Below, one piece after another: positions 1 through 64,000 of a DNA stretch of 64,000 nt (position 1 is its first letter; every line of letters starts with the position of its first letter). The notes beneath the pieces were generated by a model. The model worked only from the letters and a program-made list of their open reading frames with translations, did no database searches and was not told the DNA's origin. The position numbers were made by a program, and so were the translations under genes. Origin of the DNA: Gammaproteobacteria bacterium (GTDB lineage: Bacteria > Pseudomonadota > Gammaproteobacteria > HTCC5015); contig JACDDA010000003.1 of assembly GCA_013817245.1 (NCBI GenBank), positions 62,001 through 126,000 of the forward strand. The letters are read 5' to 3'.

Positions 1-194
1 GTAGTAATCACTTCATCACCTTTTTTCAAGGCAGCCACTAATTCGCGCTGTTCTTTCGCACGTTTTTGTTGTGGACGAATTAAGAAAAAATAAAAGAAGA
101 CGATTAACGCAACCATCCACAAAATCGGCAATAAACCACCGCCCTGAGGGGCTGCAGTACCTTGTGCATGCGCGCTAGCAATAAACCAATCCAT
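1..194 (-). CDS. yajC: YajC, preprotein translocase accessory subunit (partial)
   Basis: The minus strand from the ATG at 194 encodes a protein beginning MDWFIASAHAQ. A short Gly/Pro/Ala linker follows, then one hydrophobic helix (about residues 21-39) and the conserved LIRPQQKRAKEQ stretch that marks YajC. Only 64 codons are inside the window; the rest lies beyond base 1. YajC is a small inner-membrane protein that associates with SecD-SecF of the Sec export machinery. Its place just downstream of tgt on the same strand matches the common queA-tgt-yajC-secD-secF order, so secD is expected next, outside the window. Confidence 0.93.
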   Translation of the reverse strand, partial: MDWFIASAHAQGTAAPQGGGLLPILWMVALIVFFYFFLIRPQQKRAKEQRELVAALKKGDEVIT

Positions 195-257
195 AACAAA
201 CAACCTTAGTTAGACCCAAAAGAGGCGCGTATTATGCCACAGCAGCATTGAATTGCA

Positions 258-2442
<2,185 letters not shown>

Positions 2443-2496
2443 GCCGGCGCGATATTAACACAGGATAATCACGTGCAGGATTTATGCATTCTTGCT

Positions 2497-2524
2497 TTGC
2501 GCCACTAGCAGATTCGATTACAAT
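2497..2524 (+). promoter_or_regulatory. Probable sigma-70 promoter of tRNA-Leu
   Basis: A -35-like TTGCGC (2497-2502) is separated by 16 bases from TACAAT (2519-2524). A GC-rich stretch, GCGCGCC, follows directly. Such discriminators are typical of stringently controlled stable-RNA promoters. The predicted start near 2531 lies about 8 bases before the mature tRNA 5' end. Read from sequence only. Confidence 0.6.
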
Positions 2525-2538
2525 GCGCGCCTTCCCCT

Positions 2539-2625
2539 GCCGGGGTGGCGGAACTGGTAGACGCGCTGGACTCAAAATCCAGTGAGGTTAAACTCGTGCG
2601 AGTTCGATTCTCGCCCCCGGCACCA
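2539..2625 (+). tRNA. tRNA-Leu(CAA)
   Basis: This is an 87-base class II tRNA. The acceptor arms GCCGGGG (2539-2545) and CCCCGGC (2615-2621) pair perfectly. The anticodon stem CTGGA/TCCAG encloses the loop CTCAAAA with anticodon CAA at 2573-2575, reading UUG. The long variable arm and the T loop GTTCGATTC are present. The discriminator is A and CCA is encoded at 2623-2625. No hairpin with a T-run follows on the plus strand, so its terminator is not obvious. Confidence 0.97.
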
Positions 2626-2715
2626 TATTCGTATTCCAAACCTATATATTAAAGCGGTGGCATTTTTGTGCTATTCGCTTCGTACTCATAAAATTCAAGA
2701 TAATTAATAAATTAC

Positions 2716-2756
2716 AAAAAAAAACGGGGATTCCCTAACTTCTGGGGATCCCCGTT
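2716..2756 (-). terminator. Rho-independent terminator after the ComEA-like gene
   Basis: A 13-base-pair hairpin with one wobble pair (arms 2723-2735 and 2744-2756, 8-base loop) is built on AACGGGGA/TCCCCGTT. On the minus strand it is followed by a run of T (A-run 2716-2724 on plus). It lies 22 bases beyond the ComEA-like stop codon and closes the gyrA-to-comEA run. Confidence 0.9.
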
Positions 2757-2778
2757 CATGATTGATTATTACTAAACT

Positions 2779-3051
2779 TTATTCTTTCGGTTTACCGATG
2801 CTTAATTTATCCGCATTATTTTTAATGGTTTTTTCACCGATGCCATCAACTTTATTTAATTCATTAATGGATTTAAAAGGGCCGTGTTTTTCTCGATATT
2901 GCACAATCGCCGCGGCTTTATCATCACCTACACCTTTTAATTCAGCGGCTAATGTTTTAGCGTTCGCGGTATTAATATCTACCGTTCCTGCAAACACGAT
3001 GCTGCTCATCACACTCAAAACAATAATGCCGAACCACTTTTGTAATTGCAT
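2779..3051 (-). CDS. Small exported ComEA-like helix-hairpin-helix protein
   Basis: The 90-residue product has a signal peptide (residues 1 to about 21, ending SSIVFA) followed by a ComEA-type domain: VDINTANAKTLAAELKGVG and, later, ELNKVDGIGEKTIKNN. These are the paired helix-hairpin-helix turns that bind DNA backbone non-specifically. Full ComEA proteins bind incoming DNA during natural transformation. Stand-alone short versions like this are common in gammaproteobacteria, and their role is often unproven. A purine-rich ribosome-binding stretch (AGGGAGTAAGGG) precedes the ATG. It follows pyrF on the same strand, as in Pseudomonas. Confidence 0.85.
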   Translation of the reverse strand: MQLQKWFGIIVLSVMSSIVFAGTVDINTANAKTLAAELKGVGDDKAAAIVQYREKHGPFKSINELNKVDGIGEKTIKNNADKLSIGKPKE

Positions 3052-3072
3052 GCCCTTACTCCCTAATAATAT

Positions 3073-3101
3073 AAAATGAAAACTGTTGTCTAGCTGACAA
3101 C
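3073..3101 (-). terminator. Weak intrinsic terminator candidate after pyrF
   Basis: The arms GTTGTC (3085-3090) and GACAAC (3096-3101) enclose a 5-base loop. On the minus strand the hairpin is followed by an interrupted T-rich stretch (AGTTTTCATTTT). The stem is short, so it may only partly separate pyrF from the ComEA-like gene. Confidence 0.4.
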
Positions 3102-3119
3102 GCGCTTCACCATACTTAT

Positions 3120-3857
3120 TTAGCGCTGAGCAAGATATTCGTTAATATCCGAATTAATTGTCAGCAATTCACTGACGGGGTTGTCAGCTTGAGTGATAGG
3201 ACGGCCAATAACTAAATAATCCGCTTGATTACGCAACGCTTCGCGCGGTGTCATGATGCGTTGTTGATCTTGGACCGCAGCACCTTGCGGACGCACACCG
3301 GGTGTAATCGTTAAAAAATCGGTATTGGTTAATTGTTTAACACTTGCGGCTTCGTGCGCCGAACACACGACACCATCAAATCCTGCATTCGCCGCCAAGC
3401 GGGTTAAGCGTTGCACTTGCTGCTCAACACTATCATTAACACCAACGGTAGTTAAATCACTCTGCTGCAAACTCGTCAACACTGTAACTGCAATTAATAA
3501 TGGTCCATCTGCTGCTGATAAAGCAGCACGTGCAGCATCCAACATTTTAGCGCCGCCACTGGCGTGCACATTGACCATCCACACGCCCAAATCTGCAGCG
3601 GCACTAACGGCTTTAGCAACGGTGTTAGGAATATCGTGAAATTTTAAATCCAAGAACACATCAAACCCACGTTGCGTTAAACGTCGAACTAAATCAGGGC
3701 CCTGTGACGTAAATAACTCTTTGCCAATTTTCAAACGACAATCCGCAGGATTAAGCTTTTCTACTAAAGACCATAACGCTGTCTCGTTTGAAAAATCTAG
3801 CGCGACAATGACACGCGGCTGGGTAACTATACGTTGCATTTTATGAGTCATGGTCAT
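3120..3857 (-). CDS. pyrF: Orotidine 5'-phosphate decarboxylase
   Basis: This enzyme carries out the last step of de novo UMP synthesis. The 245-residue product shows the family's catalytic stretch [15 protein letters not shown] (Asp-Lys-Asp network) and the phosphate-binding end ITPGVRP, with LVIGRPIT near the C-terminus. Three in-frame ATGs occur within the first seven codons (3857, 3851, 3839). None has a clear ribosome-binding site, and homology only requires the start to precede [11 protein letters not shown]. It lies 20 bases after lapB on the same strand. Confidence 0.96.
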
Positions 3858-3877
3858 TTATAAAATTTGTCGCATCA

Positions 3878-5083
3878 CTATGATGACAAATGATCCATTT
3901 GAGTTAGATTTAACGGCTTTAATTTGCCCCACGTTTTGCAACCCGGACATTGCCAATGCAGGGTCTTCGCTGCATAACCGCAATGACGACATTGATATTT
4001 AGGCATATTGCGCATCACGCGCTTCAAGGTATCAATCATCAAACGCCACGGCAATAAATCAGGATCTTGCGCATCTGGATCCCGGCCTTTTATTAACTCT
4101 GCCCATTCTAAATCTAACCATTCTTGTAAGGCATACAAAGAAGGTTGCTGAGTTAATGCTGCACGCAAATAATTTCGGGCCGCTTCCAAACCTTCTTGCT
4201 GTTGCAAATAATGCACATAACCACGAATAAAATAACTTTGACGATAATCCCGATTAAATCGGTGCATTTGTTTTTCAAATTGCTGTAACGGCGCGCCTGC
4301 TTGCAAGCATTGTAAAATGCGCGGCAATACTTCCGGCAAAAATTCTTCTTCTTGTTCAAACAAGCGTAAATACTGGCGCAGCGATTTTTCAAAATCACCA
4401 TTTTTAAAATAAGTATCGCCTAGTAATAAAGTTGCACGTACCGAGCGCGCATCCGTATCCAATGCTTGTGAAATACTTTGCAAAGCCTTATCGGGCTGAC
4501 CACGGCGCAACCACACTTCTGCACGCTCGCAATACATATGCGCCAAGATCGCAGCATGCTCAGGATCATTGGCGCTGGTTAAACGCTCAGCCATTTGTAT
4601 AGCTTGATCCCAATCACTTTCTCGTTGATATACTTCTAACAATAATTTTGTCGCATCCGTTTCACGCACACGCTGTTTCAGTAAATCTTGAAAAATACTT
4701 TCAGCGCGATCAAATAAACCCGCGTGCATATAATCACGGCCCAACTCCAACAATGCAGTTTGGCGTTGCAACACACTTAATAAAGGCCGCGCTAATAAAT
4801 CCTGATGAACACGAATCGCGCGCTCTACTTCTCCGCGCCGACGAAACAAACCGCCTAAAGCAAAATGTATTTCGACAGTTTTTGCATCGTCTTCTGCTAA
4901 GCGCAAAAATACATCTAAAGCTTGGTCAGGTTGTTCATTTAATAAATAATTTAAGCCACGAAAGTATTCGGGCGCAAGACGCGGATTAATTTGATTAAAC
5001 CGTTTATAACTGCGCCACGCAGCAAACCAACCACTAGCGGCGGCTAATGGCAATAAAAGGATCCATAGCCAATTCTCGCTCAG
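3878..5083 (-). CDS. lapB: LapB (YciM), lipopolysaccharide assembly regulator
   Basis: LapB is an inner-membrane-anchored TPR protein. In E. coli it brings the LPS enzyme LpxC to FtsH for degradation. Here TPR helices fill about residues 35-345, and a C-terminal rubredoxin-like zinc ribbon has two CxxC pairs (CRHCGY and CPGCKTW). No ATG yields the family's N-terminal membrane segment. A TTG at 5053 would remove most of it. A CTG at 5083, with AAAGGA six bases upstream, gives MSENWLWILLLPLAAASGW, which matches the LapB N-terminus. I therefore set the start at CTG, giving 401 aa; the start is an inference. ihfB lies 99 bases upstream and pyrF 20 bases downstream. Confidence 0.88.
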   Translation of the reverse strand: MSENWLWILLLPLAAASGWFAAWRSYKRFNQINPRLAPEYFRGLNYLLNEQPDQALDVFLRLAEDDAKTVEIHFALGGLFRRRGEVERAIRVHQDLLARPLLSVLQRQTALLELGRDYMHAGLFDRAESIFQDLLKQRVRETDATKLLLEVYQRESDWDQAIQMAERLTSANDPEHAAILAHMYCERAEVWLRRGQPDKALQSISQALDTDARSVRATLLLGDTYFKNGDFEKSLRQYLRLFEQEEEFLPEVLPRILQCLQAGAPLQQFEKQMHRFNRDYRQSYFIRGYVHYLQQQEGLEAARNYLRAALTQQPSLYALQEWLDLEWAELIKGRDPDAQDPDLLPWRLMIDTLKRVMRNMPKYQCRHCGYAAKTLHWQCPGCKTWGKLKPLNLTQMDHLSS

Positions 5084-5182
5084 ATAGTATCCTTTACAAA
5101 AAATTTGTTTTGTTTAATGGAGAAGAGCAGAAAAAATAACTGACACACAGCACGCGCAGCAATGTTTAAACAATTTTTCTTA

Positions 5183-5515
5183 TCAATCCGAAGCGTTATT
5201 ATCATCCAGATCATCATTTACAAGTTCACGTAATTCTTTGCCTGGCTTGAAATGCGGTACATATTTACCCGATAAGGCAACCGATGCACCTGTTTTTGGA
5301 TTACGCCCTATGCGTGGCGGGCGAAAATGCAAACTGAAACTACCGAATCCTCGGATTTCAATTCTTTCGCCCGACGCAAGAGTGCGGCTCATGTATTCCA
5401 ATAAACTTTTAACCGCCAGTTCGACATCTTTGTAAGCGAGATGGCCTTGCTTGCGCGCCAGTGCCTCGATTAGTTCCGATTTCGTAACCGTGATTAAGTC
5501 TTCTTGTTCAATCAT
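5183..5515 (-). CDS. ihfB: Integration host factor subunit beta
   Basis: A DNA-bending histone-like protein that pairs with IhfA. The conserved core [29 protein letters not shown] and RNPKTG (the beta-arm that enters the minor groove) is intact, and it ends with an acidic tail. It is 110 residues long because the ATG start places nine extra residues (MIEQEDLIT) ahead of the V-T-K-S site where IhfB usually begins. The codon at that site is GTT, so a shorter start is not available. It sits 38 bases downstream of rpsA, the usual rpsA-ihfB pair. Confidence 0.95.
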
Positions 5516-5553
5516 GAGCCTGCTGTTTCCATATCAGAACCTGCAGCAGCGAA

Positions 5554-7230
5554 TTATTCGCCGTTGGCTCCTAACTGTTCCTTAAGTAAATCACCTAAAG
5601 AACTTGAAGCAGGACCGCTGGTGCGAGTGTAATCTTGCATAACAGCTGCTTCATCATCTGTTTCTTTCGCTTTAATCGACAAATTAATTACGCGATTTTT
5701 GCGATCAATATTGATGATTTTAGCTTCAACAGCATCGCCTACTTTTAATATCGTAGTTGCGTCTTCAATGCGATCTTTCGATAACTCAGAAGCACGTAAT
5801 ATCGCTTCTACGCCTTCGATGATTTCAATGGTCGCTGCTTTAGCTTCAACACTAATAACTTTACCGTTGATGACCGTGCCTTTTGGATTATCCGCTAAGA
5901 ATGCTGAGAACGGATCATTTTCAATTTGCTTAACGCCTAATGAAATACGTTCACGTTCTGGATCAACGGACAAAACAACCGCTTCTAAATCATCACCTTT
6001 CTTGTAATTACGCACAGCGTCTTCGCCGGTATCATCCCAAGACAAATCTGACAAATGCACTAAGCCATCAATGCCGCCATCTAAACCAATGAAAATACCA
6101 AAATCGGTAATTGATTTAATTTTGCCACTGACTTTGTCATTCTTATTATGGGTTTTCGCAAACTCTTCCCAAGGATTAGGATGACATTGCTTCATACCCA
6201 GTGAAATACGACGACGTTCTTGATCAATGTCTAACACCATGACTTCGGCGTCATCACCTAATGTAACAACTTTAGAAGGATTAACGTTTTTGTTGGTCCA
6301 ATCCATTTCTGAAACGTGCACCAAACCTTCAACGCCTTCTTCAATTTCCACGAAGCAACCATAATCAGCAATGTTGGTCACTTTACCAAACACGCGACTA
6401 CCTTCTGGATAACGGCGCATCAAATCAACCCACGGATCTGCGCCGAGTTGTTTTAAGCCGAGTGATACACGATTTTTCTCGCGATCGAATTTAAGAACTT
6501 TAACTTCGATTTCATCATCAATGCTGACGATTTCTGAAGGATGATGAACGCGTTTCCACGCCATATCAGTGATGTGCAACAAACCATCGATGCCACCTAA
6601 ATCTAAGAATGCGCCGTAATCAGTTAAGTTTTTAACTACGCCTTTTACAACCATGCCTTCTTCAAGATTTTTCAACAATTCATCGCGTTCCGCGCTGTAA
6701 TTGCCTTCAACAATCGCACGACGTGAAACGACAACGTTGTTGCGACGACGATCCATTTTGATAACTTTGAAATCTAAAACCTTGCCTTCTAAATGGGTAG
6801 GATCGCGTACTGGACGCACATCGACTAATGAACCCGGCAAGAATGCACGCAAGTCTTGAATTTCAACGGTGAAACCACCTTTTACTTTACCGGTGATAAT
6901 GCCTTGTACAGATAAATCTTTTTCGAATGCGGCTTCTAATTCACGCCAGCTTTGTTGACGCTTCGCTTTTTCGCGCGATAAACGTGTTTCACCAAAACCA
7001 TCTTCGACAGTATCAAGTGATACCTCAACACTATCGCCAATCTGAACTTCAATCTGACCATTCAAATCAAGAAACTGTTCTAAGGGAATCAAACCCTCGG
7101 ATTTTAAACCAGCAGAAACAACAACAAAATCACTGCGGATATCGACAACCTTAGCAAAAATAATCGAGCCAGGTTTCATTTCGGTTTGAACAAGCGACTG
7201 TTCAAATAACTCAGCAAAACTTTCCATCAT
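5554..7230 (-). CDS. rpsA: 30S ribosomal protein S1
   Basis: The 558-residue protein carries the six S1 (OB-fold) repeats expected of a proteobacterial S1. Recurrent signatures such as [24 protein letters not shown] and later [12 protein letters not shown] mark repeats three to six. It binds mRNA leaders and the 30S subunit to start translation of structured messages. Two adjacent ATGs (7230, 7227) open the frame. AGG lies nine bases before the first. The gene is preceded by a 190-base leader with nested hairpins (annotated separately). cmk lies upstream and ihfB downstream. Confidence 0.98.
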
Positions 7231-7266
7231 TAAAAACTACCTATAAGGAATTACACACGACTCAGA

Positions 7267-7327
7267 TGCCTATTCAAGAAGCTCTCTCGCACTACAACAC
7301 CTAAATGTATTAGGTAGAAAATAGGCA
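7267..7327 (-). promoter_or_regulatory. Structured rpsA leader, possible S1 autoregulation site
   Basis: Two nested perfect stems lie in the rpsA 5' region. The outer is TGCCTAT (7267-7273) with ATAGGCA (7321-7327). The inner is ACCTAA (7299-7304) with TTAGGT (7310-7315) around a 5-base loop. Known biology: gammaproteobacterial S1 represses its own translation through a structured leader. That this is such a leader is inference. Confidence 0.45.
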
Positions 7328-7420
7328 GAGGATTAAAACAGGCGAACGCCTTGTAACTGGTCACGGTTGTTAAAAATATTAACCATCATCCTGACAGCTA
7401 ACGCTAAACCTTCAGAAGCG

Positions 7421-8107
7421 TTATACCAACATGCGTTGTTGCGCAGTTGCTAACACCGTTTGACAAACAAGGGAGATACTCATCGTTGTGGTATCCAGCA
7501 CCATCGCATCGTCAGCCGGCTTAAGGGGCGAAGCTGCGCGTGAAATATCCCGTGCATCCCGCGCCTGTATATCTTCCAAAAGGCCGGCGAGATTAGCATC
7601 AAAACCCTTGCTATTCAACTGCTTATAGCGTCTTAGGGCGCGTTCTTCAGCGCTGGCAATAAGGTAAAACTTTAACGGCGCATCCTGGAAAACCACGGTT
7701 CCCATGTCGCGCCCATCTGCCACTAAGCCTGGCTTTTGACGAAAATCACGTTGTCTTTGTAATAAAGCGGCGCGCACCGCCGGAATCGCGGCGACTATAG
7801 AGGCAATTCGGCCGGTTTCTTCAGTGCGCAGCGCCAAACTGACGTTTTGACCTTCCAAATACGTCACGACCCCTTCTTTATCCACCGCATTATCAATCGC
7901 AAAGCGCACGTCTAATTCAGCGGCAATTTTGCTGACCGCGGCAGCATCGTCTAAGGACACCGCGTATTTTTCAGCCGCCAACGCCGTTAATCGATACAAA
8001 GCACCCGAATCTAATAAATGCCAGCCCAATTGCTCGGCCAGCCATTTAGCAATCGTGCCTTTACCAGAACCCGAAGGCCCATCAATAGTAATTACAGGAA
8101 CCGTCAT
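7421..8107 (-). CDS. cmk: Cytidylate kinase
   Basis: It phosphorylates CMP and dCMP with ATP. The P-loop ITIDGPSGSGKGTIAKWLA is at the N-terminus. The NMP-binding region with LLDSGALYR and the arginine-rich DGRDMGTVVF motif follow. At 228 aa it is the usual size. The start ATG overlaps the aroA stop codon (ATGA), indicating translational coupling. rpsA follows after a 190-base gap. Confidence 0.97.
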   Translation of the reverse strand: MTVPVITIDGPSGSGKGTIAKWLAEQLGWHLLDSGALYRLTALAAEKYAVSLDDAAAVSKIAAELDVRFAIDNAVDKEGVVTYLEGQNVSLALRTEETGRIASIVAAIPAVRAALLQRQRDFRQKPGLVADGRDMGTVVFQDAPLKFYLIASAEERALRRYKQLNSKGFDANLAGLLEDIQARDARDISRAASPLKPADDAMVLDTTTMSISLVCQTVLATAQQRMLV

Positions 8108-9414
8108 GCAACGCTCACTTGTAAACCACAGCCTTGCACCAAAGGCACAAAGCCAGGAAATGAAGTATTAATGTTTTCACAATCCAATATATGGATAGAA
8201 CCTTGCGCGCGCAAGGCAGCCATAGCAAACGACATAGCAATACGATGATCGCCATGCGAATTAATTTCACCACCGCCGAATGCGCCGCCTTCAATCACGA
8301 TGCCATCAGCCGTGGGTTCGGCATTAATGCCCAACACGCGCAAGCCATCGGCCATTACTTGAATGCGATCACTTTCTTTAACGCGTAATTCTTCTGCATC
8401 AGTTAACCGCGTAACGCCTTGTGCACACGCGGCGGCAATAAAAATCGCTGGAAACTCATCAATCGCAAGCGGCACTAAATGTGTGGGAATATCTATACCG
8501 ACTAATTCACTGCCACGCACACGCAGAGTGCCCACTGGTTCGCCGCTTAATAATGTTTCATCTAACACCGTAATATCCGCGCCCATTAATCGCAAAATAT
8601 CAATCACGCCTGTGCGTGTAGGATTTAATCCAACCCGTTCAATTAATATATCAGCGCCCGGTGTAATCGCTGCCGCCACCATAAAAAATGCTGCGGATGA
8701 AATATCACCCGGCACTTCAATCGTAGTCGCTATCAAACGTCCTTGACCTTGTAAGCTCACGCGATTCGCGCTGCGCGTAATCGCATAACCAAATGCGTGC
8801 AACATTCGCTCAGTATGATCACGCGTAGGCGCAGGTTCAGTAACAGCCGTAATATTTTGCGCATATAACCCCGCTAATAACACACACGATTTTACTTGCG
8901 CACTCGCCATGGGCATTACGTAATCAATGCCGCTTAACAAAGCATTACCTTTAATGCGCAACGGTGGCTTGCCATCAACACTATCAATGTGCGCACCCAT
9001 CACTTGCAAAGGTTCAATCACGCGACGCATCGGACGTTTTGCTAATGAACTATCACCGGTTAAAACGCTGCTAAATTTTTGTCCCGCTAAAATACCGGCT
9101 AACAAACGCATCGAGGTGCCAGAGTTTCCTAAATACACATCACTAGCAGGCGCAGATAAACCATGCAAACCCACACCGCGAATCGTTAAACAACCGTCAA
9201 CCGGATCCGTGATCTGCACACCCATAGCGCGAAACGCGCGCAAGGTATTTAAACTATCTTCGCCTTGTAAAAAACCACTAACGTGTGTCGTCCCTTCTGC
9301 TAAAGCGCCTAACATAATCGAACGATGTGAAACCGATTTATCACCCGGCACGCGCACACGTCCACGCCATTTTGCAAACGCTTCATTACCGGCTTGTACG
9401 ATTAAATTTTGCAT
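8104..9414 (-). CDS. aroA: 3-phosphoshikimate 1-carboxyvinyltransferase (EPSP synthase)
   Basis: AroA joins phosphoenolpyruvate to shikimate-3-phosphate, the penultimate step to chorismate. Visible motifs are PGDKSVSHRSIMLGALAEG, LGNSGTSMRLLAGIL and RPMRRVIEPL, which form the substrate pocket. The open frame extends to 9498, but those extra residues are hydrophobic, unlike the family, and overlap tyrA. The ATG at 9414 (MQNLIVQAG) gives a normal 436-residue enzyme. It follows tyrA by 43 bases and overlaps cmk by four. In some pseudomonads tyrA and aroA are fused; here they are separate. Confidence 0.97.
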   Translation of the reverse strand: MQNLIVQAGNEAFAKWRGRVRVPGDKSVSHRSIMLGALAEGTTHVSGFLQGEDSLNTLRAFRAMGVQITDPVDGCLTIRGVGLHGLSAPASDVYLGNSGTSMRLLAGILAGQKFSSVLTGDSSLAKRPMRRVIEPLQVMGAHIDSVDGKPPLRIKGNALLSGIDYVMPMASAQVKSCVLLAGLYAQNITAVTEPAPTRDHTERMLHAFGYAITRSANRVSLQGQGRLIATTIEVPGDISSAAFFMVAAAITPGADILIERVGLNPTRTGVIDILRLMGADITVLDETLLSGEPVGTLRVRGSELVGIDIPTHLVPLAIDEFPAIFIAAACAQGVTRLTDAEELRVKESDRIQVMADGLRVLGINAEPTADGIVIEGGAFGGGEINSHGDHRIAMSFAMAALRAQGSIHILDCENINTSFPGFVPLVQGCGLQVSVA

Positions 9415-9457
9415 ATTAATGATTGACTCAAAACTAAAATATAAAAAACTGGAAAAA

Positions 9458-10312
9458 CTAAAAATTAAACTGTTCACGCACCGCTTTAGCACGCGCAAAA
9501 ATGATTTCTAAACTATCGCCATCACCCTTTTCGATGGCGGCATGTAATTCGCTCAAATCACTTTCATAGGCTTTTAAAGCTTGCAAAATAGCATCGCGAT
9601 TATATAAACAAATATCTCGCCACATCACCGGATCGCTCGCAGCAATGCGCGTGAAATCGCGAAAGCCGCCCGCCGCAAAACGAAAAATTTCTTGTGCGTC
9701 TTTTTGTTTCGCCAAACTATCAACCAAACCAAATGCCAAAATATGCGGTAAGTGACTGGTTTCAGCCAATACTAAATCATGATGTTCAACCGTCGTGACT
9801 TCAACCACTGCACCTGCGGCTTGCCACATCGCCTGCACGCGCGCACGCGCCCAATCTGCGGTTCGCGTAACCGGCGTTAACACCACACGACGATTTAAAT
9901 ACAACTCGGCAAAAGCAGCGCTAAAGCCACTTTTTTCAGTGCCCGCAATAGGATGACCCGGTACAAAATTTTCTGGGACATGTCCAAATACGCGTTGCGC
10001 AATATTTACTACGCAGGCTTTCGCGCTACCCGCATCAGTCAACACGGTATCCGGCGTTAAATAAGGTTTGATTTGTGCAAATACATTTTCAAATGCGCCC
10101 AAGGGTACAGCCACTAAAATCACATCTGCATCTTGGCATTGTGCGTAATCATCAGTCGCTATATCAATTATACCAGCCGCTTGCGCGGCAGCTAAACGTT
10201 TCGCATCGCGGCCAATGCCCACCACGGTTTGTACATACGCATGTTTTTTTAAAGCCAGCGCTAAAGATCCGCCGATGAGACCCACACCCACAATGCAAAG
10301 TTTTTTAATCAC
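9458..10312 (-). CDS. tyrA: Prephenate dehydrogenase
   Basis: This monofunctional enzyme oxidatively decarboxylates prephenate to 4-hydroxyphenylpyruvate for tyrosine. It has the NAD(P) fold signature CIVGVGLIGGSLA at the N-terminus, the catalytic HPIAGTEKSG segment, and SHLPHILAF in the helical C-terminal domain. At 284 aa it has no chorismate mutase part, which agrees with the mutase being fused to pheA next door. I see no C-terminal ACT domain. It lies between pheA (61 bases upstream) and aroA. Confidence 0.95.
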   Translation of the reverse strand: MIKKLCIVGVGLIGGSLALALKKHAYVQTVVGIGRDAKRLAAAQAAGIIDIATDDYAQCQDADVILVAVPLGAFENVFAQIKPYLTPDTVLTDAGSAKACVVNIAQRVFGHVPENFVPGHPIAGTEKSGFSAAFAELYLNRRVVLTPVTRTADWARARVQAMWQAAGAVVEVTTVEHHDLVLAETSHLPHILAFGLVDSLAKQKDAQEIFRFAAGGFRDFTRIAASDPVMWRDICLYNRDAILQALKAYESDLSELHAAIEKGDGDSLEIIFARAKAVREQFNF

Positions 10313-10373
10313 GCAGCACCTGTGTATGGATTGATGAATGTTACTGAAATGTTCGAATATTTTTCTACAAAAA

Positions 10374-11447
10374 CTATAAAGCTGCTTTGGGATAAGAACC
10401 CAAAACCTTAACCATAGCTGCTTCTTTTTCTAGTGCGCGCAACGCACGTTGCAACACCGAGCTTTCATGATGACCTTCAATATCAATAAAAAACACATAT
10501 TCCCACGCGCCTTGACGTGAAGGCCGCGATTCAATCCGCGTCATGCTGCATTCATGATCAGCCAAAGGCTTTAACAAACTATATAAAGCACCGGATTTGT
10601 TTTTGGTTGAAACCATTAATGATGTTTTATCGTCACCGGATTCTGCAATCGTCTGCTGGCCTATGACTAAAAACCGAGTGGTGTTGTCCGGCTCATCTTC
10701 AACATTATTCGCCAAAATATTTAACGCATAAATCGTTGCAGCATGAGTGCTGCCCAAGGCAGCGGTTGCAGAGTTCTTAGCAGCTAAACGTGCCGCTTCA
10801 GCATTACTAGCAACCGCCACACGTTCAGCCTGTGGCAAATGCGTATTCAACCATTCGCGGCATTGCGCTAAGGCTTGTTGATGCGCATAAATAGTTTTAA
10901 TGGCAGTGAGTTGGTCTGCAGTACTTAAAACATTATGATGCACGCGCAACAATACTTCGCCGCACACTCTTAAAGGCGATTGCAGAAACATATCTAAGGT
11001 ATGTGTAACGGCGCCTTCGGTAGAGTTTTCAACGGGCACAACACCGTATGCCGCACTGCCCGCTTGCACTTCACGAAATACTTCATCGATCGCATTCAAC
11101 GGCACCGCAGTAACGCTTTGACCAAAATGTTTTAAAGCAGCTAATTGTGTAAACGTACCTTCAGGACCCAAATACGCTACACGCAATGGTTGTTCTAATG
11201 CTAAACACGCCGACATAATCTCGCGAAATAATCGCGCCATCACATCAGCAGGTAAAGGACCTTGATTGCGTTCTTGCACCGCGCGCAAAACTTGAGCTTC
11301 ACGTTCGGGTTTATAAAAATTGCCGTCGCCCGCTTGATGTTTAATTTGGCCAATCACTTGAGCACACTGCGCACGTTCATTAATTAACCGCTGAATATCG
11401 CTATCCAGTTGATCAATTTTTTTGCGCAGAGTGTCTAGTTCGTTCAT
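10374..11447 (-). CDS. pheA: Bifunctional chorismate mutase / prephenate dehydratase (P-protein)
   Basis: The 357-residue product begins with an AroQ-type chorismate mutase helix bundle (about 1-90, LDTLRKKIDQLDSDIQRLI). Prephenate dehydratase follows, with LGPEGTF and VPVENSTEGAV. It ends with an ACT regulatory domain containing the phenylalanine-sensing ESRPSRQGAWEY motif, so feedback inhibition by phenylalanine is expected. It starts three bases after the serA stop codon. I see no phenylalanine leader peptide in the short spacer. Confidence 0.97.
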   Translation of the reverse strand: MNELDTLRKKIDQLDSDIQRLINERAQCAQVIGQIKHQAGDGNFYKPEREAQVLRAVQERNQGPLPADVMARLFREIMSACLALEQPLRVAYLGPEGTFTQLAALKHFGQSVTAVPLNAIDEVFREVQAGSAAYGVVPVENSTEGAVTHTLDMFLQSPLRVCGEVLLRVHHNVLSTADQLTAIKTIYAHQQALAQCREWLNTHLPQAERVAVASNAEAARLAAKNSATAALGSTHAATIYALNILANNVEDEPDNTTRFLVIGQQTIAESGDDKTSLMVSTKNKSGALYSLLKPLADHECSMTRIESRPSRQGAWEYVFFIDIEGHHESSVLQRALRALEKEAAMVKVLGSYPKAAL

Positions 11448-11450
11448 GCG

Positions 11451-12617
11451 TTACATCACACGCAGCGTTAACACACCGCTGATTTTTTGGATTTGCGCTA
11501 AAATTTCTTCGCTTAATTCTGAGCTCACATCCATTAACGTATAAGCAACATCGCCACGTGACTCATTTACCATGCGCACAATATTAATATTACTTGCGCC
11601 TAATACGCGCGAAATTTGGCTTACCATGTCAGGACGATTTTCATTGACTACTGATAAACGCTGCTCTGCGGCACGCGGTAATTGTACGGTAGGAAAATTC
11701 ACCGAATTTTTAATATTGCCATTTTCTAAAAACTCGCGAACTTGATCGGCTACCATGATGGCGCAATTTTCTTCCGCTTCTTCGGTAGAGGCACCTAAAT
11801 GTGGCAATGTAATAACGCGATCATTACCAATTAATTCTTTGCTAGGAAAATCAGAAATGTACGCATACACCTTGCCGGATTTCAAACCTTCCAAAACAGC
11901 TTCGTCATTCACAATGTTTTCGCGCGCAAAATTCAATATCACGACACCGTCTTTCATATTGCGCAGACGTTCGGCGTTTAACATATTGCGAGTAGCGTCC
12001 ATCAAAGGTACATGGAACGTAACGAAATCGGATTGCTGCAAAACGTCATCTACACTGGTGGCACGTTTTATATCTGACGATAACATCCACGCATTTTGCA
12101 CAGTAACAGCGGGATCATAACCAATAACATTCATTCCCAATGCACGCGCAGCATTCGCCACCAATACACCTATCGCACCTAAGCCGATTACACCTAAAGT
12201 GCGGCCTGGTAATTCAAAGCCGGCAAATTTCTTTTTGCCTTCTTCGACATCTTTATTTATTTTAGCGTCATCACCTTCTAACTTTTGCGTATAGGCCCAT
12301 GCTTGGCAAATATTGCGACACGCTAAGAACATCCCGGTTAATACCAATTCTTTTACCGCATTTGCATTGGCGCCTGGCGCATTAAATACCACAATGCCTT
12401 TTTTGCTCATTTCTTCAACAGGAATATTGTTAACGCCGGCGCCGGCACGACCAATCGCTTTTAAATTAGCGCCAACGGCAAAACCCTGCATTTTAAAAGA
12501 ACGCACTAAAATAGCGTCGGGGTCTTTAATTTCATCAGAGATTTCGTATTGACCACGTGGCAAACGATCTAAACCTTTAGACGAAATATTATTCAAAGTT
12601 AAAATTTTCTGTTTCAT
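11451..12617 (-). CDS. serA: D-3-phosphoglycerate dehydrogenase
   Basis: SerA catalyses the first committed step of serine synthesis. The 388-residue protein has the NAD-binding TLGVIGLGAIGVLVANAA, the catalytic Arg in NFARENIVND, and the Glu/His pair toward LPHLGASTEEAEE. It ends with an ACT domain (about 315-388) that may bind serine. It is about 20 residues shorter than the E. coli enzyme, mostly at the N-terminus. It lies between serC and pheA, so two consecutive serine-pathway genes sit ahead of the aromatic genes. Confidence 0.96.
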   Translation of the reverse strand: MKQKILTLNNISSKGLDRLPRGQYEISDEIKDPDAILVRSFKMQGFAVGANLKAIGRAGAGVNNIPVEEMSKKGIVVFNAPGANANAVKELVLTGMFLACRNICQAWAYTQKLEGDDAKINKDVEEGKKKFAGFELPGRTLGVIGLGAIGVLVANAARALGMNVIGYDPAVTVQNAWMLSSDIKRATSVDDVLQQSDFVTFHVPLMDATRNMLNAERLRNMKDGVVILNFARENIVNDEAVLEGLKSGKVYAYISDFPSKELIGNDRVITLPHLGASTEEAEENCAIMVADQVREFLENGNIKNSVNFPTVQLPRAAEQRLSVVNENRPDMVSQISRVLGASNINIVRMVNESRGDVAYTLMDVSSELSEEILAQIQKISGVLTLRVM

Positions 12618-12649
12618 AACAACTCGTTAAATTAAATAAGTAATAAAAA

Positions 12650-13732
12650 TTAAGCGTTAGTTTTTTCAAATTCGCGCATAAACTCAATCAGCGTATCCAC
12701 ACCGGCTTCGGGCATTGCATTGTAAATACTGGCGCGCATGCCGCCCACTGAACGATGACCTTGCAAAGTCGTTAAACCACGCGCTTCCGCTTCTTTCAAA
12801 AACGTTTTGTCTAATTCCGCATTTGCCAATACAAAAGGCACATTCATCCACGAACGACTCGCAACTTCTACGGGATTACTATAAAAACTGGATTGATCAA
12901 TCGCGGCATATAACTTCTGCGCTTTGCGCTGATTGATGTCAGCCATTTTTTGCAAACCGCCTTGCGCTTTTAACCATTTAAAAACCAAACCTGCTAAATA
13001 CCAAGCATACGTCGGCGGCGTATTGCTCATGGAATCGGCTTCTGCCAACGTTTTATAATCAAACAAAGAAGGTGACGGTTTAATAACATCGCCCATCAAA
13101 TCTTCACGCACGATCACAACGACCAAACCCGCCGGGCCGATATTTTTTTGCGCGCCTGCGTAAATCAAACCAAACTTAGAAACATCAATCGGCCGCGATA
13201 AAATCGTTGAAGACATATCCGCCACTAAAGGCATGTCGCCAACGTCAGGCGTCCAATGAAACTCTACGCCACCAATGGTTTCATTCGGCGTGTAATGTAA
13301 ATACGCAGCGTCTTTATTTAGCTTCCACGTATTAAACGCCGGTATGCTGGTGTAGTTAGTCGCTTCCGCATTCGCAACAACATTCACATCGCAATAACGC
13401 TTCGCTTCTTTAATAGCTTTTTCCGACCATTGACCTGTATGCACATAATCAGCCGTTTTTTTGCCGCGCAACAAATTAGAAGGAATCGCCGCGAACTGTA
13501 AAGTTGCGCCGCCTTGTAAAAACAATACTTTGTAATTCTTAGGAACATTCAACAAATCACGCAAATCTTGTTCGGCTTCTGCGGCAACAGAAATGAATTC
13601 TTTGCCGCGATGACTTAATTCCATAATAGAAGCGCCACTGCCGTGCCAATCTACCATTTCATTAGCCGCTTGCTGCAACACTGCTTCCGGCAATACTGCC
13701 GGACCTGCACTAAAGTTATATACGCGTTTCAT
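12650..13732 (-). CDS. serC: Phosphoserine aminotransferase
   Basis: This PLP enzyme of the serine pathway also acts in pyridoxal phosphate synthesis. At 360 aa it is full length. It begins [15 protein letters not shown] and carries [11 protein letters not shown], the PLP lysine in [13 protein letters not shown], and the C-terminal [15 protein letters not shown]. It follows gyrA by 36 bases on the same strand and precedes serA. Confidence 0.97.
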
Positions 13733-13768
13733 TCACTTACACCTCAAAAATAAAAATCTTCCAGCGGG

Positions 13769-16414
13769 TTATTCTGCTTCACCGCTATCATCGGCAACCA
13801 ATTCGTCGTCGATAATCTTGTCATCATTCATCGTTGCATCCACAGGACTCGCATCCGCAACCATTAATTCATCGGCTTCTTCGTCACCTGTATCCATAAT
13901 ACGTTCGATCTCAACTAATTTTTCGCCTTCATCTAAACGAATCAAACGTACGCCTTGTGTGTTACGACCCATTTGCGAAATATCAGTTACTGGCGTTCTC
14001 ACTAACACACCACCATTAGAAATCAACATCGCTTGATGTTCTGGTTTAACCGAGACGGCGCCAATCACTGCGCCATTACGTTCAGTGGTTTGAATTGAAA
14101 CCACGCCTTGGCCGCCACGACCTTGCAATGGATAATCTTCTACTGGTGTACGTTTGCCGTAACCATTTTCAGTCGCGCACAATACATCCGCACCCGGCTC
14201 AGCAACTAACAAAGCAATCACCTGTTGATTATCGCCAATGCGAATACCACGCACACCTGCTGCGGTTCTACCCATCGAACGCGCATCGGTTTCATTAAAT
14301 TTAATCGCCTTACCGGTGCTAGAACACAAAATAATTTCTTGTTTACCGTCGGTTAACGCCACACCAATTAATTGATCGCCTTCGCGAATATCAATTGCGC
14401 GAATACCACTATTACGCGGCCGCGAAAAATCTGATAACGGCGTGCGTTTTACCGTGCCATTACTGGTTGCCATAAAGATGAATTGATCTTCGGGGAATTC
14501 ACGCACCGCTAACATCGCATTAATACGTTCGTCCGCTTCTAATGGCAATAAATTCACCATTGGCTTACCGCGTGCAGAACGACCTGCGACCGGCAACTCA
14601 TACACTTTTTTCCAATACAATTTACCGGCACTAGAGAAACACAACAATGTGTCATGTGTGCTCGCTACAAATAACTTATCAATAAAATCTTCTTCTTTCA
14701 TCGCCGTAGCCGCTTTACCGCGGCCACCGCGTCGTTGGGTGCGATAATCAGACAACGGTTGCGCTTTGGCATAACCGGCGTGTGATAAGGTCACCACGAC
14801 TTGATCTTCAGTAATTAAATCTTCAACGGTTAAATCTGTTTGATTGATTTGAATTTCAGTCCGACGTTCATCACCGTATTCAGCGACCAACGCTAACAAC
14901 TCATCACGGATAACCTGCATTAGACGTTCCGGATTCGATAAAATATCCAACAAATCACGAATGCGTTCTAGCAACACACCGTATTCTTCTAAAATTTTAT
15001 CTTGCTCAAGTCCTGTCAAACGATGCAAACGCAAATCTAAAATCGCTTGCGCTTGAGTTTCTGACAAATGATAACCCGCGGCAGTCAAACCATATTTTGC
15101 GGCTAAATCATCAGGCCGCGATACGTCCGCGCCAGCACGACTGAGCATTTCGCTGACCATGCCTGAACGCCAGGTTTTTGTTACCAGCGCTTCTTTCGCA
15201 GCAGCCGGACTATTAGACGATTTAATTAAAGCGATAATTTCATCGATATTAACTAATGCAACCGCCAAACCTTCTAAGGTATGCACACGTTCGCGTGCTT
15301 TGCGTAATTCAAACAAAGTACGGCGTGTAACTACTTCACGCCGATGCTTAACAAAGGCTTGTAAAATTTCTTTTAAATTTAATAATTTTGGTTGGCCATC
15401 AACCAGCGCCACCATGTTGATACCGAATACGGTTTGCAACTGGGTATGCGCATATAAATTATTTAAAATAACTTCGCCGACTTCACCGCGCCGTAATTCA
15501 ATCACCACGCGCATGCCGTGTTTATCTGATTCATCGCGAATTTCAGTAATGCCTTCCACTTTCTTTTCACGAACCAGATCGGCAATTTTTTCTAACAAAC
15601 GAGCTTTATTAACTTGATACGGCAATTCAATAATAACAATGCGTTCTTTGCCGGTTTTTTCGTCTTTTTCAATCGCAGAACGCGCACGTACTTGCACGCG
15701 ACCACGACCCGTGCGATACGCTTGGCGAATGCCGCTAGCACCATTAATAATGGCGGCCGTAGGAAAATCCGGGCCCGAAACGTATTCCATTAACTGACCA
15801 ATATCTAAAGCAGGATCATCAATCAATGCAATGCAAGCACTGACAATTTCGCGCAAATTATGCGGCGGAATATTGGTCGCCATGCCCACCGCGATACCGG
15901 AGGAACCATTCACTAATAGATTAGGTACGCGTGCAGGAAATACCACGGGCTCACGTTCTGAGCCGTCATAGTTTTCAACGAAGTTAACGGTGTCTTTATC
16001 AAGATCAGCCAACATTTCATGCGTTAGTTTTGCCATACGCACTTCGGTATAACGCATTGCCGCGGGTGCGTCGCCGTCTACTGAACCAAAGTTACCTTGG
16101 CCATCGACCAACATGTAACGCATGGAAAAGGGTTGCGCCATCCGTACCATGGCTTCATACACTGCCGAGTCACCGTGCGGATGGTATTTACCAATCACGT
16201 CACCGACAACCCGGGCGGATTTTTTATACGCTTTGTTGTAATCGTTACCCAACTCGCTCATCGCATATAAAACGCGACGATGCACCGGCTTTAAGCCATC
16301 GCGCACATCAGGTAAAGCGCGTCCCACGATCACGCTCATGGCGTAGTCCAAATAGGACTGCCGCATTTCATCTTCTAAATTTATTGGGAAGAGTTCTTTT
16401 GCAAAATCAACCAT
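13769..16414 (-). CDS. gyrA: DNA gyrase subunit A
   Basis: GyrA is the DNA breakage-reunion subunit of gyrase. The numbering matches E. coli through the catalytic region. The active-site tyrosine is Tyr122 in [10 protein letters not shown], and the quinolone region reads [13 protein letters not shown] with Ser83 and Glu87, where E. coli has Asp87. The beta-pinwheel C-terminal domain is present, including the GyrA-box [10 protein letters not shown] that wraps DNA. An acidic tail ends the 881-residue protein. The 192 bases upstream must contain its promoter; I see no unambiguous -35/-10 pair there. Confidence 0.98.
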
Positions 16415-16606
16415 GTATCGCCAAGCCCACGTCTAACGAACTAAAAAAACGGAGAAAAAAACCCGAACACAAAACAGGCGCAACTTTACCACAGCTTGGG
16501 GGGGTACGGGAGACGCTTAAGCCCCTGAAAAGACCTTATATAGCGGCTGACTTTGAGTTTTTTAGCAAAGCACGTTTTTTATTTCGGCCGAAGCCGCCGG
16601 TTGCGC

Positions 16607-18178
16607 TCAGGAACTACACGACAACATCGAACAACCCGCCTTATGTCGCGCCCAATCGGGACGTTTTGCACTAAAGGCAGCACGGTCTGTTTGTTCATTA
16701 TAAGGATGGCGCAGCACCGCTAACAATTCCTCGATCATCGTCACATCACCCTGCTCGGCCAACTCGATGGCCTGTTGCGCCAAATAATTACGCAACACAA
16801 AACGAGGATTAACGCGATTCATGCGTGCTGCGCGCGTTATCAACGCATCGGGTTCTGCGCGTAAACGTAGGGCGTATCGCTGCAACCACTCGGTAAACGG
16901 CGCAGCAAATTTTTGGTACAAATCATCACGGTAAAATGCGGGTTGAATAGTCGCTAACTGCGGTGCAGCACTATCTATAGTCGCTAAGCACCGAAAAAAT
17001 TCCGTCATATCCACTTCGGCTGACTGCATCAAATCAAACACCGCTTCTACTAATGCGGCATCTTCTGCTTGCCAGGTTAGTAAACCAAACTTCGCTGCCC
17101 ACATGCTAGTAAACGCTTGCGCATACACTTCATCAAAATGTTCTAAGCCCGCTGCGAATATCGCCTCATCTTTTACCAAAGCATTTAAAGCCGCCGCTAA
17201 ACATTGCAAATTCCACTGCGCAATGTGCGGCTGCCGCCCAAAACAATAACGCTTACCTGACGCATCCGTCGTGTTAGGTGTCCAGCCAAAATCAAAATTA
17301 TCGACCCAACCATACGGGCCATAATCAATCGTTAAACCTAAGATCGACATATTGTCGGTATTCATCACGCCATGCACAAAACCCACACGCATCCATTCCA
17401 CCACCATGCGCGCAGTGCGTGCGCAGATTTCTTTAAACCATGGTTCAATTTTATTATCGTGTTCATTAGGGTGCAGATTTTTTAAATGCGGAAAATCGCG
17501 ATCAATCGTGAAATCAACTAACTGCTGCAAAATATCTAATTCGCCACGCTGCGCAAAAATTTCAAAATGGCCAAAACGAATAAACGATGGCGCAACGCGA
17601 CACACAATCGCACCCTGCTCCGCGTGCGGATGGCCATCGTAAAACATATCGCGCATCACATCATCACCCGTTGCAACTAAACTTAATGCACGCGTCGTCG
17701 GCACACCTAAATGAAACATCGCCTCACTGCATAAAAATTCGCGAAGAGATGAACGCAACACCGCGCGACCGTCAGAGTTACGCGAATACGGCGTAGGCCC
17801 CGCGCCTTTTAATTGCAACTCATAACGCTCACCGCGTTGATTAAGTACTTCACCTAAATAAATCGCACGACCATCACCTAATTGCCCCGCCCAATGACCA
17901 AACTGATGACCGCCATAACACGTCGCGTAGGTTTGCATGCCAGGTAATAATTCATTACCCGCAAACACCGCCGCAAAATTATTCGCACGAATATCTGTTT
18001 CTTTTAAATCCAACAACTGCGCAACTTCCGGTGAATGCGCCAACAAACGTGGCGCAGCGACAGGCGTCGGCGCAACCGCAGACCAACACACGCCTTTCAC
18101 TTGACGTGAACGCGCGCTGTTTTCTACATCGCCGGGCAATTCTTGAATAAAGCGATTATCGAATTTTAAATCGAGCAT
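16607..18178 (-). CDS. selO: Protein adenylyltransferase SelO (YdiU)
   Basis: SelO is a pseudokinase-fold enzyme that transfers AMP to Ser/Thr/Tyr of proteins, linked to redox stress in E. coli. Conserved segments are CYGGHQFGHWAGQLGDGRA, GAGPTPYSRNSDGRAVLRSS and the metal-binding TDNMSILG followed by DYGPYGW. The C-terminus is CSS, the position where eukaryotic SelO carries selenocysteine. At 523 aa it is slightly longer than E. coli YdiU. AGGA lies six bases before the ATG. It stands alone between gyrA and a repeat-rich 308-bp spacer. Confidence 0.95.
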   Translation of the reverse strand: MLDLKFDNRFIQELPGDVENSARSRQVKGVCWSAVAPTPVAAPRLLAHSPEVAQLLDLKETDIRANNFAAVFAGNELLPGMQTYATCYGGHQFGHWAGQLGDGRAIYLGEVLNQRGERYELQLKGAGPTPYSRNSDGRAVLRSSLREFLCSEAMFHLGVPTTRALSLVATGDDVMRDMFYDGHPHAEQGAIVCRVAPSFIRFGHFEIFAQRGELDILQQLVDFTIDRDFPHLKNLHPNEHDNKIEPWFKEICARTARMVVEWMRVGFVHGVMNTDNMSILGLTIDYGPYGWVDNFDFGWTPNTTDASGKRYCFGRQPHIAQWNLQCLAAALNALVKDEAIFAAGLEHFDEVYAQAFTSMWAAKFGLLTWQAEDAALVEAVFDLMQSAEVDMTEFFRCLATIDSAAPQLATIQPAFYRDDLYQKFAAPFTEWLQRYALRLRAEPDALITRAARMNRVNPRFVLRNYLAQQAIELAEQGDVTMIEELLAVLRHPYNEQTDRAAFSAKRPDWARHKAGCSMLSCSS

Positions 18179-18229
18179 GAATTTTCCTGAAACTTAACTG
18201 CTGCTTAAATTTACGTGACAGATTATTTG

Positions 18230-18333
18230 CGGATCAAGCGAGTCTGATCTCATTGATCAATCCTTAAGTGGGCTAACACAACCCCTTTCGAAGTGCTCGT
18301 TAAAGCAGGGTAAGTTCAGACTCGATTGATCCG
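18230..18333. repeat. 104-bp element bounded by 18-bp inverted repeats
   Basis: In the 308-bp spacer between mtnA and selO, CGGATCAAGCGAGTCTGA (18230-18247) and its inverted copy TCAGACTCGATTGATCCG (18316-18333) match at 17 of 18 positions and enclose 68 bases. TTATT occurs two bases outside the left arm and directly outside the right arm, which could be a degraded target duplication. It could be a MITE-like remnant or a structured leader of selO. No coding sequence is seen inside it. Confidence 0.5.
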
Positions 18334-18336
18334 TTA

Positions 18337-18361
18337 TTAAATCGCTAGAAGCCCGATTTAA
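18337..18361. repeat. Short inverted repeat beside the 104-bp element
   Basis: TTAAATCG (18337-18344) and CGATTTAA (18354-18361) are perfect 8-base arms around a 9-base loop. There is no adjacent T-run, so it is not a classical terminator. Confidence 0.4.
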
Positions 18362-18432
18362 CCAAAATTCGTTTTGCATAATTATGTCCTTGTTTAGTAC
18401 ATTAAACTTGAAGCTGTTCATTCAATAGTGCA

Positions 18433-18469
18433 ATGGATCTTGGAGCATGGACATGCTTGATGCATCCAT
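18433..18469. repeat. Imperfect hairpin downstream of mtnA
   Basis: The nested arms are ATGGAT/ATCCAT (18433-18438, 18464-18469) and AGCATG/CATGCT (18444-18449, 18452-18457), with mismatches between them. They lie just past the mtnA stop codon. It could slow transcription or stabilise the mRNA end. No T-run follows. Confidence 0.35.
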
Positions 18470-18486
18470 ACGTTAATAAATATTAT

Positions 18487-19551
18487 TTAATTTAATATCG
18501 CCGCTAGTTTTCCTAAAGCTGGTTTTTCAATCACACCTCGTTCGGTGACTAATACATCAATAAGTTCTGCTGGCGTAATATCAAACACTGGATTCCATGC
18601 ATTAATGTTTTCTGCGTCAATGAGATGCCCATTCAAAGTTAATATTTCGGTGTTGCTGCGTTCTTCTATGTGAATTTGTGCGCCTGACGTTAACGACAAA
18701 TCCACTGTGGATGATGGCGCGACTACCATGACTTTTACACCATGATGTTTTGCTAGTACTGCTAAACTATAAGTGCCGATTTTATTCGCGACATCGCCAT
18801 TCGCGGTGATGCGATCAGCGCCGACAATAATCCAATCGACTTTTTTTTGTTGCATTAAACTTGCGGCGGCGCCTTCGCAGATTAATGTGACAGGAATATT
18901 ATCGCGACTTAATTCCCATGCGGTTAAACGTGAGCCTTGTAACCACGGTCGCGTTTCATCTGCGTAGAGCGCACCGATTTTGCCAGCGCGATGTGCAGTA
19001 CGAATCACGCCAAGCGCGGTGCCATGTCCGGCAGTGGCAAGTGATCCTGTATTGCAATGCGTTAATACGCCACATTGATCATTTAAATACGCGGCACCCC
19101 ACTCGGCCATGCGGTAATTCGCAGCTAAATCTTCGGCTTCAATATTACGCGCTGCATTTTCTAATAATTGCAACACATCGGGTGCATTGATATTTTCAAG
19201 AATGCATTGTTGCATGCGTGTGACTGCCCATTGCAAATTAACCGCGGTAGGTCGCGCCGCGACTAATTGGATTAAATCGGCTTGAATGAGCTGCGTCCAC
19301 GTTTGTGGGTTTTGTGCATAACGTTGTTGCGCGGCAAGCACGACGGCATACGCGGCGCAAATGCCAATAGCAGGTGCACCGCGCACACGCATGTCATGAA
19401 TAGCGGCCGCTACTGCTGGTAGATCTGATAATGTTTCCCAGATCTCTGCTTGTGGCAAACGCCGTTGATCTAATAAAAGCAAATGATCGTGGCGCCACAC
19501 AAACGCGCGAACATCGTTTTTGACATTAGTATTATTTAAGCTTGCATTCAT
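18487..19551 (-). CDS. mtnA: Methylthioribose-1-phosphate isomerase
   Basis: MtnA converts 5-methylthioribose-1-phosphate to methylthioribulose-1-phosphate in methionine salvage. The 354-residue protein has RVRGAPAIGICAAY, the catalytic Cys in THCNTGSLATAGHGTALG, and the Asp in IIVGADRITANGDVANKIG, which separate MtnA from eIF2B subunits. In Pseudomonas it lies next to gyrA and mtaD. Here selO separates it from gyrA, and an 11.5-kb block separates it from mtaD. The start faces a small divergent gene across about 60 bases. Confidence 0.95.
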   Translation of the reverse strand: MNASLNNTNVKNDVRAFVWRHDHLLLLDQRRLPQAEIWETLSDLPAVAAAIHDMRVRGAPAIGICAAYAVVLAAQQRYAQNPQTWTQLIQADLIQLVAARPTAVNLQWAVTRMQQCILENINAPDVLQLLENAARNIEAEDLAANYRMAEWGAAYLNDQCGVLTHCNTGSLATAGHGTALGVIRTAHRAGKIGALYADETRPWLQGSRLTAWELSRDNIPVTLICEGAAASLMQQKKVDWIIVGADRITANGDVANKIGTYSLAVLAKHHGVKVMVVAPSSTVDLSLTSGAQIHIEERSNTEILTLNGHLIDAENINAWNPVFDITPAELIDVLVTERGVIEKPALGKLAAILN

Positions 19552-19615
19552 TACAGCGCACTCGTTAAGCTAGATGCCCCCACTATACCAAAATCACTGT
19601 ATCCATCACTATGGG

Positions 19616-20005
19616 ATGAAAGCCATGCAGGGCTATTTTCTAGGCGCATCTTTAATATTATTAGCAAGCACTGCCTCGTCTGCAGTAGAAACGCCGTCGA
19701 TCACAATGCCGGTGGTAGCAAGTGCGTGTCAACTGCCTAAATCACCTACGATTCCTGATGGTAGCCATGCTACTGACGCTCAATTAGAAGACGCAATAAT
19801 CCGTATTAAATCTTTTCAAGCGGATTTAATGGATTACCGTCAATGTTTACAAAAAGAAGAAACCGCTTTTGGTGAAGCGCTGAACGCTGCGCAAAAAGAT
19901 TATATCGCTCAGTTATATAACTCCTCAGTAGATACTGAAGCGTCAATCGCCGCTAATTTCAACGCGCAAATTAAGATTTTCCGCGAAACGCAGGTTGTAA
20001 AATAA
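19616..20005 (+). CDS. Small exported protein of unknown function
   Basis: I do not recognise this gene. From the ATG at 19616 it encodes 129 residues. A signal peptide runs to about residue 24 (LILLASTASSA). A region with a lone Cys (VVASACQLPK) follows, then a charged helical segment containing a second Cys (DYRQCLQKEE). Two cysteines in an exported protein could form a disulfide. The frame is open back to 19574, and a later ATG at 19625 is also possible. It overlaps the convergent sensor kinase by 35 bases at its 3' end. Codon use resembles the neighbours. Confidence 0.6.
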   Translation: MKAMQGYFLGASLILLASTASSAVETPSITMPVVASACQLPKSPTIPDGSHATDAQLEDAIIRIKSFQADLMDYRQCLQKEETAFGEALNAAQKDYIAQLYNSSVDTEASIAANFNAQIKIFRETQVVK

Positions 20006-22193
20006 CGGCCGATACCGGTGTCGTGGTTTTTAATACTTGCTTTAACACGCGCTTCAAATCATCGCCTCGATACGGTTTTTGCACAAACCCTGCCAAACCT
20101 TTACCGGTAAAACGTCCGGTGGCTTCTTGTTCGTCGTAACCCGTTGATAACACCACGGCAACATCAGGATTAATTTTTCGAATTTCATTAAACACTTCTT
20201 CGCCGGATAGTTTCGGCATCGTCATATCTAAAATCACCGCACGAATACGACTAGCATTTTGCCGAAACACCTCTACACCCGCCGCGCCATCCGCAGCAGT
20301 TAACACTTCAAATCCCCAGTTTTGTAAAAAGGTTTGCGCTAACTCACGAATAGTCGCTTCATCATCAACGACTAACACAACGCCGTGACCGCGCCATTGA
20401 TCCGACACGCGCTGCGGTTTGTTTAAATGGCGTGCGAGTTCCGTAGACGGCGGAAAAATCACCGTAATAGTAGTGCCTTGACCTGGTTGACTGCGCACGC
20501 GAATTCCCGCGCGATGCCCACGAATAATCCCCATCACCGCCGCTAAACCCAAACCCCGACCAGTAGATTTAGAAGTGAAAAAAGGATCGAACATTCGTTT
20601 TTGTATTTCAGGTGACATACCACAACCGGTGTCACTGACTTCTAAATAAACATAACTACGCGGCAATAAACTTTCGCCATAAAATTCATTGAGTCTATCC
20701 ATACCAAAATATTCTTCGCCGGATTTCATCGTAATCACACCGGATTGTTCTTGCAAAGCATCTGATGCATTAGTGATCAAATTTAATAACACTTGGCGTA
20801 ATTGTGTAACATCCGCATCCACTGCTGCTGCATCGGTTTGCAATCTCAGATCTAACTCCGCTTTTTTGGAAATAGAAATTTCCAAAAGATGTCGAATGTC
20901 ATTCGCGATTTCAGCCAGATCAACCGGCATAATAGTGAAACGTCCTTTACCGGAATAAGCTAACAACTGTTTACATAAATCCGCCGCACGCTCACTGCCG
21001 CGCAACACTTCATGCAAATAATCTTGCGCTACGACATCCGTCAATATGCGTTGCTGCGCTAAATCCGCAAAACCCATGATGCCGGATAACAAGTTATTAA
21101 AATCATGCGCAATACCACCCGCTAATACACCTAAACTTTCCATCTTCTGAGCTTGTTGAACTTTCGCTTCCCAGCGTTTGCGTTCTATTTCAATTTGTTT
21201 GCGTTCTGTAATATCAATCAAACTACCGCGAATTAACCGTCGGCCTTCACCCGGCAGCCGCACTAAACGCACTTCACAAATCACATCGCCGCCATCGGCA
21301 TCATGATGCAACCATTCAAAATGAGGTGTCTGGCCATTCAGCGCTGCGCTGACGTATTCACGCGCAGCATCTTTCGAAGGACGACCATCGGGTTGCAAGA
21401 TAGGACTTAATTCAAAAGGCCGCATGCCCAATAATTTTTCCATCGGTGTTTTAAATAACACTTCGGCATTCGTGTTTAAATCCACCACTCTATTTTTATC
21501 AACATCAAATACCACGCAGGCTTCTGGCGCATGCTCGACTAACGCACGATAACGTTCTTCACTTTCGCGCAACGCTCGTTCGGTTTCGCGTTGTTCAGTC
21601 ATATCACGCGCGGTGGCTTGGCATTCAGTGAAAACGCCGTCTTCAAATAAAGCTCGAATCGTCCAACGTTGATATTTCATGCCCAAGGATGTCATTACCC
21701 AACACTCTAAATGACAGCTGGGCATGTGTTGATTTAAGCGCGCTAATATCCGCAACACGCGCGCGCGATCAGACTCATGAATGAAATCAAAAAATCGTTG
21801 GCCTAACAGTTGAGTTGCGCTGCGATCAAAATAAAAACAAAACGCGGCATTTACAAAAGTGAGTTCGCCACTGGCGCGGAAACGCCAAATTAATTCGGCT
21901 TGGTCTTCGATTAAATTACGATAAAAGGCTTCACTTTGTCGTAAAGCTTCTGCCACGCGGGCATATTGATTTAATAAGATTTGTGCAATCAAGGATAACA
22001 AGAAAACACCGAGCGCCAAACCGACTAATAAATTGGAATACCACGTGTCGGTGGCACTGTAATCGAAGAACGGGGCGGAAAATTCCAAGCCAAGAATACC
22101 GGCGGAGAACAACAAACCCCAATAAAAAACCCAACCCGTCCAAAAACGGGGTGCTAGAGAAAATCTAGCCTTACTAAAATTTAATCCTAGCAT
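19971..22193 (-). CDS. Hybrid PAS sensor histidine kinase with C-terminal receiver
   Basis: The order is two membrane helices (about 20-75), a PAS domain (about 85-205), a second PAS (about 210-330), a short coiled coil, HisKA with the phospho-accepting His in AGGIAHDFNNLL (about residue 363), and HATPase_c with N box NLITNASDAL and G boxes DTGCGMS and GRGLGLAAVMG. A CheY-like receiver (about 605-740) ends it, with VVDDEAT, Asp in ILDMTMPK and the conserved Lys-Pro. I chose the ATG at 22193, which has AAGGGAG five bases upstream, over the ATG at 22214. No response-regulator gene lies nearby, so its output partner is elsewhere. The periplasmic loop is too short for a ligand domain. Confidence 0.92.
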   Translation of the reverse strand: MLGLNFSKARFSLAPRFWTGWVFYWGLLFSAGILGLEFSAPFFDYSATDTWYSNLLVGLALGVFLLSLIAQILLNQYARVAEALRQSEAFYRNLIEDQAELIWRFRASGELTFVNAAFCFYFDRSATQLLGQRFFDFIHESDRARVLRILARLNQHMPSCHLECWVMTSLGMKYQRWTIRALFEDGVFTECQATARDMTEQRETERALRESEERYRALVEHAPEACVVFDVDKNRVVDLNTNAEVLFKTPMEKLLGMRPFELSPILQPDGRPSKDAAREYVSAALNGQTPHFEWLHHDADGGDVICEVRLVRLPGEGRRLIRGSLIDITERKQIEIERKRWEAKVQQAQKMESLGVLAGGIAHDFNNLLSGIMGFADLAQQRILTDVVAQDYLHEVLRGSERAADLCKQLLAYSGKGRFTIMPVDLAEIANDIRHLLEISISKKAELDLRLQTDAAAVDADVTQLRQVLLNLITNASDALQEQSGVITMKSGEEYFGMDRLNEFYGESLLPRSYVYLEVSDTGCGMSPEIQKRMFDPFFTSKSTGRGLGLAAVMGIIRGHRAGIRVRSQPGQGTTITVIFPPSTELARHLNKPQRVSDQWRGHGVVLVVDDEATIRELAQTFLQNWGFEVLTAADGAAGVEVFRQNASRIRAVILDMTMPKLSGEEVFNEIRKINPDVAVVLSTGYDEQEATGRFTGKGLAGFVQKPYRGDDLKRVLKQVLKTTTPVSAVILQPAFRGKS

Positions 22194-22575
22194 GCTCACT
22201 CCCTTGTGCCTCATGTCCTTTATTTCTAGCCCACTGCGATAATTTAAAACATCACAATTGACTGAAGTTCATCATATCCAGATTAATCGCGCCTGTCTTG
22301 CAGAAGATAGTGGACATCTTATGATGTGCTTTGTGTAGAAACGGTCACTCACATAACTATCAAGCTGTTTATTTTGCGCTGATAAACCCGCCGTCAAACT
22401 GTATTTTTGTTCATGTTCATCGCATTTCGCAAAATAGTTAACCCCCAAACTCACAACTTCGACAGTAAATAAAAAAAAGCCCGCTGTGTTCTTGTCATAA
22501 GGAACAATAACTTGGAAAATGGCGCCCCCTTGGGAGCGCCTTCCCTAATGATCCCTTAGTGATCGGAGAGCAGTT
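22194..22575. other. 382-bp intergenic region between the sensor kinase and the OFOR module
   Basis: The sensor kinase and the oxidoreductase operon diverge from here. On the plus strand TTGTCA (22492-22497), 17 bases, then GAAAAT (22515-22520) form a moderate promoter candidate for the operon. Directly after it lies a hairpin, GGCGCCCCCTTGGGAGCGCC (22521-22540), and then GGAGAG (22565-22570). A minus-strand frame (22272-22454, GTG start) reads like part of a beta-strand-rich protein, but it lacks a ribosome-binding site and any family signature. I treat it as non-coding or a remnant. Confidence 0.4.
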
Positions 22576-24360
22576 TTGAAACCGACAGATATTTCGAACC
22601 CTGAATATTTCCATAAAGTAATTGATTGCCAACTTGCCTGCCCTGCACATACGCCGGTTCCCGAATACATTCGGTTAATCGCTGCAGGTCGTTATACCGA
22701 TGCTTATATGGTGAACTGGGAGTCCAACGTATTTCCCGGTGTGTTAGGTCGTACCTGCGATCGCCCTTGCGAACCGGCTTGCCGTCGTGGTCGAGTCGAT
22801 GAAGAACCGGTGGCCATTTGCCGTTTGAAGCGTGTTGCTGCTGATAATAAAGGCGACATCAGCGCGTTATTACCTAATATTCCCACCACTAAAAATGGCA
22901 AGCGTGTTGCGGTCATCGGTGCGGGACCTTCTGCATTAACCGTATGCCGCGATTTAATGCCGCATGGTTATGAAATTGATTTGTATGACGCTAACGCCAG
23001 TGCGGGTGGTTTTATGCGCAGCCAAATTCCTTCTTTCCGTTTACCGGAAGAAGTTTTAAATCAAGAAACCGGCTACATTTTGGACATGGGCGTAAAAAGC
23101 GTCTTTAACCACTATGTCAGTAGCTTAAAAGATATTCTCGCGAAAAATTACGACGCTGTTTTTATCGGCACTGGCGCACCGCGCGGTCGTGATTTAAAAC
23201 TAGAAAATCGTGATCACGTCACCAGCAATATTCATGTGGGTATTGAATGGTTAGATAGCGTGGCTTTTGGTCATATCAAAACGGTTGGCAAACGTGTCAT
23301 CGTTGTGGGTGGTGGTAACACCGCGATGGATTGTTGTCGTACGGCACGTCGCATAGGCGGTGAAGATGTAAAAATCGTAGTGCGTTCAACCTTCGAAGAT
23401 ATGAAAGCATCGCCTTGGGAAAAAGAAGATGCGATGCACGAAGACGTACCTTTCTACTGCGAGCATTCACCCAAAGCTTACATCGTTAAAGATGGCAAAT
23501 TAGTCGGCATGAAATTCGAAAAAGTCGCTTCTAGCTACGATGCTAATGGCAAACGTCAATTAGTTGAAACCGGCGAAGAAGTTATTTTGGAATGTGATGA
23601 TGTCATCATGGCAGTCGGCCAAGAAAATGCATTCCCTTGGATTGAACGTGATCAAGGCGTGGATTTTGATAAATGGGGCATGCCGGTTGTTAATCAAACC
23701 AGTTTCCAATCAACTAATAAGAAAGTGTTTTTTGGCGGCGACGCCGCTTTCGGTCCCAAAAATATTATTACCGCTGTTGCGCATGGCCACCAAGCCGCTG
23801 TTTCTATTGATTTGTTTTTGCGCGATATTGATGTTTTAACCCGACCTGCGCCCAACGTTAATTTAGTTAGCCAAAAAATGGGCATCCATGAATGGAGCTA
23901 TGACAACGGCGTCACCAACGACGATCGTTTCAAAGTGCCACATGCAGAAAAGAAACAAGCGTTGAGCAGCATGAAAACCGAAGTCGAACTCGGTTTTAGT
24001 CGCGAGATTGCTTACAAAGAAGCAGAGCGTTGTTTGAATTGTGATATTCAAACTACCTTCACTGGCAGTCGCTGTATTGAATGTGATGCATGCATGGACA
24101 TTTGTCCCACCAGCTGTATTAGTTTTACGGCTAACGGTGAAGAAACGGAATTGCGCACTCGTTTGCAAGCACCCGCCAATAATCTCACGCAAGATTTATA
24201 TGTTTCAGAAGATTTAAAAACCGGACGTGTCATGGTTAAGGATGAAGACGTTTGTCTGCATTGTGGTTTATGCGCAGAGCGTTGCCCTACTGGCGCTTGG
24301 GATATGCAGAAATTCCTTTATCAAGTCACGAAGGCAGGTACCTCTACATGCACAAAATAA
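22576..24360 (+). CDS. GltD-like NADPH-dependent FAD/iron-sulfur oxidoreductase
   Basis: The 594-residue protein has the glutamate-synthase small-subunit architecture. An N-terminal Fe-S domain (Cys18, 22, 61, 65, 69) is followed by an FAD Rossmann motif, VAVIGAGPSA (112-121), an NADPH motif, VIVVGGGNTAMDCC (241-254), and the GGDAAFGPKNIITAVAHG flavin end. Unlike GltD it adds two ferredoxin [4Fe-4S] motifs at the C-terminus, CIECDACMDICP (500-511) and CLHCGLCAERCP (560-571). The start is TTG with GGAGAG five bases upstream. No gltB is near. It overlaps the next gene by 13 bases, so it probably moves electrons between NADP(H) and the oxidoreductase encoded downstream. That role is inferred from context. 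Confidence 0.85.
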   Translation: MKPTDISNPEYFHKVIDCQLACPAHTPVPEYIRLIAAGRYTDAYMVNWESNVFPGVLGRTCDRPCEPACRRGRVDEEPVAICRLKRVAADNKGDISALLPNIPTTKNGKRVAVIGAGPSALTVCRDLMPHGYEIDLYDANASAGGFMRSQIPSFRLPEEVLNQETGYILDMGVKSVFNHYVSSLKDILAKNYDAVFIGTGAPRGRDLKLENRDHVTSNIHVGIEWLDSVAFGHIKTVGKRVIVVGGGNTAMDCCRTARRIGGEDVKIVVRSTFEDMKASPWEKEDAMHEDVPFYCEHSPKAYIVKDGKLVGMKFEKVASSYDANGKRQLVETGEEVILECDDVIMAVGQENAFPWIERDQGVDFDKWGMPVVNQTSFQSTNKKVFFGGDAAFGPKNIITAVAHGHQAAVSIDLFLRDIDVLTRPAPNVNLVSQKMGIHEWSYDNGVTNDDRFKVPHAEKKQALSSMKTEVELGFSREIAYKEAERCLNCDIQTTFTGSRCIECDACMDICPTSCISFTANGEETELRTRLQAPANNLTQDLYVSEDLKTGRVMVKDEDVCLHCGLCAERCPTGAWDMQKFLYQVTKAGTSTCTK

Positions 24361-26195
24361 AAGCCCTCAACGACTTTGTTATTAAGTTCGCCAACATCAA
24401 CGGCACGGGTTCTGCGAGTGCGAATAGTATGTTTGCGAAAGCTATATTTCGCATGGGCATTCCAGTAAGCCCGCGGAATATTTTCCCGTCGAACATTCAA
24501 GGTTTGCCAACTTGGTACGAAGTGCGCATTAGCGAAAAAGGTTATTTAGGTCGTCGCGGCGGCATTGATGTGATGGTCTGCATGAATCCACAAAGCATGG
24601 CCAAAGACGTTGCTGAAGTTGAAGCCGGCGGTTATTTTGTTTATGACTCTAGCAAGCCTTTAGACATTCAATATATTCGCAAAGACATTCACTATATTGG
24701 CATTCCGTTCACGCAAATTTGTTTGCGCGAATACAGCGATCCACGTCAACGCCAATTATTTAAAAATATTATTTATGTCGGCTCATTGGCGGCTTTGTTA
24801 GATATTGAATTCAAAGTATTACAAGATTTGGTATCGGAACAATTCAAAGGCAAAGAAAAACTTATCGCGCCGAACATTCATGCAATGGAACTCGGTTATC
24901 GTCACGCTCAAGAAAATTTCGAATGCCCATTACCCGTACGCTTAAAGCGTTGCGACAATGTCGGCAATCAAATTTTAATCGATGGCAACACGGCCGCAGG
25001 TCTAGGTGCTATTTATGGCGGCGCAACTGTTGCCGCGTGGTATCCGATTACACCATCAACATCGGTAGTTGATGCATTTGAAAAATACACACGGCGTTTG
25101 CGTATTGATCCAGGCACTGGCAAAAAGAACTATGCGATCGTGCAAGCTGAAGATGAATTATCAGCTATGGGCATGGTCATCGGCGCAATGTGGAACGGCG
25201 CACGCGCGTTCACCGCCACCAGCGGTCCCGGCGTTTCACTGATGACAGAATTTTTAGGCTTAGCGTATTTCGCGGAAATTCCCGTAGTGTTAATTAACGT
25301 GCAACGTGCAGGTCCTTCCACCGGCATGCCTACACGCACACAACAAGCCGACGTTTTAGCGGCAGCGTATGCGTCACACGGTGATACTAAACAAGTTTTA
25401 TTATTCCCATCGAATGCTAAAGATTGTTTTGACATGACCGCGCAAGCATTTGATCTAGCCGAACGTTTACAAACGCCGGTTATTCTCATGACCGATTTAG
25501 ATTTAGGTATGAATGATACCTTGTCACCGCCGTTTGAATGGGACGACAGTCGCACCTATGATCGCGGCAAAGTTTTAAACGCGGAACAATTAGATAAGAT
25601 AGAAAAATTCGGTCGTTATTTAGATGTTGATGGCGATGGTATTTGTTATCGCACTTATCCTGGCACGCATCCTAGTAAAGGTGCTTTCTTCACGCGCGGT
25701 ACGTCACGTGATGAATATGCGGTATACACCGAAGACGGCGCCGCCTACTTGCGCAACGTTGAACGTTTACTGAAAAAATGGGAAACCGCTAAAGATCATG
25801 TGCCTGCACCGGAGTTATATGCAGAACGCAATCCCGGCACTGCCGATGGCGTATTGTTCTACGGCACCAGCGCTTCATCAACGTTAGAAGCACTTGATAT
25901 ATTAGCGGGTGAAGGCATTGAACTCGATGCTATTCGCGTTAGAGCATTTCCGTTCAATCAAGATGTGCAGAAATTTATTGACGCGCATCAACGGGTATTT
26001 GTTATCGAACAAAATCGCGATGCACAATTGCGCAGCTTATTGTTAATCGAAAACAATGCCGATCCGCAAAAACTTATTTCACTATTGCATATCGATGGCA
26101 CGCCAATTATGGCGCGCAGCATCGCCGCGCAATTACGTAAATATTTCGATTCGAATGTTACCCCGCTGCGCCGCAGTGCTAAATCAGCAGGTTAA
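24348..26195 (+). CDS. 2-oxoacid:ferredoxin oxidoreductase, fused gamma-alpha subunit
   Basis: The 615-residue protein starts at the ATG at 24348, inside the end of the upstream gene. Residues 1 to about 190 are the gamma domain (NINGTGSASANSMFAKAI). The pyrimidine-binding alpha domain follows, with PITPSTSVVDAF, QAEDELSAMGM, TSGPGVSLMTEFLGLA and the diagnostic GPSTGMPTRTQQADVL. A C-terminal transketolase-like domain completes it. This KorA/PorA arrangement, working with the beta subunit downstream, oxidatively decarboxylates a 2-oxoacid to an acyl-CoA or runs in reverse. Which oxoacid (2-oxoglutarate, pyruvate or another) cannot be fixed from motifs alone. Confidence 0.9.
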   Translation: MHKIKALNDFVIKFANINGTGSASANSMFAKAIFRMGIPVSPRNIFPSNIQGLPTWYEVRISEKGYLGRRGGIDVMVCMNPQSMAKDVAEVEAGGYFVYDSSKPLDIQYIRKDIHYIGIPFTQICLREYSDPRQRQLFKNIIYVGSLAALLDIEFKVLQDLVSEQFKGKEKLIAPNIHAMELGYRHAQENFECPLPVRLKRCDNVGNQILIDGNTAAGLGAIYGGATVAAWYPITPSTSVVDAFEKYTRRLRIDPGTGKKNYAIVQAEDELSAMGMVIGAMWNGARAFTATSGPGVSLMTEFLGLAYFAEIPVVLINVQRAGPSTGMPTRTQQADVLAAAYASHGDTKQVLLFPSNAKDCFDMTAQAFDLAERLQTPVILMTDLDLGMNDTLSPPFEWDDSRTYDRGKVLNAEQLDKIEKFGRYLDVDGDGICYRTYPGTHPSKGAFFTRGTSRDEYAVYTEDGAAYLRNVERLLKKWETAKDHVPAPELYAERNPGTADGVLFYGTSASSTLEALDILAGEGIELDAIRVRAFPFNQDVQKFIDAHQRVFVIEQNRDAQLRSLLLIENNADPQKLISLLHIDGTPIMARSIAAQLRKYFDSNVTPLRRSAKSAG

Positions 26196-26207
26196 AAGGA
26201 ATACGCT

Positions 26208-27260
26208 ATGAGCTATCAACGTCCTACTATTCATCATCCCGAACTGCCAAAAAATGATCTCGGTTATGTAAGCCGTGATTACGAAGGTGCAATTTCAACC
26301 TTATGCGCAGGTTGTGGCCACGACTCGATCAGCGCCGCGGTTATTCAAGCGTGTTGGGAAATGTCGATTGAACCTCACCGTGTTGCAAAATTATCCGGCA
26401 TTGGTTGTTCGTCAAAAACACCTACCTACTTCTTAGGCAAATCACACGGCTTCAACTCTGTGCATGGTCGTATGCCCTCCATCGCCACGGGCGCGAACTT
26501 AGCCAATCGTGATTTAATTTACATCGGCGTTTCCGGTGACGGCGATACCGCTTCTATCGGCATGGGACAATTCGCGCACGTGGTGCGTCGCAGTTTAAAT
26601 ATGTTATACATGGTAGAAAATAATGGTTGTTATGGTTTAACCAAAGGCCAAGATTCTGCTACTGCCGACATTGGTTCAAAAAGTAAAAAAGGCGTTGAAA
26701 ATCTTTATTCGCCGATTGATCTAGTCAGCATCGCCATTCAACTCGGCGCAACGTTTGTAGGTCGTAGTTTTTCGGGCGACAAACAACAATTAATTCCATT
26801 GATCAAAGCCGCCGTATCGCATCATGGTTTTGCTTTCATTGATGTGATCTCACCGTGCGTCACCTTCAACAATAACGTGGGCTCTACTAAAAGTTACGAC
26901 TACGTACGTGAACACGTTGAAGCTACCGGCACCGTCGACTTCGTACCTATGCGCAAAGAAATCACCACGCAATATGAAGCAGGCAAAACTCAAGAAGTTA
27001 CCCTGCATGATGGCTCAACCATTCACTTACACAAAGCCGAAACCGGCCACGACATTCACGACCGTCAAGCTGCGTTAAACGCGATTGAAGATCAAAAACG
27101 TAAAGGCAGTTATTTAACTGGATTGTTATACATGGATCCAAACGCCGCTGATTTACATGAAATGATCAGCACCACCAACAAACCATTAAGCCAACTCACC
27201 GAAGCAGAACTCTGCCCAGGTTCAAAAGCGTTGGAAAACATCAACAACAGTTTGCGTTAA
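26208..27260 (+). CDS. 2-oxoacid:ferredoxin oxidoreductase, beta subunit
   Basis: This is the TPP-binding subunit (350 aa). Cys33, Cys36, Cys67 and Cys217 (CAGCGHD, GIGCSSK, SPCVTF) are placed as the ligands of the proximal [4Fe-4S] cluster in this family. SGDGDTASIGMG with VENNGCYGLTKGQ is the TPP/Mg motif. AAGGA precedes the ATG, 12 bases after the alpha subunit. It closes a three-gene operon followed by a strong terminator. KorB family membership is clear; substrate is not. Confidence 0.92.
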   Translation: MSYQRPTIHHPELPKNDLGYVSRDYEGAISTLCAGCGHDSISAAVIQACWEMSIEPHRVAKLSGIGCSSKTPTYFLGKSHGFNSVHGRMPSIATGANLANRDLIYIGVSGDGDTASIGMGQFAHVVRRSLNMLYMVENNGCYGLTKGQDSATADIGSKSKKGVENLYSPIDLVSIAIQLGATFVGRSFSGDKQQLIPLIKAAVSHHGFAFIDVISPCVTFNNNVGSTKSYDYVREHVEATGTVDFVPMRKEITTQYEAGKTQEVTLHDGSTIHLHKAETGHDIHDRQAALNAIEDQKRKGSYLTGLLYMDPNAADLHEMISTTNKPLSQLTEAELCPGSKALENINNSLR

Positions 27261-27284
27261 ACAACAAACAATAGGCAATAAAAC

Positions 27285-27310
27285 AAAAACCCGGCACTGC
27301 CGGGTTTTTT
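27285..27310 (+). terminator. Rho-independent terminator of the OFOR operon
   Basis: The perfect arms AAAAACCCGGC (27285-27295) and GCCGGGTTTTT (27299-27309) form a GC-rich stem with a 3-base loop and a terminal T-run. It lies 25 bases after the beta-subunit stop codon. Confidence 0.95.
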
Positions 27311-27432
27311 ATGCGTGCGTAGTATTTACAATTAACGGGTATAAAACATCCATTTCAGGGAACGAATCTCCACACTAAACTTCTTACTTGTGTTCAATTA
27401 ATTCATATTTGTTTATGACCTTGGAGATTTTT

Positions 27433-27759
27433 ATGCGCACCCCCAAAATAGCATTGTTTTCTTTAGCTCTTTGTCTAGCACTGCCCTTAGCCGCTCAACC
27501 TGAAGAGCACGATCAAGATCGACGCATGGCTAAATTAACGCAAGAACTGCAACTAACCCCAGAGCAAGAAAAACAAGTTAAAGAAGCTTATAAAAAACAC
27601 TTTGAGAAAATGAAAGTCTTACGCGAAGCACTTCGCACTGATTTGTCCGGCATTTTAAGCAAAGATCAAATGATAAAAATGGATGAAATGACAAAACAAC
27701 GCGAAGCAAAAATGCGCAAGACAATACGCGAAGAAAGAAAAGAAGATCACAAGAATTAA
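27433..27759 (+). CDS. Small periplasmic Spy/CpxP-like protein
   Basis: The 108-residue product begins with a clear signal peptide (MRTPKIALFSLALCLALPLAA). The mature part is highly charged and helical with one LTPEQ motif (LQLTPEQEKQVKEAYKKH), the LTxxQ-type signature of Spy/CpxP proteins. Those act as periplasmic chaperones or envelope-stress sensors. Only one LTxxQ copy is visible, and it is shorter than Spy, so the assignment is by class only. I chose the ATG at 27433, with GGAG seven bases upstream, over an ATG at 27415 and the frame's first start at 27388. It stands alone, with its own terminator-bounded unit. Confidence 0.7.
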   Translation: MRTPKIALFSLALCLALPLAAQPEEHDQDRRMAKLTQELQLTPEQEKQVKEAYKKHFEKMKVLREALRTDLSGILSKDQMIKMDEMTKQREAKMRKTIREERKEDHKN

Positions 27760-27806
27760 TTTCCGGCCAACAATTCTGTTATCTATCCAGTAGTGAAAAT
27801 AGCACC

Positions 27807-27845
27807 ATCTGACAGTTATCAACATTCAAAAGATAGCTGCCAGAT
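27807..27845. repeat. Hairpin between convergent genes
   Basis: The 14-base arms ATCTGACAGTTATC (27807-27820) and GATAGCTGCCAGAT (27832-27845) pair except for one A-C mismatch and one wobble. They lie between the convergent Spy-like and LPP20 genes. Without a T-run it may act as a weak two-way terminator or mRNA stabiliser. The rest of this 206-bp spacer shows nothing. Confidence 0.4.
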
Positions 27846-27965
27846 CACGTTATCGAATGTGGCATCTAGCAATAAAAATATTTCACAAAGAGAAATGACG
27901 TTTTTTAGAAAAATCATTCGTCGCAATACGTTTTTTCCACACGAGCTACCCAATTATTTAAAAAG

Positions 27966-28952
27966 CTAATTCAACAAAACTTCATTTAACCGTAGCGAAA
28001 TCACTTCATCTGCTTTTCGCAGTCCACGAACCATAGCCTCTTCTTTCGTGGTAGCCGGCACTTTAAAAGGCTCTGCAATGCGGTTAATCGTCACGGCATT
28101 TTCGTTCAAACTCAGCACCACTTCACCACGCAGCCAATACCACCCGTCTTTTTGCGTGATAGGTTCCATTTTAATATCTAAGGAAACTTGTAATGCAGCA
28201 GTGGGAGCTAGCTTTACACCTAATGCATTTAAACCAGCTTCCAGATTACTTTTATAAGCCATCGCCGCTTCTGTTACCGCAATGCTTACAACCACTTGCT
28301 CCAGCGCAAGGCGACGCTGATTCTCTAACGCGTTCACGGTATATTCTGCAGGATAAGCTAGGCCCTGCAAATTAACGATGCGCATTTTTTCTTGCAATGC
28401 TTCTCGATCAGGCATTAACTTTAACATGGCATTATAAAGCCGCGCCTTTTCTAAAGGCTGCGCACTGGCATTAGCGCGTCGAGCTAAATCTTCTAGCGCT
28501 TCATCAATTCCGCGCAATGCAGCGCGTAATTTATTGGCCGCTTGCGCACGCGAAATAATCGCTAGCGCATAATATTCTTGGGTCTTAGGATCGCGCCATT
28601 CGCGTGCAATGTTTACGCCTTCCATGGTTTGGGCGGCAATGCTATTGGTAAACATTTGCGCGGAACGTTCAACGCTTTCAGTTTTGTTATTAATATCTGT
28701 GTTTTGTTGTACTTGCAATACGTCACGACTTGCTGATGAAATCGTTACGCTAAAAATTTTTGCGGTATTAGCCATGGCACGATCTTTAGCTTTTTCAGCG
28801 GTATCTGCACTGCCGCTGGCGCTTAGATATTCTGCTTGAGGATAAACACTATTCGGATCATCTAACCAACTAGGACGTTCAGCACTCAAATTTGCGCAGG
28901 CTGCAATACAAGTAAGCATTAAAACTTTCAGAAAAATTATAATGATATACAT
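27966..28952 (-). CDS. LPP20-family lipoprotein
   Basis: The 328-residue protein has a short hydrophobic leader and a lipobox ending IAAC (Cys at about residue 19). An LPP20-type domain follows (SWLDDP and YLSASGSADTAEKAKDRAMANTAKIF). It is expected as a lipid-anchored envelope protein. Its ATG follows directly on the stop codon of the COG3014 gene (TAA then ATG), and GAGGA lies just upstream, so the two are coupled. The lpoB, COG3014, LPP20 order recurs in many Gram-negative bacteria. The function of this member is not established. Confidence 0.82.
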   Translation of the reverse strand: MYIIIIFLKVLMLTCIAACANLSAERPSWLDDPNSVYPQAEYLSASGSADTAEKAKDRAMANTAKIFSVTISSASRDVLQVQQNTDINNKTESVERSAQMFTNSIAAQTMEGVNIAREWRDPKTQEYYALAIISRAQAANKLRAALRGIDEALEDLARRANASAQPLEKARLYNAMLKLMPDREALQEKMRIVNLQGLAYPAEYTVNALENQRRLALEQVVVSIAVTEAAMAYKSNLEAGLNALGVKLAPTAALQVSLDIKMEPITQKDGWYWLRGEVVLSLNENAVTINRIAEPFKVPATTKEEAMVRGLRKADEVISLRLNEVLLN

Positions 28953-30296
28953 TTAAAATATCCTCGCGGATTTTTCTGTTCGTATCGTATCAATCCCATT
29001 CGTATGGTCGTTGATTAATATAATGCTGGTATTTTTATTAATACGGACCATATGTTCACGCTGATAGGACATGCCATTCGGCATGGTGGATTTAATGATG
29101 ACGCGATGCTCGCCTATTTCTATAGGCAAACGCGTGATTTGAATATTCATAGGTAAACTTTGCCAGCTGCGAGTGTCTGCGGTTTCGCTTACCAAATTAA
29201 CGACTTGCGTCATCAAGCCTAATAAAGGATTGCGATCACCGACTTGATCGGCCACATTATATTTAACGACTGAACGCGCAATAATCCGCGCAATAATGCC
29301 CGCCATGCGCGCCTCCAGATTATTGCGCGCTAATTGATCGACGTTTTCTAACTCGACGGTTAACGCCGTTTGATCATCTAGCATTACGTCTGTGTTATTG
29401 ACGCTAAAGGGGCGCGACCCATAATACGGCGCGGAGATGCGAATACTTTTACTTAACGTGGGGGCAAACACCATGCTGCTGTGTTGTTGCATGGCGCTAA
29501 TAAGACCTTGATGATGCAACACCACCAATTCAGCAATATGCGGTTTATTCTCTTTAAGGAGACTTTTATTTTCTTTAGGTTTTTTATTTTCAATAAAGCC
29601 AAAAGCAGCGCGGTATTTTTTTAGCTCGTCATCACGATTCAGACGTTCACTTATTCGCAATAAATCACGCTGCAAAGGTTCGGGAGTAGATTGTTCATTA
29701 GCTTGGTAAATCTCGTAACTTTGTCGATAAGCGATCAATGCATCATTGAGTTCATTATTGGCTTCGTAAACAATACCCGCGAGATAACGCACAAATGCTG
29801 AAGCTTTAATGCCTTCAACATTATTACTTGTATTCCATTCTTGCATTTTGACATTGGCTTGCAGCATTTCTACGCGAGCGCCAGCCCAATCGCCTAAATC
29901 AATATAGTTCAGTGCTTTATAAGCATAAACATATAAACGTTCATAAGGCTGGCCAGCGTAACTACCGGTTTGATCATTGATTACTAATGTGCCAATATTT
30001 TCCGTAACGCTAAAGGATTCTAAATCGTCCATGTGACGCTTAGCTTTTTCTAAAGCCGTATTGCTGGCGGCAAGCTCTCCATTTAATCGCAACACTAAGC
30101 CCATATTCAAATCATACAACACGCGATCATCACCACTGGGTGGATGTGTGCGCAAGTAATCTAAGGCTTGAGAAGCATCGCCATTATTTAACAGCTGACG
30201 AAAATCTTGAGTGCGGGTGGAATAGCTAGCGCATGCGCTCAATGTTAGATTGAGTGCAGCCATTATTACTAGCCACAGAGATTTCTGCTGCAACAT
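28953..30296 (-). CDS. COG3014-family TPR-like lipoprotein
   Basis: The 447-residue protein has a signal sequence with lipobox LSAC (LNLTLSACASYS). Helical repeats follow, suggesting TPR folds (ALDYLRTHPPSGDDRVLYDLNMG; LGDWAGARVEMLQANVKMQEW), then a beta-rich C-terminal half. It belongs with COG3014 proteins of unknown function that accompany LpoB. A GTG one codon upstream (30299) is an alternative start. It lies 21 bases after lpoB and abuts the LPP20 gene, so the three probably form one transcript. Confidence 0.78.
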   Translation of the reverse strand: MLQQKSLWLVIMAALNLTLSACASYSTRTQDFRQLLNNGDASQALDYLRTHPPSGDDRVLYDLNMGLVLRLNGELAASNTALEKAKRHMDDLESFSVTENIGTLVINDQTGSYAGQPYERLYVYAYKALNYIDLGDWAGARVEMLQANVKMQEWNTSNNVEGIKASAFVRYLAGIVYEANNELNDALIAYRQSYEIYQANEQSTPEPLQRDLLRISERLNRDDELKKYRAAFGFIENKKPKENKSLLKENKPHIAELVVLHHQGLISAMQQHSSMVFAPTLSKSIRISAPYYGSRPFSVNNTDVMLDDQTALTVELENVDQLARNNLEARMAGIIARIIARSVVKYNVADQVGDRNPLLGLMTQVVNLVSETADTRSWQSLPMNIQITRLPIEIGEHRVIIKSTMPNGMSYQREHMVRINKNTSIILINDHTNGIDTIRTEKSARIF

Positions 30297-30317
30297 CACG
30301 AAGGCGGTTGAGGAAAA

Positions 30318-30947
30318 TTACAAACGTACGCGTTTTTTAGAAACCGCTTTTTTGATTTTCTTTTGTCCTACCCAAACAATTTTATTATCTTTCAGGCTAA
30401 TCAAGGTTAGATCAACTTGATAAAAACGCGTTTGTTCTTTAGCAACGGCATCGATGATGCTGTTGATGCTACCCTTTAACATAAAGTCGGCACCGATTTC
30501 TTGGCCTGCCGCTTTACGCGTCGCTTCTGTCGCGTGAATATCTTGTTCTTGACGTTCTTCACGTAACTCATTGCGTGAGTTTTTATTAGCAACAAAATCT
30601 ACTTCGCCGGAATTAATTAAAGCACGCGCCATATCATTAACAAAGGTTTCAACATTGACGTGTTCGTGGCTTTTATTATCTATCGTGCCGACAATCACGG
30701 TTGGATTGCGGCGATTGCTATTAGTAAACTGCATCACCCACGGATGTGACAGCGCATCTTTAATCATTTCTTCAGCAACAAGGCGTGAATCGGTGTCGTT
30801 CCAATCACCGCTTAAATCGGTCGTTGAGTTAGCGTCGATACGCTCAACTTTGCCCGCGCAGCCGCTTAATCCGATGCTGAGCAAGCCTACCAAACCTATA
30901 ATTGCAAACGCGTACTGATACTTACTGCCGTGTGTTGTTTGTTTCAT
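30318..30947 (-). CDS. lpoB: LpoB-like penicillin-binding protein activator
   Basis: The 209-residue lipoprotein has lipobox LSGC after a hydrophobic leader. An LpoB domain follows, with EEMIKDALSHPWVMQF, NPTVIVGTIDNKSHEHVNV and the C-terminal FYQVDLTLISLKDNKIVW. In E. coli, LpoB is an outer-membrane lipoprotein that reaches through the peptidoglycan to activate PBP1B. The Pro-rich linker of E. coli LpoB is short or missing here, so reach and partner may differ. It is first of a three-gene lipoprotein operon and diverges from mtaD. Confidence 0.83.
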   Translation of the reverse strand: MKQTTHGSKYQYAFAIIGLVGLLSIGLSGCAGKVERIDANSTTDLSGDWNDTDSRLVAEEMIKDALSHPWVMQFTNSNRRNPTVIVGTIDNKSHEHVNVETFVNDMARALINSGEVDFVANKNSRNELREERQEQDIHATEATRKAAGQEIGADFMLKGSINSIIDAVAKEQTRFYQVDLTLISLKDNKIVWVGQKKIKKAVSKKRVRL

Positions 30948-31116
30948 CTTGATGCCTTTGCGATGCCGTGGGGATATTAGGAAGCCGAGCTTGTAGCACG
31001 ATAAAATATTTAACGTAGAAACTCCACTATAACGATGAATTGATGCGCGGCATGCCGAAAAATTCCCATCCCTGCTGCTTCACGGTAAACTTGCCCGCCG
31101 TTATTGGGAAGCTGCT

Positions 31117-32439
31117 ATGACCATCGTAATTGATACCTTAATTAAAGCGCGCTGGGTAATTCCCGTTGAACCCATTGGCGTGGTGCTCGAGCATCATGCA
31201 CTGGTGCTGCAAAGTGGTCGTATTATCGATATTTTGCCCAGCGATGAAGCCGAACGCATGTATGTGGCGAGACACATTCACGATTTACCTCACCATGCGG
31301 TGTTGCCGGGTTTTATCAACGCGCACACCCATGTACCGATGACCTTATTTCGCGGCATGGCCGACGATTTACCCTTGATGGACTGGCTGCAAAACAAGAT
31401 TTGGCCAGCTGAAGCGGAATGGGTAAAACCCGATTTTGTCGCCGATGGCGCTCGTTTGGGCATCGCCGAAATGCTGCGCGGCGGCACGACTTGTTTTGCT
31501 GATATGTATTTTTATCCTGAAATCGTCGCTCAAGTCGTACGTGATAGCGGTATCCGCGCTTGCCTCGGCACGCCGGTTTTAGATTTTCCCACCGCCTGGG
31601 CGCAAAACTCAGATGAGTACATTAGCAAGGGCTTGGCTTTACACGATGAAGTTCACAACGACGCACTGTTGACGACCTTGTTCGGTCCACATGCGCCTTA
31701 TACGGTCTCTGACGAACCCTTTCGGAAATTGCTGACCTACGCCAACGAACTGGATATTCCTATTACTTGTCACGTGCACGAAACCGCGTTTGAAGTCGAA
31801 CAAGCGGTGGCGCAAAGTGGCCAACGTCCATTGGCCCGTTTACATGCGCTCGGTTTATTGTCTAGCGGTTTTGCGGCGGTGCATATGACCACGCTCACTG
31901 ATGAAGAAATTGCGTTGTTAGCGAGTACCGGCACACATGTGGTGCATTGCCCGGAATCAAATCTAAAATTAGCCAGCGGCTTTTGTCCGGTGGCAAAATT
32001 ACTCGCGGCGGGCGTTAATGTTGCGCTAGGTACGGATGGCGCCGCCAGTAATAATGATTTAGATATGCTCGGCGAAATGCGCACTGCGGCGCTGTTAGCA
32101 AAAACCGTCGCACAAGATGCAACCGCAGTACCAGCCGCGCAAGCTTTACGCATGGCAACTTTAAATGGCGCTAAAGCATTAGGTTTAGGTGATATCACCG
32201 GCAGTTTGGAAGCAGGCAAAGCAGCCGATATTATCGCGATTAATTTAGATCATTTACGCACGCAACCACTGTACGATCCGATTTCTCAAATTGTGTATGC
32301 CGCCAGCAGCGATCAAGTATCCGATGTTTGGATTGCCGGCAAACACGTTTTACAAAATGCTCAACTCACAACGTTAGATGAAACTCAAATCAAACAACGC
32401 GCAAGTGAATGGCGAGCGCGCATTTACACGCCGGCGTAA
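31117..32439 (+). CDS. mtaD: 5-methylthioadenosine/S-adenosylhomocysteine deaminase
   Basis: This 440-residue TRZ/ATZ amidohydrolase has metal ligands visible in INAHTHVPMTLFRG, CHVHETAFE and ALGTDGAASNNDLDM, and the substrate motif HCPESNLKLASG. MtaD deaminates methylthioadenosine to methylthioinosine, which leads to the substrate of MtnA after phosphorolysis. The Pseudomonas orthologue sits next to mtnA; here both occur but 11.5 kb apart. GGGAAG lies five bases before the ATG. It is the first gene of the plus-strand run to ubiG. Confidence 0.92.
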   Translation: MTIVIDTLIKARWVIPVEPIGVVLEHHALVLQSGRIIDILPSDEAERMYVARHIHDLPHHAVLPGFINAHTHVPMTLFRGMADDLPLMDWLQNKIWPAEAEWVKPDFVADGARLGIAEMLRGGTTCFADMYFYPEIVAQVVRDSGIRACLGTPVLDFPTAWAQNSDEYISKGLALHDEVHNDALLTTLFGPHAPYTVSDEPFRKLLTYANELDIPITCHVHETAFEVEQAVAQSGQRPLARLHALGLLSSGFAAVHMTTLTDEEIALLASTGTHVVHCPESNLKLASGFCPVAKLLAAGVNVALGTDGAASNNDLDMLGEMRTAALLAKTVAQDATAVPAAQALRMATLNGAKALGLGDITGSLEAGKAADIIAINLDHLRTQPLYDPISQIVYAASSDQVSDVWIAGKHVLQNAQLTTLDETQIKQRASEWRARIYTPA

Positions 32440-32444
32440 CGATT

Positions 32445-33170
32445 ATGCACAACAATGTATTAGCAGAAGAACTCGCAAAATTTAGTCAACCGCTGGAAGA
32501 GTGGTGGGAATTAGACGGTGCGTTTAAAACGCTGCACGAAATTAATCCACTGCGTTTACAGTTTATTGCATCTCAAATGGGCATGCGCACCGGTTTTCAC
32601 GGTTTGCGCATTTTAGATGTGGGTTGTGGTGGCGGAATTTTAAGCGAAGCCATGGCGTTGCAAGGTGCGCAAGTAACCGGCATCGATTTAGCGGAAGGCG
32701 CCTTACACGCGGCGCGAGAACACAGCAACGCTCTCATTCAACAACAAAATCTAAAACTTGATTATCAACTTGAAAGCGTAGAAACGCATAGTGTCACGCA
32801 TGTTGCGCATTATGACGTGATTACCTGCATGGAAATGCTGGAACACGTCCCTGACCCGGCTGCGATTATTGTCGCGTGTGCGCAGGCGTTAAAACCCGGC
32901 GGTCATTTATTTTTATCTACGTTAAATCGCACACCCAAAGCTTTTTTACTCGCCATCATCGGCGCGGAATATTTATTATCTTTAGTGCCACGCGGCACGC
33001 ACACTTATAATCAATTTATTCGTCCGGCTGAATTAAGTCGTGTCGTGCGTCAACAAGGTTTGCACGTACAACAACTGAGCGGTTTACATTACGATCCACT
33101 CACGCATATTCATCGTTTGAATAACGACGTGTCGGTTAATTATTTATTACACGCTGTTAAAGCCTCATGA
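32445..33170 (+). CDS. ubiG: Ubiquinone biosynthesis O-methyltransferase
   Basis: UbiG performs both O-methylations of ubiquinone synthesis with S-adenosylmethionine. From the ATG at 32445 (MHNNVLAEELAKF) it has 241 residues, with SAM motif ILDVGCGGGILSEAMA, CMEMLEHVPDP and the family end GLHYDPLTH with NYLLHAVK. The frame is open 36 bases further upstream into mtaD, but UbiG length favours this start. It overlaps the next gene by four bases (ATGA). Confidence 0.95.
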   Translation: MHNNVLAEELAKFSQPLEEWWELDGAFKTLHEINPLRLQFIASQMGMRTGFHGLRILDVGCGGGILSEAMALQGAQVTGIDLAEGALHAAREHSNALIQQQNLKLDYQLESVETHSVTHVAHYDVITCMEMLEHVPDPAAIIVACAQALKPGGHLFLSTLNRTPKAFLLAIIGAEYLLSLVPRGTHTYNQFIRPAELSRVVRQQGLHVQQLSGLHYDPLTHIHRLNNDVSVNYLLHAVKAS

Positions 33171-33823
33171 TTGATACTTTATTATTTGATCTTGACGGTA
33201 CCTTAATTGATACCGCGCCTGACATGGTCGGCACGCTAAATTTTTTATTAGCTAAACATGGTCAAGCACCCTTGCCTTACGATATTGTCCGCGTACATGT
33301 TTCTCAAGGCAGCTTAGCCTTGGTAAAACTGGGTTTTGGTGATGCACTATCCGAAAATCAAATACGCACTTTGCAACAAGAATATTTGGATACTTATTTA
33401 GAACACATTTGCGATAGCTCTACCGTGTTTAGTCATGTTGCAGAATTAATGCCGCAGCTTGCAACTTTAGGTTTGCAATGGGGCATCGTTACCAATAAAC
33501 CCGGTTGGCTCACCGATGCTTTGCTTAAAGCGATAAAATTACCCTGGCAACCACAATGTATCGTTAGCGGCGATACGTTGGCCGTACGCAAACCTCATCC
33601 AGAACCCTTATTACATGCGTGTAAATTAATTCAGCGTCAACCATCACAATGTGTATTTTTAGGCGATGACATTCGCGATGTGCAAGCGGGTAATGCAGCG
33701 GGCATTCCTACTTTAATCGCGTTGTATGGTTATATTGATGCAAACGAGCCCACCGATAGCTGGGGTGGCGCCGGTTATTTACACAAAGCTACCGATGTAC
33801 TCGACTGGCTAAAACAACAATGA
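33167..33823 (+). CDS. HAD-family phosphatase, phosphoglycolate (Gph) or MurNAc-6-phosphate (MupP) type
   Basis: The 218-residue HAD hydrolase has nucleophile motif FDLDGTLIDTAPDM, motif II Thr in GIVTNKPGW, the Lys of motif III in RKPHPEPL and motif IV FLGDDIRDVQAGNAAG, with a helical cap domain. By sequence class it would be called phosphoglycolate phosphatase. Its position directly after ubiG is, however, the place of MupP in Pseudomonas, where it dephosphorylates N-acetylmuramic acid 6-phosphate in wall recycling. I leave the symbol open. It overlaps both ubiG and rmuC by four bases. Confidence 0.88.
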   Translation: MIDTLLFDLDGTLIDTAPDMVGTLNFLLAKHGQAPLPYDIVRVHVSQGSLALVKLGFGDALSENQIRTLQQEYLDTYLEHICDSSTVFSHVAELMPQLATLGLQWGIVTNKPGWLTDALLKAIKLPWQPQCIVSGDTLAVRKPHPEPLLHACKLIQRQPSQCVFLGDDIRDVQAGNAAGIPTLIALYGYIDANEPTDSWGGAGYLHKATDVLDWLKQQ

Positions 33824-35049
33824 ATATCGATTTATGGATAGGTATTGTTATCGGTTTATTAGCTGGCGGATTATTTGCTGCTTGGCGCGGCATGCAGCTA
33901 AAACATCAGCACTCTCTTGAACGCAGTCAACTAGAAGCTAAAATCACCGCACAAACCGATATCGCTCATCAATTTTCGCATTTATCAGCACAAGCTTTAA
34001 AAAACAATAACGACAATTTTTTAAAATTGGCTGAGGAAAATTTTCGCAAGCATGAAATCCAAGCAAAGCACGAATTAGACAAAAAAGAAAAATCTATCGA
34101 AGAATTATTAAAGCCCGTTAAAGAAGCGTTAGTTAAAACCGAAATTCAATTACGAGAAATTGAAAAAGATCGAAAACACAGTCTCGGCGCGGTTGAACAA
34201 CATCTTAAAAGCGTGGCCGAAAGCCAAGCTAGATTACAACAAGAAACGCGTAATCTAGTTAATGCTTTACGCAAACCGCAAGTGCGTGGCCAATGGGGTG
34301 AAGCAACATTAAAACGTATCGCCGAATTATCTGGCATGGTGGAATATTGTGATTTTCACGAACAAATCAGCGTTGATTCCGAACAAGGTCGGCAACGACC
34401 AGATATGATTGTGCGCATGCCCGACCAACGTGAATTAATTGTCGACGCTAAAACACCGTTAGATGCTTATCTCAGCGCCATAGAAGCACAAACTGATGCT
34501 GATAAGCAGACGTTTTTATTAAAGCATGCCAGCAATATTCGCAGTCACATAAAAAGCTTAGCCAGCAAATCTTATTGGTCGCAATTTAAAAACTCGCCTG
34601 ATTATGTAATCCTGTTTATTCCTGGCGAACAATTTTTATCAGCGGCATTAGAACAAGATTATGACTTAATGGATTACGCCTTGAGCAATCGCGTGATCTT
34701 AGCTACGCCGACTACACTCATTGCTTTATTACGCGCCGTTGCTTTTGGATGGCGTCAACAAGCGGTCGCCGCTAATGCAGAACACATTCAACAATTAGGC
34801 GTAGAACTATATAACCGCTTAAGCACTTTCACTGGCCACTTAAGCAAATTAGGTCGGCAATTACGCAGCAGCGTCGAAAGTTATAACAATAGCGTAGGTT
34901 CATTAGAAAACAGCGTATTACCCGGCGCACGTAAATTTACTGAACTGGGCGTTGAACAGAAAAAATCTTTAGAAGATTTAAGCAGTATCGATATCACGCC
35001 ACGCTCTCCTATTAGTAATTTATCTGTGGATGATGAAAAATCCGTATAA
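33820..35049 (+). CDS. rmuC: RmuC-family DNA recombination protein
   Basis: The 409-residue protein has an N-terminal membrane helix (about 5-20), a long coiled coil (about 30-150), and then the conserved nuclease-like domain: VRGQWGEATLKRIAELSGM, RPDMIVRMP and IVDAKTPLDAY, with the PD..D.K arrangement. In E. coli, RmuC limits inversions at short inverted repeats; its biochemical activity is not firmly shown. It overlaps the upstream phosphatase (ATGA) and is followed by the YciK-like gene after 77 bases. Confidence 0.93.
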   Translation: MNIDLWIGIVIGLLAGGLFAAWRGMQLKHQHSLERSQLEAKITAQTDIAHQFSHLSAQALKNNNDNFLKLAEENFRKHEIQAKHELDKKEKSIEELLKPVKEALVKTEIQLREIEKDRKHSLGAVEQHLKSVAESQARLQQETRNLVNALRKPQVRGQWGEATLKRIAELSGMVEYCDFHEQISVDSEQGRQRPDMIVRMPDQRELIVDAKTPLDAYLSAIEAQTDADKQTFLLKHASNIRSHIKSLASKSYWSQFKNSPDYVILFIPGEQFLSAALEQDYDLMDYALSNRVILATPTTLIALLRAVAFGWRQQAVAANAEHIQQLGVELYNRLSTFTGHLSKLGRQLRSSVESYNNSVGSLENSVLPGARKFTELGVEQKKSLEDLSSIDITPRSPISNLSVDDEKSV

Positions 35050-35126
35050 CTTATCTTGTTAAACATTATTAGCAACGATCTACCCACTTAGCCAAATTTA
35101 TTTATAAACATATAGAGATTCTTAGA

Positions 35127-35882
35127 ATGACGAACGAGCACAAAAAATTACAACAAGATCGCGTTATATTAGTTGCCGGCGCCGGCGATGGATTAGGTCG
35201 CACTCTAGCGCTGCAGTTAGCGAATGAAGGCGCGACGGTTTTATTGCTGGGTAAACACAAACATAAATTGAATCAAGTCTATGATCAAATTATTTCTAAG
35301 GGTGGCGCACAACCCGTAAGCATTCCCTTTGATTTAGAAAAACAGCCAGAAGCTGCGTATGGACAACTAGCCACTATGATTAACGAATCTTTTGGACGAC
35401 TTGACGGGTTTGTTTACACGGCAACGTGGTTAGGCGCATTAACACCGGTGCGTTATTACGATCCTGGTGTGTGGCATAAAAGCATCCAAATAAATTTACA
35501 CGCACCTTTTTATTTAGTGCGTTCTTTATACGAATTATTTATGCAAAGCGCGGCCGCGCGTTTAGTTTATGTCAGCCATGATTTTAATCAAAGCGCCTAT
35601 TGGGGTGCTTATGGCGCAGCAAAAATGGGGATGGAAAATTTATTTAAAAGTATCGCCGCAGAAAATCAAAACACTCAGTTAACAGCGAATATTTTTCGTC
35701 CAGGTGCCATGCAAACACCAACACAATCACATGGCTATCCTGGTTTAGATCAAACCCTATTGCCCACGGCTGATGTTATCGCTGCGCAATTATTGCCTTT
35801 ATTACTTAGCACACACACAAACAATGGACACATTATTAGCGCACAGGCAGCGGAATTAAAGACCGTACAGAACACGCATTAA
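35127..35882 (+). CDS. YciK-like short-chain dehydrogenase/reductase
   Basis: This 251-residue SDR has the cofactor motif VAGAGDGLGRTLA and the catalytic Tyr-Lys pair in YGAAKMGMENLFK, with a preceding serine near NQSAYW. YciK-type proteins are close neighbours of ubiG and mupP in Pseudomonas. Their substrate is unknown. The usual NAG motif is changed (YTATW in place of NNAG), which departs from the canonical SDR. It converges on metZ with a 26-base gap. Confidence 0.85.
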   Translation: MTNEHKKLQQDRVILVAGAGDGLGRTLALQLANEGATVLLLGKHKHKLNQVYDQIISKGGAQPVSIPFDLEKQPEAAYGQLATMINESFGRLDGFVYTATWLGALTPVRYYDPGVWHKSIQINLHAPFYLVRSLYELFMQSAAARLVYVSHDFNQSAYWGAYGAAKMGMENLFKSIAAENQNTQLTANIFRPGAMQTPTQSHGYPGLDQTLLPTADVIAAQLLPLLLSTHTNNGHIISAQAAELKTVQNTH

Positions 35883-35908
35883 CTTTTTCCAGTTAACACG
35901 ATTTTTAT

Positions 35909-37105
35909 TTAAGCAAAACCTGCTTGTAAATCTTTAATAATATCTTCCGCAGTTTCTAAACCTACGGCGATTCTAATTAAACCTTCAGTAATACCTGCGG
36001 CGGTTTTTTCTTCTGGGCTTAGTTTAGCGTGCGTCGTTGTTGCGGGATGAGTGATAGTAGTTTTTGCATCACCTAAGTTCGCTGTAATCGACAGCATACT
36101 GGTGCTGTCAATGACTCGCCAAGCCGCGTCACGCCCGCCTTTCATTTCAAAAGAAACAATGCCACCAAAACCACTTTGTTGTTGTTTGGCTAACTCATGT
36201 TGTGGATGCGATCGCAAGCCAGGATAAAACACGCGGCTTATTTGCGGCTGCGTTTCTAGCCATTGCGCAACTTGCAAGGCATTATGACTATGCGCCTCCA
36301 TCCGAATGCGCAACGTTTCCATGCCATTAATAAAAACCCAAGCATTAAACGGACTCATGCTAGGCCCTGCCGTGCGCAAAAATCCAAAAATCGTTTCGCC
36401 TACTATTTTTGCAGAACCGACGACCGCGCCGCCAATAGCACGACCTTGACCATCTAAATATTTAGTGGCCGAATGAATCACAATATCTGCACCTAATGTT
36501 AATGGCTTTTGCAAAGCGGGCGAGCAAAAGCAATTATCCACTACTAACAAGCAACCATACTCATGCGCAAGATTCGCTAATGCACGCACATCCGCGATTT
36601 CAGTCAAAGGATTAGAAGGCGTTTCAAGATACAAAAATTTAGTGTTTTTTCGAATCGCTTTGCGCCACGCGTCAAGATCAATCAACGGCACATAACTGAC
36701 TTCAATGCCGTAGCGCGGCAAATATTTATTAAACCATTGCGCAGTAGCGCCGAATACGCCACGCGAACTAACAATATGATCACCTTGTTGCAATAAGGCC
36801 AAACAAGTTGAACTAATGGCCGACATGCCAGAAGCAAATGCTACACAGCTCTCACCTTCTTCTAATATGGCTAAGCGTTTTTGAAACGCGGTAATCGTAG
36901 GATTACTAAAGCGTGAATAAACATAGCCACTTTCCACGCCGGAAAAACGATTCGCGGCTTGTTCAGCTGAATCAAATACAAAACTAGACGTTGTATAAAT
37001 AATTTCAGAATGCTCGCCAAACTGACTGCGCACTTGTCCAGCACGCACCGAGCGGGTATCAAACCCCCATTGACTTTCAATTTCTTGCTGTTCTTTTTCA
37101 GACAT
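35909..37105 (-). CDS. metZ: O-succinylhomoserine sulfhydrylase
   Basis: MetZ makes homocysteine directly from O-succinylhomoserine and sulfide. The 398-residue PLP enzyme shows SGYVYSRFSNPT, FASGMSAISS, LVVDNCFCSPALQKP and the PLP lysine in VIHSATKYLDGQGR. I chose the ATG at 37105 (MSEKEQQE), with AGGA eight bases upstream, over the ATG at 37114. MetZ is favoured over cystathionine gamma-synthase by overall resemblance, by Pseudomonas-like position before purF, and by the SAM-responsive leader just upstream. Confidence 0.93.
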   Translation of the reverse strand: MSEKEQQEIESQWGFDTRSVRAGQVRSQFGEHSEIIYTTSSFVFDSAEQAANRFSGVESGYVYSRFSNPTITAFQKRLAILEEGESCVAFASGMSAISSTCLALLQQGDHIVSSRGVFGATAQWFNKYLPRYGIEVSYVPLIDLDAWRKAIRKNTKFLYLETPSNPLTEIADVRALANLAHEYGCLLVVDNCFCSPALQKPLTLGADIVIHSATKYLDGQGRAIGGAVVGSAKIVGETIFGFLRTAGPSMSPFNAWVFINGMETLRIRMEAHSHNALQVAQWLETQPQISRVFYPGLRSHPQHELAKQQQSGFGGIVSFEMKGGRDAAWRVIDSTSMLSITANLGDAKTTITHPATTTHAKLSPEEKTAAGITEGLIRIAVGLETAEDIIKDLQAGFA

Positions 37106-37125
37106 TTTTTTCATCCTACACAAAC

Positions 37126-37154
37126 AAAAAAACCTGCTTAGCGAAGCAGGTTTT
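37126..37154 (-). terminator. Regulated intrinsic terminator in the metZ leader
   Basis: The arms AACCTGCTT and AAGCAGGTT (plus-strand 37131-37139 and 37144-37152) pair perfectly around a 4-base loop. On the minus strand a run of seven T follows (A-run 37126-37132). It lies 21 bases before the metZ start and directly after a SAM-II riboswitch, so it acts as the expression platform and also closes mtgA transcripts. Confidence 0.92.
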
Positions 37155-37164
37155 GAAATGTGAC

Positions 37165-37226
37165 CAACCTTGCTTTAGCTGCATTTTTATTGCGCCCGCA
37201 AGCTGAAATTTATCAAATCGGCGCCA
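37165..37226 (-). promoter_or_regulatory. SAM-II (SAM-alpha) riboswitch upstream of metZ
   Basis: Read on the minus strand, P1 pairs GCGCC (37220-37224) with GGCGC (37192-37196). The loop carries the conserved GATTTG and CTTGC. After P1 come AATAAAAATGCAGC and GCTAAAGC (37172-37191). These match, in order, the conserved parts of SAM-II aptamers as I remember them (GAUUU, UUGC, GAUAAAU, GCUAAA). Pseudoknot P2 can form between GCTT (37200-37203) and AAGC (37172-37175), or in a shifted CTTGC/GCAAG register. High SAM should favour the terminator just downstream and lower metZ expression. Confidence 0.87.
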
Positions 37227-37230
37227 CAGG

Positions 37231-37259
37231 AAAGTAGCGCAGATAAACCCTGAAGTCAA
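37231..37259 (-). promoter_or_regulatory. Sigma-70 promoter of metZ
   Basis: On the minus strand TTGACT (37254-37259) and TACTTT (37231-37236) are separated by exactly 17 bases. The predicted start falls just before riboswitch stem P1. It lies in the mtgA-metZ spacer, 10 bases past the mtgA stop codon, so metZ has its own transcript. Confidence 0.75.
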
Positions 37260-37268
37260 CTCGCTGCG

Positions 37269-37973
37269 CTATTTTGGAACCGGCAATATTTGCAATATTC
37301 GCAATTTTTTTGCTTCTGAAGCAATTTCATATGCGCGTCGTTGCACATAAGGTGACGGCCTCTTTAGCCGCAAACGTTTAGGATTAGGCAAAACGGCGGC
37401 CATTAATGCGGCTTGATGCACACTCAAATATTTTGCGCGTACATGAAATACGTTACGCGCAGCCGCTTCTGCGCCAAAAGTACAAGGCGCGAATTCGGCA
37501 ATATTAATATAAATTTCTAAAATGCGACGCTTGCTTAAAGTTGTTTCAGCAATTACTGTTAAATAAACTTCCAAACCTTTACGCAGCCAACTTTTACCTG
37601 GCCATAAAAATAAATTCTTCACCATTTGCTGAGTAATGGTACTAGCGCCGTGCCGCGTTTTACCACGTCGCCGACGTTCTTCCATTGCATCTTGAATAGA
37701 CTCAAGATCAAAACCTTGATGCTCAAAAAATTTTTGATCTTCAGAGGTTAACACTGACCATTTAACATGTGCCGCAATCTCTTCATAATCTGACCATTGA
37801 TAATAAATTTTTTCGCAAGGCTCGCGCTCCATAAACCAACCATGTTGTTGCAAAAACATAAAACTGCTACCCAATGGATTAATCCAACGCAAACTCGTCA
37901 TGATTGCGATGGGCAACAACAAAGAAAATAAGACACAAAAAAATAGCCAATTGGCTATACGACGAACACTCAT
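37269..37973 (-). CDS. mtgA: Monofunctional biosynthetic peptidoglycan transglycosylase
   Basis: MtgA is a membrane-anchored GT51 glycosyltransferase that polymerises lipid II into glycan strands. The 234-residue protein has one N-terminal membrane helix (about 9-28), the catalytic Glu in TSEDQKFFEHQGFD, GASTITQQMVKNLFL and the second Glu region RRILEIYINIAEFAPCTFG. It is somewhat unusual next to metZ. It follows the YkuD gene by 20 bases. Transcripts should stop at the metZ leader terminator. Confidence 0.95.
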   Translation of the reverse strand: MSVRRIANWLFFCVLFSLLLPIAIMTSLRWINPLGSSFMFLQQHGWFMEREPCEKIYYQWSDYEEIAAHVKWSVLTSEDQKFFEHQGFDLESIQDAMEERRRRGKTRHGASTITQQMVKNLFLWPGKSWLRKGLEVYLTVIAETTLSKRRILEIYINIAEFAPCTFGAEAAARNVFHVRAKYLSVHQAALMAAVLPNPKRLRLKRPSPYVQRRAYEIASEAKKLRILQILPVPK

Positions 37974-37993
37974 TGCATTAATTCCTGATTTTT

Positions 37994-38584
37994 TTAATTG
38001 TCGCTGGTAATCATAACTAGCAGTCCCTGCTCTACTTCGGAAAACAATTTAATGACATCTTGATTGCGCATGCGTATGCAACCAATAGAAGCAGGACGAC
38101 CAATCAAACCTTCTTCTGCGGTGCCATGGATGTAAATATAACGCGAGTGAGAATCAACCTGCCCGCCTTGATTGTAACCAGGCTCTAATCCACTTAACCA
38201 TAAAATACGCGACGTAATATAGTCTTTGTCCAAGGCGATCGCGTCTTGGCAAATCGGCGCCAAATCTCCCGTAGCTTGTCGCGCTTTTAATATTTCTCCT
38301 GAGCTACACTCGGCGCCTAATTTTTCTGCAATGTGATGCAGGCCTAAAGGGGTTTTAAAACTATCTTGCAGATTTCCCACACCGTAACGTGATGTGGATA
38401 TCGCGTACTGCTGAACGACTTGTTTAGCATCAATTAGATACAAACACTGCTCAGCAACGTTAATCCAAATAAATCGAGACGCAGAACTGCCTGTTTTTTC
38501 TGTAACAGCGTGTATGACTTTTTCAAGTCCAAGCGATTGCGGATTTTCATTCACTGCCAAAAACTCAAAGATCGGTATCTTCAA
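37994..38584 (-). CDS. YkuD-family L,D-transpeptidase-fold protein without signal peptide
   Basis: The catalytic motif [10 protein letters not shown] followed by [12 protein letters not shown] gives the His and Cys of the YkuD fold. No signal peptide or membrane helix is visible in the 196 residues, so the product should be cytoplasmic. Known comparison: ElsL of Acinetobacter is a cytosolic YkuD protein that works as an L,D-carboxypeptidase in peptidoglycan recycling. The start is uncertain. TTG at 38584 overlaps purF by 20 bases; GTG at 38554 (MNENPQSLG) is an alternative. Neither adds an export signal. Confidence 0.82.
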
Positions 38585-40082
38585 TCATAGCCAACGCTTC
38601 ATTATGCGCTTTAGCTTTGTCATTTCGACGATGCTCTAAACTAGCGAAATAAGCAGCATCCACATCCGCTGTAATATATTCACCATTAAAACAAGAGCAA
38701 TCAAATTGCTCCAATGTTGGACTGCCAAATTTTACGGCTTCGATTAAGTCGTCTAAATCTTGGTAAATTAATTTATCCGCACCAATAGCTTCAGCAATTT
38801 CAACTTCAGTTCGATTGTGTGCAATAAATTCTTGTGCTGCTGGCATATCAATGCCGTATACATTGGGATAACGCACCGGTGGCGCCGCCGAGGCCATGTA
38901 CACTTTGCGTGCACCTGCTTCCCGCGCCATTTGAATAATCTGCTGTGAAGTGGTGCCGCGCACAATCGAGTCATCAACTAATAAAACATTTTTACCTTTA
39001 AATTCTAAACCAATGGGATTTAATTTCTGTCGCACGGATTTAGTACGCTCTACTTGACCAGGCATAATAAAAGTACGACCAATATAACGATTTTTAATAA
39101 AACCTTCGCGATAATCTAAATCAAGATGCAAAGCCAATTCTAGTGCAGAGGTGCGACTGGTATCAGGAATAGGAATCACCACATCAATATCATGATCTGG
39201 CCATACGCGCATAATTTTTGATGCGAGTTTTTCGCCCATGCGCATGCGCGCATGATGCACTGATACGCCGTCGATAATGCTGTCAGGACGCGCAAAATAA
39301 ACGAATTCAAATATACAGTTTGTGCGTGTTGTATGTTCCGCACATTGACGCGTAAATACTTGGCCTTTTTTATCAATAAAAACAGCTTCGCCGGGTTCAA
39401 TGTCTCGGACAATTTTAAAGCCATTGCCTTCTAACGCGACGCTTTCAGAGGCGATCATATATTCAGTGCCATGCGCGGTGTCGCGTTTACCGTAAACCAA
39501 AGGGCGGATGCCATCTGGATCGCGAAAACCTAAAACGCCTCGCCCGGTAATTAAAGCAACAACGGCATAACCACCTTTAACGCGGCGATGCACACCTGCT
39601 ACGGCATAAAATACATCGTCTTCACTCATGCTGGCTTTGCTGTATTTTTGCATTTCATGCGCAAATACATTTAACAAAATTTCCGAGTCAGACGAAGTAT
39701 TAATATGTCGTAGGTCTTCTTGAAATAATTCAGCGTGCAAATCATCGGCATTGGTTAAATTACCGTTATGACCCAATGCAATACCAAAAGGTGAATTCAC
39801 ATAAAATGGTTGTGCTTCGGTCGACGTTTTAGCATGTCCTGCGGTGGGATACCGTACATGCGCAATGCCCATGCTACCTTCTAAACGTTCCATATGACGT
39901 TGTTGAAATACGTCACGCACTAAACCTAAGGATTTACGCATGAATAATTTACCATCGTAATTACAGGTTACGATGCCCGCTGCATCTTGACCACGGTGTT
40001 GCAACAAAATCAGACTGTCGTACAACATCTGATTAACCGGACCACTATTTGCAGTTCCGATAACACCGACAACGCCACACAT
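38565..40082 (-). CDS. purF: Amidophosphoribosyltransferase
   Basis: PurF is the first committed enzyme of purine synthesis. It transfers ammonia from glutamine to PRPP. The glutaminase nucleophile is Cys2 (MCGVVGVIG), with [11 protein letters not shown] and [11 protein letters not shown] following. The PRPP loop [17 protein letters not shown] is in the second half. At 505 aa it is normal size. It follows cvpA by 27 bases, the classical cvpA-purF pair. Confidence 0.98.
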
Positions 40083-40109
40083 GCTAATTCGCCTTTTGAA
40101 CGGAGTAAA

Positions 40110-40607
40110 TTAAACTAAAATATATTGCGCAATATCACTCGGCATTACATTTTTCAACCAATGTAACAACGTCGTAAAATAAGGTAATAAACTTGATTCT
40201 TGCCACCAGCTCGCGTGATGAATATTACTAAATACACCGCACATAACTAAAATCGAAATAACAATCACGCCGCGTAATAAACCAAACACAATACCGATAC
40301 TACGATCTATACCTTGCAGATGTGACGCTTGCAATAAACCCATCATTAAAAAAGTGATTAAACCACCCGCCACCATACTCAGCACAAACAAAATAGCCAT
40401 CGCAATGGCAATTCGAAATTGCGGAGTTTCAATACTGTCGGACAACATCGGCGCTAATTTGCCGGCTAAAGTAATCGATAATACCGACGCCATAATCCAG
40501 GTAGCTAATGATAACGCTTCGCGAGTAAAGCCACGGAATGCGCCTATCCCAATTGAGATTAGCATTACTAATACAATGGTAATATCAATCCACGCAAAAC
40601 CCATCAC
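40110..40607 (-). CDS. cvpA: CvpA family membrane protein
   Basis: The 165-residue protein has four predicted membrane helices and the family's GAFRGFTREALSLATWI segment and LRGVIVISILVM. CvpA is needed for colicin V production in E. coli and is linked to envelope stress; its exact activity is unknown. It lies between the SPOR protein and purF, as in E. coli. Confidence 0.93.
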   Translation of the reverse strand: MMGFAWIDITIVLVMLISIGIGAFRGFTREALSLATWIMASVLSITLAGKLAPMLSDSIETPQFRIAIAMAILFVLSMVAGGLITFLMMGLLQASHLQGIDRSIGIVFGLLRGVIVISILVMCGVFSNIHHASWWQESSLLPYFTTLLHWLKNVMPSDIAQYILV

Positions 40608-40613
40608 TATTAG

Positions 40614-41219
40614 TTACTCATCATTCGTTACCATGCCACGATAACCTTTGCTCTGTAATTGTTTTAGCAAATTATCCGCTTTTGCACGGTCCGTTACTGG
40701 CCCCACACGCACACGATAAATAATGCCGGTAGTACCTTTTAATTTTGCGATAGCACTTTTATATTGTTGCTGTTGCAATTTATCTTTCAACACTTGCGCG
40801 TTCGCTTGTTTACCAAAGCTACCGACTTGTACCCACCAACGCGGTGCTGCTTTAGTTTCTTTGATGACAGGCTTAGGCGGTGTTTTTTGAATGGTCGCAG
40901 CAACGGTTGCAGTAGCTGCCGGCAAGCGCGCTTGCAATTCATTTTGTGTCGCTAACACGGTGTCTTCCGCGGTAACACCCAGCTCAGCTTGCAAAGCAGG
41001 CAATGTTTCAGTTAACGCCGGCGGCGGCACAATTTCTGGAATGGGTTCTTGTTCGGCCAAACGATCACGTACGGTTATATTAGGCTCGTCTGGGATTTGC
41101 GAGGTTTTGCTGAGCCAGGCCTGTTTATCGGACTGATCAAACAACATGGGAATGAAAATAACACCGAGTGCGACCAAGACGATGGCGCCGACCAAACGTT
41201 GTTGTACTTGACGTTCCAT
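40614..41219 (-). CDS. dedD: SPOR-domain protein, DedD-like
   Basis: The 201-residue protein has a short cytoplasmic start, one membrane helix (about 9-27, LVGAIVLVALGVIFIPMLF), a Pro/Glu/Ala-rich linker and a C-terminal SPOR domain (about 125-200, WWVQVGSFGKQANAQVLKDKL). SPOR domains bind denuded glycan strands at the division septum. Position between folC and cvpA is that of dedD. Confidence 0.92.
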   Translation of the reverse strand: MERQVQQRLVGAIVLVALGVIFIPMLFDQSDKQAWLSKTSQIPDEPNITVRDRLAEQEPIPEIVPPPALTETLPALQAELGVTAEDTVLATQNELQARLPAATATVAATIQKTPPKPVIKETKAAPRWWVQVGSFGKQANAQVLKDKLQQQQYKSAIAKLKGTTGIIYRVRVGPVTDRAKADNLLKQLQSKGYRGMVTNDE

Positions 41220-41293
41220 GGCCTGCTCACTGCGAGATATTAGAGGTCGCCATTATACCGTTATGCGGCATGCATCTGTAGCGCGTTCCACCA

Positions 41294-42562
41294 CTAAAGA
41301 ACACTTAATGCTTCGGCCACGGTATAAAATGATCCACATACTAAAACTTGACCGCCCGTTTGTTGCGCTGCTGCTTGGGCGGCTAACAATGCTTGTGGTA
41401 ACGCACTAATCGTTACAGCGGCGACGTGTTGCGAATTTTCTGGCAACGCCGCGGCTAGTACTTCAGCATTCAGCGCCCGTGGATTATTGGGTGTAATTAA
41501 ATGCCACGAAACCACGAGCGGTTCTAAAATTTCTAACATCTGTTTAGCGTCTTTGTCCGCCAATACGCCGAAAACGATATGCCAGGATCCTGACACGTTA
41601 GCCAAAACCGGAACAAGGGCGCGCATTGCCTGCGGATTATGCGCGACGTCTATCCATACATTTTCAGTAACGCGCTGTAGGCGTCCAGCTAAACGCACCT
41701 CACGCAAGCCCTGTTCAACCGCGATTTGCGTTACCGGCAGTCGTGTCTGCGAACAGGCTAAAACGCATAACACGGCGGCGGCATTTTGTAATTGATGCTC
41801 GCCGAGTAAAGCCGGCTTAGGTAAATCAGTCCAGCGCAAATGCGGGCCCTGCCACCATTGCCAGGTGTTATTGTTGAGGTGATAACCAAAATGTTGTCCT
41901 GCTTGATAGAGCTGCGGCTGCACGCGTTGGACTATTTCTGCGATGCTCTCGGGTGGATTTAACTCTGCCACAATCAGCGGCTGACCTTTACGCGCAATTC
42001 CCAGTTTTTCGCGCGCAATGCTATCGCGATCATTACCTAACCATTCGCAATGATCTAAATCAATCGTTGTAATCAACGCCACATCGGCATCAATTAAATT
42101 CACTGCATCGAGTCTGCCACCTAAACCAACTTCCAAAATAGCGACATCTAATGATTGTTCTGCAAAATATAAAAAAGCCGCCAACGTCCCGTATTCAAAA
42201 TAGGTTAAGGCAATCTCTCCACGCGCCGCTTCAATGCGGGCGAAAATTGCGCATAAACTTTCATCGCTAATAGTTTGCTGATTAACCACGATGCGTTCGT
42301 TATATCGCAGTATGTGAGGTGAGGTATAACAACCCACACGATAACCCGCCGCGCGCAAGATACTTTCTAATAAAGCAACCGAAGAACCTTTGCCATTAGT
42401 ACCGGCTACAGTAATAACATGGGGAGCAATGCGGGCAATAGCGAGGCGTTCGTACACAATGCGAACGCGCTCAAGAGTAAGATCAATCGATTTAAAATGC
42501 TGGCGTGTCTGCCAGTCTAGCCATTCAGATAAAGAATTAGGCTGTGAAGTGGATCCTATCAA
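41294..42562 (-). CDS. folC: Bifunctional dihydrofolate/folylpolyglutamate synthase
   Basis: FolC adds glutamate to dihydropteroate and polyglutamylates folates. The 422-residue protein has the P-loop ITVAGTNGKGSSVALLESIL, SPHILRYNERIVVN, EVGLGGRLDAVNLI and the Mur-ligase-like FGVLADKDAKQMLE. The only start near the expected N-terminus is a TTG at 42562 without a visible ribosome-binding site, 22 bases after accD. Translation may depend on coupling. Confidence 0.94.
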   Translation of the reverse strand: MIGSTSQPNSLSEWLDWQTRQHFKSIDLTLERVRIVYERLAIARIAPHVITVAGTNGKGSSVALLESILRAAGYRVGCYTSPHILRYNERIVVNQQTISDESLCAIFARIEAARGEIALTYFEYGTLAAFLYFAEQSLDVAILEVGLGGRLDAVNLIDADVALITTIDLDHCEWLGNDRDSIAREKLGIARKGQPLIVAELNPPESIAEIVQRVQPQLYQAGQHFGYHLNNNTWQWWQGPHLRWTDLPKPALLGEHQLQNAAAVLCVLACSQTRLPVTQIAVEQGLREVRLAGRLQRVTENVWIDVAHNPQAMRALVPVLANVSGSWHIVFGVLADKDAKQMLEILEPLVVSWHLITPNNPRALNAEVLAAALPENSQHVAAVTISALPQALLAAQAAAQQTGGQVLVCGSFYTVAEALSVL

Positions 42563-42584
42563 AACACAACAACACTCAACAACA

Positions 42585-43463
42585 CTAGGCCGCGGACACA
42601 GGTGCTTTTACACCGGAACGATAATGTAACATGCTGAAAATTGAAGCGACGGTCTCGCGCATTTGACCGCGCGGTACAATCATATCAATCGCGCCATGCG
42701 CTAATAAAAATTCACTACGCTGAAAACCTGCTGGTAATTTTTCGCGCACGGTTTGCTCAATCACACGTTGACCAGCAAAACCAATCAAAGCATTAGGTTC
42801 CGCAATATTGACGTCGCCTAACATGGCTAAGCTAGCTGATACGCCACCCGTAGTCGGATCCGTTAAAACTGATATAAAAGGAATGCCGCGTTCGGCAAGT
42901 TTTGCTAAGGCTGCGCTGGTTTTTGCCATTTGCATTAATGAATACAAACCTTCTTGCATACGTGCGCCACCGGATGCAGTAAAACAAATAAAAGGTACAT
43001 TGTCCTGCAAGCAACGTTCAGCGCCGCGCACAAAACGTTCGCCGACTACTGAGCCCATAGAACCGCCAATAAAACGAAACTCAAAGGCAGCAGCGACGAT
43101 AGGATTACCTAACAGTTGTCCGCGCATCACCACTAAGGCATCGGTTTCGCCGGTATTTTTTTGGAAGGTTACCAAACGGTCTTTATAGTTTTTAGTATCT
43201 TTGAAATGCAAAGTATCGATAGGCGTAATATCTGCGCCAATTTCTTCACGGTTTTCTGCATCTAAAAATAAATCTAAACGCTGACGCGCAAAGATGCGCA
43301 TATGATTATTACATTTAGGGCATACATATAAATTACTGATCAGCTCTTCGTGATACAGCACATTGCTGCACGCTTCACATTTAATCCACAACCCTTCTGG
43401 CACAGAAGTTTTTTTGCTGTTGTTACCAACTTTAGAAGGAATCAGTTTTTCAAACCAGTTCAT
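42585..43463 (-). CDS. accD: Acetyl-CoA carboxylase carboxyltransferase subunit beta
   Basis: AccD with AccA moves carboxyl from biotin to acetyl-CoA. The 292-residue protein has the N-terminal zinc ribbon (two CxxC pairs, [10 protein letters not shown] and CPKCNNHMR) and the crotonase-like core [21 protein letters not shown]. It follows trpA by 29 bases and precedes folC. Confidence 0.97.
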
Positions 43464-43492
43464 AATGGATCCCGTAACGTTATTTAATATTA

Positions 43493-44317
43493 TTAAGCTG
43501 CATTTGCCGCAGCTAAGTCATTCAGTGCTGTACGTATTTCACTCACTAAATGCGCCATGGCTTTTTCAGCCTGCGCTGGCGAGTCTAGATGAGTTTCAAT
43601 TTGTTTAATCAAGGCGCTGCCTACGATCAAGGCATCGGCAATTCGACCAATTTGACGCGCGCTCTCCGCATCCTTTATACCAAAACCTACGCCTAAGGGT
43701 AAGTCGCTGTATTGCCGAATCAAGGCTAACTTTTCCGTTACTGCGCCAACATCCAAACTTGCCGCACCGGTCACACCTTTAAGCGAAACATAGTATAAAA
43801 AACCGCTGCCGAGTTCTGCAATGCGCGCGATGCGTGCAGGAGTAGACGTTGGGGCGATTAAAAAAATCGGCGCTAAATTTTCTTCACGGAAAATAGCCAC
43901 TGCTTTAACCGCTTCTTCCGGCGGCATATCAACTGTCAACACACCATCCACACCGTGCACTTGAGCCGCTTGTGCGAAAGTTTTATAACCCATAACTTCG
44001 ATTGGATTTAAATAACCCATCAACACGACCGGTGTATGTTGATTGTGTTCACGAAACGCTTTCACCATCGCGAGTACATCACGTAAGCTTATGTTATGCA
44101 CTAACGCGCGTTCGTGTGCGGCTTGAATGACGGGGCCATCCGCCATCGGATCAGAAAACGGTACACCTAATTCCAATACATCCGCACCGGCTTTCACCAA
44201 TGCATGCATAAAACCAACGGTTGCATCAGGCTGAGGATCACCCGCAGTAATATAAGTAATTAAAGCGGCGCGTTTGGATTCGCGTAACAATGCAAATGTT
44301 TGGTCAAGTCGATTCAT
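43493..44317 (-). CDS. trpA: Tryptophan synthase alpha subunit
   Basis: TrpA splits indole-3-glycerol phosphate and passes indole to TrpB. The 274-residue barrel has the catalytic Glu in [20 protein letters not shown] and the catalytic Asp in [13 protein letters not shown], plus the phosphate motif [10 protein letters not shown]. It overlaps the trpB stop codon by four bases. Confidence 0.97.
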
Positions 44318-45522
44318 AACGTAATGCCTTGCAAATTAGCCACGGTATTCACGTCTTTATCACCGCGACCGGATAAATTAATAATAATAATTTGTTTAGC
44401 CGACATTTGCGGGGCGAGCTTAGCCGCATAAGCAATCGCATGCGCACTTTCTAACGCGGGAATAATGCCTTCCTTGCGCGTTAACAAATGAAATGCCGCC
44501 ATCGCTTCTGCATCGGTCGCATTAACATAATTAACGCGGCCGCTATCTTTTAACCAGGAATGTTCAGGGCCTACACCGGGATAATCTAAACCTGCCGAAA
44601 TAGAATGTGTGGCTTTAATTTGTCCATTTTCATCTTCCATTAAATAAGTACGGTTACCGTGTAAAACACCGGGCTTACCCGCACTTAATGGTGCAGCATG
44701 TTCGCCTGTATTAAGTCCGTGACCACCTGCTTCTACACCATACATAGCAACATCGGCATCATTTAAAAACGGATAAAATAATCCAATCGCATTTGAGCCG
44801 CCGCCCACACATGCAATTAATGCATCGGGTAAACGTTGTTCTGCTAATTGAATTTGTTCGCGCGCTTCACGCCCAATAATAGCTTGAAAATCACGCACCA
44901 TCGCGGGATAAGGATGCGGTCCTGCAACAGTACCAATAATATAAAAAGTATTATCGACATTAGTCACCCAATCTCGCATCGCTTCATTCATTGCATCTTT
45001 CAACGTGCGCGAGCCTGATTTAACGGCAACCACGGTTGCGCCTAATAAACGCATGCGATAAACATTCGGTGCTTGGCGGACGATATCGTCTTCGCCCATA
45101 TACACTACGCATTCCAATCCTAAACGTGCGGCTACCGTTGCGGTTGCTACACCGTGTTGACCTGCGCCTGTTTCTGCAATCACACGAGTCTTACCCATGC
45201 GTTTTGCTAATAATGCTTGGCCAATCGTGTTGTTAATTTTATGCGCGCCGGTATGGTTTAAATCTTCGCGCTTTAAATAAATTTTTGCGCCGCCCCATTC
45301 TTTTGTTAAACGTTCAGCAAAATATAATGGCGAAGGTCGACCCACGTAATGTTTTAAATCAGAGTGCAATTCATTAAGGAATTCTGGCGTGTCGCGATAA
45401 CGCTCGTATGCAGCGGTTAACTCTTCAATAGGTGCCATTAAAGTTTCAGATACGAAGCGTCCACCAAATTCACCAAAGTGGCCGTTTTCATCGGGATATG
45501 CATGATAATTAATGTGATTCAT
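44314..45522 (-). CDS. trpB: Tryptophan synthase beta subunit
   Basis: TrpB condenses indole with serine using PLP. The PLP lysine is in [31 protein letters not shown] and the phosphate loop [12 protein letters not shown] are intact. At 402 aa it is full length. The start overlaps trpF by 14 bases, and the end overlaps trpA by four, so trpF-trpB-trpA is a tightly coupled trio. Confidence 0.98.
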
Positions 45523-46141
45523 AAGCTCGGACTTCCGTCATAAAAGCGCGTATTTTTTTCAATGATTTAATGCCTTTTCCATCTTCAACACCACTGCTCA
45601 CATCTACGGCATAACAATTCGTTTGAGTCATGGCTGAGCTCACATTTTCCGGTGTGAGGCCACCCGCTAAAATGGTGGGGTGTGTAAGGTTAGTCGGTAA
45701 CGCCTGCCAAGCAAATACTTGCCCCGAACCACCGGCTTCGCCAGCAGAAACCGTGTCTAATAAAAAACCGGCTGCGTTTGGATAGCGAAGCATAAAATCG
45801 TGTAAATCCGGTTGATCTTTCATGGGCACGGATTTTAAATAACGATACCCCCAACGATCACACTCTGCGGCCGTTTCTCGACCATGGAATTGCAGCATAT
45901 CGAGCGGAACTTCCTCTAATACTGCACGAATTGCCTCTTCCGTCGCATCTAAAAACAAACCGACGACGGTTACAAAAGGTGGAACCTGTGCGGCAATTTG
46001 CCGCGCTTGCGACACACTCACATGACGCGCGCTCGGAGGATAAAACACCAGACCAATCGCATCCGCGCCACATTGTGCTGCTGCGAGCGCATCTTCTTCA
46101 CGCGTAATGCCGCAGATTTTCACTCGGATTCGCGGCTTCAT
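45509..46141 (-). CDS. trpF: Phosphoribosylanthranilate isomerase
   Basis: This is the third-from-last step of tryptophan synthesis, as a free-standing enzyme (210 aa). It has the catalytic Cys in [15 protein letters not shown], the catalytic Asp in [16 protein letters not shown], and [11 protein letters not shown] with [15 protein letters not shown]. It lies 189 bases after truA. That spacer shows no Trp-rich leader peptide or clear attenuator. Confidence 0.97.
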
Positions 46142-46330
46142 GCAGAATCGACCTTAAAAAAGAACGAAGTAATGTGCAACACCAAACAAAATCCAATAAT
46201 TAACATCATCGTCGATGGGATTTATTACCGAGTTTTCCAGGGAACCCCTTAGAAAATCCTTTATAAATCCAACATTTTCAAAAAGCATCGTAGATTAGCA
46301 GATTTGGCTCTATCCCACACGCGGCGGACG

Positions 46331-47110
46331 CTAAGCAATATGAGGATAACGTGGCTCATTAGGCAAATTGAAGTGCTCCGGATAATAAACGCCCGTAAAG
46401 TACAGACCATCCGGCACCGCCGTTGCGGCCGCTCGCTCACGTTGGCGGCTTGCCAGTACTTCCGCTAACCAACCAGGTGATTGTACGCCCGCGCCCACGA
46501 CTATTAAGCTGCCCATAATATTGCGCACCATATGATACAAAAATGCGTTGGCGCGAATATCCAACCACATCATTTCACCGGCTTGCGTTAACGTCGCGTA
46601 TTGCACTTCACGTACCGGACTTTTTGCCTGACAACCCGCGCCGCGAAAAGCACTAAAATCATGTTGACCAATGAGGCTATGCAAAGCTTCACGCATAAAT
46701 TCAATATTTAATTGTCGGTAATCCCATGTGACGTAACGGGGCAATAAAGCGGGACGCATGGGACGCATTAATAATATATAACGATAACTACGCGCTAGCG
46801 CCGAAAATCGAGCATGAAAATCATCGCTGACGTATTTGAACCACTGCACAGAAATAGTTTTAGGTAAATTAGCATTGATGCCAAAAATCCACGCGCGGTC
46901 ATCACGCATGACATCAGTATCAAAATGGATGACTTGCGCAGTGGCGTGTACACCAGTATCGGTGCGACCCGCACAAACCACACGAATAGGATGATTAACG
47001 ACTTTACTAATAGCGGCTTCAACCGCTGCTTGTACAGTGGCAGTATGCACTTGATATTGCCAACCTTTAAATGCGGAGCCGTTATATTCTAGCCCTAAGG
47101 CGATACGCAT
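46331..47110 (-). CDS. truA: tRNA pseudouridine(38-40) synthase
   Basis: TruA modifies U38-40 in the anticodon stem-loop. The 259-residue protein has GLEYNGSAFKGWQ, the catalytic Asp in CAGRTDTGVHATAQVIHFD, and LYHMVRNIMGSLIVVG. It follows fimV by 24 bases, the order seen in Pseudomonas. Confidence 0.97.
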   Translation of the reverse strand: MRIALGLEYNGSAFKGWQYQVHTATVQAAVEAAISKVVNHPIRVVCAGRTDTGVHATAQVIHFDTDVMRDDRAWIFGINANLPKTISVQWFKYVSDDFHARFSALARSYRYILLMRPMRPALLPRYVTWDYRQLNIEFMREALHSLIGQHDFSAFRGAGCQAKSPVREVQYATLTQAGEMMWLDIRANAFLYHMVRNIMGSLIVVGAGVQSPGWLAEVLASRQRERAAATAVPDGLYFTGVYYPEHFNLPNEPRYPHIA

Positions 47111-47134
47111 AAAAAATCGCTATTTAAAACTTTA

Positions 47135-50100
47135 TTAGGCTATCTGTTCCAATAAAGAACTAGCTTCACGACGTTGTTCTTCATTACCTTCGCTTAACAC
47201 TTCTTCCAACGTGCTGTTGGCGCCATCGTAATCGCCCATATCAAGATACGCTTTAGCTAAATCTAATTTGGTATCTACTTCATCAGCATCGCTATCGCCA
47301 ATTAAAGAATCATCATCTTCATTATCGATATGGGTATCTTCACCGCCATCTTCATCAGCAAAATTAAACATTGTGTCATCAGTATCATCGTCATCATCAA
47401 AACTTACAGCGGGCGCAGCTTTTACTGGTTTCGCTGGTGTTTGGAAGTCTTCAAACAATAATTCATTTTCGTCATCTGCTAATAATTTGCTGTTGCCGCC
47501 GGTGGTAGCAACTTCAAAATCTTCCGTAAAATCTAAAGCGATAGTTTCTTCAGAACGACGATTAGAAGTAGGATCAATTTCATCCATTAAATCTTCTAAA
47601 CCTAAATCAAATTCATCATCATCTTCTGCTTCCCCTGCATCGGCCGCGTCAATTAAGGTTTCGTTGCCAGCATCATCGCCGCCACCCTCAATTAACGTTT
47701 CGCCACCAAAATCCGCATCATCAATCAGGGTTTCATTGCCCATTTCAATACTAAATGGATCTTCAACTAAGGTTGCAGTACCCGTCTCATCTGCTGAATC
47801 ATCGTCTAAACCTAACTCAGCGGCATCAAAATCTAAATCCATATCGCTGTCATCTATCGCAAGGGTTTCTTCAACCATTGTCGGCATATCAAAATCTAAA
47901 GCATCATCGTCTGATTCAAGCGCGTTATTGCCGAGCAGATCACCATCAAACTCTAAATCGTCTTCTAGCGAAACAACCACGTCGGTTGAATTTGCATCAA
48001 GATCTAAATCAAACTCTAGATCGCTACTGCCATCATCCAAATTAAAATCGGGTGCAGCCTCAGTGTCAGTATCAGAATCTGAGAAATCAAGATCCGGTGT
48101 TTGTGGTTTAGCCGGCGCTAATTCTGCCAAATTCACGCCTGCAGCCGACTCACCTGCAAACAAAGCATGATCGGGGGCTAATTGTTTACCCATTGCAACC
48201 GCTTTAGCCCATAAACGACCTTTTGCCTTAGTCGCTTTTTTCAAGCTATCGGCAGCGGTTAAGAAAGTCGCTTGATGTTTATTGGCAGTCGCTGTGTCAT
48301 TTTCATCCTGCGCGTCTTTTACCATCGCATAATAACTTTCAACGAGCTTATATTTATAATCATTGCGCGCAGGATTATCTGCAATCGCTTGTTTCAATAA
48401 TTCTTCGGCTTGATCAAATAGTTTATAGGCGAGATATACGTCTGCTTCCGCCGTTGTATCATCCATGACCTCGTCTTCTTCAGGTTCATCGATAATAGGC
48501 AGCGCTTCAATAATAGTGGGGCTTTCTTGATAATCTGTTTTAGACGTTAATTTTGGTGTTGGTTTACCAAAAATCTCATCCGCTACGTCATCACCATCTT
48601 GAGTGCCACCAAGTTCATCATCACCAAAAATTTGGTCTTCAATAGAACGCTCTACCGGAAAATCTTCATCGTCATCTTCAGGCGGCATATTAATAATAAT
48701 TTTTTTATTCTTATTTTTATTGCCTTGAAATACGGCCAACAGAGGCGCAAACATTTCACTTAGCTTTTCACCAAATGAAGCAGTAGGCGCAGCTCGAGAT
48801 TGCATACTATTTGATTTAATTTTAGGTTTGTTATCTTGAGTGCTGCCAGTCACCATTTTAAAAATGGCAAATATAATGCCGAGTAAAATTAATAATACTG
48901 CAGCTAAAACGCCCAAGCCTAACGGACTTTCTAAAGCATCCGCCAGCATCATGTTATAAGGTGCGGGTAATGAATTATAAATTAGCGCTAATGGGCCCGT
49001 TGGTTTACGTGTAACAGGCGTGGGTGCGGGTTCTATCGCTATGGGTTTTTCTGCAACATCACTATCAACCACATCACTATTAGCAATATCATTTGCCGCA
49101 TCTGTATTATTTTCAATGTCAGTTTTATCGAGTGCGTTGGTATTAGCAGGAGCAGCAGGAGAAGTATCTTTAGTTATTACGGTATTCGAGGGATCAATTG
49201 GCTTACTAACAGACGGGCTAACAGATTTACTCGCCGGCGAAACATCTGTCACCGGCGCCGAAAGGTTATTTCTTTGGGACTCCCCCAGCGGGGCACCCTC
49301 CGAGGCGCCAGCAGAAGATTTTATTTTAGAGGGTTTGTCAGCAGTAGGTACGCTAGGTTTTGTAGTGGCTGCCGCTTTATTTTTGGCTTCTAACTGTGCT
49401 TGTAATTGTGCAAGCTGCTCATCCCGCAGAGAAATAATGCGTTGCATGGTTTTGATTTGTTTTTCCAAATCAGTTAGACGTGAACGTAGTTCATTTTTCT
49501 CAACACGTTCTGCAGCTAATGCTTCACGCGCTAACTTCAAATCGTTTTGCTTAACATCACCAGCATCACTGCCGGCTTGGTTGCCACTAGCAGACTTACT
49601 GCTTTTAGAGTTGCTAGGTGCGAGCAGATCTAAGCGCGCATCTGCTTTTGCAACAGTGGGCCGACTACCGCTTTCAACGCCCATGGTAGCAGCACCGGCA
49701 ATTTGACCGCTGTACTCGCGCCATAAAGCATTTTGTTCTTTAATTTGGGCAGCTGCATCAGCATAACTGATAGCACTCATAGCTTGACCATCAGGCATAC
49801 GCAAAACATAACCTTTGCGCACACTGTTTACATTGTTGCGAATAAACGCATCTGGATTGGTTTGCAAAATAGCTAACATCGCTTGATGCACGCTAACATT
49901 TGCCGGTTTATATTTTTCCGCAATTTCCCACAAGGTGTCACCAGCTACCACTTTATGATCACCGCTTTGCGCAGGTGGTTTGACAGTTGGCTTAGTAGAT
50001 TTTGCCAACTCTTCTGCTTTGATTTGTGCTAATACCGCAGCCGTTGCAACCTTGTCATAAGGAATGCTTTCGTCAAACTCTAATTCAATATCCGGGAATT

Positions 50101-50836
50101 CAGCAGCATCAGTGAAGACGGGCGTTTCCGCAGCAGCTTCCATCACAGCGGTTTCATCGCTGACTGGAACTGATACTGAAGCTTCCGCGATTGGCGCTAC
50201 AGCATCATTATTATTTTCAATTTCTATTTCGGGTAAGCCAGGGATCACTGCAACTTGATCGCCAGTCGCTGCGCCGTTTTCGCCAAAATCAAACGCATCG
50301 CCAGCAGGAGGTTCGGTGGTAGCAGGTAAAGGCACTATCTCGCGCTGTATCGGTGCAGGCTCACTAAGCGCCGGCATTACAGGTGCTGGCACGATAGCGG
50401 GTTGAACCGCAGGTTGTGCTGTTGTTTCAGATGGCGTGGTGAATACAGGAGGATCTAATAATAAGGTGTACTCGCGCACCAAACGACCTCGAGGCCATTC
50501 GACATCTACGAGAAAACTCAAAAATGGTTCGCGAATTAAATCTTTGCTGGAAACTTTGATGTACTGACTGCCATTCGGCTTTGCTGCAATTTGGAAACTC
50601 AGCTTGGTCAGGTAGAAGGGACGCTCTAAACCTGCTTGTTGAAATACTTGTTCTGACGCCAGCTTAACAATCATGCCGTCTGTTTCGCCGGGCTTAGTTG
50701 AAGTTAAAGCAATTTCAGCGTCTAAAGGCTGATTTAATGCCGAAAAAACTTCAATATCGCCCAGACCTAATGCATGCGCGGCGCTTGCACCTAGCACAAT
50801 AAGTCCGATGAGTAATGCTGCCGTTATTTGTCGCAC
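47135..50836 (-). CDS. fimV: FimV/TspA-family peptidoglycan-binding inner-membrane protein
   Basis: FimV organises the cell pole and type IV pili in Pseudomonas. The product has a signal peptide (MRQITAALLIGLIVLGASAAHA), an N-terminal FimV domain (to about 135), a LysM domain (about 294-345, VVAGDTLWEIAEKYKP), a coiled coil (about 430-485), one membrane helix (about 640-661) and a very acidic cytoplasmic part with short repeats. It ends with the FimV helical domain (KLDLAKAYLDMGDYDGANSTLEEVL). I chose GTG at 50836 as start because it gives a typical signal peptide; TTG at 50854 is also open. The product is 1233 aa, large for the family. Confidence 0.93.
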   Translation of the reverse strand: MRQITAALLIGLIVLGASAAHALGLGDIEVFSALNQPLDAEIALTSTKPGETDGMIVKLASEQVFQQAGLERPFYLTKLSFQIAAKPNGSQYIKVSSKDLIREPFLSFLVDVEWPRGRLVREYTLLLDPPVFTTPSETTAQPAVQPAIVPAPVMPALSEPAPIQREIVPLPATTEPPAGDAFDFGENGAATGDQVAVIPGLPEIEIENNNDAVAPIAEASVSVPVSDETAVMEAAAETPVFTDAAEFPDIELEFDESIPYDKVATAAVLAQIKAEELAKSTKPTVKPPAQSGDHKVVAGDTLWEIAEKYKPANVSVHQAMLAILQTNPDAFIRNNVNSVRKGYVLRMPDGQAMSAISYADAAAQIKEQNALWREYSGQIAGAATMGVESGSRPTVAKADARLDLLAPSNSKSSKSASGNQAGSDAGDVKQNDLKLAREALAAERVEKNELRSRLTDLEKQIKTMQRIISLRDEQLAQLQAQLEAKNKAAATTKPSVPTADKPSKIKSSAGASEGAPLGESQRNNLSAPVTDVSPASKSVSPSVSKPIDPSNTVITKDTSPAAPANTNALDKTDIENNTDAANDIANSDVVDSDVAEKPIAIEPAPTPVTRKPTGPLALIYNSLPAPYNMMLADALESPLGLGVLAAVLLILLGIIFAIFKMVTGSTQDNKPKIKSNSMQSRAAPTASFGEKLSEMFAPLLAVFQGNKNKNKKIIINMPPEDDDEDFPVERSIEDQIFGDDELGGTQDGDDVADEIFGKPTPKLTSKTDYQESPTIIEALPIIDEPEEDEVMDDTTAEADVYLAYKLFDQAEELLKQAIADNPARNDYKYKLVESYYAMVKDAQDENDTATANKHQATFLTAADSLKKATKAKGRLWAKAVAMGKQLAPDHALFAGESAAGVNLAELAPAKPQTPDLDFSDSDTDTEAAPDFNLDDGSSDLEFDLDLDANSTDVVVSLEDDLEFDGDLLGNNALESDDDALDFDMPTMVEETLAIDDSDMDLDFDAAELGLDDDSADETGTATLVEDPFSIEMGNETLIDDADFGGETLIEGGGDDAGNETLIDAADAGEAEDDDEFDLGLEDLMDEIDPTSNRRSEETIALDFTEDFEVATTGGNSKLLADDENELLFEDFQTPAKPVKAAPAVSFDDDDDTDDTMFNFADEDGGEDTHIDNEDDDSLIGDSDADEVDTKLDLAKAYLDMGDYDGANSTLEEVLSEGNEEQRREASSLLEQIA
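47640..47780 (-). repeat. Short acidic repeats (ETLI units) inside fimV
   Basis: Within the acidic region the units NETLIDDADFGG, ETLIEGGGDDAG and NETLIDAADAG follow each other, after a related TATLVEDPF. They look like a locally expanded 11-12-residue repeat in a disordered linker. The function is unknown. Confidence 0.6.
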
Positions 50837-50922
50837 GTGAAGCTCTGCCCCCAAATTGCCATACCTACACCCCCGTCAGACAATTTATCTATATATCCCA
50901 CGGGGATACGTGGTCTTTTGAG

Positions 50923-50951
50923 AATATACTTTAAATAAATTACTTTAACAA
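50923..50951 (-). promoter_or_regulatory. Probable sigma-70 promoter of fimV
   Basis: On the minus strand TTGTTA (50946-50951), 17 bases, then TATATT (50923-50928). A small hairpin, CCACG/CGTGG (50898-50913), follows in the leader. It lies in the 132-base asd-fimV spacer. Confidence 0.6.
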
Positions 50952-50968
50952 CATGCAATAACAATAAC

Positions 50969-51991
50969 TTACAGATAGTTTTTAAGCAACAATTCAGCAA
51001 TTTGCACGCTATTAAGTGCTGCCCCTTTACGCACATTGTCCGCCACAACCCACAAGTTTAGCCCCCGCGGATGCGAGACATCTTCGCGAATGCGGCTGAC
51101 ATAGACGGGATCATGATTAGCACCTTCTGTTACAGCGGTCGCGTAACCGCCTGCTTTGCGCTCATCTAACACTACTACGCCGGGCGCTTTGGCCAATAAA
51201 GCACGGGCATCTTCAACGCTGATCTTGCGGCGCGTTTCAATATGAAGCGCTTCCGAATGACCGTAAAACACAGGCACACGCACTGCGGTAGGATTAACCA
51301 TAATGGTGTCGTCGCCCATGATCTTCTGAGTTTCCCAGACCATTTTCATTTCTTCTTTGGTGTAGCCGTTATCCATAAATACGTCGATATGCGGCAACAC
51401 ATTAAAAGCGATTTGTTTTGGATAGACTTCGCAATCAGCGGCTTTACCATTTAACAAATTAGCCGTTTGTTGAGCCAGCTCTTCAATCGCTTCTTTACCG
51501 GTACCCGATACCGCTTGGTAAGTCGCCACATTAATGCGCTCAATACCTACCGCATCATAAATAGGCTTTAAAGCCACCAGCATTTGAATCGTTGAACAAT
51601 TAGGGTTTGCGATAATGCCGCGATTTTTATACTCCGCAATTTTGTGCGGATTAACTTCAGGCACGACTAAGGGAATATCATCGTCATAACGAAACTGCGA
51701 CGTGTTGTCGATCACAACGCAACCCGCAGCTGCGGCTTTCGGCGCATACTCTGCTGATACTGAAGCGCCTGCTGAAAACAAACCAATCGGCGTTTTACTA
51801 AAATCAAATTCCGCTAAATTTCCGACTCTGATGTGCTTGCCGTTAAATTCTATCGTTTTACCCGCGGAGCGTTCGCTCGCCAACGGGAACACTTGATCAA
51901 CGGGAAATTTACGCTCAGCCAAAATGGCTAACATAGCTTCACCGACAGCGCCGGTAGCACCAACTACCGCAACATTCACTTTCTTACTCAT
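50969..51991 (-). CDS. asd: Aspartate-semialdehyde dehydrogenase
   Basis: Asd makes aspartate semialdehyde for lysine, threonine, methionine and diaminopimelate. The 340-residue protein has VAVVGATGAVGEAML (NADP binding), the catalytic Cys in IANPNCSTIQM, and QAVSGTGKEAIEEL. It belongs to the shorter Asd class also found beside leuB in Pseudomonas. It is preceded by leuB on the same strand. Confidence 0.96.
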   Translation of the reverse strand: MSKKVNVAVVGATGAVGEAMLAILAERKFPVDQVFPLASERSAGKTIEFNGKHIRVGNLAEFDFSKTPIGLFSAGASVSAEYAPKAAAAGCVVIDNTSQFRYDDDIPLVVPEVNPHKIAEYKNRGIIANPNCSTIQMLVALKPIYDAVGIERINVATYQAVSGTGKEAIEELAQQTANLLNGKAADCEVYPKQIAFNVLPHIDVFMDNGYTKEEMKMVWETQKIMGDDTIMVNPTAVRVPVFYGHSEALHIETRRKISVEDARALLAKAPGVVVLDERKAGGYATAVTEGANHDPVYVSRIREDVSHPRGLNLWVVADNVRKGAALNSVQIAELLLKNYL

Positions 51992-52036
51992 AGCGGATCT
52001 GCACTCTCAAATACGGTTTAACGAAAAAAGTCGCGC

Positions 52037-52042
52037 ATTATA
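52037..52042 (-). promoter_or_regulatory. -10 element of a probable asd promoter
   Basis: On the minus strand a perfect TATAAT is followed by a GC-rich discriminator (GCGCGAC), 46 bases before the asd ATG. A matching -35 at 17 bases is poor, so activator dependence or read-through from leuB is possible. Confidence 0.4.
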
Positions 52043-52085
52043 ACGCGAAGCCTTTGTTGCTGCATCTTTACGCACATAAGCCTAT

Positions 52086-53165
52086 CTATGCACGTAATGC
52101 CTGCGTAATAGCATCACCCATTTCTGCGGTACTAACGACACGCGTGCCTGCCGTTGCAATGTCTGCACAACGCAAACCTGCATCTAACACTTTAGCTACC
52201 GCCTGCTCTATGCGATCCGCCAATGCGGCTTCGTTAAAGGTGTAACGCAATAACATTGCTAAAGACAAAATCGTCGCGATCGGATTCGCAACGCCTTTGC
52301 CTGCGATATCAGGCGCCGAACCATGTACGGGCTCATACATACCTTTGGCGTCTTCATTTAAAGAAGCCGATGGCAACATACCTATCGAACCCGTTAACAT
52401 CGCGGCGATATCTGACAATATATCGCCAAACAAATTACTGGTAACCATCACATCAAATTGTTTCGGTCGTGCCACTAATTGCATAGCGGCGTTATCAACA
52501 TACATATGCGACAAACTCACCGCAGGATATTCTTGCGCAACCCGTGTAACCACTTCACGCCACAACTCAGATACTTCTAAAACGTTGGCCTTATCAACTG
52601 AACAAACGCGCTTATTACGCTTCATAGCAATTTCAAACGTTGCGCGTGCAATGCGTTCAATTTCGGGTTCTGAATAACGCATCGTATTAAAACCTTCGCG
52701 TTGTTTGTCGGCGTTCAGACCCAAACCGCGTGGCTGACCAAAATAAATACCCCCGGTTAATTCGCGAACAATCATAAGATCTAAACCTGCAACCAATTCT
52801 GTTTTTAAACTAGAAGCTGCGGCTAGCTGCGGATACAAAATAGCGGGACGCAAATTTGCAAACAAACCAAAAGTTGAGCGCAATCCTAATAAACCACGCT
52901 CAGGCCGTAATTCACGCGGTAAGTTGTCGTAACGCGGACCACCGACTGCGCCCAACAAAATAGCATCCGCAGCGCGACATGTTTTTAAAGTGCTTTCTGG
53001 CAATGGATGTTTTTCTGCATCGTAAGCCGCGCCACCGACTAAGGCCTTTTCCGTTTCAACATTCAGAGCGAATTCGTTATTCAACACCGTTAATACTTTT
53101 AATGCTTCGACCATGATTTCCGGACCTATGCCATCACCCGCTAAAATTGCGATTTTTTTTGTCAT
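52086..53165 (-). CDS. leuB: 3-isopropylmalate dehydrogenase
   Basis: LeuB catalyses the oxidative decarboxylation step in leucine synthesis. The 359-residue protein begins [18 protein letters not shown]. It has [11 protein letters not shown], the [14 protein letters not shown] segment with catalytic Tyr, and [22 protein letters not shown] for NAD and metal. It is third in the leuC-leuD-leuB run, 43 bases after leuD. Confidence 0.97.
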
Positions 53166-53208
53166 GCAGCTTTACTCACTAAAAATAAATTAATAAAAGA
53201 TTTTAATA

Positions 53209-53847
53209 TCAAGAAAATAACCAAGGCGAGGTTTGTTTACGTTGCTGCTCATACGCTCGAATAGCCTCAGCGTGTTGCAAGGTTAAAGCAATGTCATCTA
53301 AACCGTTCAACAAACGATGACGTCGATAATCGGCAATATCAAAGGCTATTTTTTCACCGTTAGGTTGCATAATATTTTTATCGTGCAAATCAATCGTTAA
53401 TTTATAGCCTGCATTTTCTGCAACATCGACAAACAATTGATCGATAATGTCAATCGACAAAATAATCGGCAATAAACCATTCTTAAAACTGTTATTAAAG
53501 AAAATATCCGCATAACTCGGTGCAATTACTGCGCGAATGCCATAATCATCCAAAGCCCAGACGGCGTGTTCGCGCGATGAACCACAACCAAAATTATCGC
53601 GTGCTAATAAAATATTCGCGCCTTGGTAACGTCCTTGATTTAACACGAAATCAGGATTGATTCGGCGTTGCGAATGATCCATACCGGGCTCGCCCGCATC
53701 AAGATAACGCCAATCATCAAACAAGGTTGGACCAAATCCACTGCGCTTAATCGATTTCAAATACTGTTTAGGAATAATCGCATCGGTATCAACATTGGGG
53801 CGATCAAGCGGCACGACAATGCCAGTTACTTGCGTAAATGCTTGCAT
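53209..53847 (-). CDS. leuD: 3-isopropylmalate dehydratase small subunit
   Basis: LeuD with LeuC isomerises 2- to 3-isopropylmalate. The 212-residue swivel domain has [19 protein letters not shown] and the substrate loop [18 protein letters not shown]. It starts 22 bases after leuC ends. Confidence 0.97.
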
Positions 53848-53869
53848 ATTAATTCACCTATAAAATAAT

Positions 53870-55270
53870 TTAGAAATTTCGCACATCAACAAAATGCCCT
53901 GCAATAGCCGCCGCAACTGCCATGGCTGGACTCACTAAATGCGTGCGCCCGTTTAAACCTTGGCGACTTTCAAAATTCCGATTGGAAGTTGAAGCGCAAC
54001 GTTCGAAAGGTTCAAGACGATCAGCGTTCATGGCTAAACACATTGAACAACCGGGTTCGCGCCATTCAAAACCCGCAGCAAGAAATAATTTATCTAAGCC
54101 TTCTTGTTCCGCTTGTTGTTTTACTAAACCCGAACCTGGTACCACCAATGCGAGTTTTATATTATTCGCCACTTTACGATTTTTAATCACAGCTGCTGCT
54201 GCACGTAAATCTTCAATGCGCGAATTAGTGCATGAGCCAATAAATACTTTATCAATTTGAATATCACTTATCGCAGTGCCTACTTGTAAACCCATGTACT
54301 TCAAAGCATTGCGCATACCAATAGCCTGCACTTCATTTTTAGCATGTTCCGGATTGGGCACAAGCTCATCAATCGCGACGACCATTTCCGGCGATGTACC
54401 CCAAGTAACTTGGGGTTTGATCGTTGCCGCATCGAGATGAACAACACGATCAAATTGCGCGTTGTTATCGCTGTGTAATGTTTGCCAGTAATTAACGGCT
54501 GCTTGCCACTGTGTACCTGTTGGTGCGAAAGGTTTACCTTTGAAATAGGCGATGGTTTTTTCATCTGCTGCAACCATGCCAGCACCTGCGCCCGCTTCGA
54601 TTGCCATATTACAAATCGTCATGCGGCCTTCCATACTCAAACTGCGAATCGCGCTACCGCCAAACTCAATCGCGTAACCCGTGCCGCCTGCTGTGCCAAT
54701 ATGTCCAATAATCGCTAACACAACATCTTTAGCCGTAACACCTACACCTAATTCACCATCAACAGAAATTAATAAATTTTTAGATTTTTTTAAAACCAAA
54801 CATTGCGTAGCAAGCACATGCTCAACTTCCGAAGTACCAATGCCAAATGCCAATGCACCAAACGCGCCGTGGGTAGAGGTATGCGAATCACCGCACACCA
54901 CCGTCATGCCGGGCAAGGTTGCGCCCTGTTCAGGCCCAATCACATGCACAATCCCTTGACGAATATCGTCCATACGAAATTCTGTGATGCCGTACGTTTT
55001 GCAATTGTCATCCAAGGTTTGAATTTGAATTTTTGAAATAGGATCACTAATCCCTTCACTACGTTTGGTGGTCGGCACATTGTGATCCGGCACGGCTAAA
55101 ATAGAATCCACGCGCCAAGGCTTGCGATTGGCCAAACGTAAACCTTCAAAAGCCTGCGGTGACGTCACTTCATGGACTAAATGCCGATCTATATATAAGA
55201 GTGCGGTACCATCGGCATCTTCGCGCACAAGATGTGCATCCCATAATTTATCGTAAAGCGTTTTGGCCAT
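53870..55270 (-). CDS. leuC: 3-isopropylmalate dehydratase large subunit
   Basis: LeuC is the aconitase-like subunit carrying a [4Fe-4S] cluster. Ligands are the Cys in [13 protein letters not shown] and the pair in [28 protein letters not shown] is the substrate region. I chose the ATG at 55270 ([13 protein letters not shown]), preceded by GAGGAAG, which gives 466 aa; the open frame runs 36 bases further. It is the first gene of the leucine run and diverges from a LysR regulator. Confidence 0.97.
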
Positions 55271-55324
55271 AACAAGTCTTCCTCTTACTGATTCAACAAT
55301 GGGCAAAGTGTAGTAATAAGACTA

Positions 55325-55365
55325 GAATTACTCCAATTCATAATTTTCATTTATTGCATTCCAAT
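55325..55365. promoter_or_regulatory. Two LysR-type dyads in the leuC-lysR spacer
   Basis: GAATTACTCCAATTC (55325-55339) and ATTGCATTCCAAT (55353-55365) are perfect inverted repeats with 5-base spacers, centred 27 bp apart. The first contains the T-N11-A pattern favoured by LysR regulators. They lie between the divergent leuC and LysR genes and are candidate operators. Confidence 0.5.
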
Positions 55366-55374
55366 TAAGAATAC

Positions 55375-56259
55375 ATGACGGTGCCAGCAGATATGGATAC
55401 GCACAACCTCAAAGCCTTTTTAGCCGTCGCCGATACGGGCTCATTTTCGATGGGAGCAGAACGCTTATTTCTAACCCAGCCCGCCATTAGCAAACGCATT
55501 GCGGCTTTAGAAAGTCAGCTGGATACCCGGTTATTTGATCGCATTGGACGACAAATCCAACTCACCCCAGCCGGTACCATTCTTTACGAACATGCACATC
55601 GCATTTTACAAGACATGGAAGACAGTCGACGCGCCATGGCGAATCTTGATCAACACATCAAAGGTTCACTAAAAATTGCGACTAGTCATCACATTGGTTT
55701 GCATCGTTTGCCCTTAATTCTGCAACGTTATAACCAACAGCATCCGCAAGTAACGTTAGATATACGTTTTATGGATTCGGAAGAAGCTTGCGCCTTAATT
55801 GAAAATGGCACGCTAGAGCTTGCCATCATTACGTTACCGGATATCAACAAACCTCATCTGAGTTTATTACCTATCTGGGAAGATCCACTCAGTATTGTGA
55901 TTGCGCCACACCATGTTTTAAAAACCAATGCGACCTTGCTCGAACTTAGTCATTACCCTGCCATTCTTCCCGATAAAAATACTTTTACGCGTCGACTTAT
56001 CGAACAACGCTTAACAAAACAGCGAATTGATTGTCAGGTCAGCATGGAAACTAATTATTTAGAAACCATTAAAATGTTAGTAAGCACGGGTTTAGGTTGG
56101 AGTGTATTGCCCAACACGATGATTGATAATAGTTTGCGTATTATTAGTGCTGGGGAAAATATCGCCGTAAGGCGTTTAGGCGTAGCGACGCATCAACAAC
56201 GAACTTTATCAAATGCAGCTAATGCTTTATTACAAGAAATTAAAATATCCGTACAGTAA
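55375..56259 (+). CDS. LysR-family transcriptional regulator next to leuCDB
   Basis: The 294-residue protein has an N-terminal winged helix-turn-helix (about 8-66; HNLKAFLAVADTGSFSMGAERLFLTQPAISKRIAALE) and a periplasmic-binding-like effector domain (about 95-294). Pseudomonas has a LysR gene in the same place beside leuC. The effector is unknown, though leucine-pathway intermediates are reasonable guesses from context. ATG at 55393 is an alternative start. Confidence 0.93.
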   Translation: MTVPADMDTHNLKAFLAVADTGSFSMGAERLFLTQPAISKRIAALESQLDTRLFDRIGRQIQLTPAGTILYEHAHRILQDMEDSRRAMANLDQHIKGSLKIATSHHIGLHRLPLILQRYNQQHPQVTLDIRFMDSEEACALIENGTLELAIITLPDINKPHLSLLPIWEDPLSIVIAPHHVLKTNATLLELSHYPAILPDKNTFTRRLIEQRLTKQRIDCQVSMETNYLETIKMLVSTGLGWSVLPNTMIDNSLRIISAGENIAVRRLGVATHQQRTLSNAANALLQEIKISVQ

Positions 56260-56262
56260 TCA

Positions 56263-56571
56263 TCAACGCGTTTCATCTTTACTTAAAACTTCACCTTCAA
56301 TCACACGCGCATCATTAATATTCGTGCGCGCCCTAGAACGATTTTTCTGAAAGTTTTGACTCATTGCCACCGCCATCCGACCTAACAATAAGCGACCACT
56401 CATTATTCCAACAATCCGCAATATAAAATATAAAACCAAAGCGCATAACAAAGGTGACATGACCGCCCACCAACTTATGTCAGTAGCACCCGCCAACTTC
56501 ACTACGATTAAAACAATTTGCGCTATAAAACCAGCAACAATCAATAAACAGCCCAATAACAAAGCACGCAC
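56263..56571 (-). CDS. Small membrane protein of unknown function
   Basis: I do not recognise this gene. The 102-residue protein has two hydrophobic helices (about 4-26 and 35-57), a Gly/Arg-containing middle and a polar C-terminal tail (SQNFQKNRSRARTNIND). It is followed by the LysR gene tail to tail (3 bases apart) and preceded by the AI-2E-family permease on the same strand, 30 bases away, so it may be co-transcribed with it. Confidence 0.6.
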   Translation of the reverse strand: MRALLLGCLLIVAGFIAQIVLIVVKLAGATDISWWAVMSPLLCALVLYFILRIVGIMSGRLLLGRMAVAMSQNFQKNRSRARTNINDARVIEGEVLSKDETR

Positions 56572-56601
56572 ACTATTTTCCTTACAAAATTAAACTGAAT
56601 A

Positions 56602-57672
56602 TTAATTCGGCAAACTATTACGATAGGCTTGATGGTAAATCTCTAACAAAGTTACCAGTGCCGCTAAAATAATAGGACCGACAATAATTCCAACCGCACC
56701 AAATAACGCGATGCCACCTAAGGTGCTAACTAAAATCAATAAATCTGGCATGCCAGACTCACTACCTACAATATAAGGTCGCAAAACATTATCAATACTA
56801 CCGACCAACAATGTACCCCATACACACAAACCAATCGCTTCTGTGGCCTGCCCTGTGACTAACAAATAAACACAGATTGGCAACCAAATAACCGGCGCAC
56901 CTAAGGCTGGAATAGCAGACAACAAGATAACCATCCCACCAAAAAAAAGCGCACCTGGAACACCTAATACCACCAGCGCAAGTCCTATCAACACCCCTTG
57001 TGCAACGCCAATTATTAAAATACTTTTCAAAACACTTTTAGTCACCACCAATATTTTATTGGTAACCGTACTAAACTCTAGATCCGTCAAAGGTAGATAC
57101 GCAACGACCTTTTCGCGCCAAACAGGACCGCACACAAAAAAGAAAAGCATGGCATACAACATGACAAAAACATCTAACAATAATCTAAAGGTACCCCGCG
57201 TAAATAAAGACAACGTTTGCATAATAAAATTGCCAGCCGAGTTCATAAGCTGACCAATTTTTCCTATTATGCTGTGCTTATAAGGTGCTAATACATCTGC
57301 AAATGGCACCCAACGGGGAATACGTCTTAAACGCGCAGTCGCCTGTAATTGCTCAGTAACCCAAGGCGTTATATTTTTAGTAAGCTCAATCGCTTCTATG
57401 CTAAATAAACTAATAAATCCCGCCAAAGGAATCCCTACCACCGCACACAATAACAATACAATAGTTGCGGACGCCAATATAGGACGACGCTGGAAAAAAG
57501 TTATGCGTAACAAACGAGTATATAAAGGATAAAGAAATGCCGTGAAAATAGCGGCCAACATAATGGCTATTAAAAAATCCCGCACCATGAATGCAAACAA
57601 CGCCACCAATGCCAATGTGACTAGCAAAATAAATATCTTACGATAAGGTGCATCCATCGTTGGCGTCGTCAT
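56602..57672 (-). CDS. AI-2E/PerM-family transporter
   Basis: The 356-residue membrane protein shows the family plan: hydrophobic pairs at the N-terminus, an amphipathic middle (about 120-165), and several C-terminal helices including VPGALFFGGMVILLSAIPALGAPVIWLP and DNVLRPYIVG. Members export autoinducer-2 (TqsA) or act as cation/proton antiporters; substrate cannot be inferred here. It diverges from ybiT across 244 bases. Confidence 0.88.
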   Translation of the reverse strand: MTTPTMDAPYRKIFILLVTLALVALFAFMVRDFLIAIMLAAIFTAFLYPLYTRLLRITFFQRRPILASATIVLLLCAVVGIPLAGFISLFSIEAIELTKNITPWVTEQLQATARLRRIPRWVPFADVLAPYKHSIIGKIGQLMNSAGNFIMQTLSLFTRGTFRLLLDVFVMLYAMLFFFVCGPVWREKVVAYLPLTDLEFSTVTNKILVVTKSVLKSILIIGVAQGVLIGLALVVLGVPGALFFGGMVILLSAIPALGAPVIWLPICVYLLVTGQATEAIGLCVWGTLLVGSIDNVLRPYIVGSESGMPDLLILVSTLGGIALFGAVGIIVGPIILAALVTLLEIYHQAYRNSLPN

Positions 57673-57916
57673 AAAGCTTAGTCCATAAAGAAATCGGGGC
57701 GCGCATCATAACACGCACTTTTAGGCAGAAAAGCGAGCCAGCGAACATAGATCGACAATTTACTCGCCCTTGTGAGGGGCCTATCCCCCACATTATTTAG
57801 GAATTTTTCTGGCGAATTGACCCATCTGATGAAATAATCCGCGCCCGTAAGCTGCGGCTCAGGAATCGACTCTCCCCGGCTGCTCACCAATACTTCAATA
57901 GCGTGGATACCCTCTC

Positions 57917-59506
57917 TTGATTACGACAGCTAATATCACCATGCAATTCGGCGCTAAACCGCTGTTCGAAAATGTTTCCGTTAAATTTGCTAATAACAAT
58001 CGCTACGGCCTTATTGGTGCCAATGGCTGCGGCAAATCCACCTTCATGAAAATTTTAGGGGGCGACTTAGAAGCTTCCTCCGGTAACGTGTCCTACGATC
58101 CCAACAAACGCGTCGCAAAATTAAAACAAGATCAATTTGCTTACGAAAATTTCACCGCAATTGACACCGTCATCATGGGTCACACCGAGCTATGGACGAT
58201 TAAACAAGAACGCGATCGCATTTACGCACTCCCCGAAATGAGCGATGCAGAAGGCAGTCGCGTAGCGGAACTCGAAGGCGAGTTTGCGGAACTCGACGGC
58301 TACACGGCAGAATCACGTGCATCTGAATTATTATTAGCTGTCGGTATTCCATTAGAACAACACAACGGCCCGATGAGCGAAATCGCACCGGGTTGGAAAT
58401 TACGCGTATTACTTGCGCAAGTATTGTTTTCTGATCCCGACGTCATGCTGCTCGACGAACCTACCAACAACCTCGATATTGATACCATTCGCTGGTTAGA
58501 AAATGTACTCAATGAACGCAACGCTACGATGGTTATCATTTCGCATGATCGACATTTTTTAAATAGTGTCTGCACGCATATCGCTGATTTAGATTATGGC
58601 GAATTACGTTTGTATCCCGGCAATTATGATCAATACATGACGGCTGCTACCTTAGTACGCGACCAATTATTATCAGGCAATGCGAAAAAATCGGCGCAAA
58701 TCGCCGAGCTTCAAGCCTTTGTTAGTCGTTTTTCTGCGAATGCGTCTAAAGCGAAACAAGCCACATCGCGCGCGCGGCAAATTGACAAAATTCAATTAGA
58801 TGAAGTGAAATCTTCCAGCCGCGTCAGTCCTTACATTCGTTTTAATCAAAAGAAAAAGCTTTATCGTAATGCGCTAGAAGTTAAAGGTTTAACTAAAGCG
58901 TATGACAACATTACGCTGTTTAAAAATTTAGATTTATTAATCGAAGTGGGCGAGCGTGTGGCCATCATCGGTCCGAATGGTGCCGGCAAAAGTACCTTGC
59001 TACGCTGTTTAATGAATGAAGTCGAACCTGATCAAGGCACCATCAAATGGTCAGAAAATACGGAACTCGGTTATTACGCGCAAGATCACGCGCGCGATTT
59101 TGCTAAAAATATGACTTTATTTGAATGGATGAGTCAATGGCGTCGTCCCTCTGACGATGACTTAACCATTCGCGCGACCTTGGGACGTTTATTATTCTCG
59201 CAAGATGACATTAATAAATCCGTGAAAATTATTTCCGGCGGTGAACAAGGTCGCATGTTATTCGGTAAACTAATGCAGCATGACCCCAACATCATGTTGC
59301 TCGATGAACCAACTAACCATTTAGATATGGAATCTATCGAAGCGTTAAACCTTGCGCTAGAACATTATCAAGGTACTTTATTTTTTGTCAGTCACGACAG
59401 AGAGTTTGTCTCATCACTGGCTACTCGCATTTTAGAATTAACACCTGCAGGTATAGTAGATTTCCGAGGCAATTACGAAGATTATTTAAGAACTAAAACC
59501 ATCTGA
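57917..59506 (+). CDS. ybiT: ABC-F ATPase YbiT
   Basis: The 529-residue soluble protein has two ABC domains: Walker [14 protein letters not shown] and [12 protein letters not shown], signatures before [18 protein letters not shown] and [18 protein letters not shown]. They are joined by the long ABC-F linker (about 240-320). It has no membrane part. The residues match YbiT of E. coli throughout. ABC-F proteins act on ribosomes. Alignment to YbiT sets the start at a TTG (57917), with only a weak GGA upstream. Nothing clear is seen in the 244 bases before it apart from a possible TTGACC. Confidence 0.93.
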
Positions 59507-59516
59507 TTATTTTATT

Positions 59517-60698
59517 TTAAATCGGACTGTAACGCTGAAAGGTTTTTAATTCGGTGCGCGCAATTAAATAACCAACCGCGGCAATCACAGCACACGCAAG
59601 ATAAGTCGCAGAGCCGCCCCAACTGTCCCAACTATAACCCGCTAACCAAGACCCTAACGCACCGCCAGCGCCAAAGGTAATACTAGAATAAAGGGCTTGG
59701 CCACGGCCGTGTAAAGAGCCTGTAAAATAACGATGTACATGATTGATCATCACCGCATGAAACATTCCAAAACTAAATGCATGTAATGTTTGACTGAAAA
59801 ACAATATCACCGGTTGATCTACAAACACGGCTGTTAATACCCAGCGCAATACCGCAAAAGCTAAACAACACTGCATTAACACGACCGCGCCATAACGCGG
59901 CAATAAACGATTCATATAAAAAAATACAATCACTTCCGCAATAACGCCTACCGCCCAATAAATACCTACTTGGGTTTTGCTATAACCATGCGCTTCTAAA
60001 TAAATCGAGAAAAATGAATAATAAGGGCCATACGCTACTTGCATTAAAAAAGCCGCAACAAAAATCAACAACACCGCAGGTTGCTTAAATATCGACCACA
60101 CACTCACAGTAGAATAATTATCAACGACCTGTTCTTTCGCGGCCGGCATTAACAAAGTTACCAACCATGCGAGACCAAACCATACCAACAATATATATGG
60201 CAATACCGCTTGCCCCCACCATGTTAATAAAGGTCCCGTACACAACACGGTTATAATAAAACCAATCGAACCCCATAAACGTATTTGGCTATAACGATGA
60301 TGATCATCGCCGAGGTGCAACAACGTCATTACTTCAAATTGCGGCATACCTGCATTAGAAAAAAATCCAAATAAAAACATCACACACGCAAACCACCACC
60401 AGCTTTGATTTAACAAAACGCCAGCAAAACACAACATGGTAATGAATGTGGTAATTTGAATAATGCGCAAGCGATAACCCACCCGATCAGCCAACCAACC
60501 CCAGAGATAAGGCGCAATAATTTTGGTGCTCGCTAACACCGCCATCAATTGACCAATGGCAATTGCATCAAAGCCTAAACTTTTAAGATAAGGTCCCCAA
60601 TAAGGCACCATTGCGCCTAACGCGCAGAAGTAAAAAAAATAACAACTAGAGAGTCGCCAATAAGGCGCGGGGGCAAAATTACTTTGATTATTTAACAT
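59517..60698 (-). CDS. MFS permease of the HcaT/MFS_1-like type
   Basis: The 393-residue protein has twelve hydrophobic helices and opens [26 protein letters not shown], as in 3-phenylpropionate-type (HcaT) and nucleoside-symporter-like MFS proteins. [13 protein letters not shown] is the loop 2-3 motif. Substrate is unknown. The start overlaps the end of aroC by 11 bases, so it is translated from the aroC transcript. It converges on ybiT. Confidence 0.88.
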
Positions 60699-61788
60699 AC
60701 GCAGGAATAACAGGTACTCCTGATATTACATCCGCATTTTGTGCACGATGCCGTAATGCATGATCCATTAATACTAAAGCTAACATCGCTTCAGCAATCG
60801 GCACCGCACGAATCCCTACACAAGGATCATGACGACCTTTGGTGCTAATGTCGGTAGCTTCACCTTGCGCATTAATCGTACGACCCGGCACCCGAATACT
60901 AGATGTAGGTTTAAGCGCAATATGCACATCAATAATTTGGCCACTACTAATTCCACCTAACACACCACCCGCATGATTAGATAAAAAACCTTGCGGCGTT
61001 ATTTCATCGCGATGCTCAGAGCCTTTTTGTGCAACGGCAGCAAAACCAGCGCCGATTTCTACACCTTTAACCGCATTAATCGCCATCATCGCAGACGCAA
61101 TATCCGCATCGAGCCGATCAAAAATAGGTTCACCCCAACCGGGCGGTACACCTTCTGCTTGCACACTAATCCGTGCGCCAATCGAATCACCGGCGCTACG
61201 CAAATCATCCAGCAATTGTTCTAGCGCGGGAACCTGCTGCGCATCTGGAAAGAAAAACGGATTATGTTCAACCACTGACCAATCGTGCACTTGCGCTTTA
61301 ATATCGCCAATTTGTGAAACATATCCACGAATACTGACCGAAAATTTTTCGGCTAAATATTTTTTCGCAATTGCGCCGGCTGCAACGCGCATAGCCGTTT
61401 CACGCGCAGAAGAACGACCGCCGCCACGATAATCACGTGTGCCATATTTTTGTGTATAGGTGTAATCGGCATGACCCGGACGAAATTTATCCGCGATTTC
61501 GCCATAATCTTTAGAGCGTTGATCGGTGTTATGAATCAATAACGCAATCGGTGTGCCGGTCGTTTTACCTTCGAATACACCCGATAAAATCTGGACAACA
61601 TCATCTTCACGACGCTGTGTCGTGTGACGAGAAGTACCTGGTTTGCGTCTATCCAAATCCGGCTGTAAATCAGCCTCGCTTAAACTCAAACCCGGCGGAC
61701 AACCATCAACAATACAGCCAATAGCGGGCCCATGGCTTTCGCCGAAGCTGGTGACTACAAAAAGTTTTCCAAAACTATTTCCTGACAT
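60688..61788 (-). CDS. aroC: Chorismate synthase
   Basis: AroC makes chorismate from EPSP with reduced flavin as cofactor. The 366-residue protein has [47 protein letters not shown] (flavin and substrate basic residues) and [15 protein letters not shown]. It supplies the tyrA, pheA and trp branches encoded elsewhere in the window. It is divergent from the PP2C gene across 185 bases. Confidence 0.97.
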
Positions 61789-61947
61789 GGCCGCTATTTT
61801 ACGGGATAACGCGATTTACACCTAGGCCATCGACAGGAATATTACCGAACACCATTAAAAAAATACGTCATGTCTGCGGCTGATCATTAAACAATCCAAA
61901 GTCTAGAATAAATCCTGCGGTTTTTAGCGCTGAATGATTTTGCAGCA

Positions 61948-61953
61948 TATAAT
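61948..61953 (+). promoter_or_regulatory. -10 element of a probable promoter for the PP2C gene
   Basis: A perfect TATAAT lies 20 bases before the ATG at 61974, and AAGG follows seven bases before that ATG. The expected -35 position (61925-61930, TAGCGC) is poor. Confidence 0.4.
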
Positions 61954-61973
61954 ACTGACTACAAAGGCACCCT

Positions 61974-63401
61974 ATGTCCCTATTTGACCCTGACAACTTA
62001 GAACACAATAATGACATTTTGCTGCAACATTTCACGCAGCAAGACGTCGAAAAAGCCAAACAACGGCTATTAACACGTTTTCGTGTGCATCATGGCTTGC
62101 TCATTAGCCTAACTGACGATTCTATTATTACTCCCGATGATCTCGAAACTTTCCGCTCGCAAGCAGGCGAGCTCGCTGATCAAGAAACCAAAACCGATTT
62201 AGAAATAGAACAACTAAAAATTCTCACCGTATTAACTTACGTGTTAATGGAAGCAGGACAATCTGCGGACTACGATCCCGTATTTGATCCTGATAGTCCC
62301 GAAGCTCAATTCCCTTATATTCATCACTACATTATTCGCAAACTGCAAGCCGATGCGAACAAACTCAGTTATGCCGATATCGAAGAATTAATTGTTTACG
62401 AAAATCGCCTACTGCGCAGTTTGCCGGCAGAAAGTCATATTAAAGAAACAGCGAGTTTGAATGAGCTTTGCAGTGCGGACGGCCGCGCCTTTATATTAGT
62501 TAACAGCGCTAATGGCATAGCGTTACAAGCGCCGAAGAAAACCAAAACCGCGCCTAAAGAAATCCAAGAAGATATTACTACTCGTAATGCCGATGCTCGT
62601 TCTGAAGCTGCACTCGATCAGAGTTCCCCCTTTATTGTTACACCGACTACCGGCCTGCCTTCCATCGTATTAAAAGACGAAACGGCGGCATTACTGATCG
62701 ACAATCTAGTATTAAAAGCTTATCCCAGCGGCATCAAAGTCGCCGCATCTTCTTATGTGGGCAAAGGCCGCACTCACAATGAAGATGCCAGCGTACTAAT
62801 ACCCTCGCATGATCAAATTACTGTCATCGATGGTATGGGCGGCTACGGTAATGGTGTGGCAATGCGTGATGTATTTGTCGAACACTTACTAAAAAATCCC
62901 GGCGATATTCAGGCTACCGCGCTCGCGACACAAATAGCCTATGACGAAATGAAAGTTCCACAAGGCGGTGTCTGCGTCTTGTCGGCGCAAGTCCGACGCG
63001 AAAATCAATTTTTCAAAGTGCATTTATCGCAAGCGGGCGATGTGCATGCCTTATTAGTCGATAATACTGGTGATGTAAAATATGAGTCCGTTGATGAAGC
63101 GATTGGCCACCAAGTAATTAATGCCATTATTGCGCGCTCAACGACCGAATCACATCGCGTCGCTGGCTGGCATAAATTCGGCGTATTAACTGAAACCCAT
63201 TTATTTGCAAAACGCGGCTGGCGTTTAGCCATTTATTCTGATGGTGTTGGCAATCATTTAAAGAAACATGAAGTCACTGGCGCCATTATTAATTGCACAT
63301 TAAAACAAGCGGTAGCTCAGATATCAGATTTAATAGATAGCGCTATGCAAAAAACCGGCGCTTACTGTGACAATGCTTCGATTGCAATTATAGAGTTTTA
63401 A
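61974..63401 (+). CDS. PP2C-type phosphatase with an unrecognised N-terminal region
   Basis: Residues from about 255 to 475 form a PP2C (PPM) domain. The motifs are GKGRTHNEDA (Arg266, Glu270, Asp271), VIDGMGGYGNG (Asp286), AGDVHALLV (Asp356), YSDGVGN (Asp423) and CDNASIAI (Asp466), so the metal ligands appear complete. Residues 1-250 are mostly helical and acidic, and I do not recognise a family. No kinase, anti-sigma or type VI gene is adjacent. Targets are unknown. It converges on the next gene with a 4-base gap. Confidence 0.82.
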   Translation: MSLFDPDNLEHNNDILLQHFTQQDVEKAKQRLLTRFRVHHGLLISLTDDSIITPDDLETFRSQAGELADQETKTDLEIEQLKILTVLTYVLMEAGQSADYDPVFDPDSPEAQFPYIHHYIIRKLQADANKLSYADIEELIVYENRLLRSLPAESHIKETASLNELCSADGRAFILVNSANGIALQAPKKTKTAPKEIQEDITTRNADARSEAALDQSSPFIVTPTTGLPSIVLKDETAALLIDNLVLKAYPSGIKVAASSYVGKGRTHNEDASVLIPSHDQITVIDGMGGYGNGVAMRDVFVEHLLKNPGDIQATALATQIAYDEMKVPQGGVCVLSAQVRRENQFFKVHLSQAGDVHALLVDNTGDVKYESVDEAIGHQVINAIIARSTTESHRVAGWHKFGVLTETHLFAKRGWRLAIYSDGVGNHLKKHEVTGAIINCTLKQAVAQISDLIDSAMQKTGAYCDNASIAIIEF

Positions 63402-63405
63402 AAAA

Positions 63406-64000
63406 CTACGGACGCTTTAAAGGTGTATCGTGCATCGGCATATGTTTTTTAAGTTCGGCTAATAATTCTTTTTCAATACCATCCAAACCTTGAATTTTAT
63501 CAGCCGCCGCCTGCCCCAACCAACCCATCAACTGACTTTTCTTTTTCGCAAAATAATCCAAAATAAATTGTTCTGATTTAATCATGAAACGAATCGTGCT
63601 TTGTGGATCTATTTGCGAAAAGGGATTACGCGCAATTTGCAATGCGGAGCTTTCTTGCAATAAACAATAATGACTCAACAAACCAAACAAACTCGTGCGT
63701 ACTTGATCCATATATTTGCTGACGTATTTAAATGATGTAGGGCTGATGCTCGCGTCCACTACTACGTCTAGCCAATTAGTTAAATCGGTTTCAGAAATCA
63801 ATACTTCGGCTGCACGTTTATCTTCTAATAAAGAACTGATTTGTTTTCTAAATTGTTCAACTTTTATTTGTGCGGCTTGTGATAATAGCTGCGCTTTCCC
63901 GCCGGTGGCTGCGGTTAACGCATTTAAATCACGATGCACGCTATCAATTTTAGCTTGCACTTGTTCGGTTAATTGTTTGGTTTCGACGATGCGTTTTTCG
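63406..64000 (-). CDS. Helical coiled-coil protein of unknown function (partial)
   Basis: I do not recognise this gene. The frame is open to the window end: a GTG at 63960 is preceded by in-frame codons reading EKRIVETKQLTEQ. The N-terminus therefore lies outside. The visible 197 residues start with a coiled coil (to about 70), then a helical region with TDLTNWLDVVVDASISPTSF and SEQFILDYFAKKKSQLMGWL. No signal peptide or membrane helix is seen in this part. It converges on the PP2C gene. Confidence 0.65.
   Translation of the reverse strand, partial: EKRIVETKQLTEQVQAKIDSVHRDLNALTAATGGKAQLLSQAAQIKVEQFRKQISSLLEDKRAAEVLISETDLTNWLDVVVDASISPTSFKYVSKYMDQVRTSLFGLLSHYCLLQESSALQIARNPFSQIDPQSTIRFMIKSEQFILDYFAKKKSQLMGWLGQAAADKIQGLDGIEKELLAELKKHMPMHDTPLKRP

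Follow-up and report, generated by a model that had tools for sequence, protein, structure and literature searches.

SAM-II riboswitches were described in 2005 with copies beyond the alphaproteobacteria, among them Coxiella and Bordetella, and with terminators in many of them (PMC1273637). A survey published in 2007 listed SAM-II in the gammaproteobacteria and noted that its platform in alpha- and betaproteobacteria is usually a terminator (PMC2258182), and a 2009 paper named alpha-, beta- and gammaproteobacteria as the groups in which SAM-II is most common (PMC2704228). The metZ gene of Sinorhizobium meliloti has a SAM-II leader that is predicted to terminate; Northern blots show the RZ sRNA, which at about 100 nt matches the expected size and has a higher level in TY than in minimal medium, and the SAM-II switches of this organism are reported to act on several levels (PMC9373788). 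SAM-II in gammaproteobacteria, metZ as its target and control by a terminator are hence all previously published.

We analyzed the leader of a metZ gene located in the window (the whole 64-kb stretch of DNA under analysis). The gene product, an O-succinylhomoserine sulfhydrylase whose best named relatives, in Porticoccaceae and Halieaceae, place the window among the gammaproteobacteria, is recognized by two equivalog models, NF006003 (680.8 bits, cut-off 522) and TIGR01325 (566.6 bits, cut-off 510). Directly upstream, also on the minus strand, lies a SAM-II aptamer (37224-37168), and the metZ ATG is 66 nt downstream of the SAM-II core. A permissive scan of 37080-37300 matched SAM_alpha (RF00521) at 37234-37152 over model positions 1-79 of 79, with 27.7 bits and an E-value of 1.2e-4. 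A preliminary description of this DNA had proposed both the SAM-II aptamer and its metZ target, and both are borne out by the SAM_alpha match and the two equivalog models. The features of the leader, in the order of transcription, are the following.

37254-37259, minus strand: candidate -35 element TTGACT (read directly; 5 of 6 consensus bases)
37231-37236, minus strand: candidate -10 element TACTTT (read directly; 3 of 6 consensus bases, weak)
37220-37224, minus strand: P1 5' strand GCGCC (read directly; SAM_alpha match; relatives)
37214-37219, minus strand: start of L1, GATTTG (in the SAM_alpha consensus and in relatives)
37198-37203, minus strand: putative P2b 5' strand GCTTGC (position equivalent to P2b of 2QWY)
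37202-37198, minus strand: CTTGC (read directly)
37192-37196, minus strand: P1 3' strand GGCGC (read directly; SAM_alpha match; relatives)
37191-37178, minus strand: AATAAAAATGCAGC (read directly)
37172-37179, minus strand: putative P2b 3' strand and SAM-binding core GCTAAAGC (read directly; SAM_alpha match; solved fold)
37166-37175, minus strand: predicted antiterminator 5' strand AAGC-A-AGGTT, with A37171 bulged (constrained folds)
37144-37152, minus strand: predicted antiterminator 3' strand AACCTGCTT, which is the terminator 5' arm (constrained folds)
37129-37154, minus strand: intrinsic terminator hairpin of 11 bp, loop CGCT, followed by TTTGTTTG (-12.7 kcal/mol)
37114-37117, minus strand: likely ribosome-binding site AGGA (read directly; 8 nt before the ATG)
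35909-37105, minus strand: metZ, O-succinylhomoserine sulfhydrylase, 398 aa (NF006003 and TIGR01325)

The sequence elements named in the preliminary description (TTGACT-17-TACTTT, both P1 strands, GATTTG, CTTGC, AATAAAAATGCAGC, GCTAAAGC and the terminator) were all found on the minus strand where it had placed them. The promoter that it proposed is present as a sequence with a spacer of 17 nt (37259-37231) but is weak, as it has 8 of 12 consensus bases in all and was not recovered by a promoter scan at a threshold of 9 of 12. The metZ transcript may start at this weak promoter or arrive by read-through from the upstream gene mtgA, and the switch would act on a transcript from either source. 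No MetJ repressor was found in the genome, so that control by SAM would fall to some other regulator.

The covariance-model check suggested in the preliminary description gave a full-length match, but its 27.7 bits lie below the Rfam gathering score for SAM_alpha (36 bits), which is an annotation rule and not a structural feature. A default Rfam scan of the whole window at gathering scores returned tRNA only, and nothing at the aptamer site. The assignment of the leader to SAM-II rests on the core, on P1, on the genomic context and on the full-length model match. The conserved core GAUUU...UUGC...AAAU...GCUAAA is present, and P1 comprises 5 bp. Among relatives the arms of P1 vary compensatorily, with pairs such as AGCGCC/GGCGCT, TGCGCC/GGCGCA and CGTGTT/GACACG.

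The 2QWY register was placed on the window by position, by way of the crystallised sequence, and we take UUGC to pair with GC(U)AA of GCUAAA. By analogy, we infer that P2b is formed here by GCUUGC (37203-37198) and GCUAAAGC (37179-37172), with U37177 and A37174 unpaired. In the solved SAM-II fold the conserved GCUAAA strand lies in P2b; P2b of 2QWY has A41 and A46-A48 opposite G17-U18, and C16-G50 is in P2a (PMC12434664, PMC5352136). In the solved SAM-II RNA, the equivalent of GATTTG provides the third strand of the triplex that binds SAM. GCUUGC/GC(U)AA(A)GC fits P2, and its four core pairs are invariant in the 90 aptamers of the class that were read in detail (for example loci L017-L046 and L054-L113); because UUGC and GCUAAA served as search anchors, this invariance is neither independent support nor a covariation test. 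The pairing CUUGC/GCAAG (37202-37198 with 37173-37169), which had been put forward as P2, is contradicted by the solved fold, and we rejected it as the P2 of the family, all five pairs being possible in only 29 of the 90 relatives. Going by the minimum-energy fold, it may instead form as an alternative pairing of the ligand-free RNA.

Downstream of the aptamer, the terminator combines 11 perfect pairs, a 4-nt loop and a T-run; Markov-shuffled sequence of 64 kb would yield about 0.2 terminators of equal quality per strand. A Leu_leader match at the site (32.8 bits, cut-off 50) was discarded, as the terminator hairpin seems to account for most of it. Elsewhere in the window, an 11-pair hairpin at 27285-27309 that has T-runs on both strands is likely a bidirectional terminator.

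The predicted antiterminator is a duplex of nine pairs and one bulge (37175-37166 with 37152-37144). The preliminary description had paired GCAAGGTT (37173-37166) with AACCTGC (37152-37146); these strands do pair, with one bulged A, but the antiterminator has 9 bp and not 7. Its 5' strand shares AAGC (37175-37172) with the P2b strand, and the two states are therefore mutually exclusive. According to the sequence and the computed folds, the terminator arm is shared with the antiterminator, and the antiterminator is exclusive with the closed aptamer. Taken alone, the duplex is not exceptional, since shuffling the downstream sequence gave an equally good one in 121 of 1000 cases, and it is shorter than in many relatives. 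Support for an antiterminator in this leader comes from relatives, as judged by their sequences, and not from its own duplex; AACCTGCTT(TAGC) is found downstream of the aptamer in many relatives of the class too.

We folded the nascent RNA stepwise under constraints, starting at 37226, by means of equilibrium folds. A ligand-free hairpin is the lowest fold until 37146 is transcribed; between 37145 and 37134 the antiterminator takes its place, and from 37133 on, once its 3' arm is made, the terminator fold is lowest. At about 37128, that is, at full length, the terminator reaches -30.2 kcal/mol and the antiterminator -24.3 kcal/mol, a gap of about 5.9 kcal/mol. When the aptamer is held closed, only the terminator forms in these folds. 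Since the folds favor the antiterminator first and the terminator once the 3' arm is made, the choice between read-through and termination would have to be kinetic, a point of which equilibrium folds give no proof.

Given the aptamer sequence with its P1, the terminator, the identity of the gene, the bases whose sharing makes the two states exclusive, the order of the computed folds and the conservation in relatives, the metZ leader is very probably a SAM-II riboswitch acting as a transcriptional OFF switch, with ligand binding and termination as predictions. At low SAM, the aptamer's 3'-terminal AAGCAAGGUU would pair with the emerging AACCUGCUU of the terminator 5' arm, and with the antiterminator paired the polymerase would pass the T-run into metZ, provided that the duplex persists long enough. 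At high SAM, the P2b pseudoknot and triplex, formed with GCUUGC and the strand GAUUUG, would hold GCUAAAGC locked; with the terminator arm left free, transcription would end before metZ. The OFF-by-termination logic and the trade-off between terminator and antiterminator had been anticipated in the preliminary description and find support in the shared bases and in the computed folds.

The order to which this genome belongs was sampled by four genomes, the one analyzed here included. Two sister genera have a SAM-II-like aptamer before metZ, with 25.8 bits (L009) and 21.4 bits (L016). In L009 the aptamer (1501-1575, reverse strand) has the metZ ATG just downstream, and no terminator was found by scan downstream of the aptamer. 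Compared with its relatives, L009 suggests that the platform changed between related genera, and raises the question of translational control. L016 has its own terminator and an antiterminator, GCTAAAGCG/CGCTTTAG, in which GCTAAAGCG stands opposite CCCGCTTTAG in the terminator arm. In the same locus (1500-1660), L1 is far longer than usual between GATTTG and CAGCTTGC. No true metZ was seen in the fourth genome of the order (73% complete), and no SAM-II match was obtained in the named metZ relatives L010-L012 and L014.

Class-wide figures were drawn from an even sample of 369 genomes, with the class as defined by GTDB. In GTDB the class Gammaproteobacteria includes the former betaproteobacteria, and the counts pool both. 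SAM-II occurs at E<=1e-3 in 117 of the 369 genomes, and the gathering score is reached by only 30, so that 36 bits misses most SAM_alpha copies in the class. A MetZ-like ORF lies downstream of 71 of the 90 aptamers read in detail; several of the rest, judging from the N-terminal sequence, stand before metK or metF. The motif CTTT[AG]GC, complement of the SAM-binding core, is found downstream in 44 of the 90, against 3.2 for shuffled sequence; for a T6 run the figures are 70 and 16.6. Swapping aptamer ends and terminator arms among relatives gave -13.5 kcal/mol for self, -12.7 for swapped and -10.3 for shuffled combinations; as a test for coevolution this is uninformative, because the complementary motif is common to most relatives.

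These data bear on the alternatives to a SAM-II OFF switch. It is conceivable, if improbable, that the aptamer binds SAM and the antiterminator is non-functional; the leader would then be a near-constitutive attenuator on which SAM has little effect, or an effect via mRNA stability or translation. The lead of the terminator at full length (about 5.9 kcal/mol), the lack of significance of the duplex alone against shuffles, the sister locus L009, without a detectable terminator, as a sign that the platform changes quickly, and the action of S. meliloti SAM-II switches on several levels (PMC9373788) would all agree with such an attenuator. The shared-strand design, however, recurs across the class and in L016, and at the decision point no fold is lower in energy than the antiterminator. 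Much less probable still is that the site is a degenerate SAM-II or a chance resemblance and does not bind SAM. A score under the gathering cut-off would fit this reading, but most copies of the class likewise score below 36 bits; moreover, the metZ leader is the best SAM_alpha match in the whole 2.27-Mb genome (E 2.8e-4, the next match having 0.2) and lies exactly before metZ, the string GATTTG..TTGC..GCTAAA occurs only twice in that genome, and the aptamer is kept before metZ in two sister genera. Least probable of all is another SAM/SAH class (SAM-V, SAM/SAH or the long-loop SAM-II family), for although SAM-V shares the SAM-II binding core (PMC6061858) and the long-loop family RF01726 gives a weak match of 12.5 bits, SAM_alpha scores 15 bits higher at full length and no SAM-V or SAH family is among the matches up to E 10.

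The SAM-II OFF switch proposed for metZ adds a well-formed copy to a known switch class and changes no principle. As most SAM-II copies of the class escape Rfam at its default thresholds, the role of SAM-II in methionine control is under-annotated there. This would also explain why a 2014 survey with Rfam profiles gives SAM_alpha only in Rhizobiales and Rhodobacterales (PMC4239095). The same paper proposes the metXZ element as a new betaproteobacterial pseudoknot RNA with terminator-antiterminator control (PMC4239095). As for metX, one genome of the class (G109, locus L060) has a SAM-II with a terminator at C1:4377266-4377341, directly before MetX (4376042-4377220); the SAM-II core was found in 0 of the 30 class metX loci read and is absent from the metX of the genome to which the window belongs. 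A search of a plasmid collection for named metX leaders from the betaproteobacterial groups in PMC4239095 recovered only Neisseria among betaproteobacteria. A wider proposal is that SAM-II is a main methionine switch across the class, betaproteobacteria included, mostly below the cut-off, that the metXZ element is the same riboswitch, and that its antiterminator sequesters the SAM-binding core; we regard it as tentative and slightly doubtful.

With respect to known systems, the metXZ element resembles the metZ leader in preceding metX or metZ, genes of the same pathway, and in its terminator-antiterminator control; the pseudoknot proposed for it (regions 1/4 and 2/6) has a pairing scheme resembling that of SAM-II (PMC4239095). 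Unlike the metZ leader, it was published as a new element and not as SAM-II; that it may be SAM-II under another name is only suspected, by analogy (PMC4239095). The alphaproteobacterial SAM-II of S. meliloti metZ (PMC9373788) has the same aptamer core, kind of gene, terminator after the aptamer and predicted OFF logic, whereas the leader described here comes from another bacterial class and has a covariance-model score below 36 bits. The preliminary description considered a gammaproteobacterial copy with an antiterminator to be special; such copies had already been described (PMC1273637, PMC2258182, PMC2704228), and a SAM-II before metZ with terminator and antiterminator is common in the class and nothing unusual in kind. 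The beta- and gammaproteobacterial SAM-II of those reports share class and topology with the metZ leader, which differs from them in coming from an order sampled here by only four genomes and in having its platform resolved base by base.
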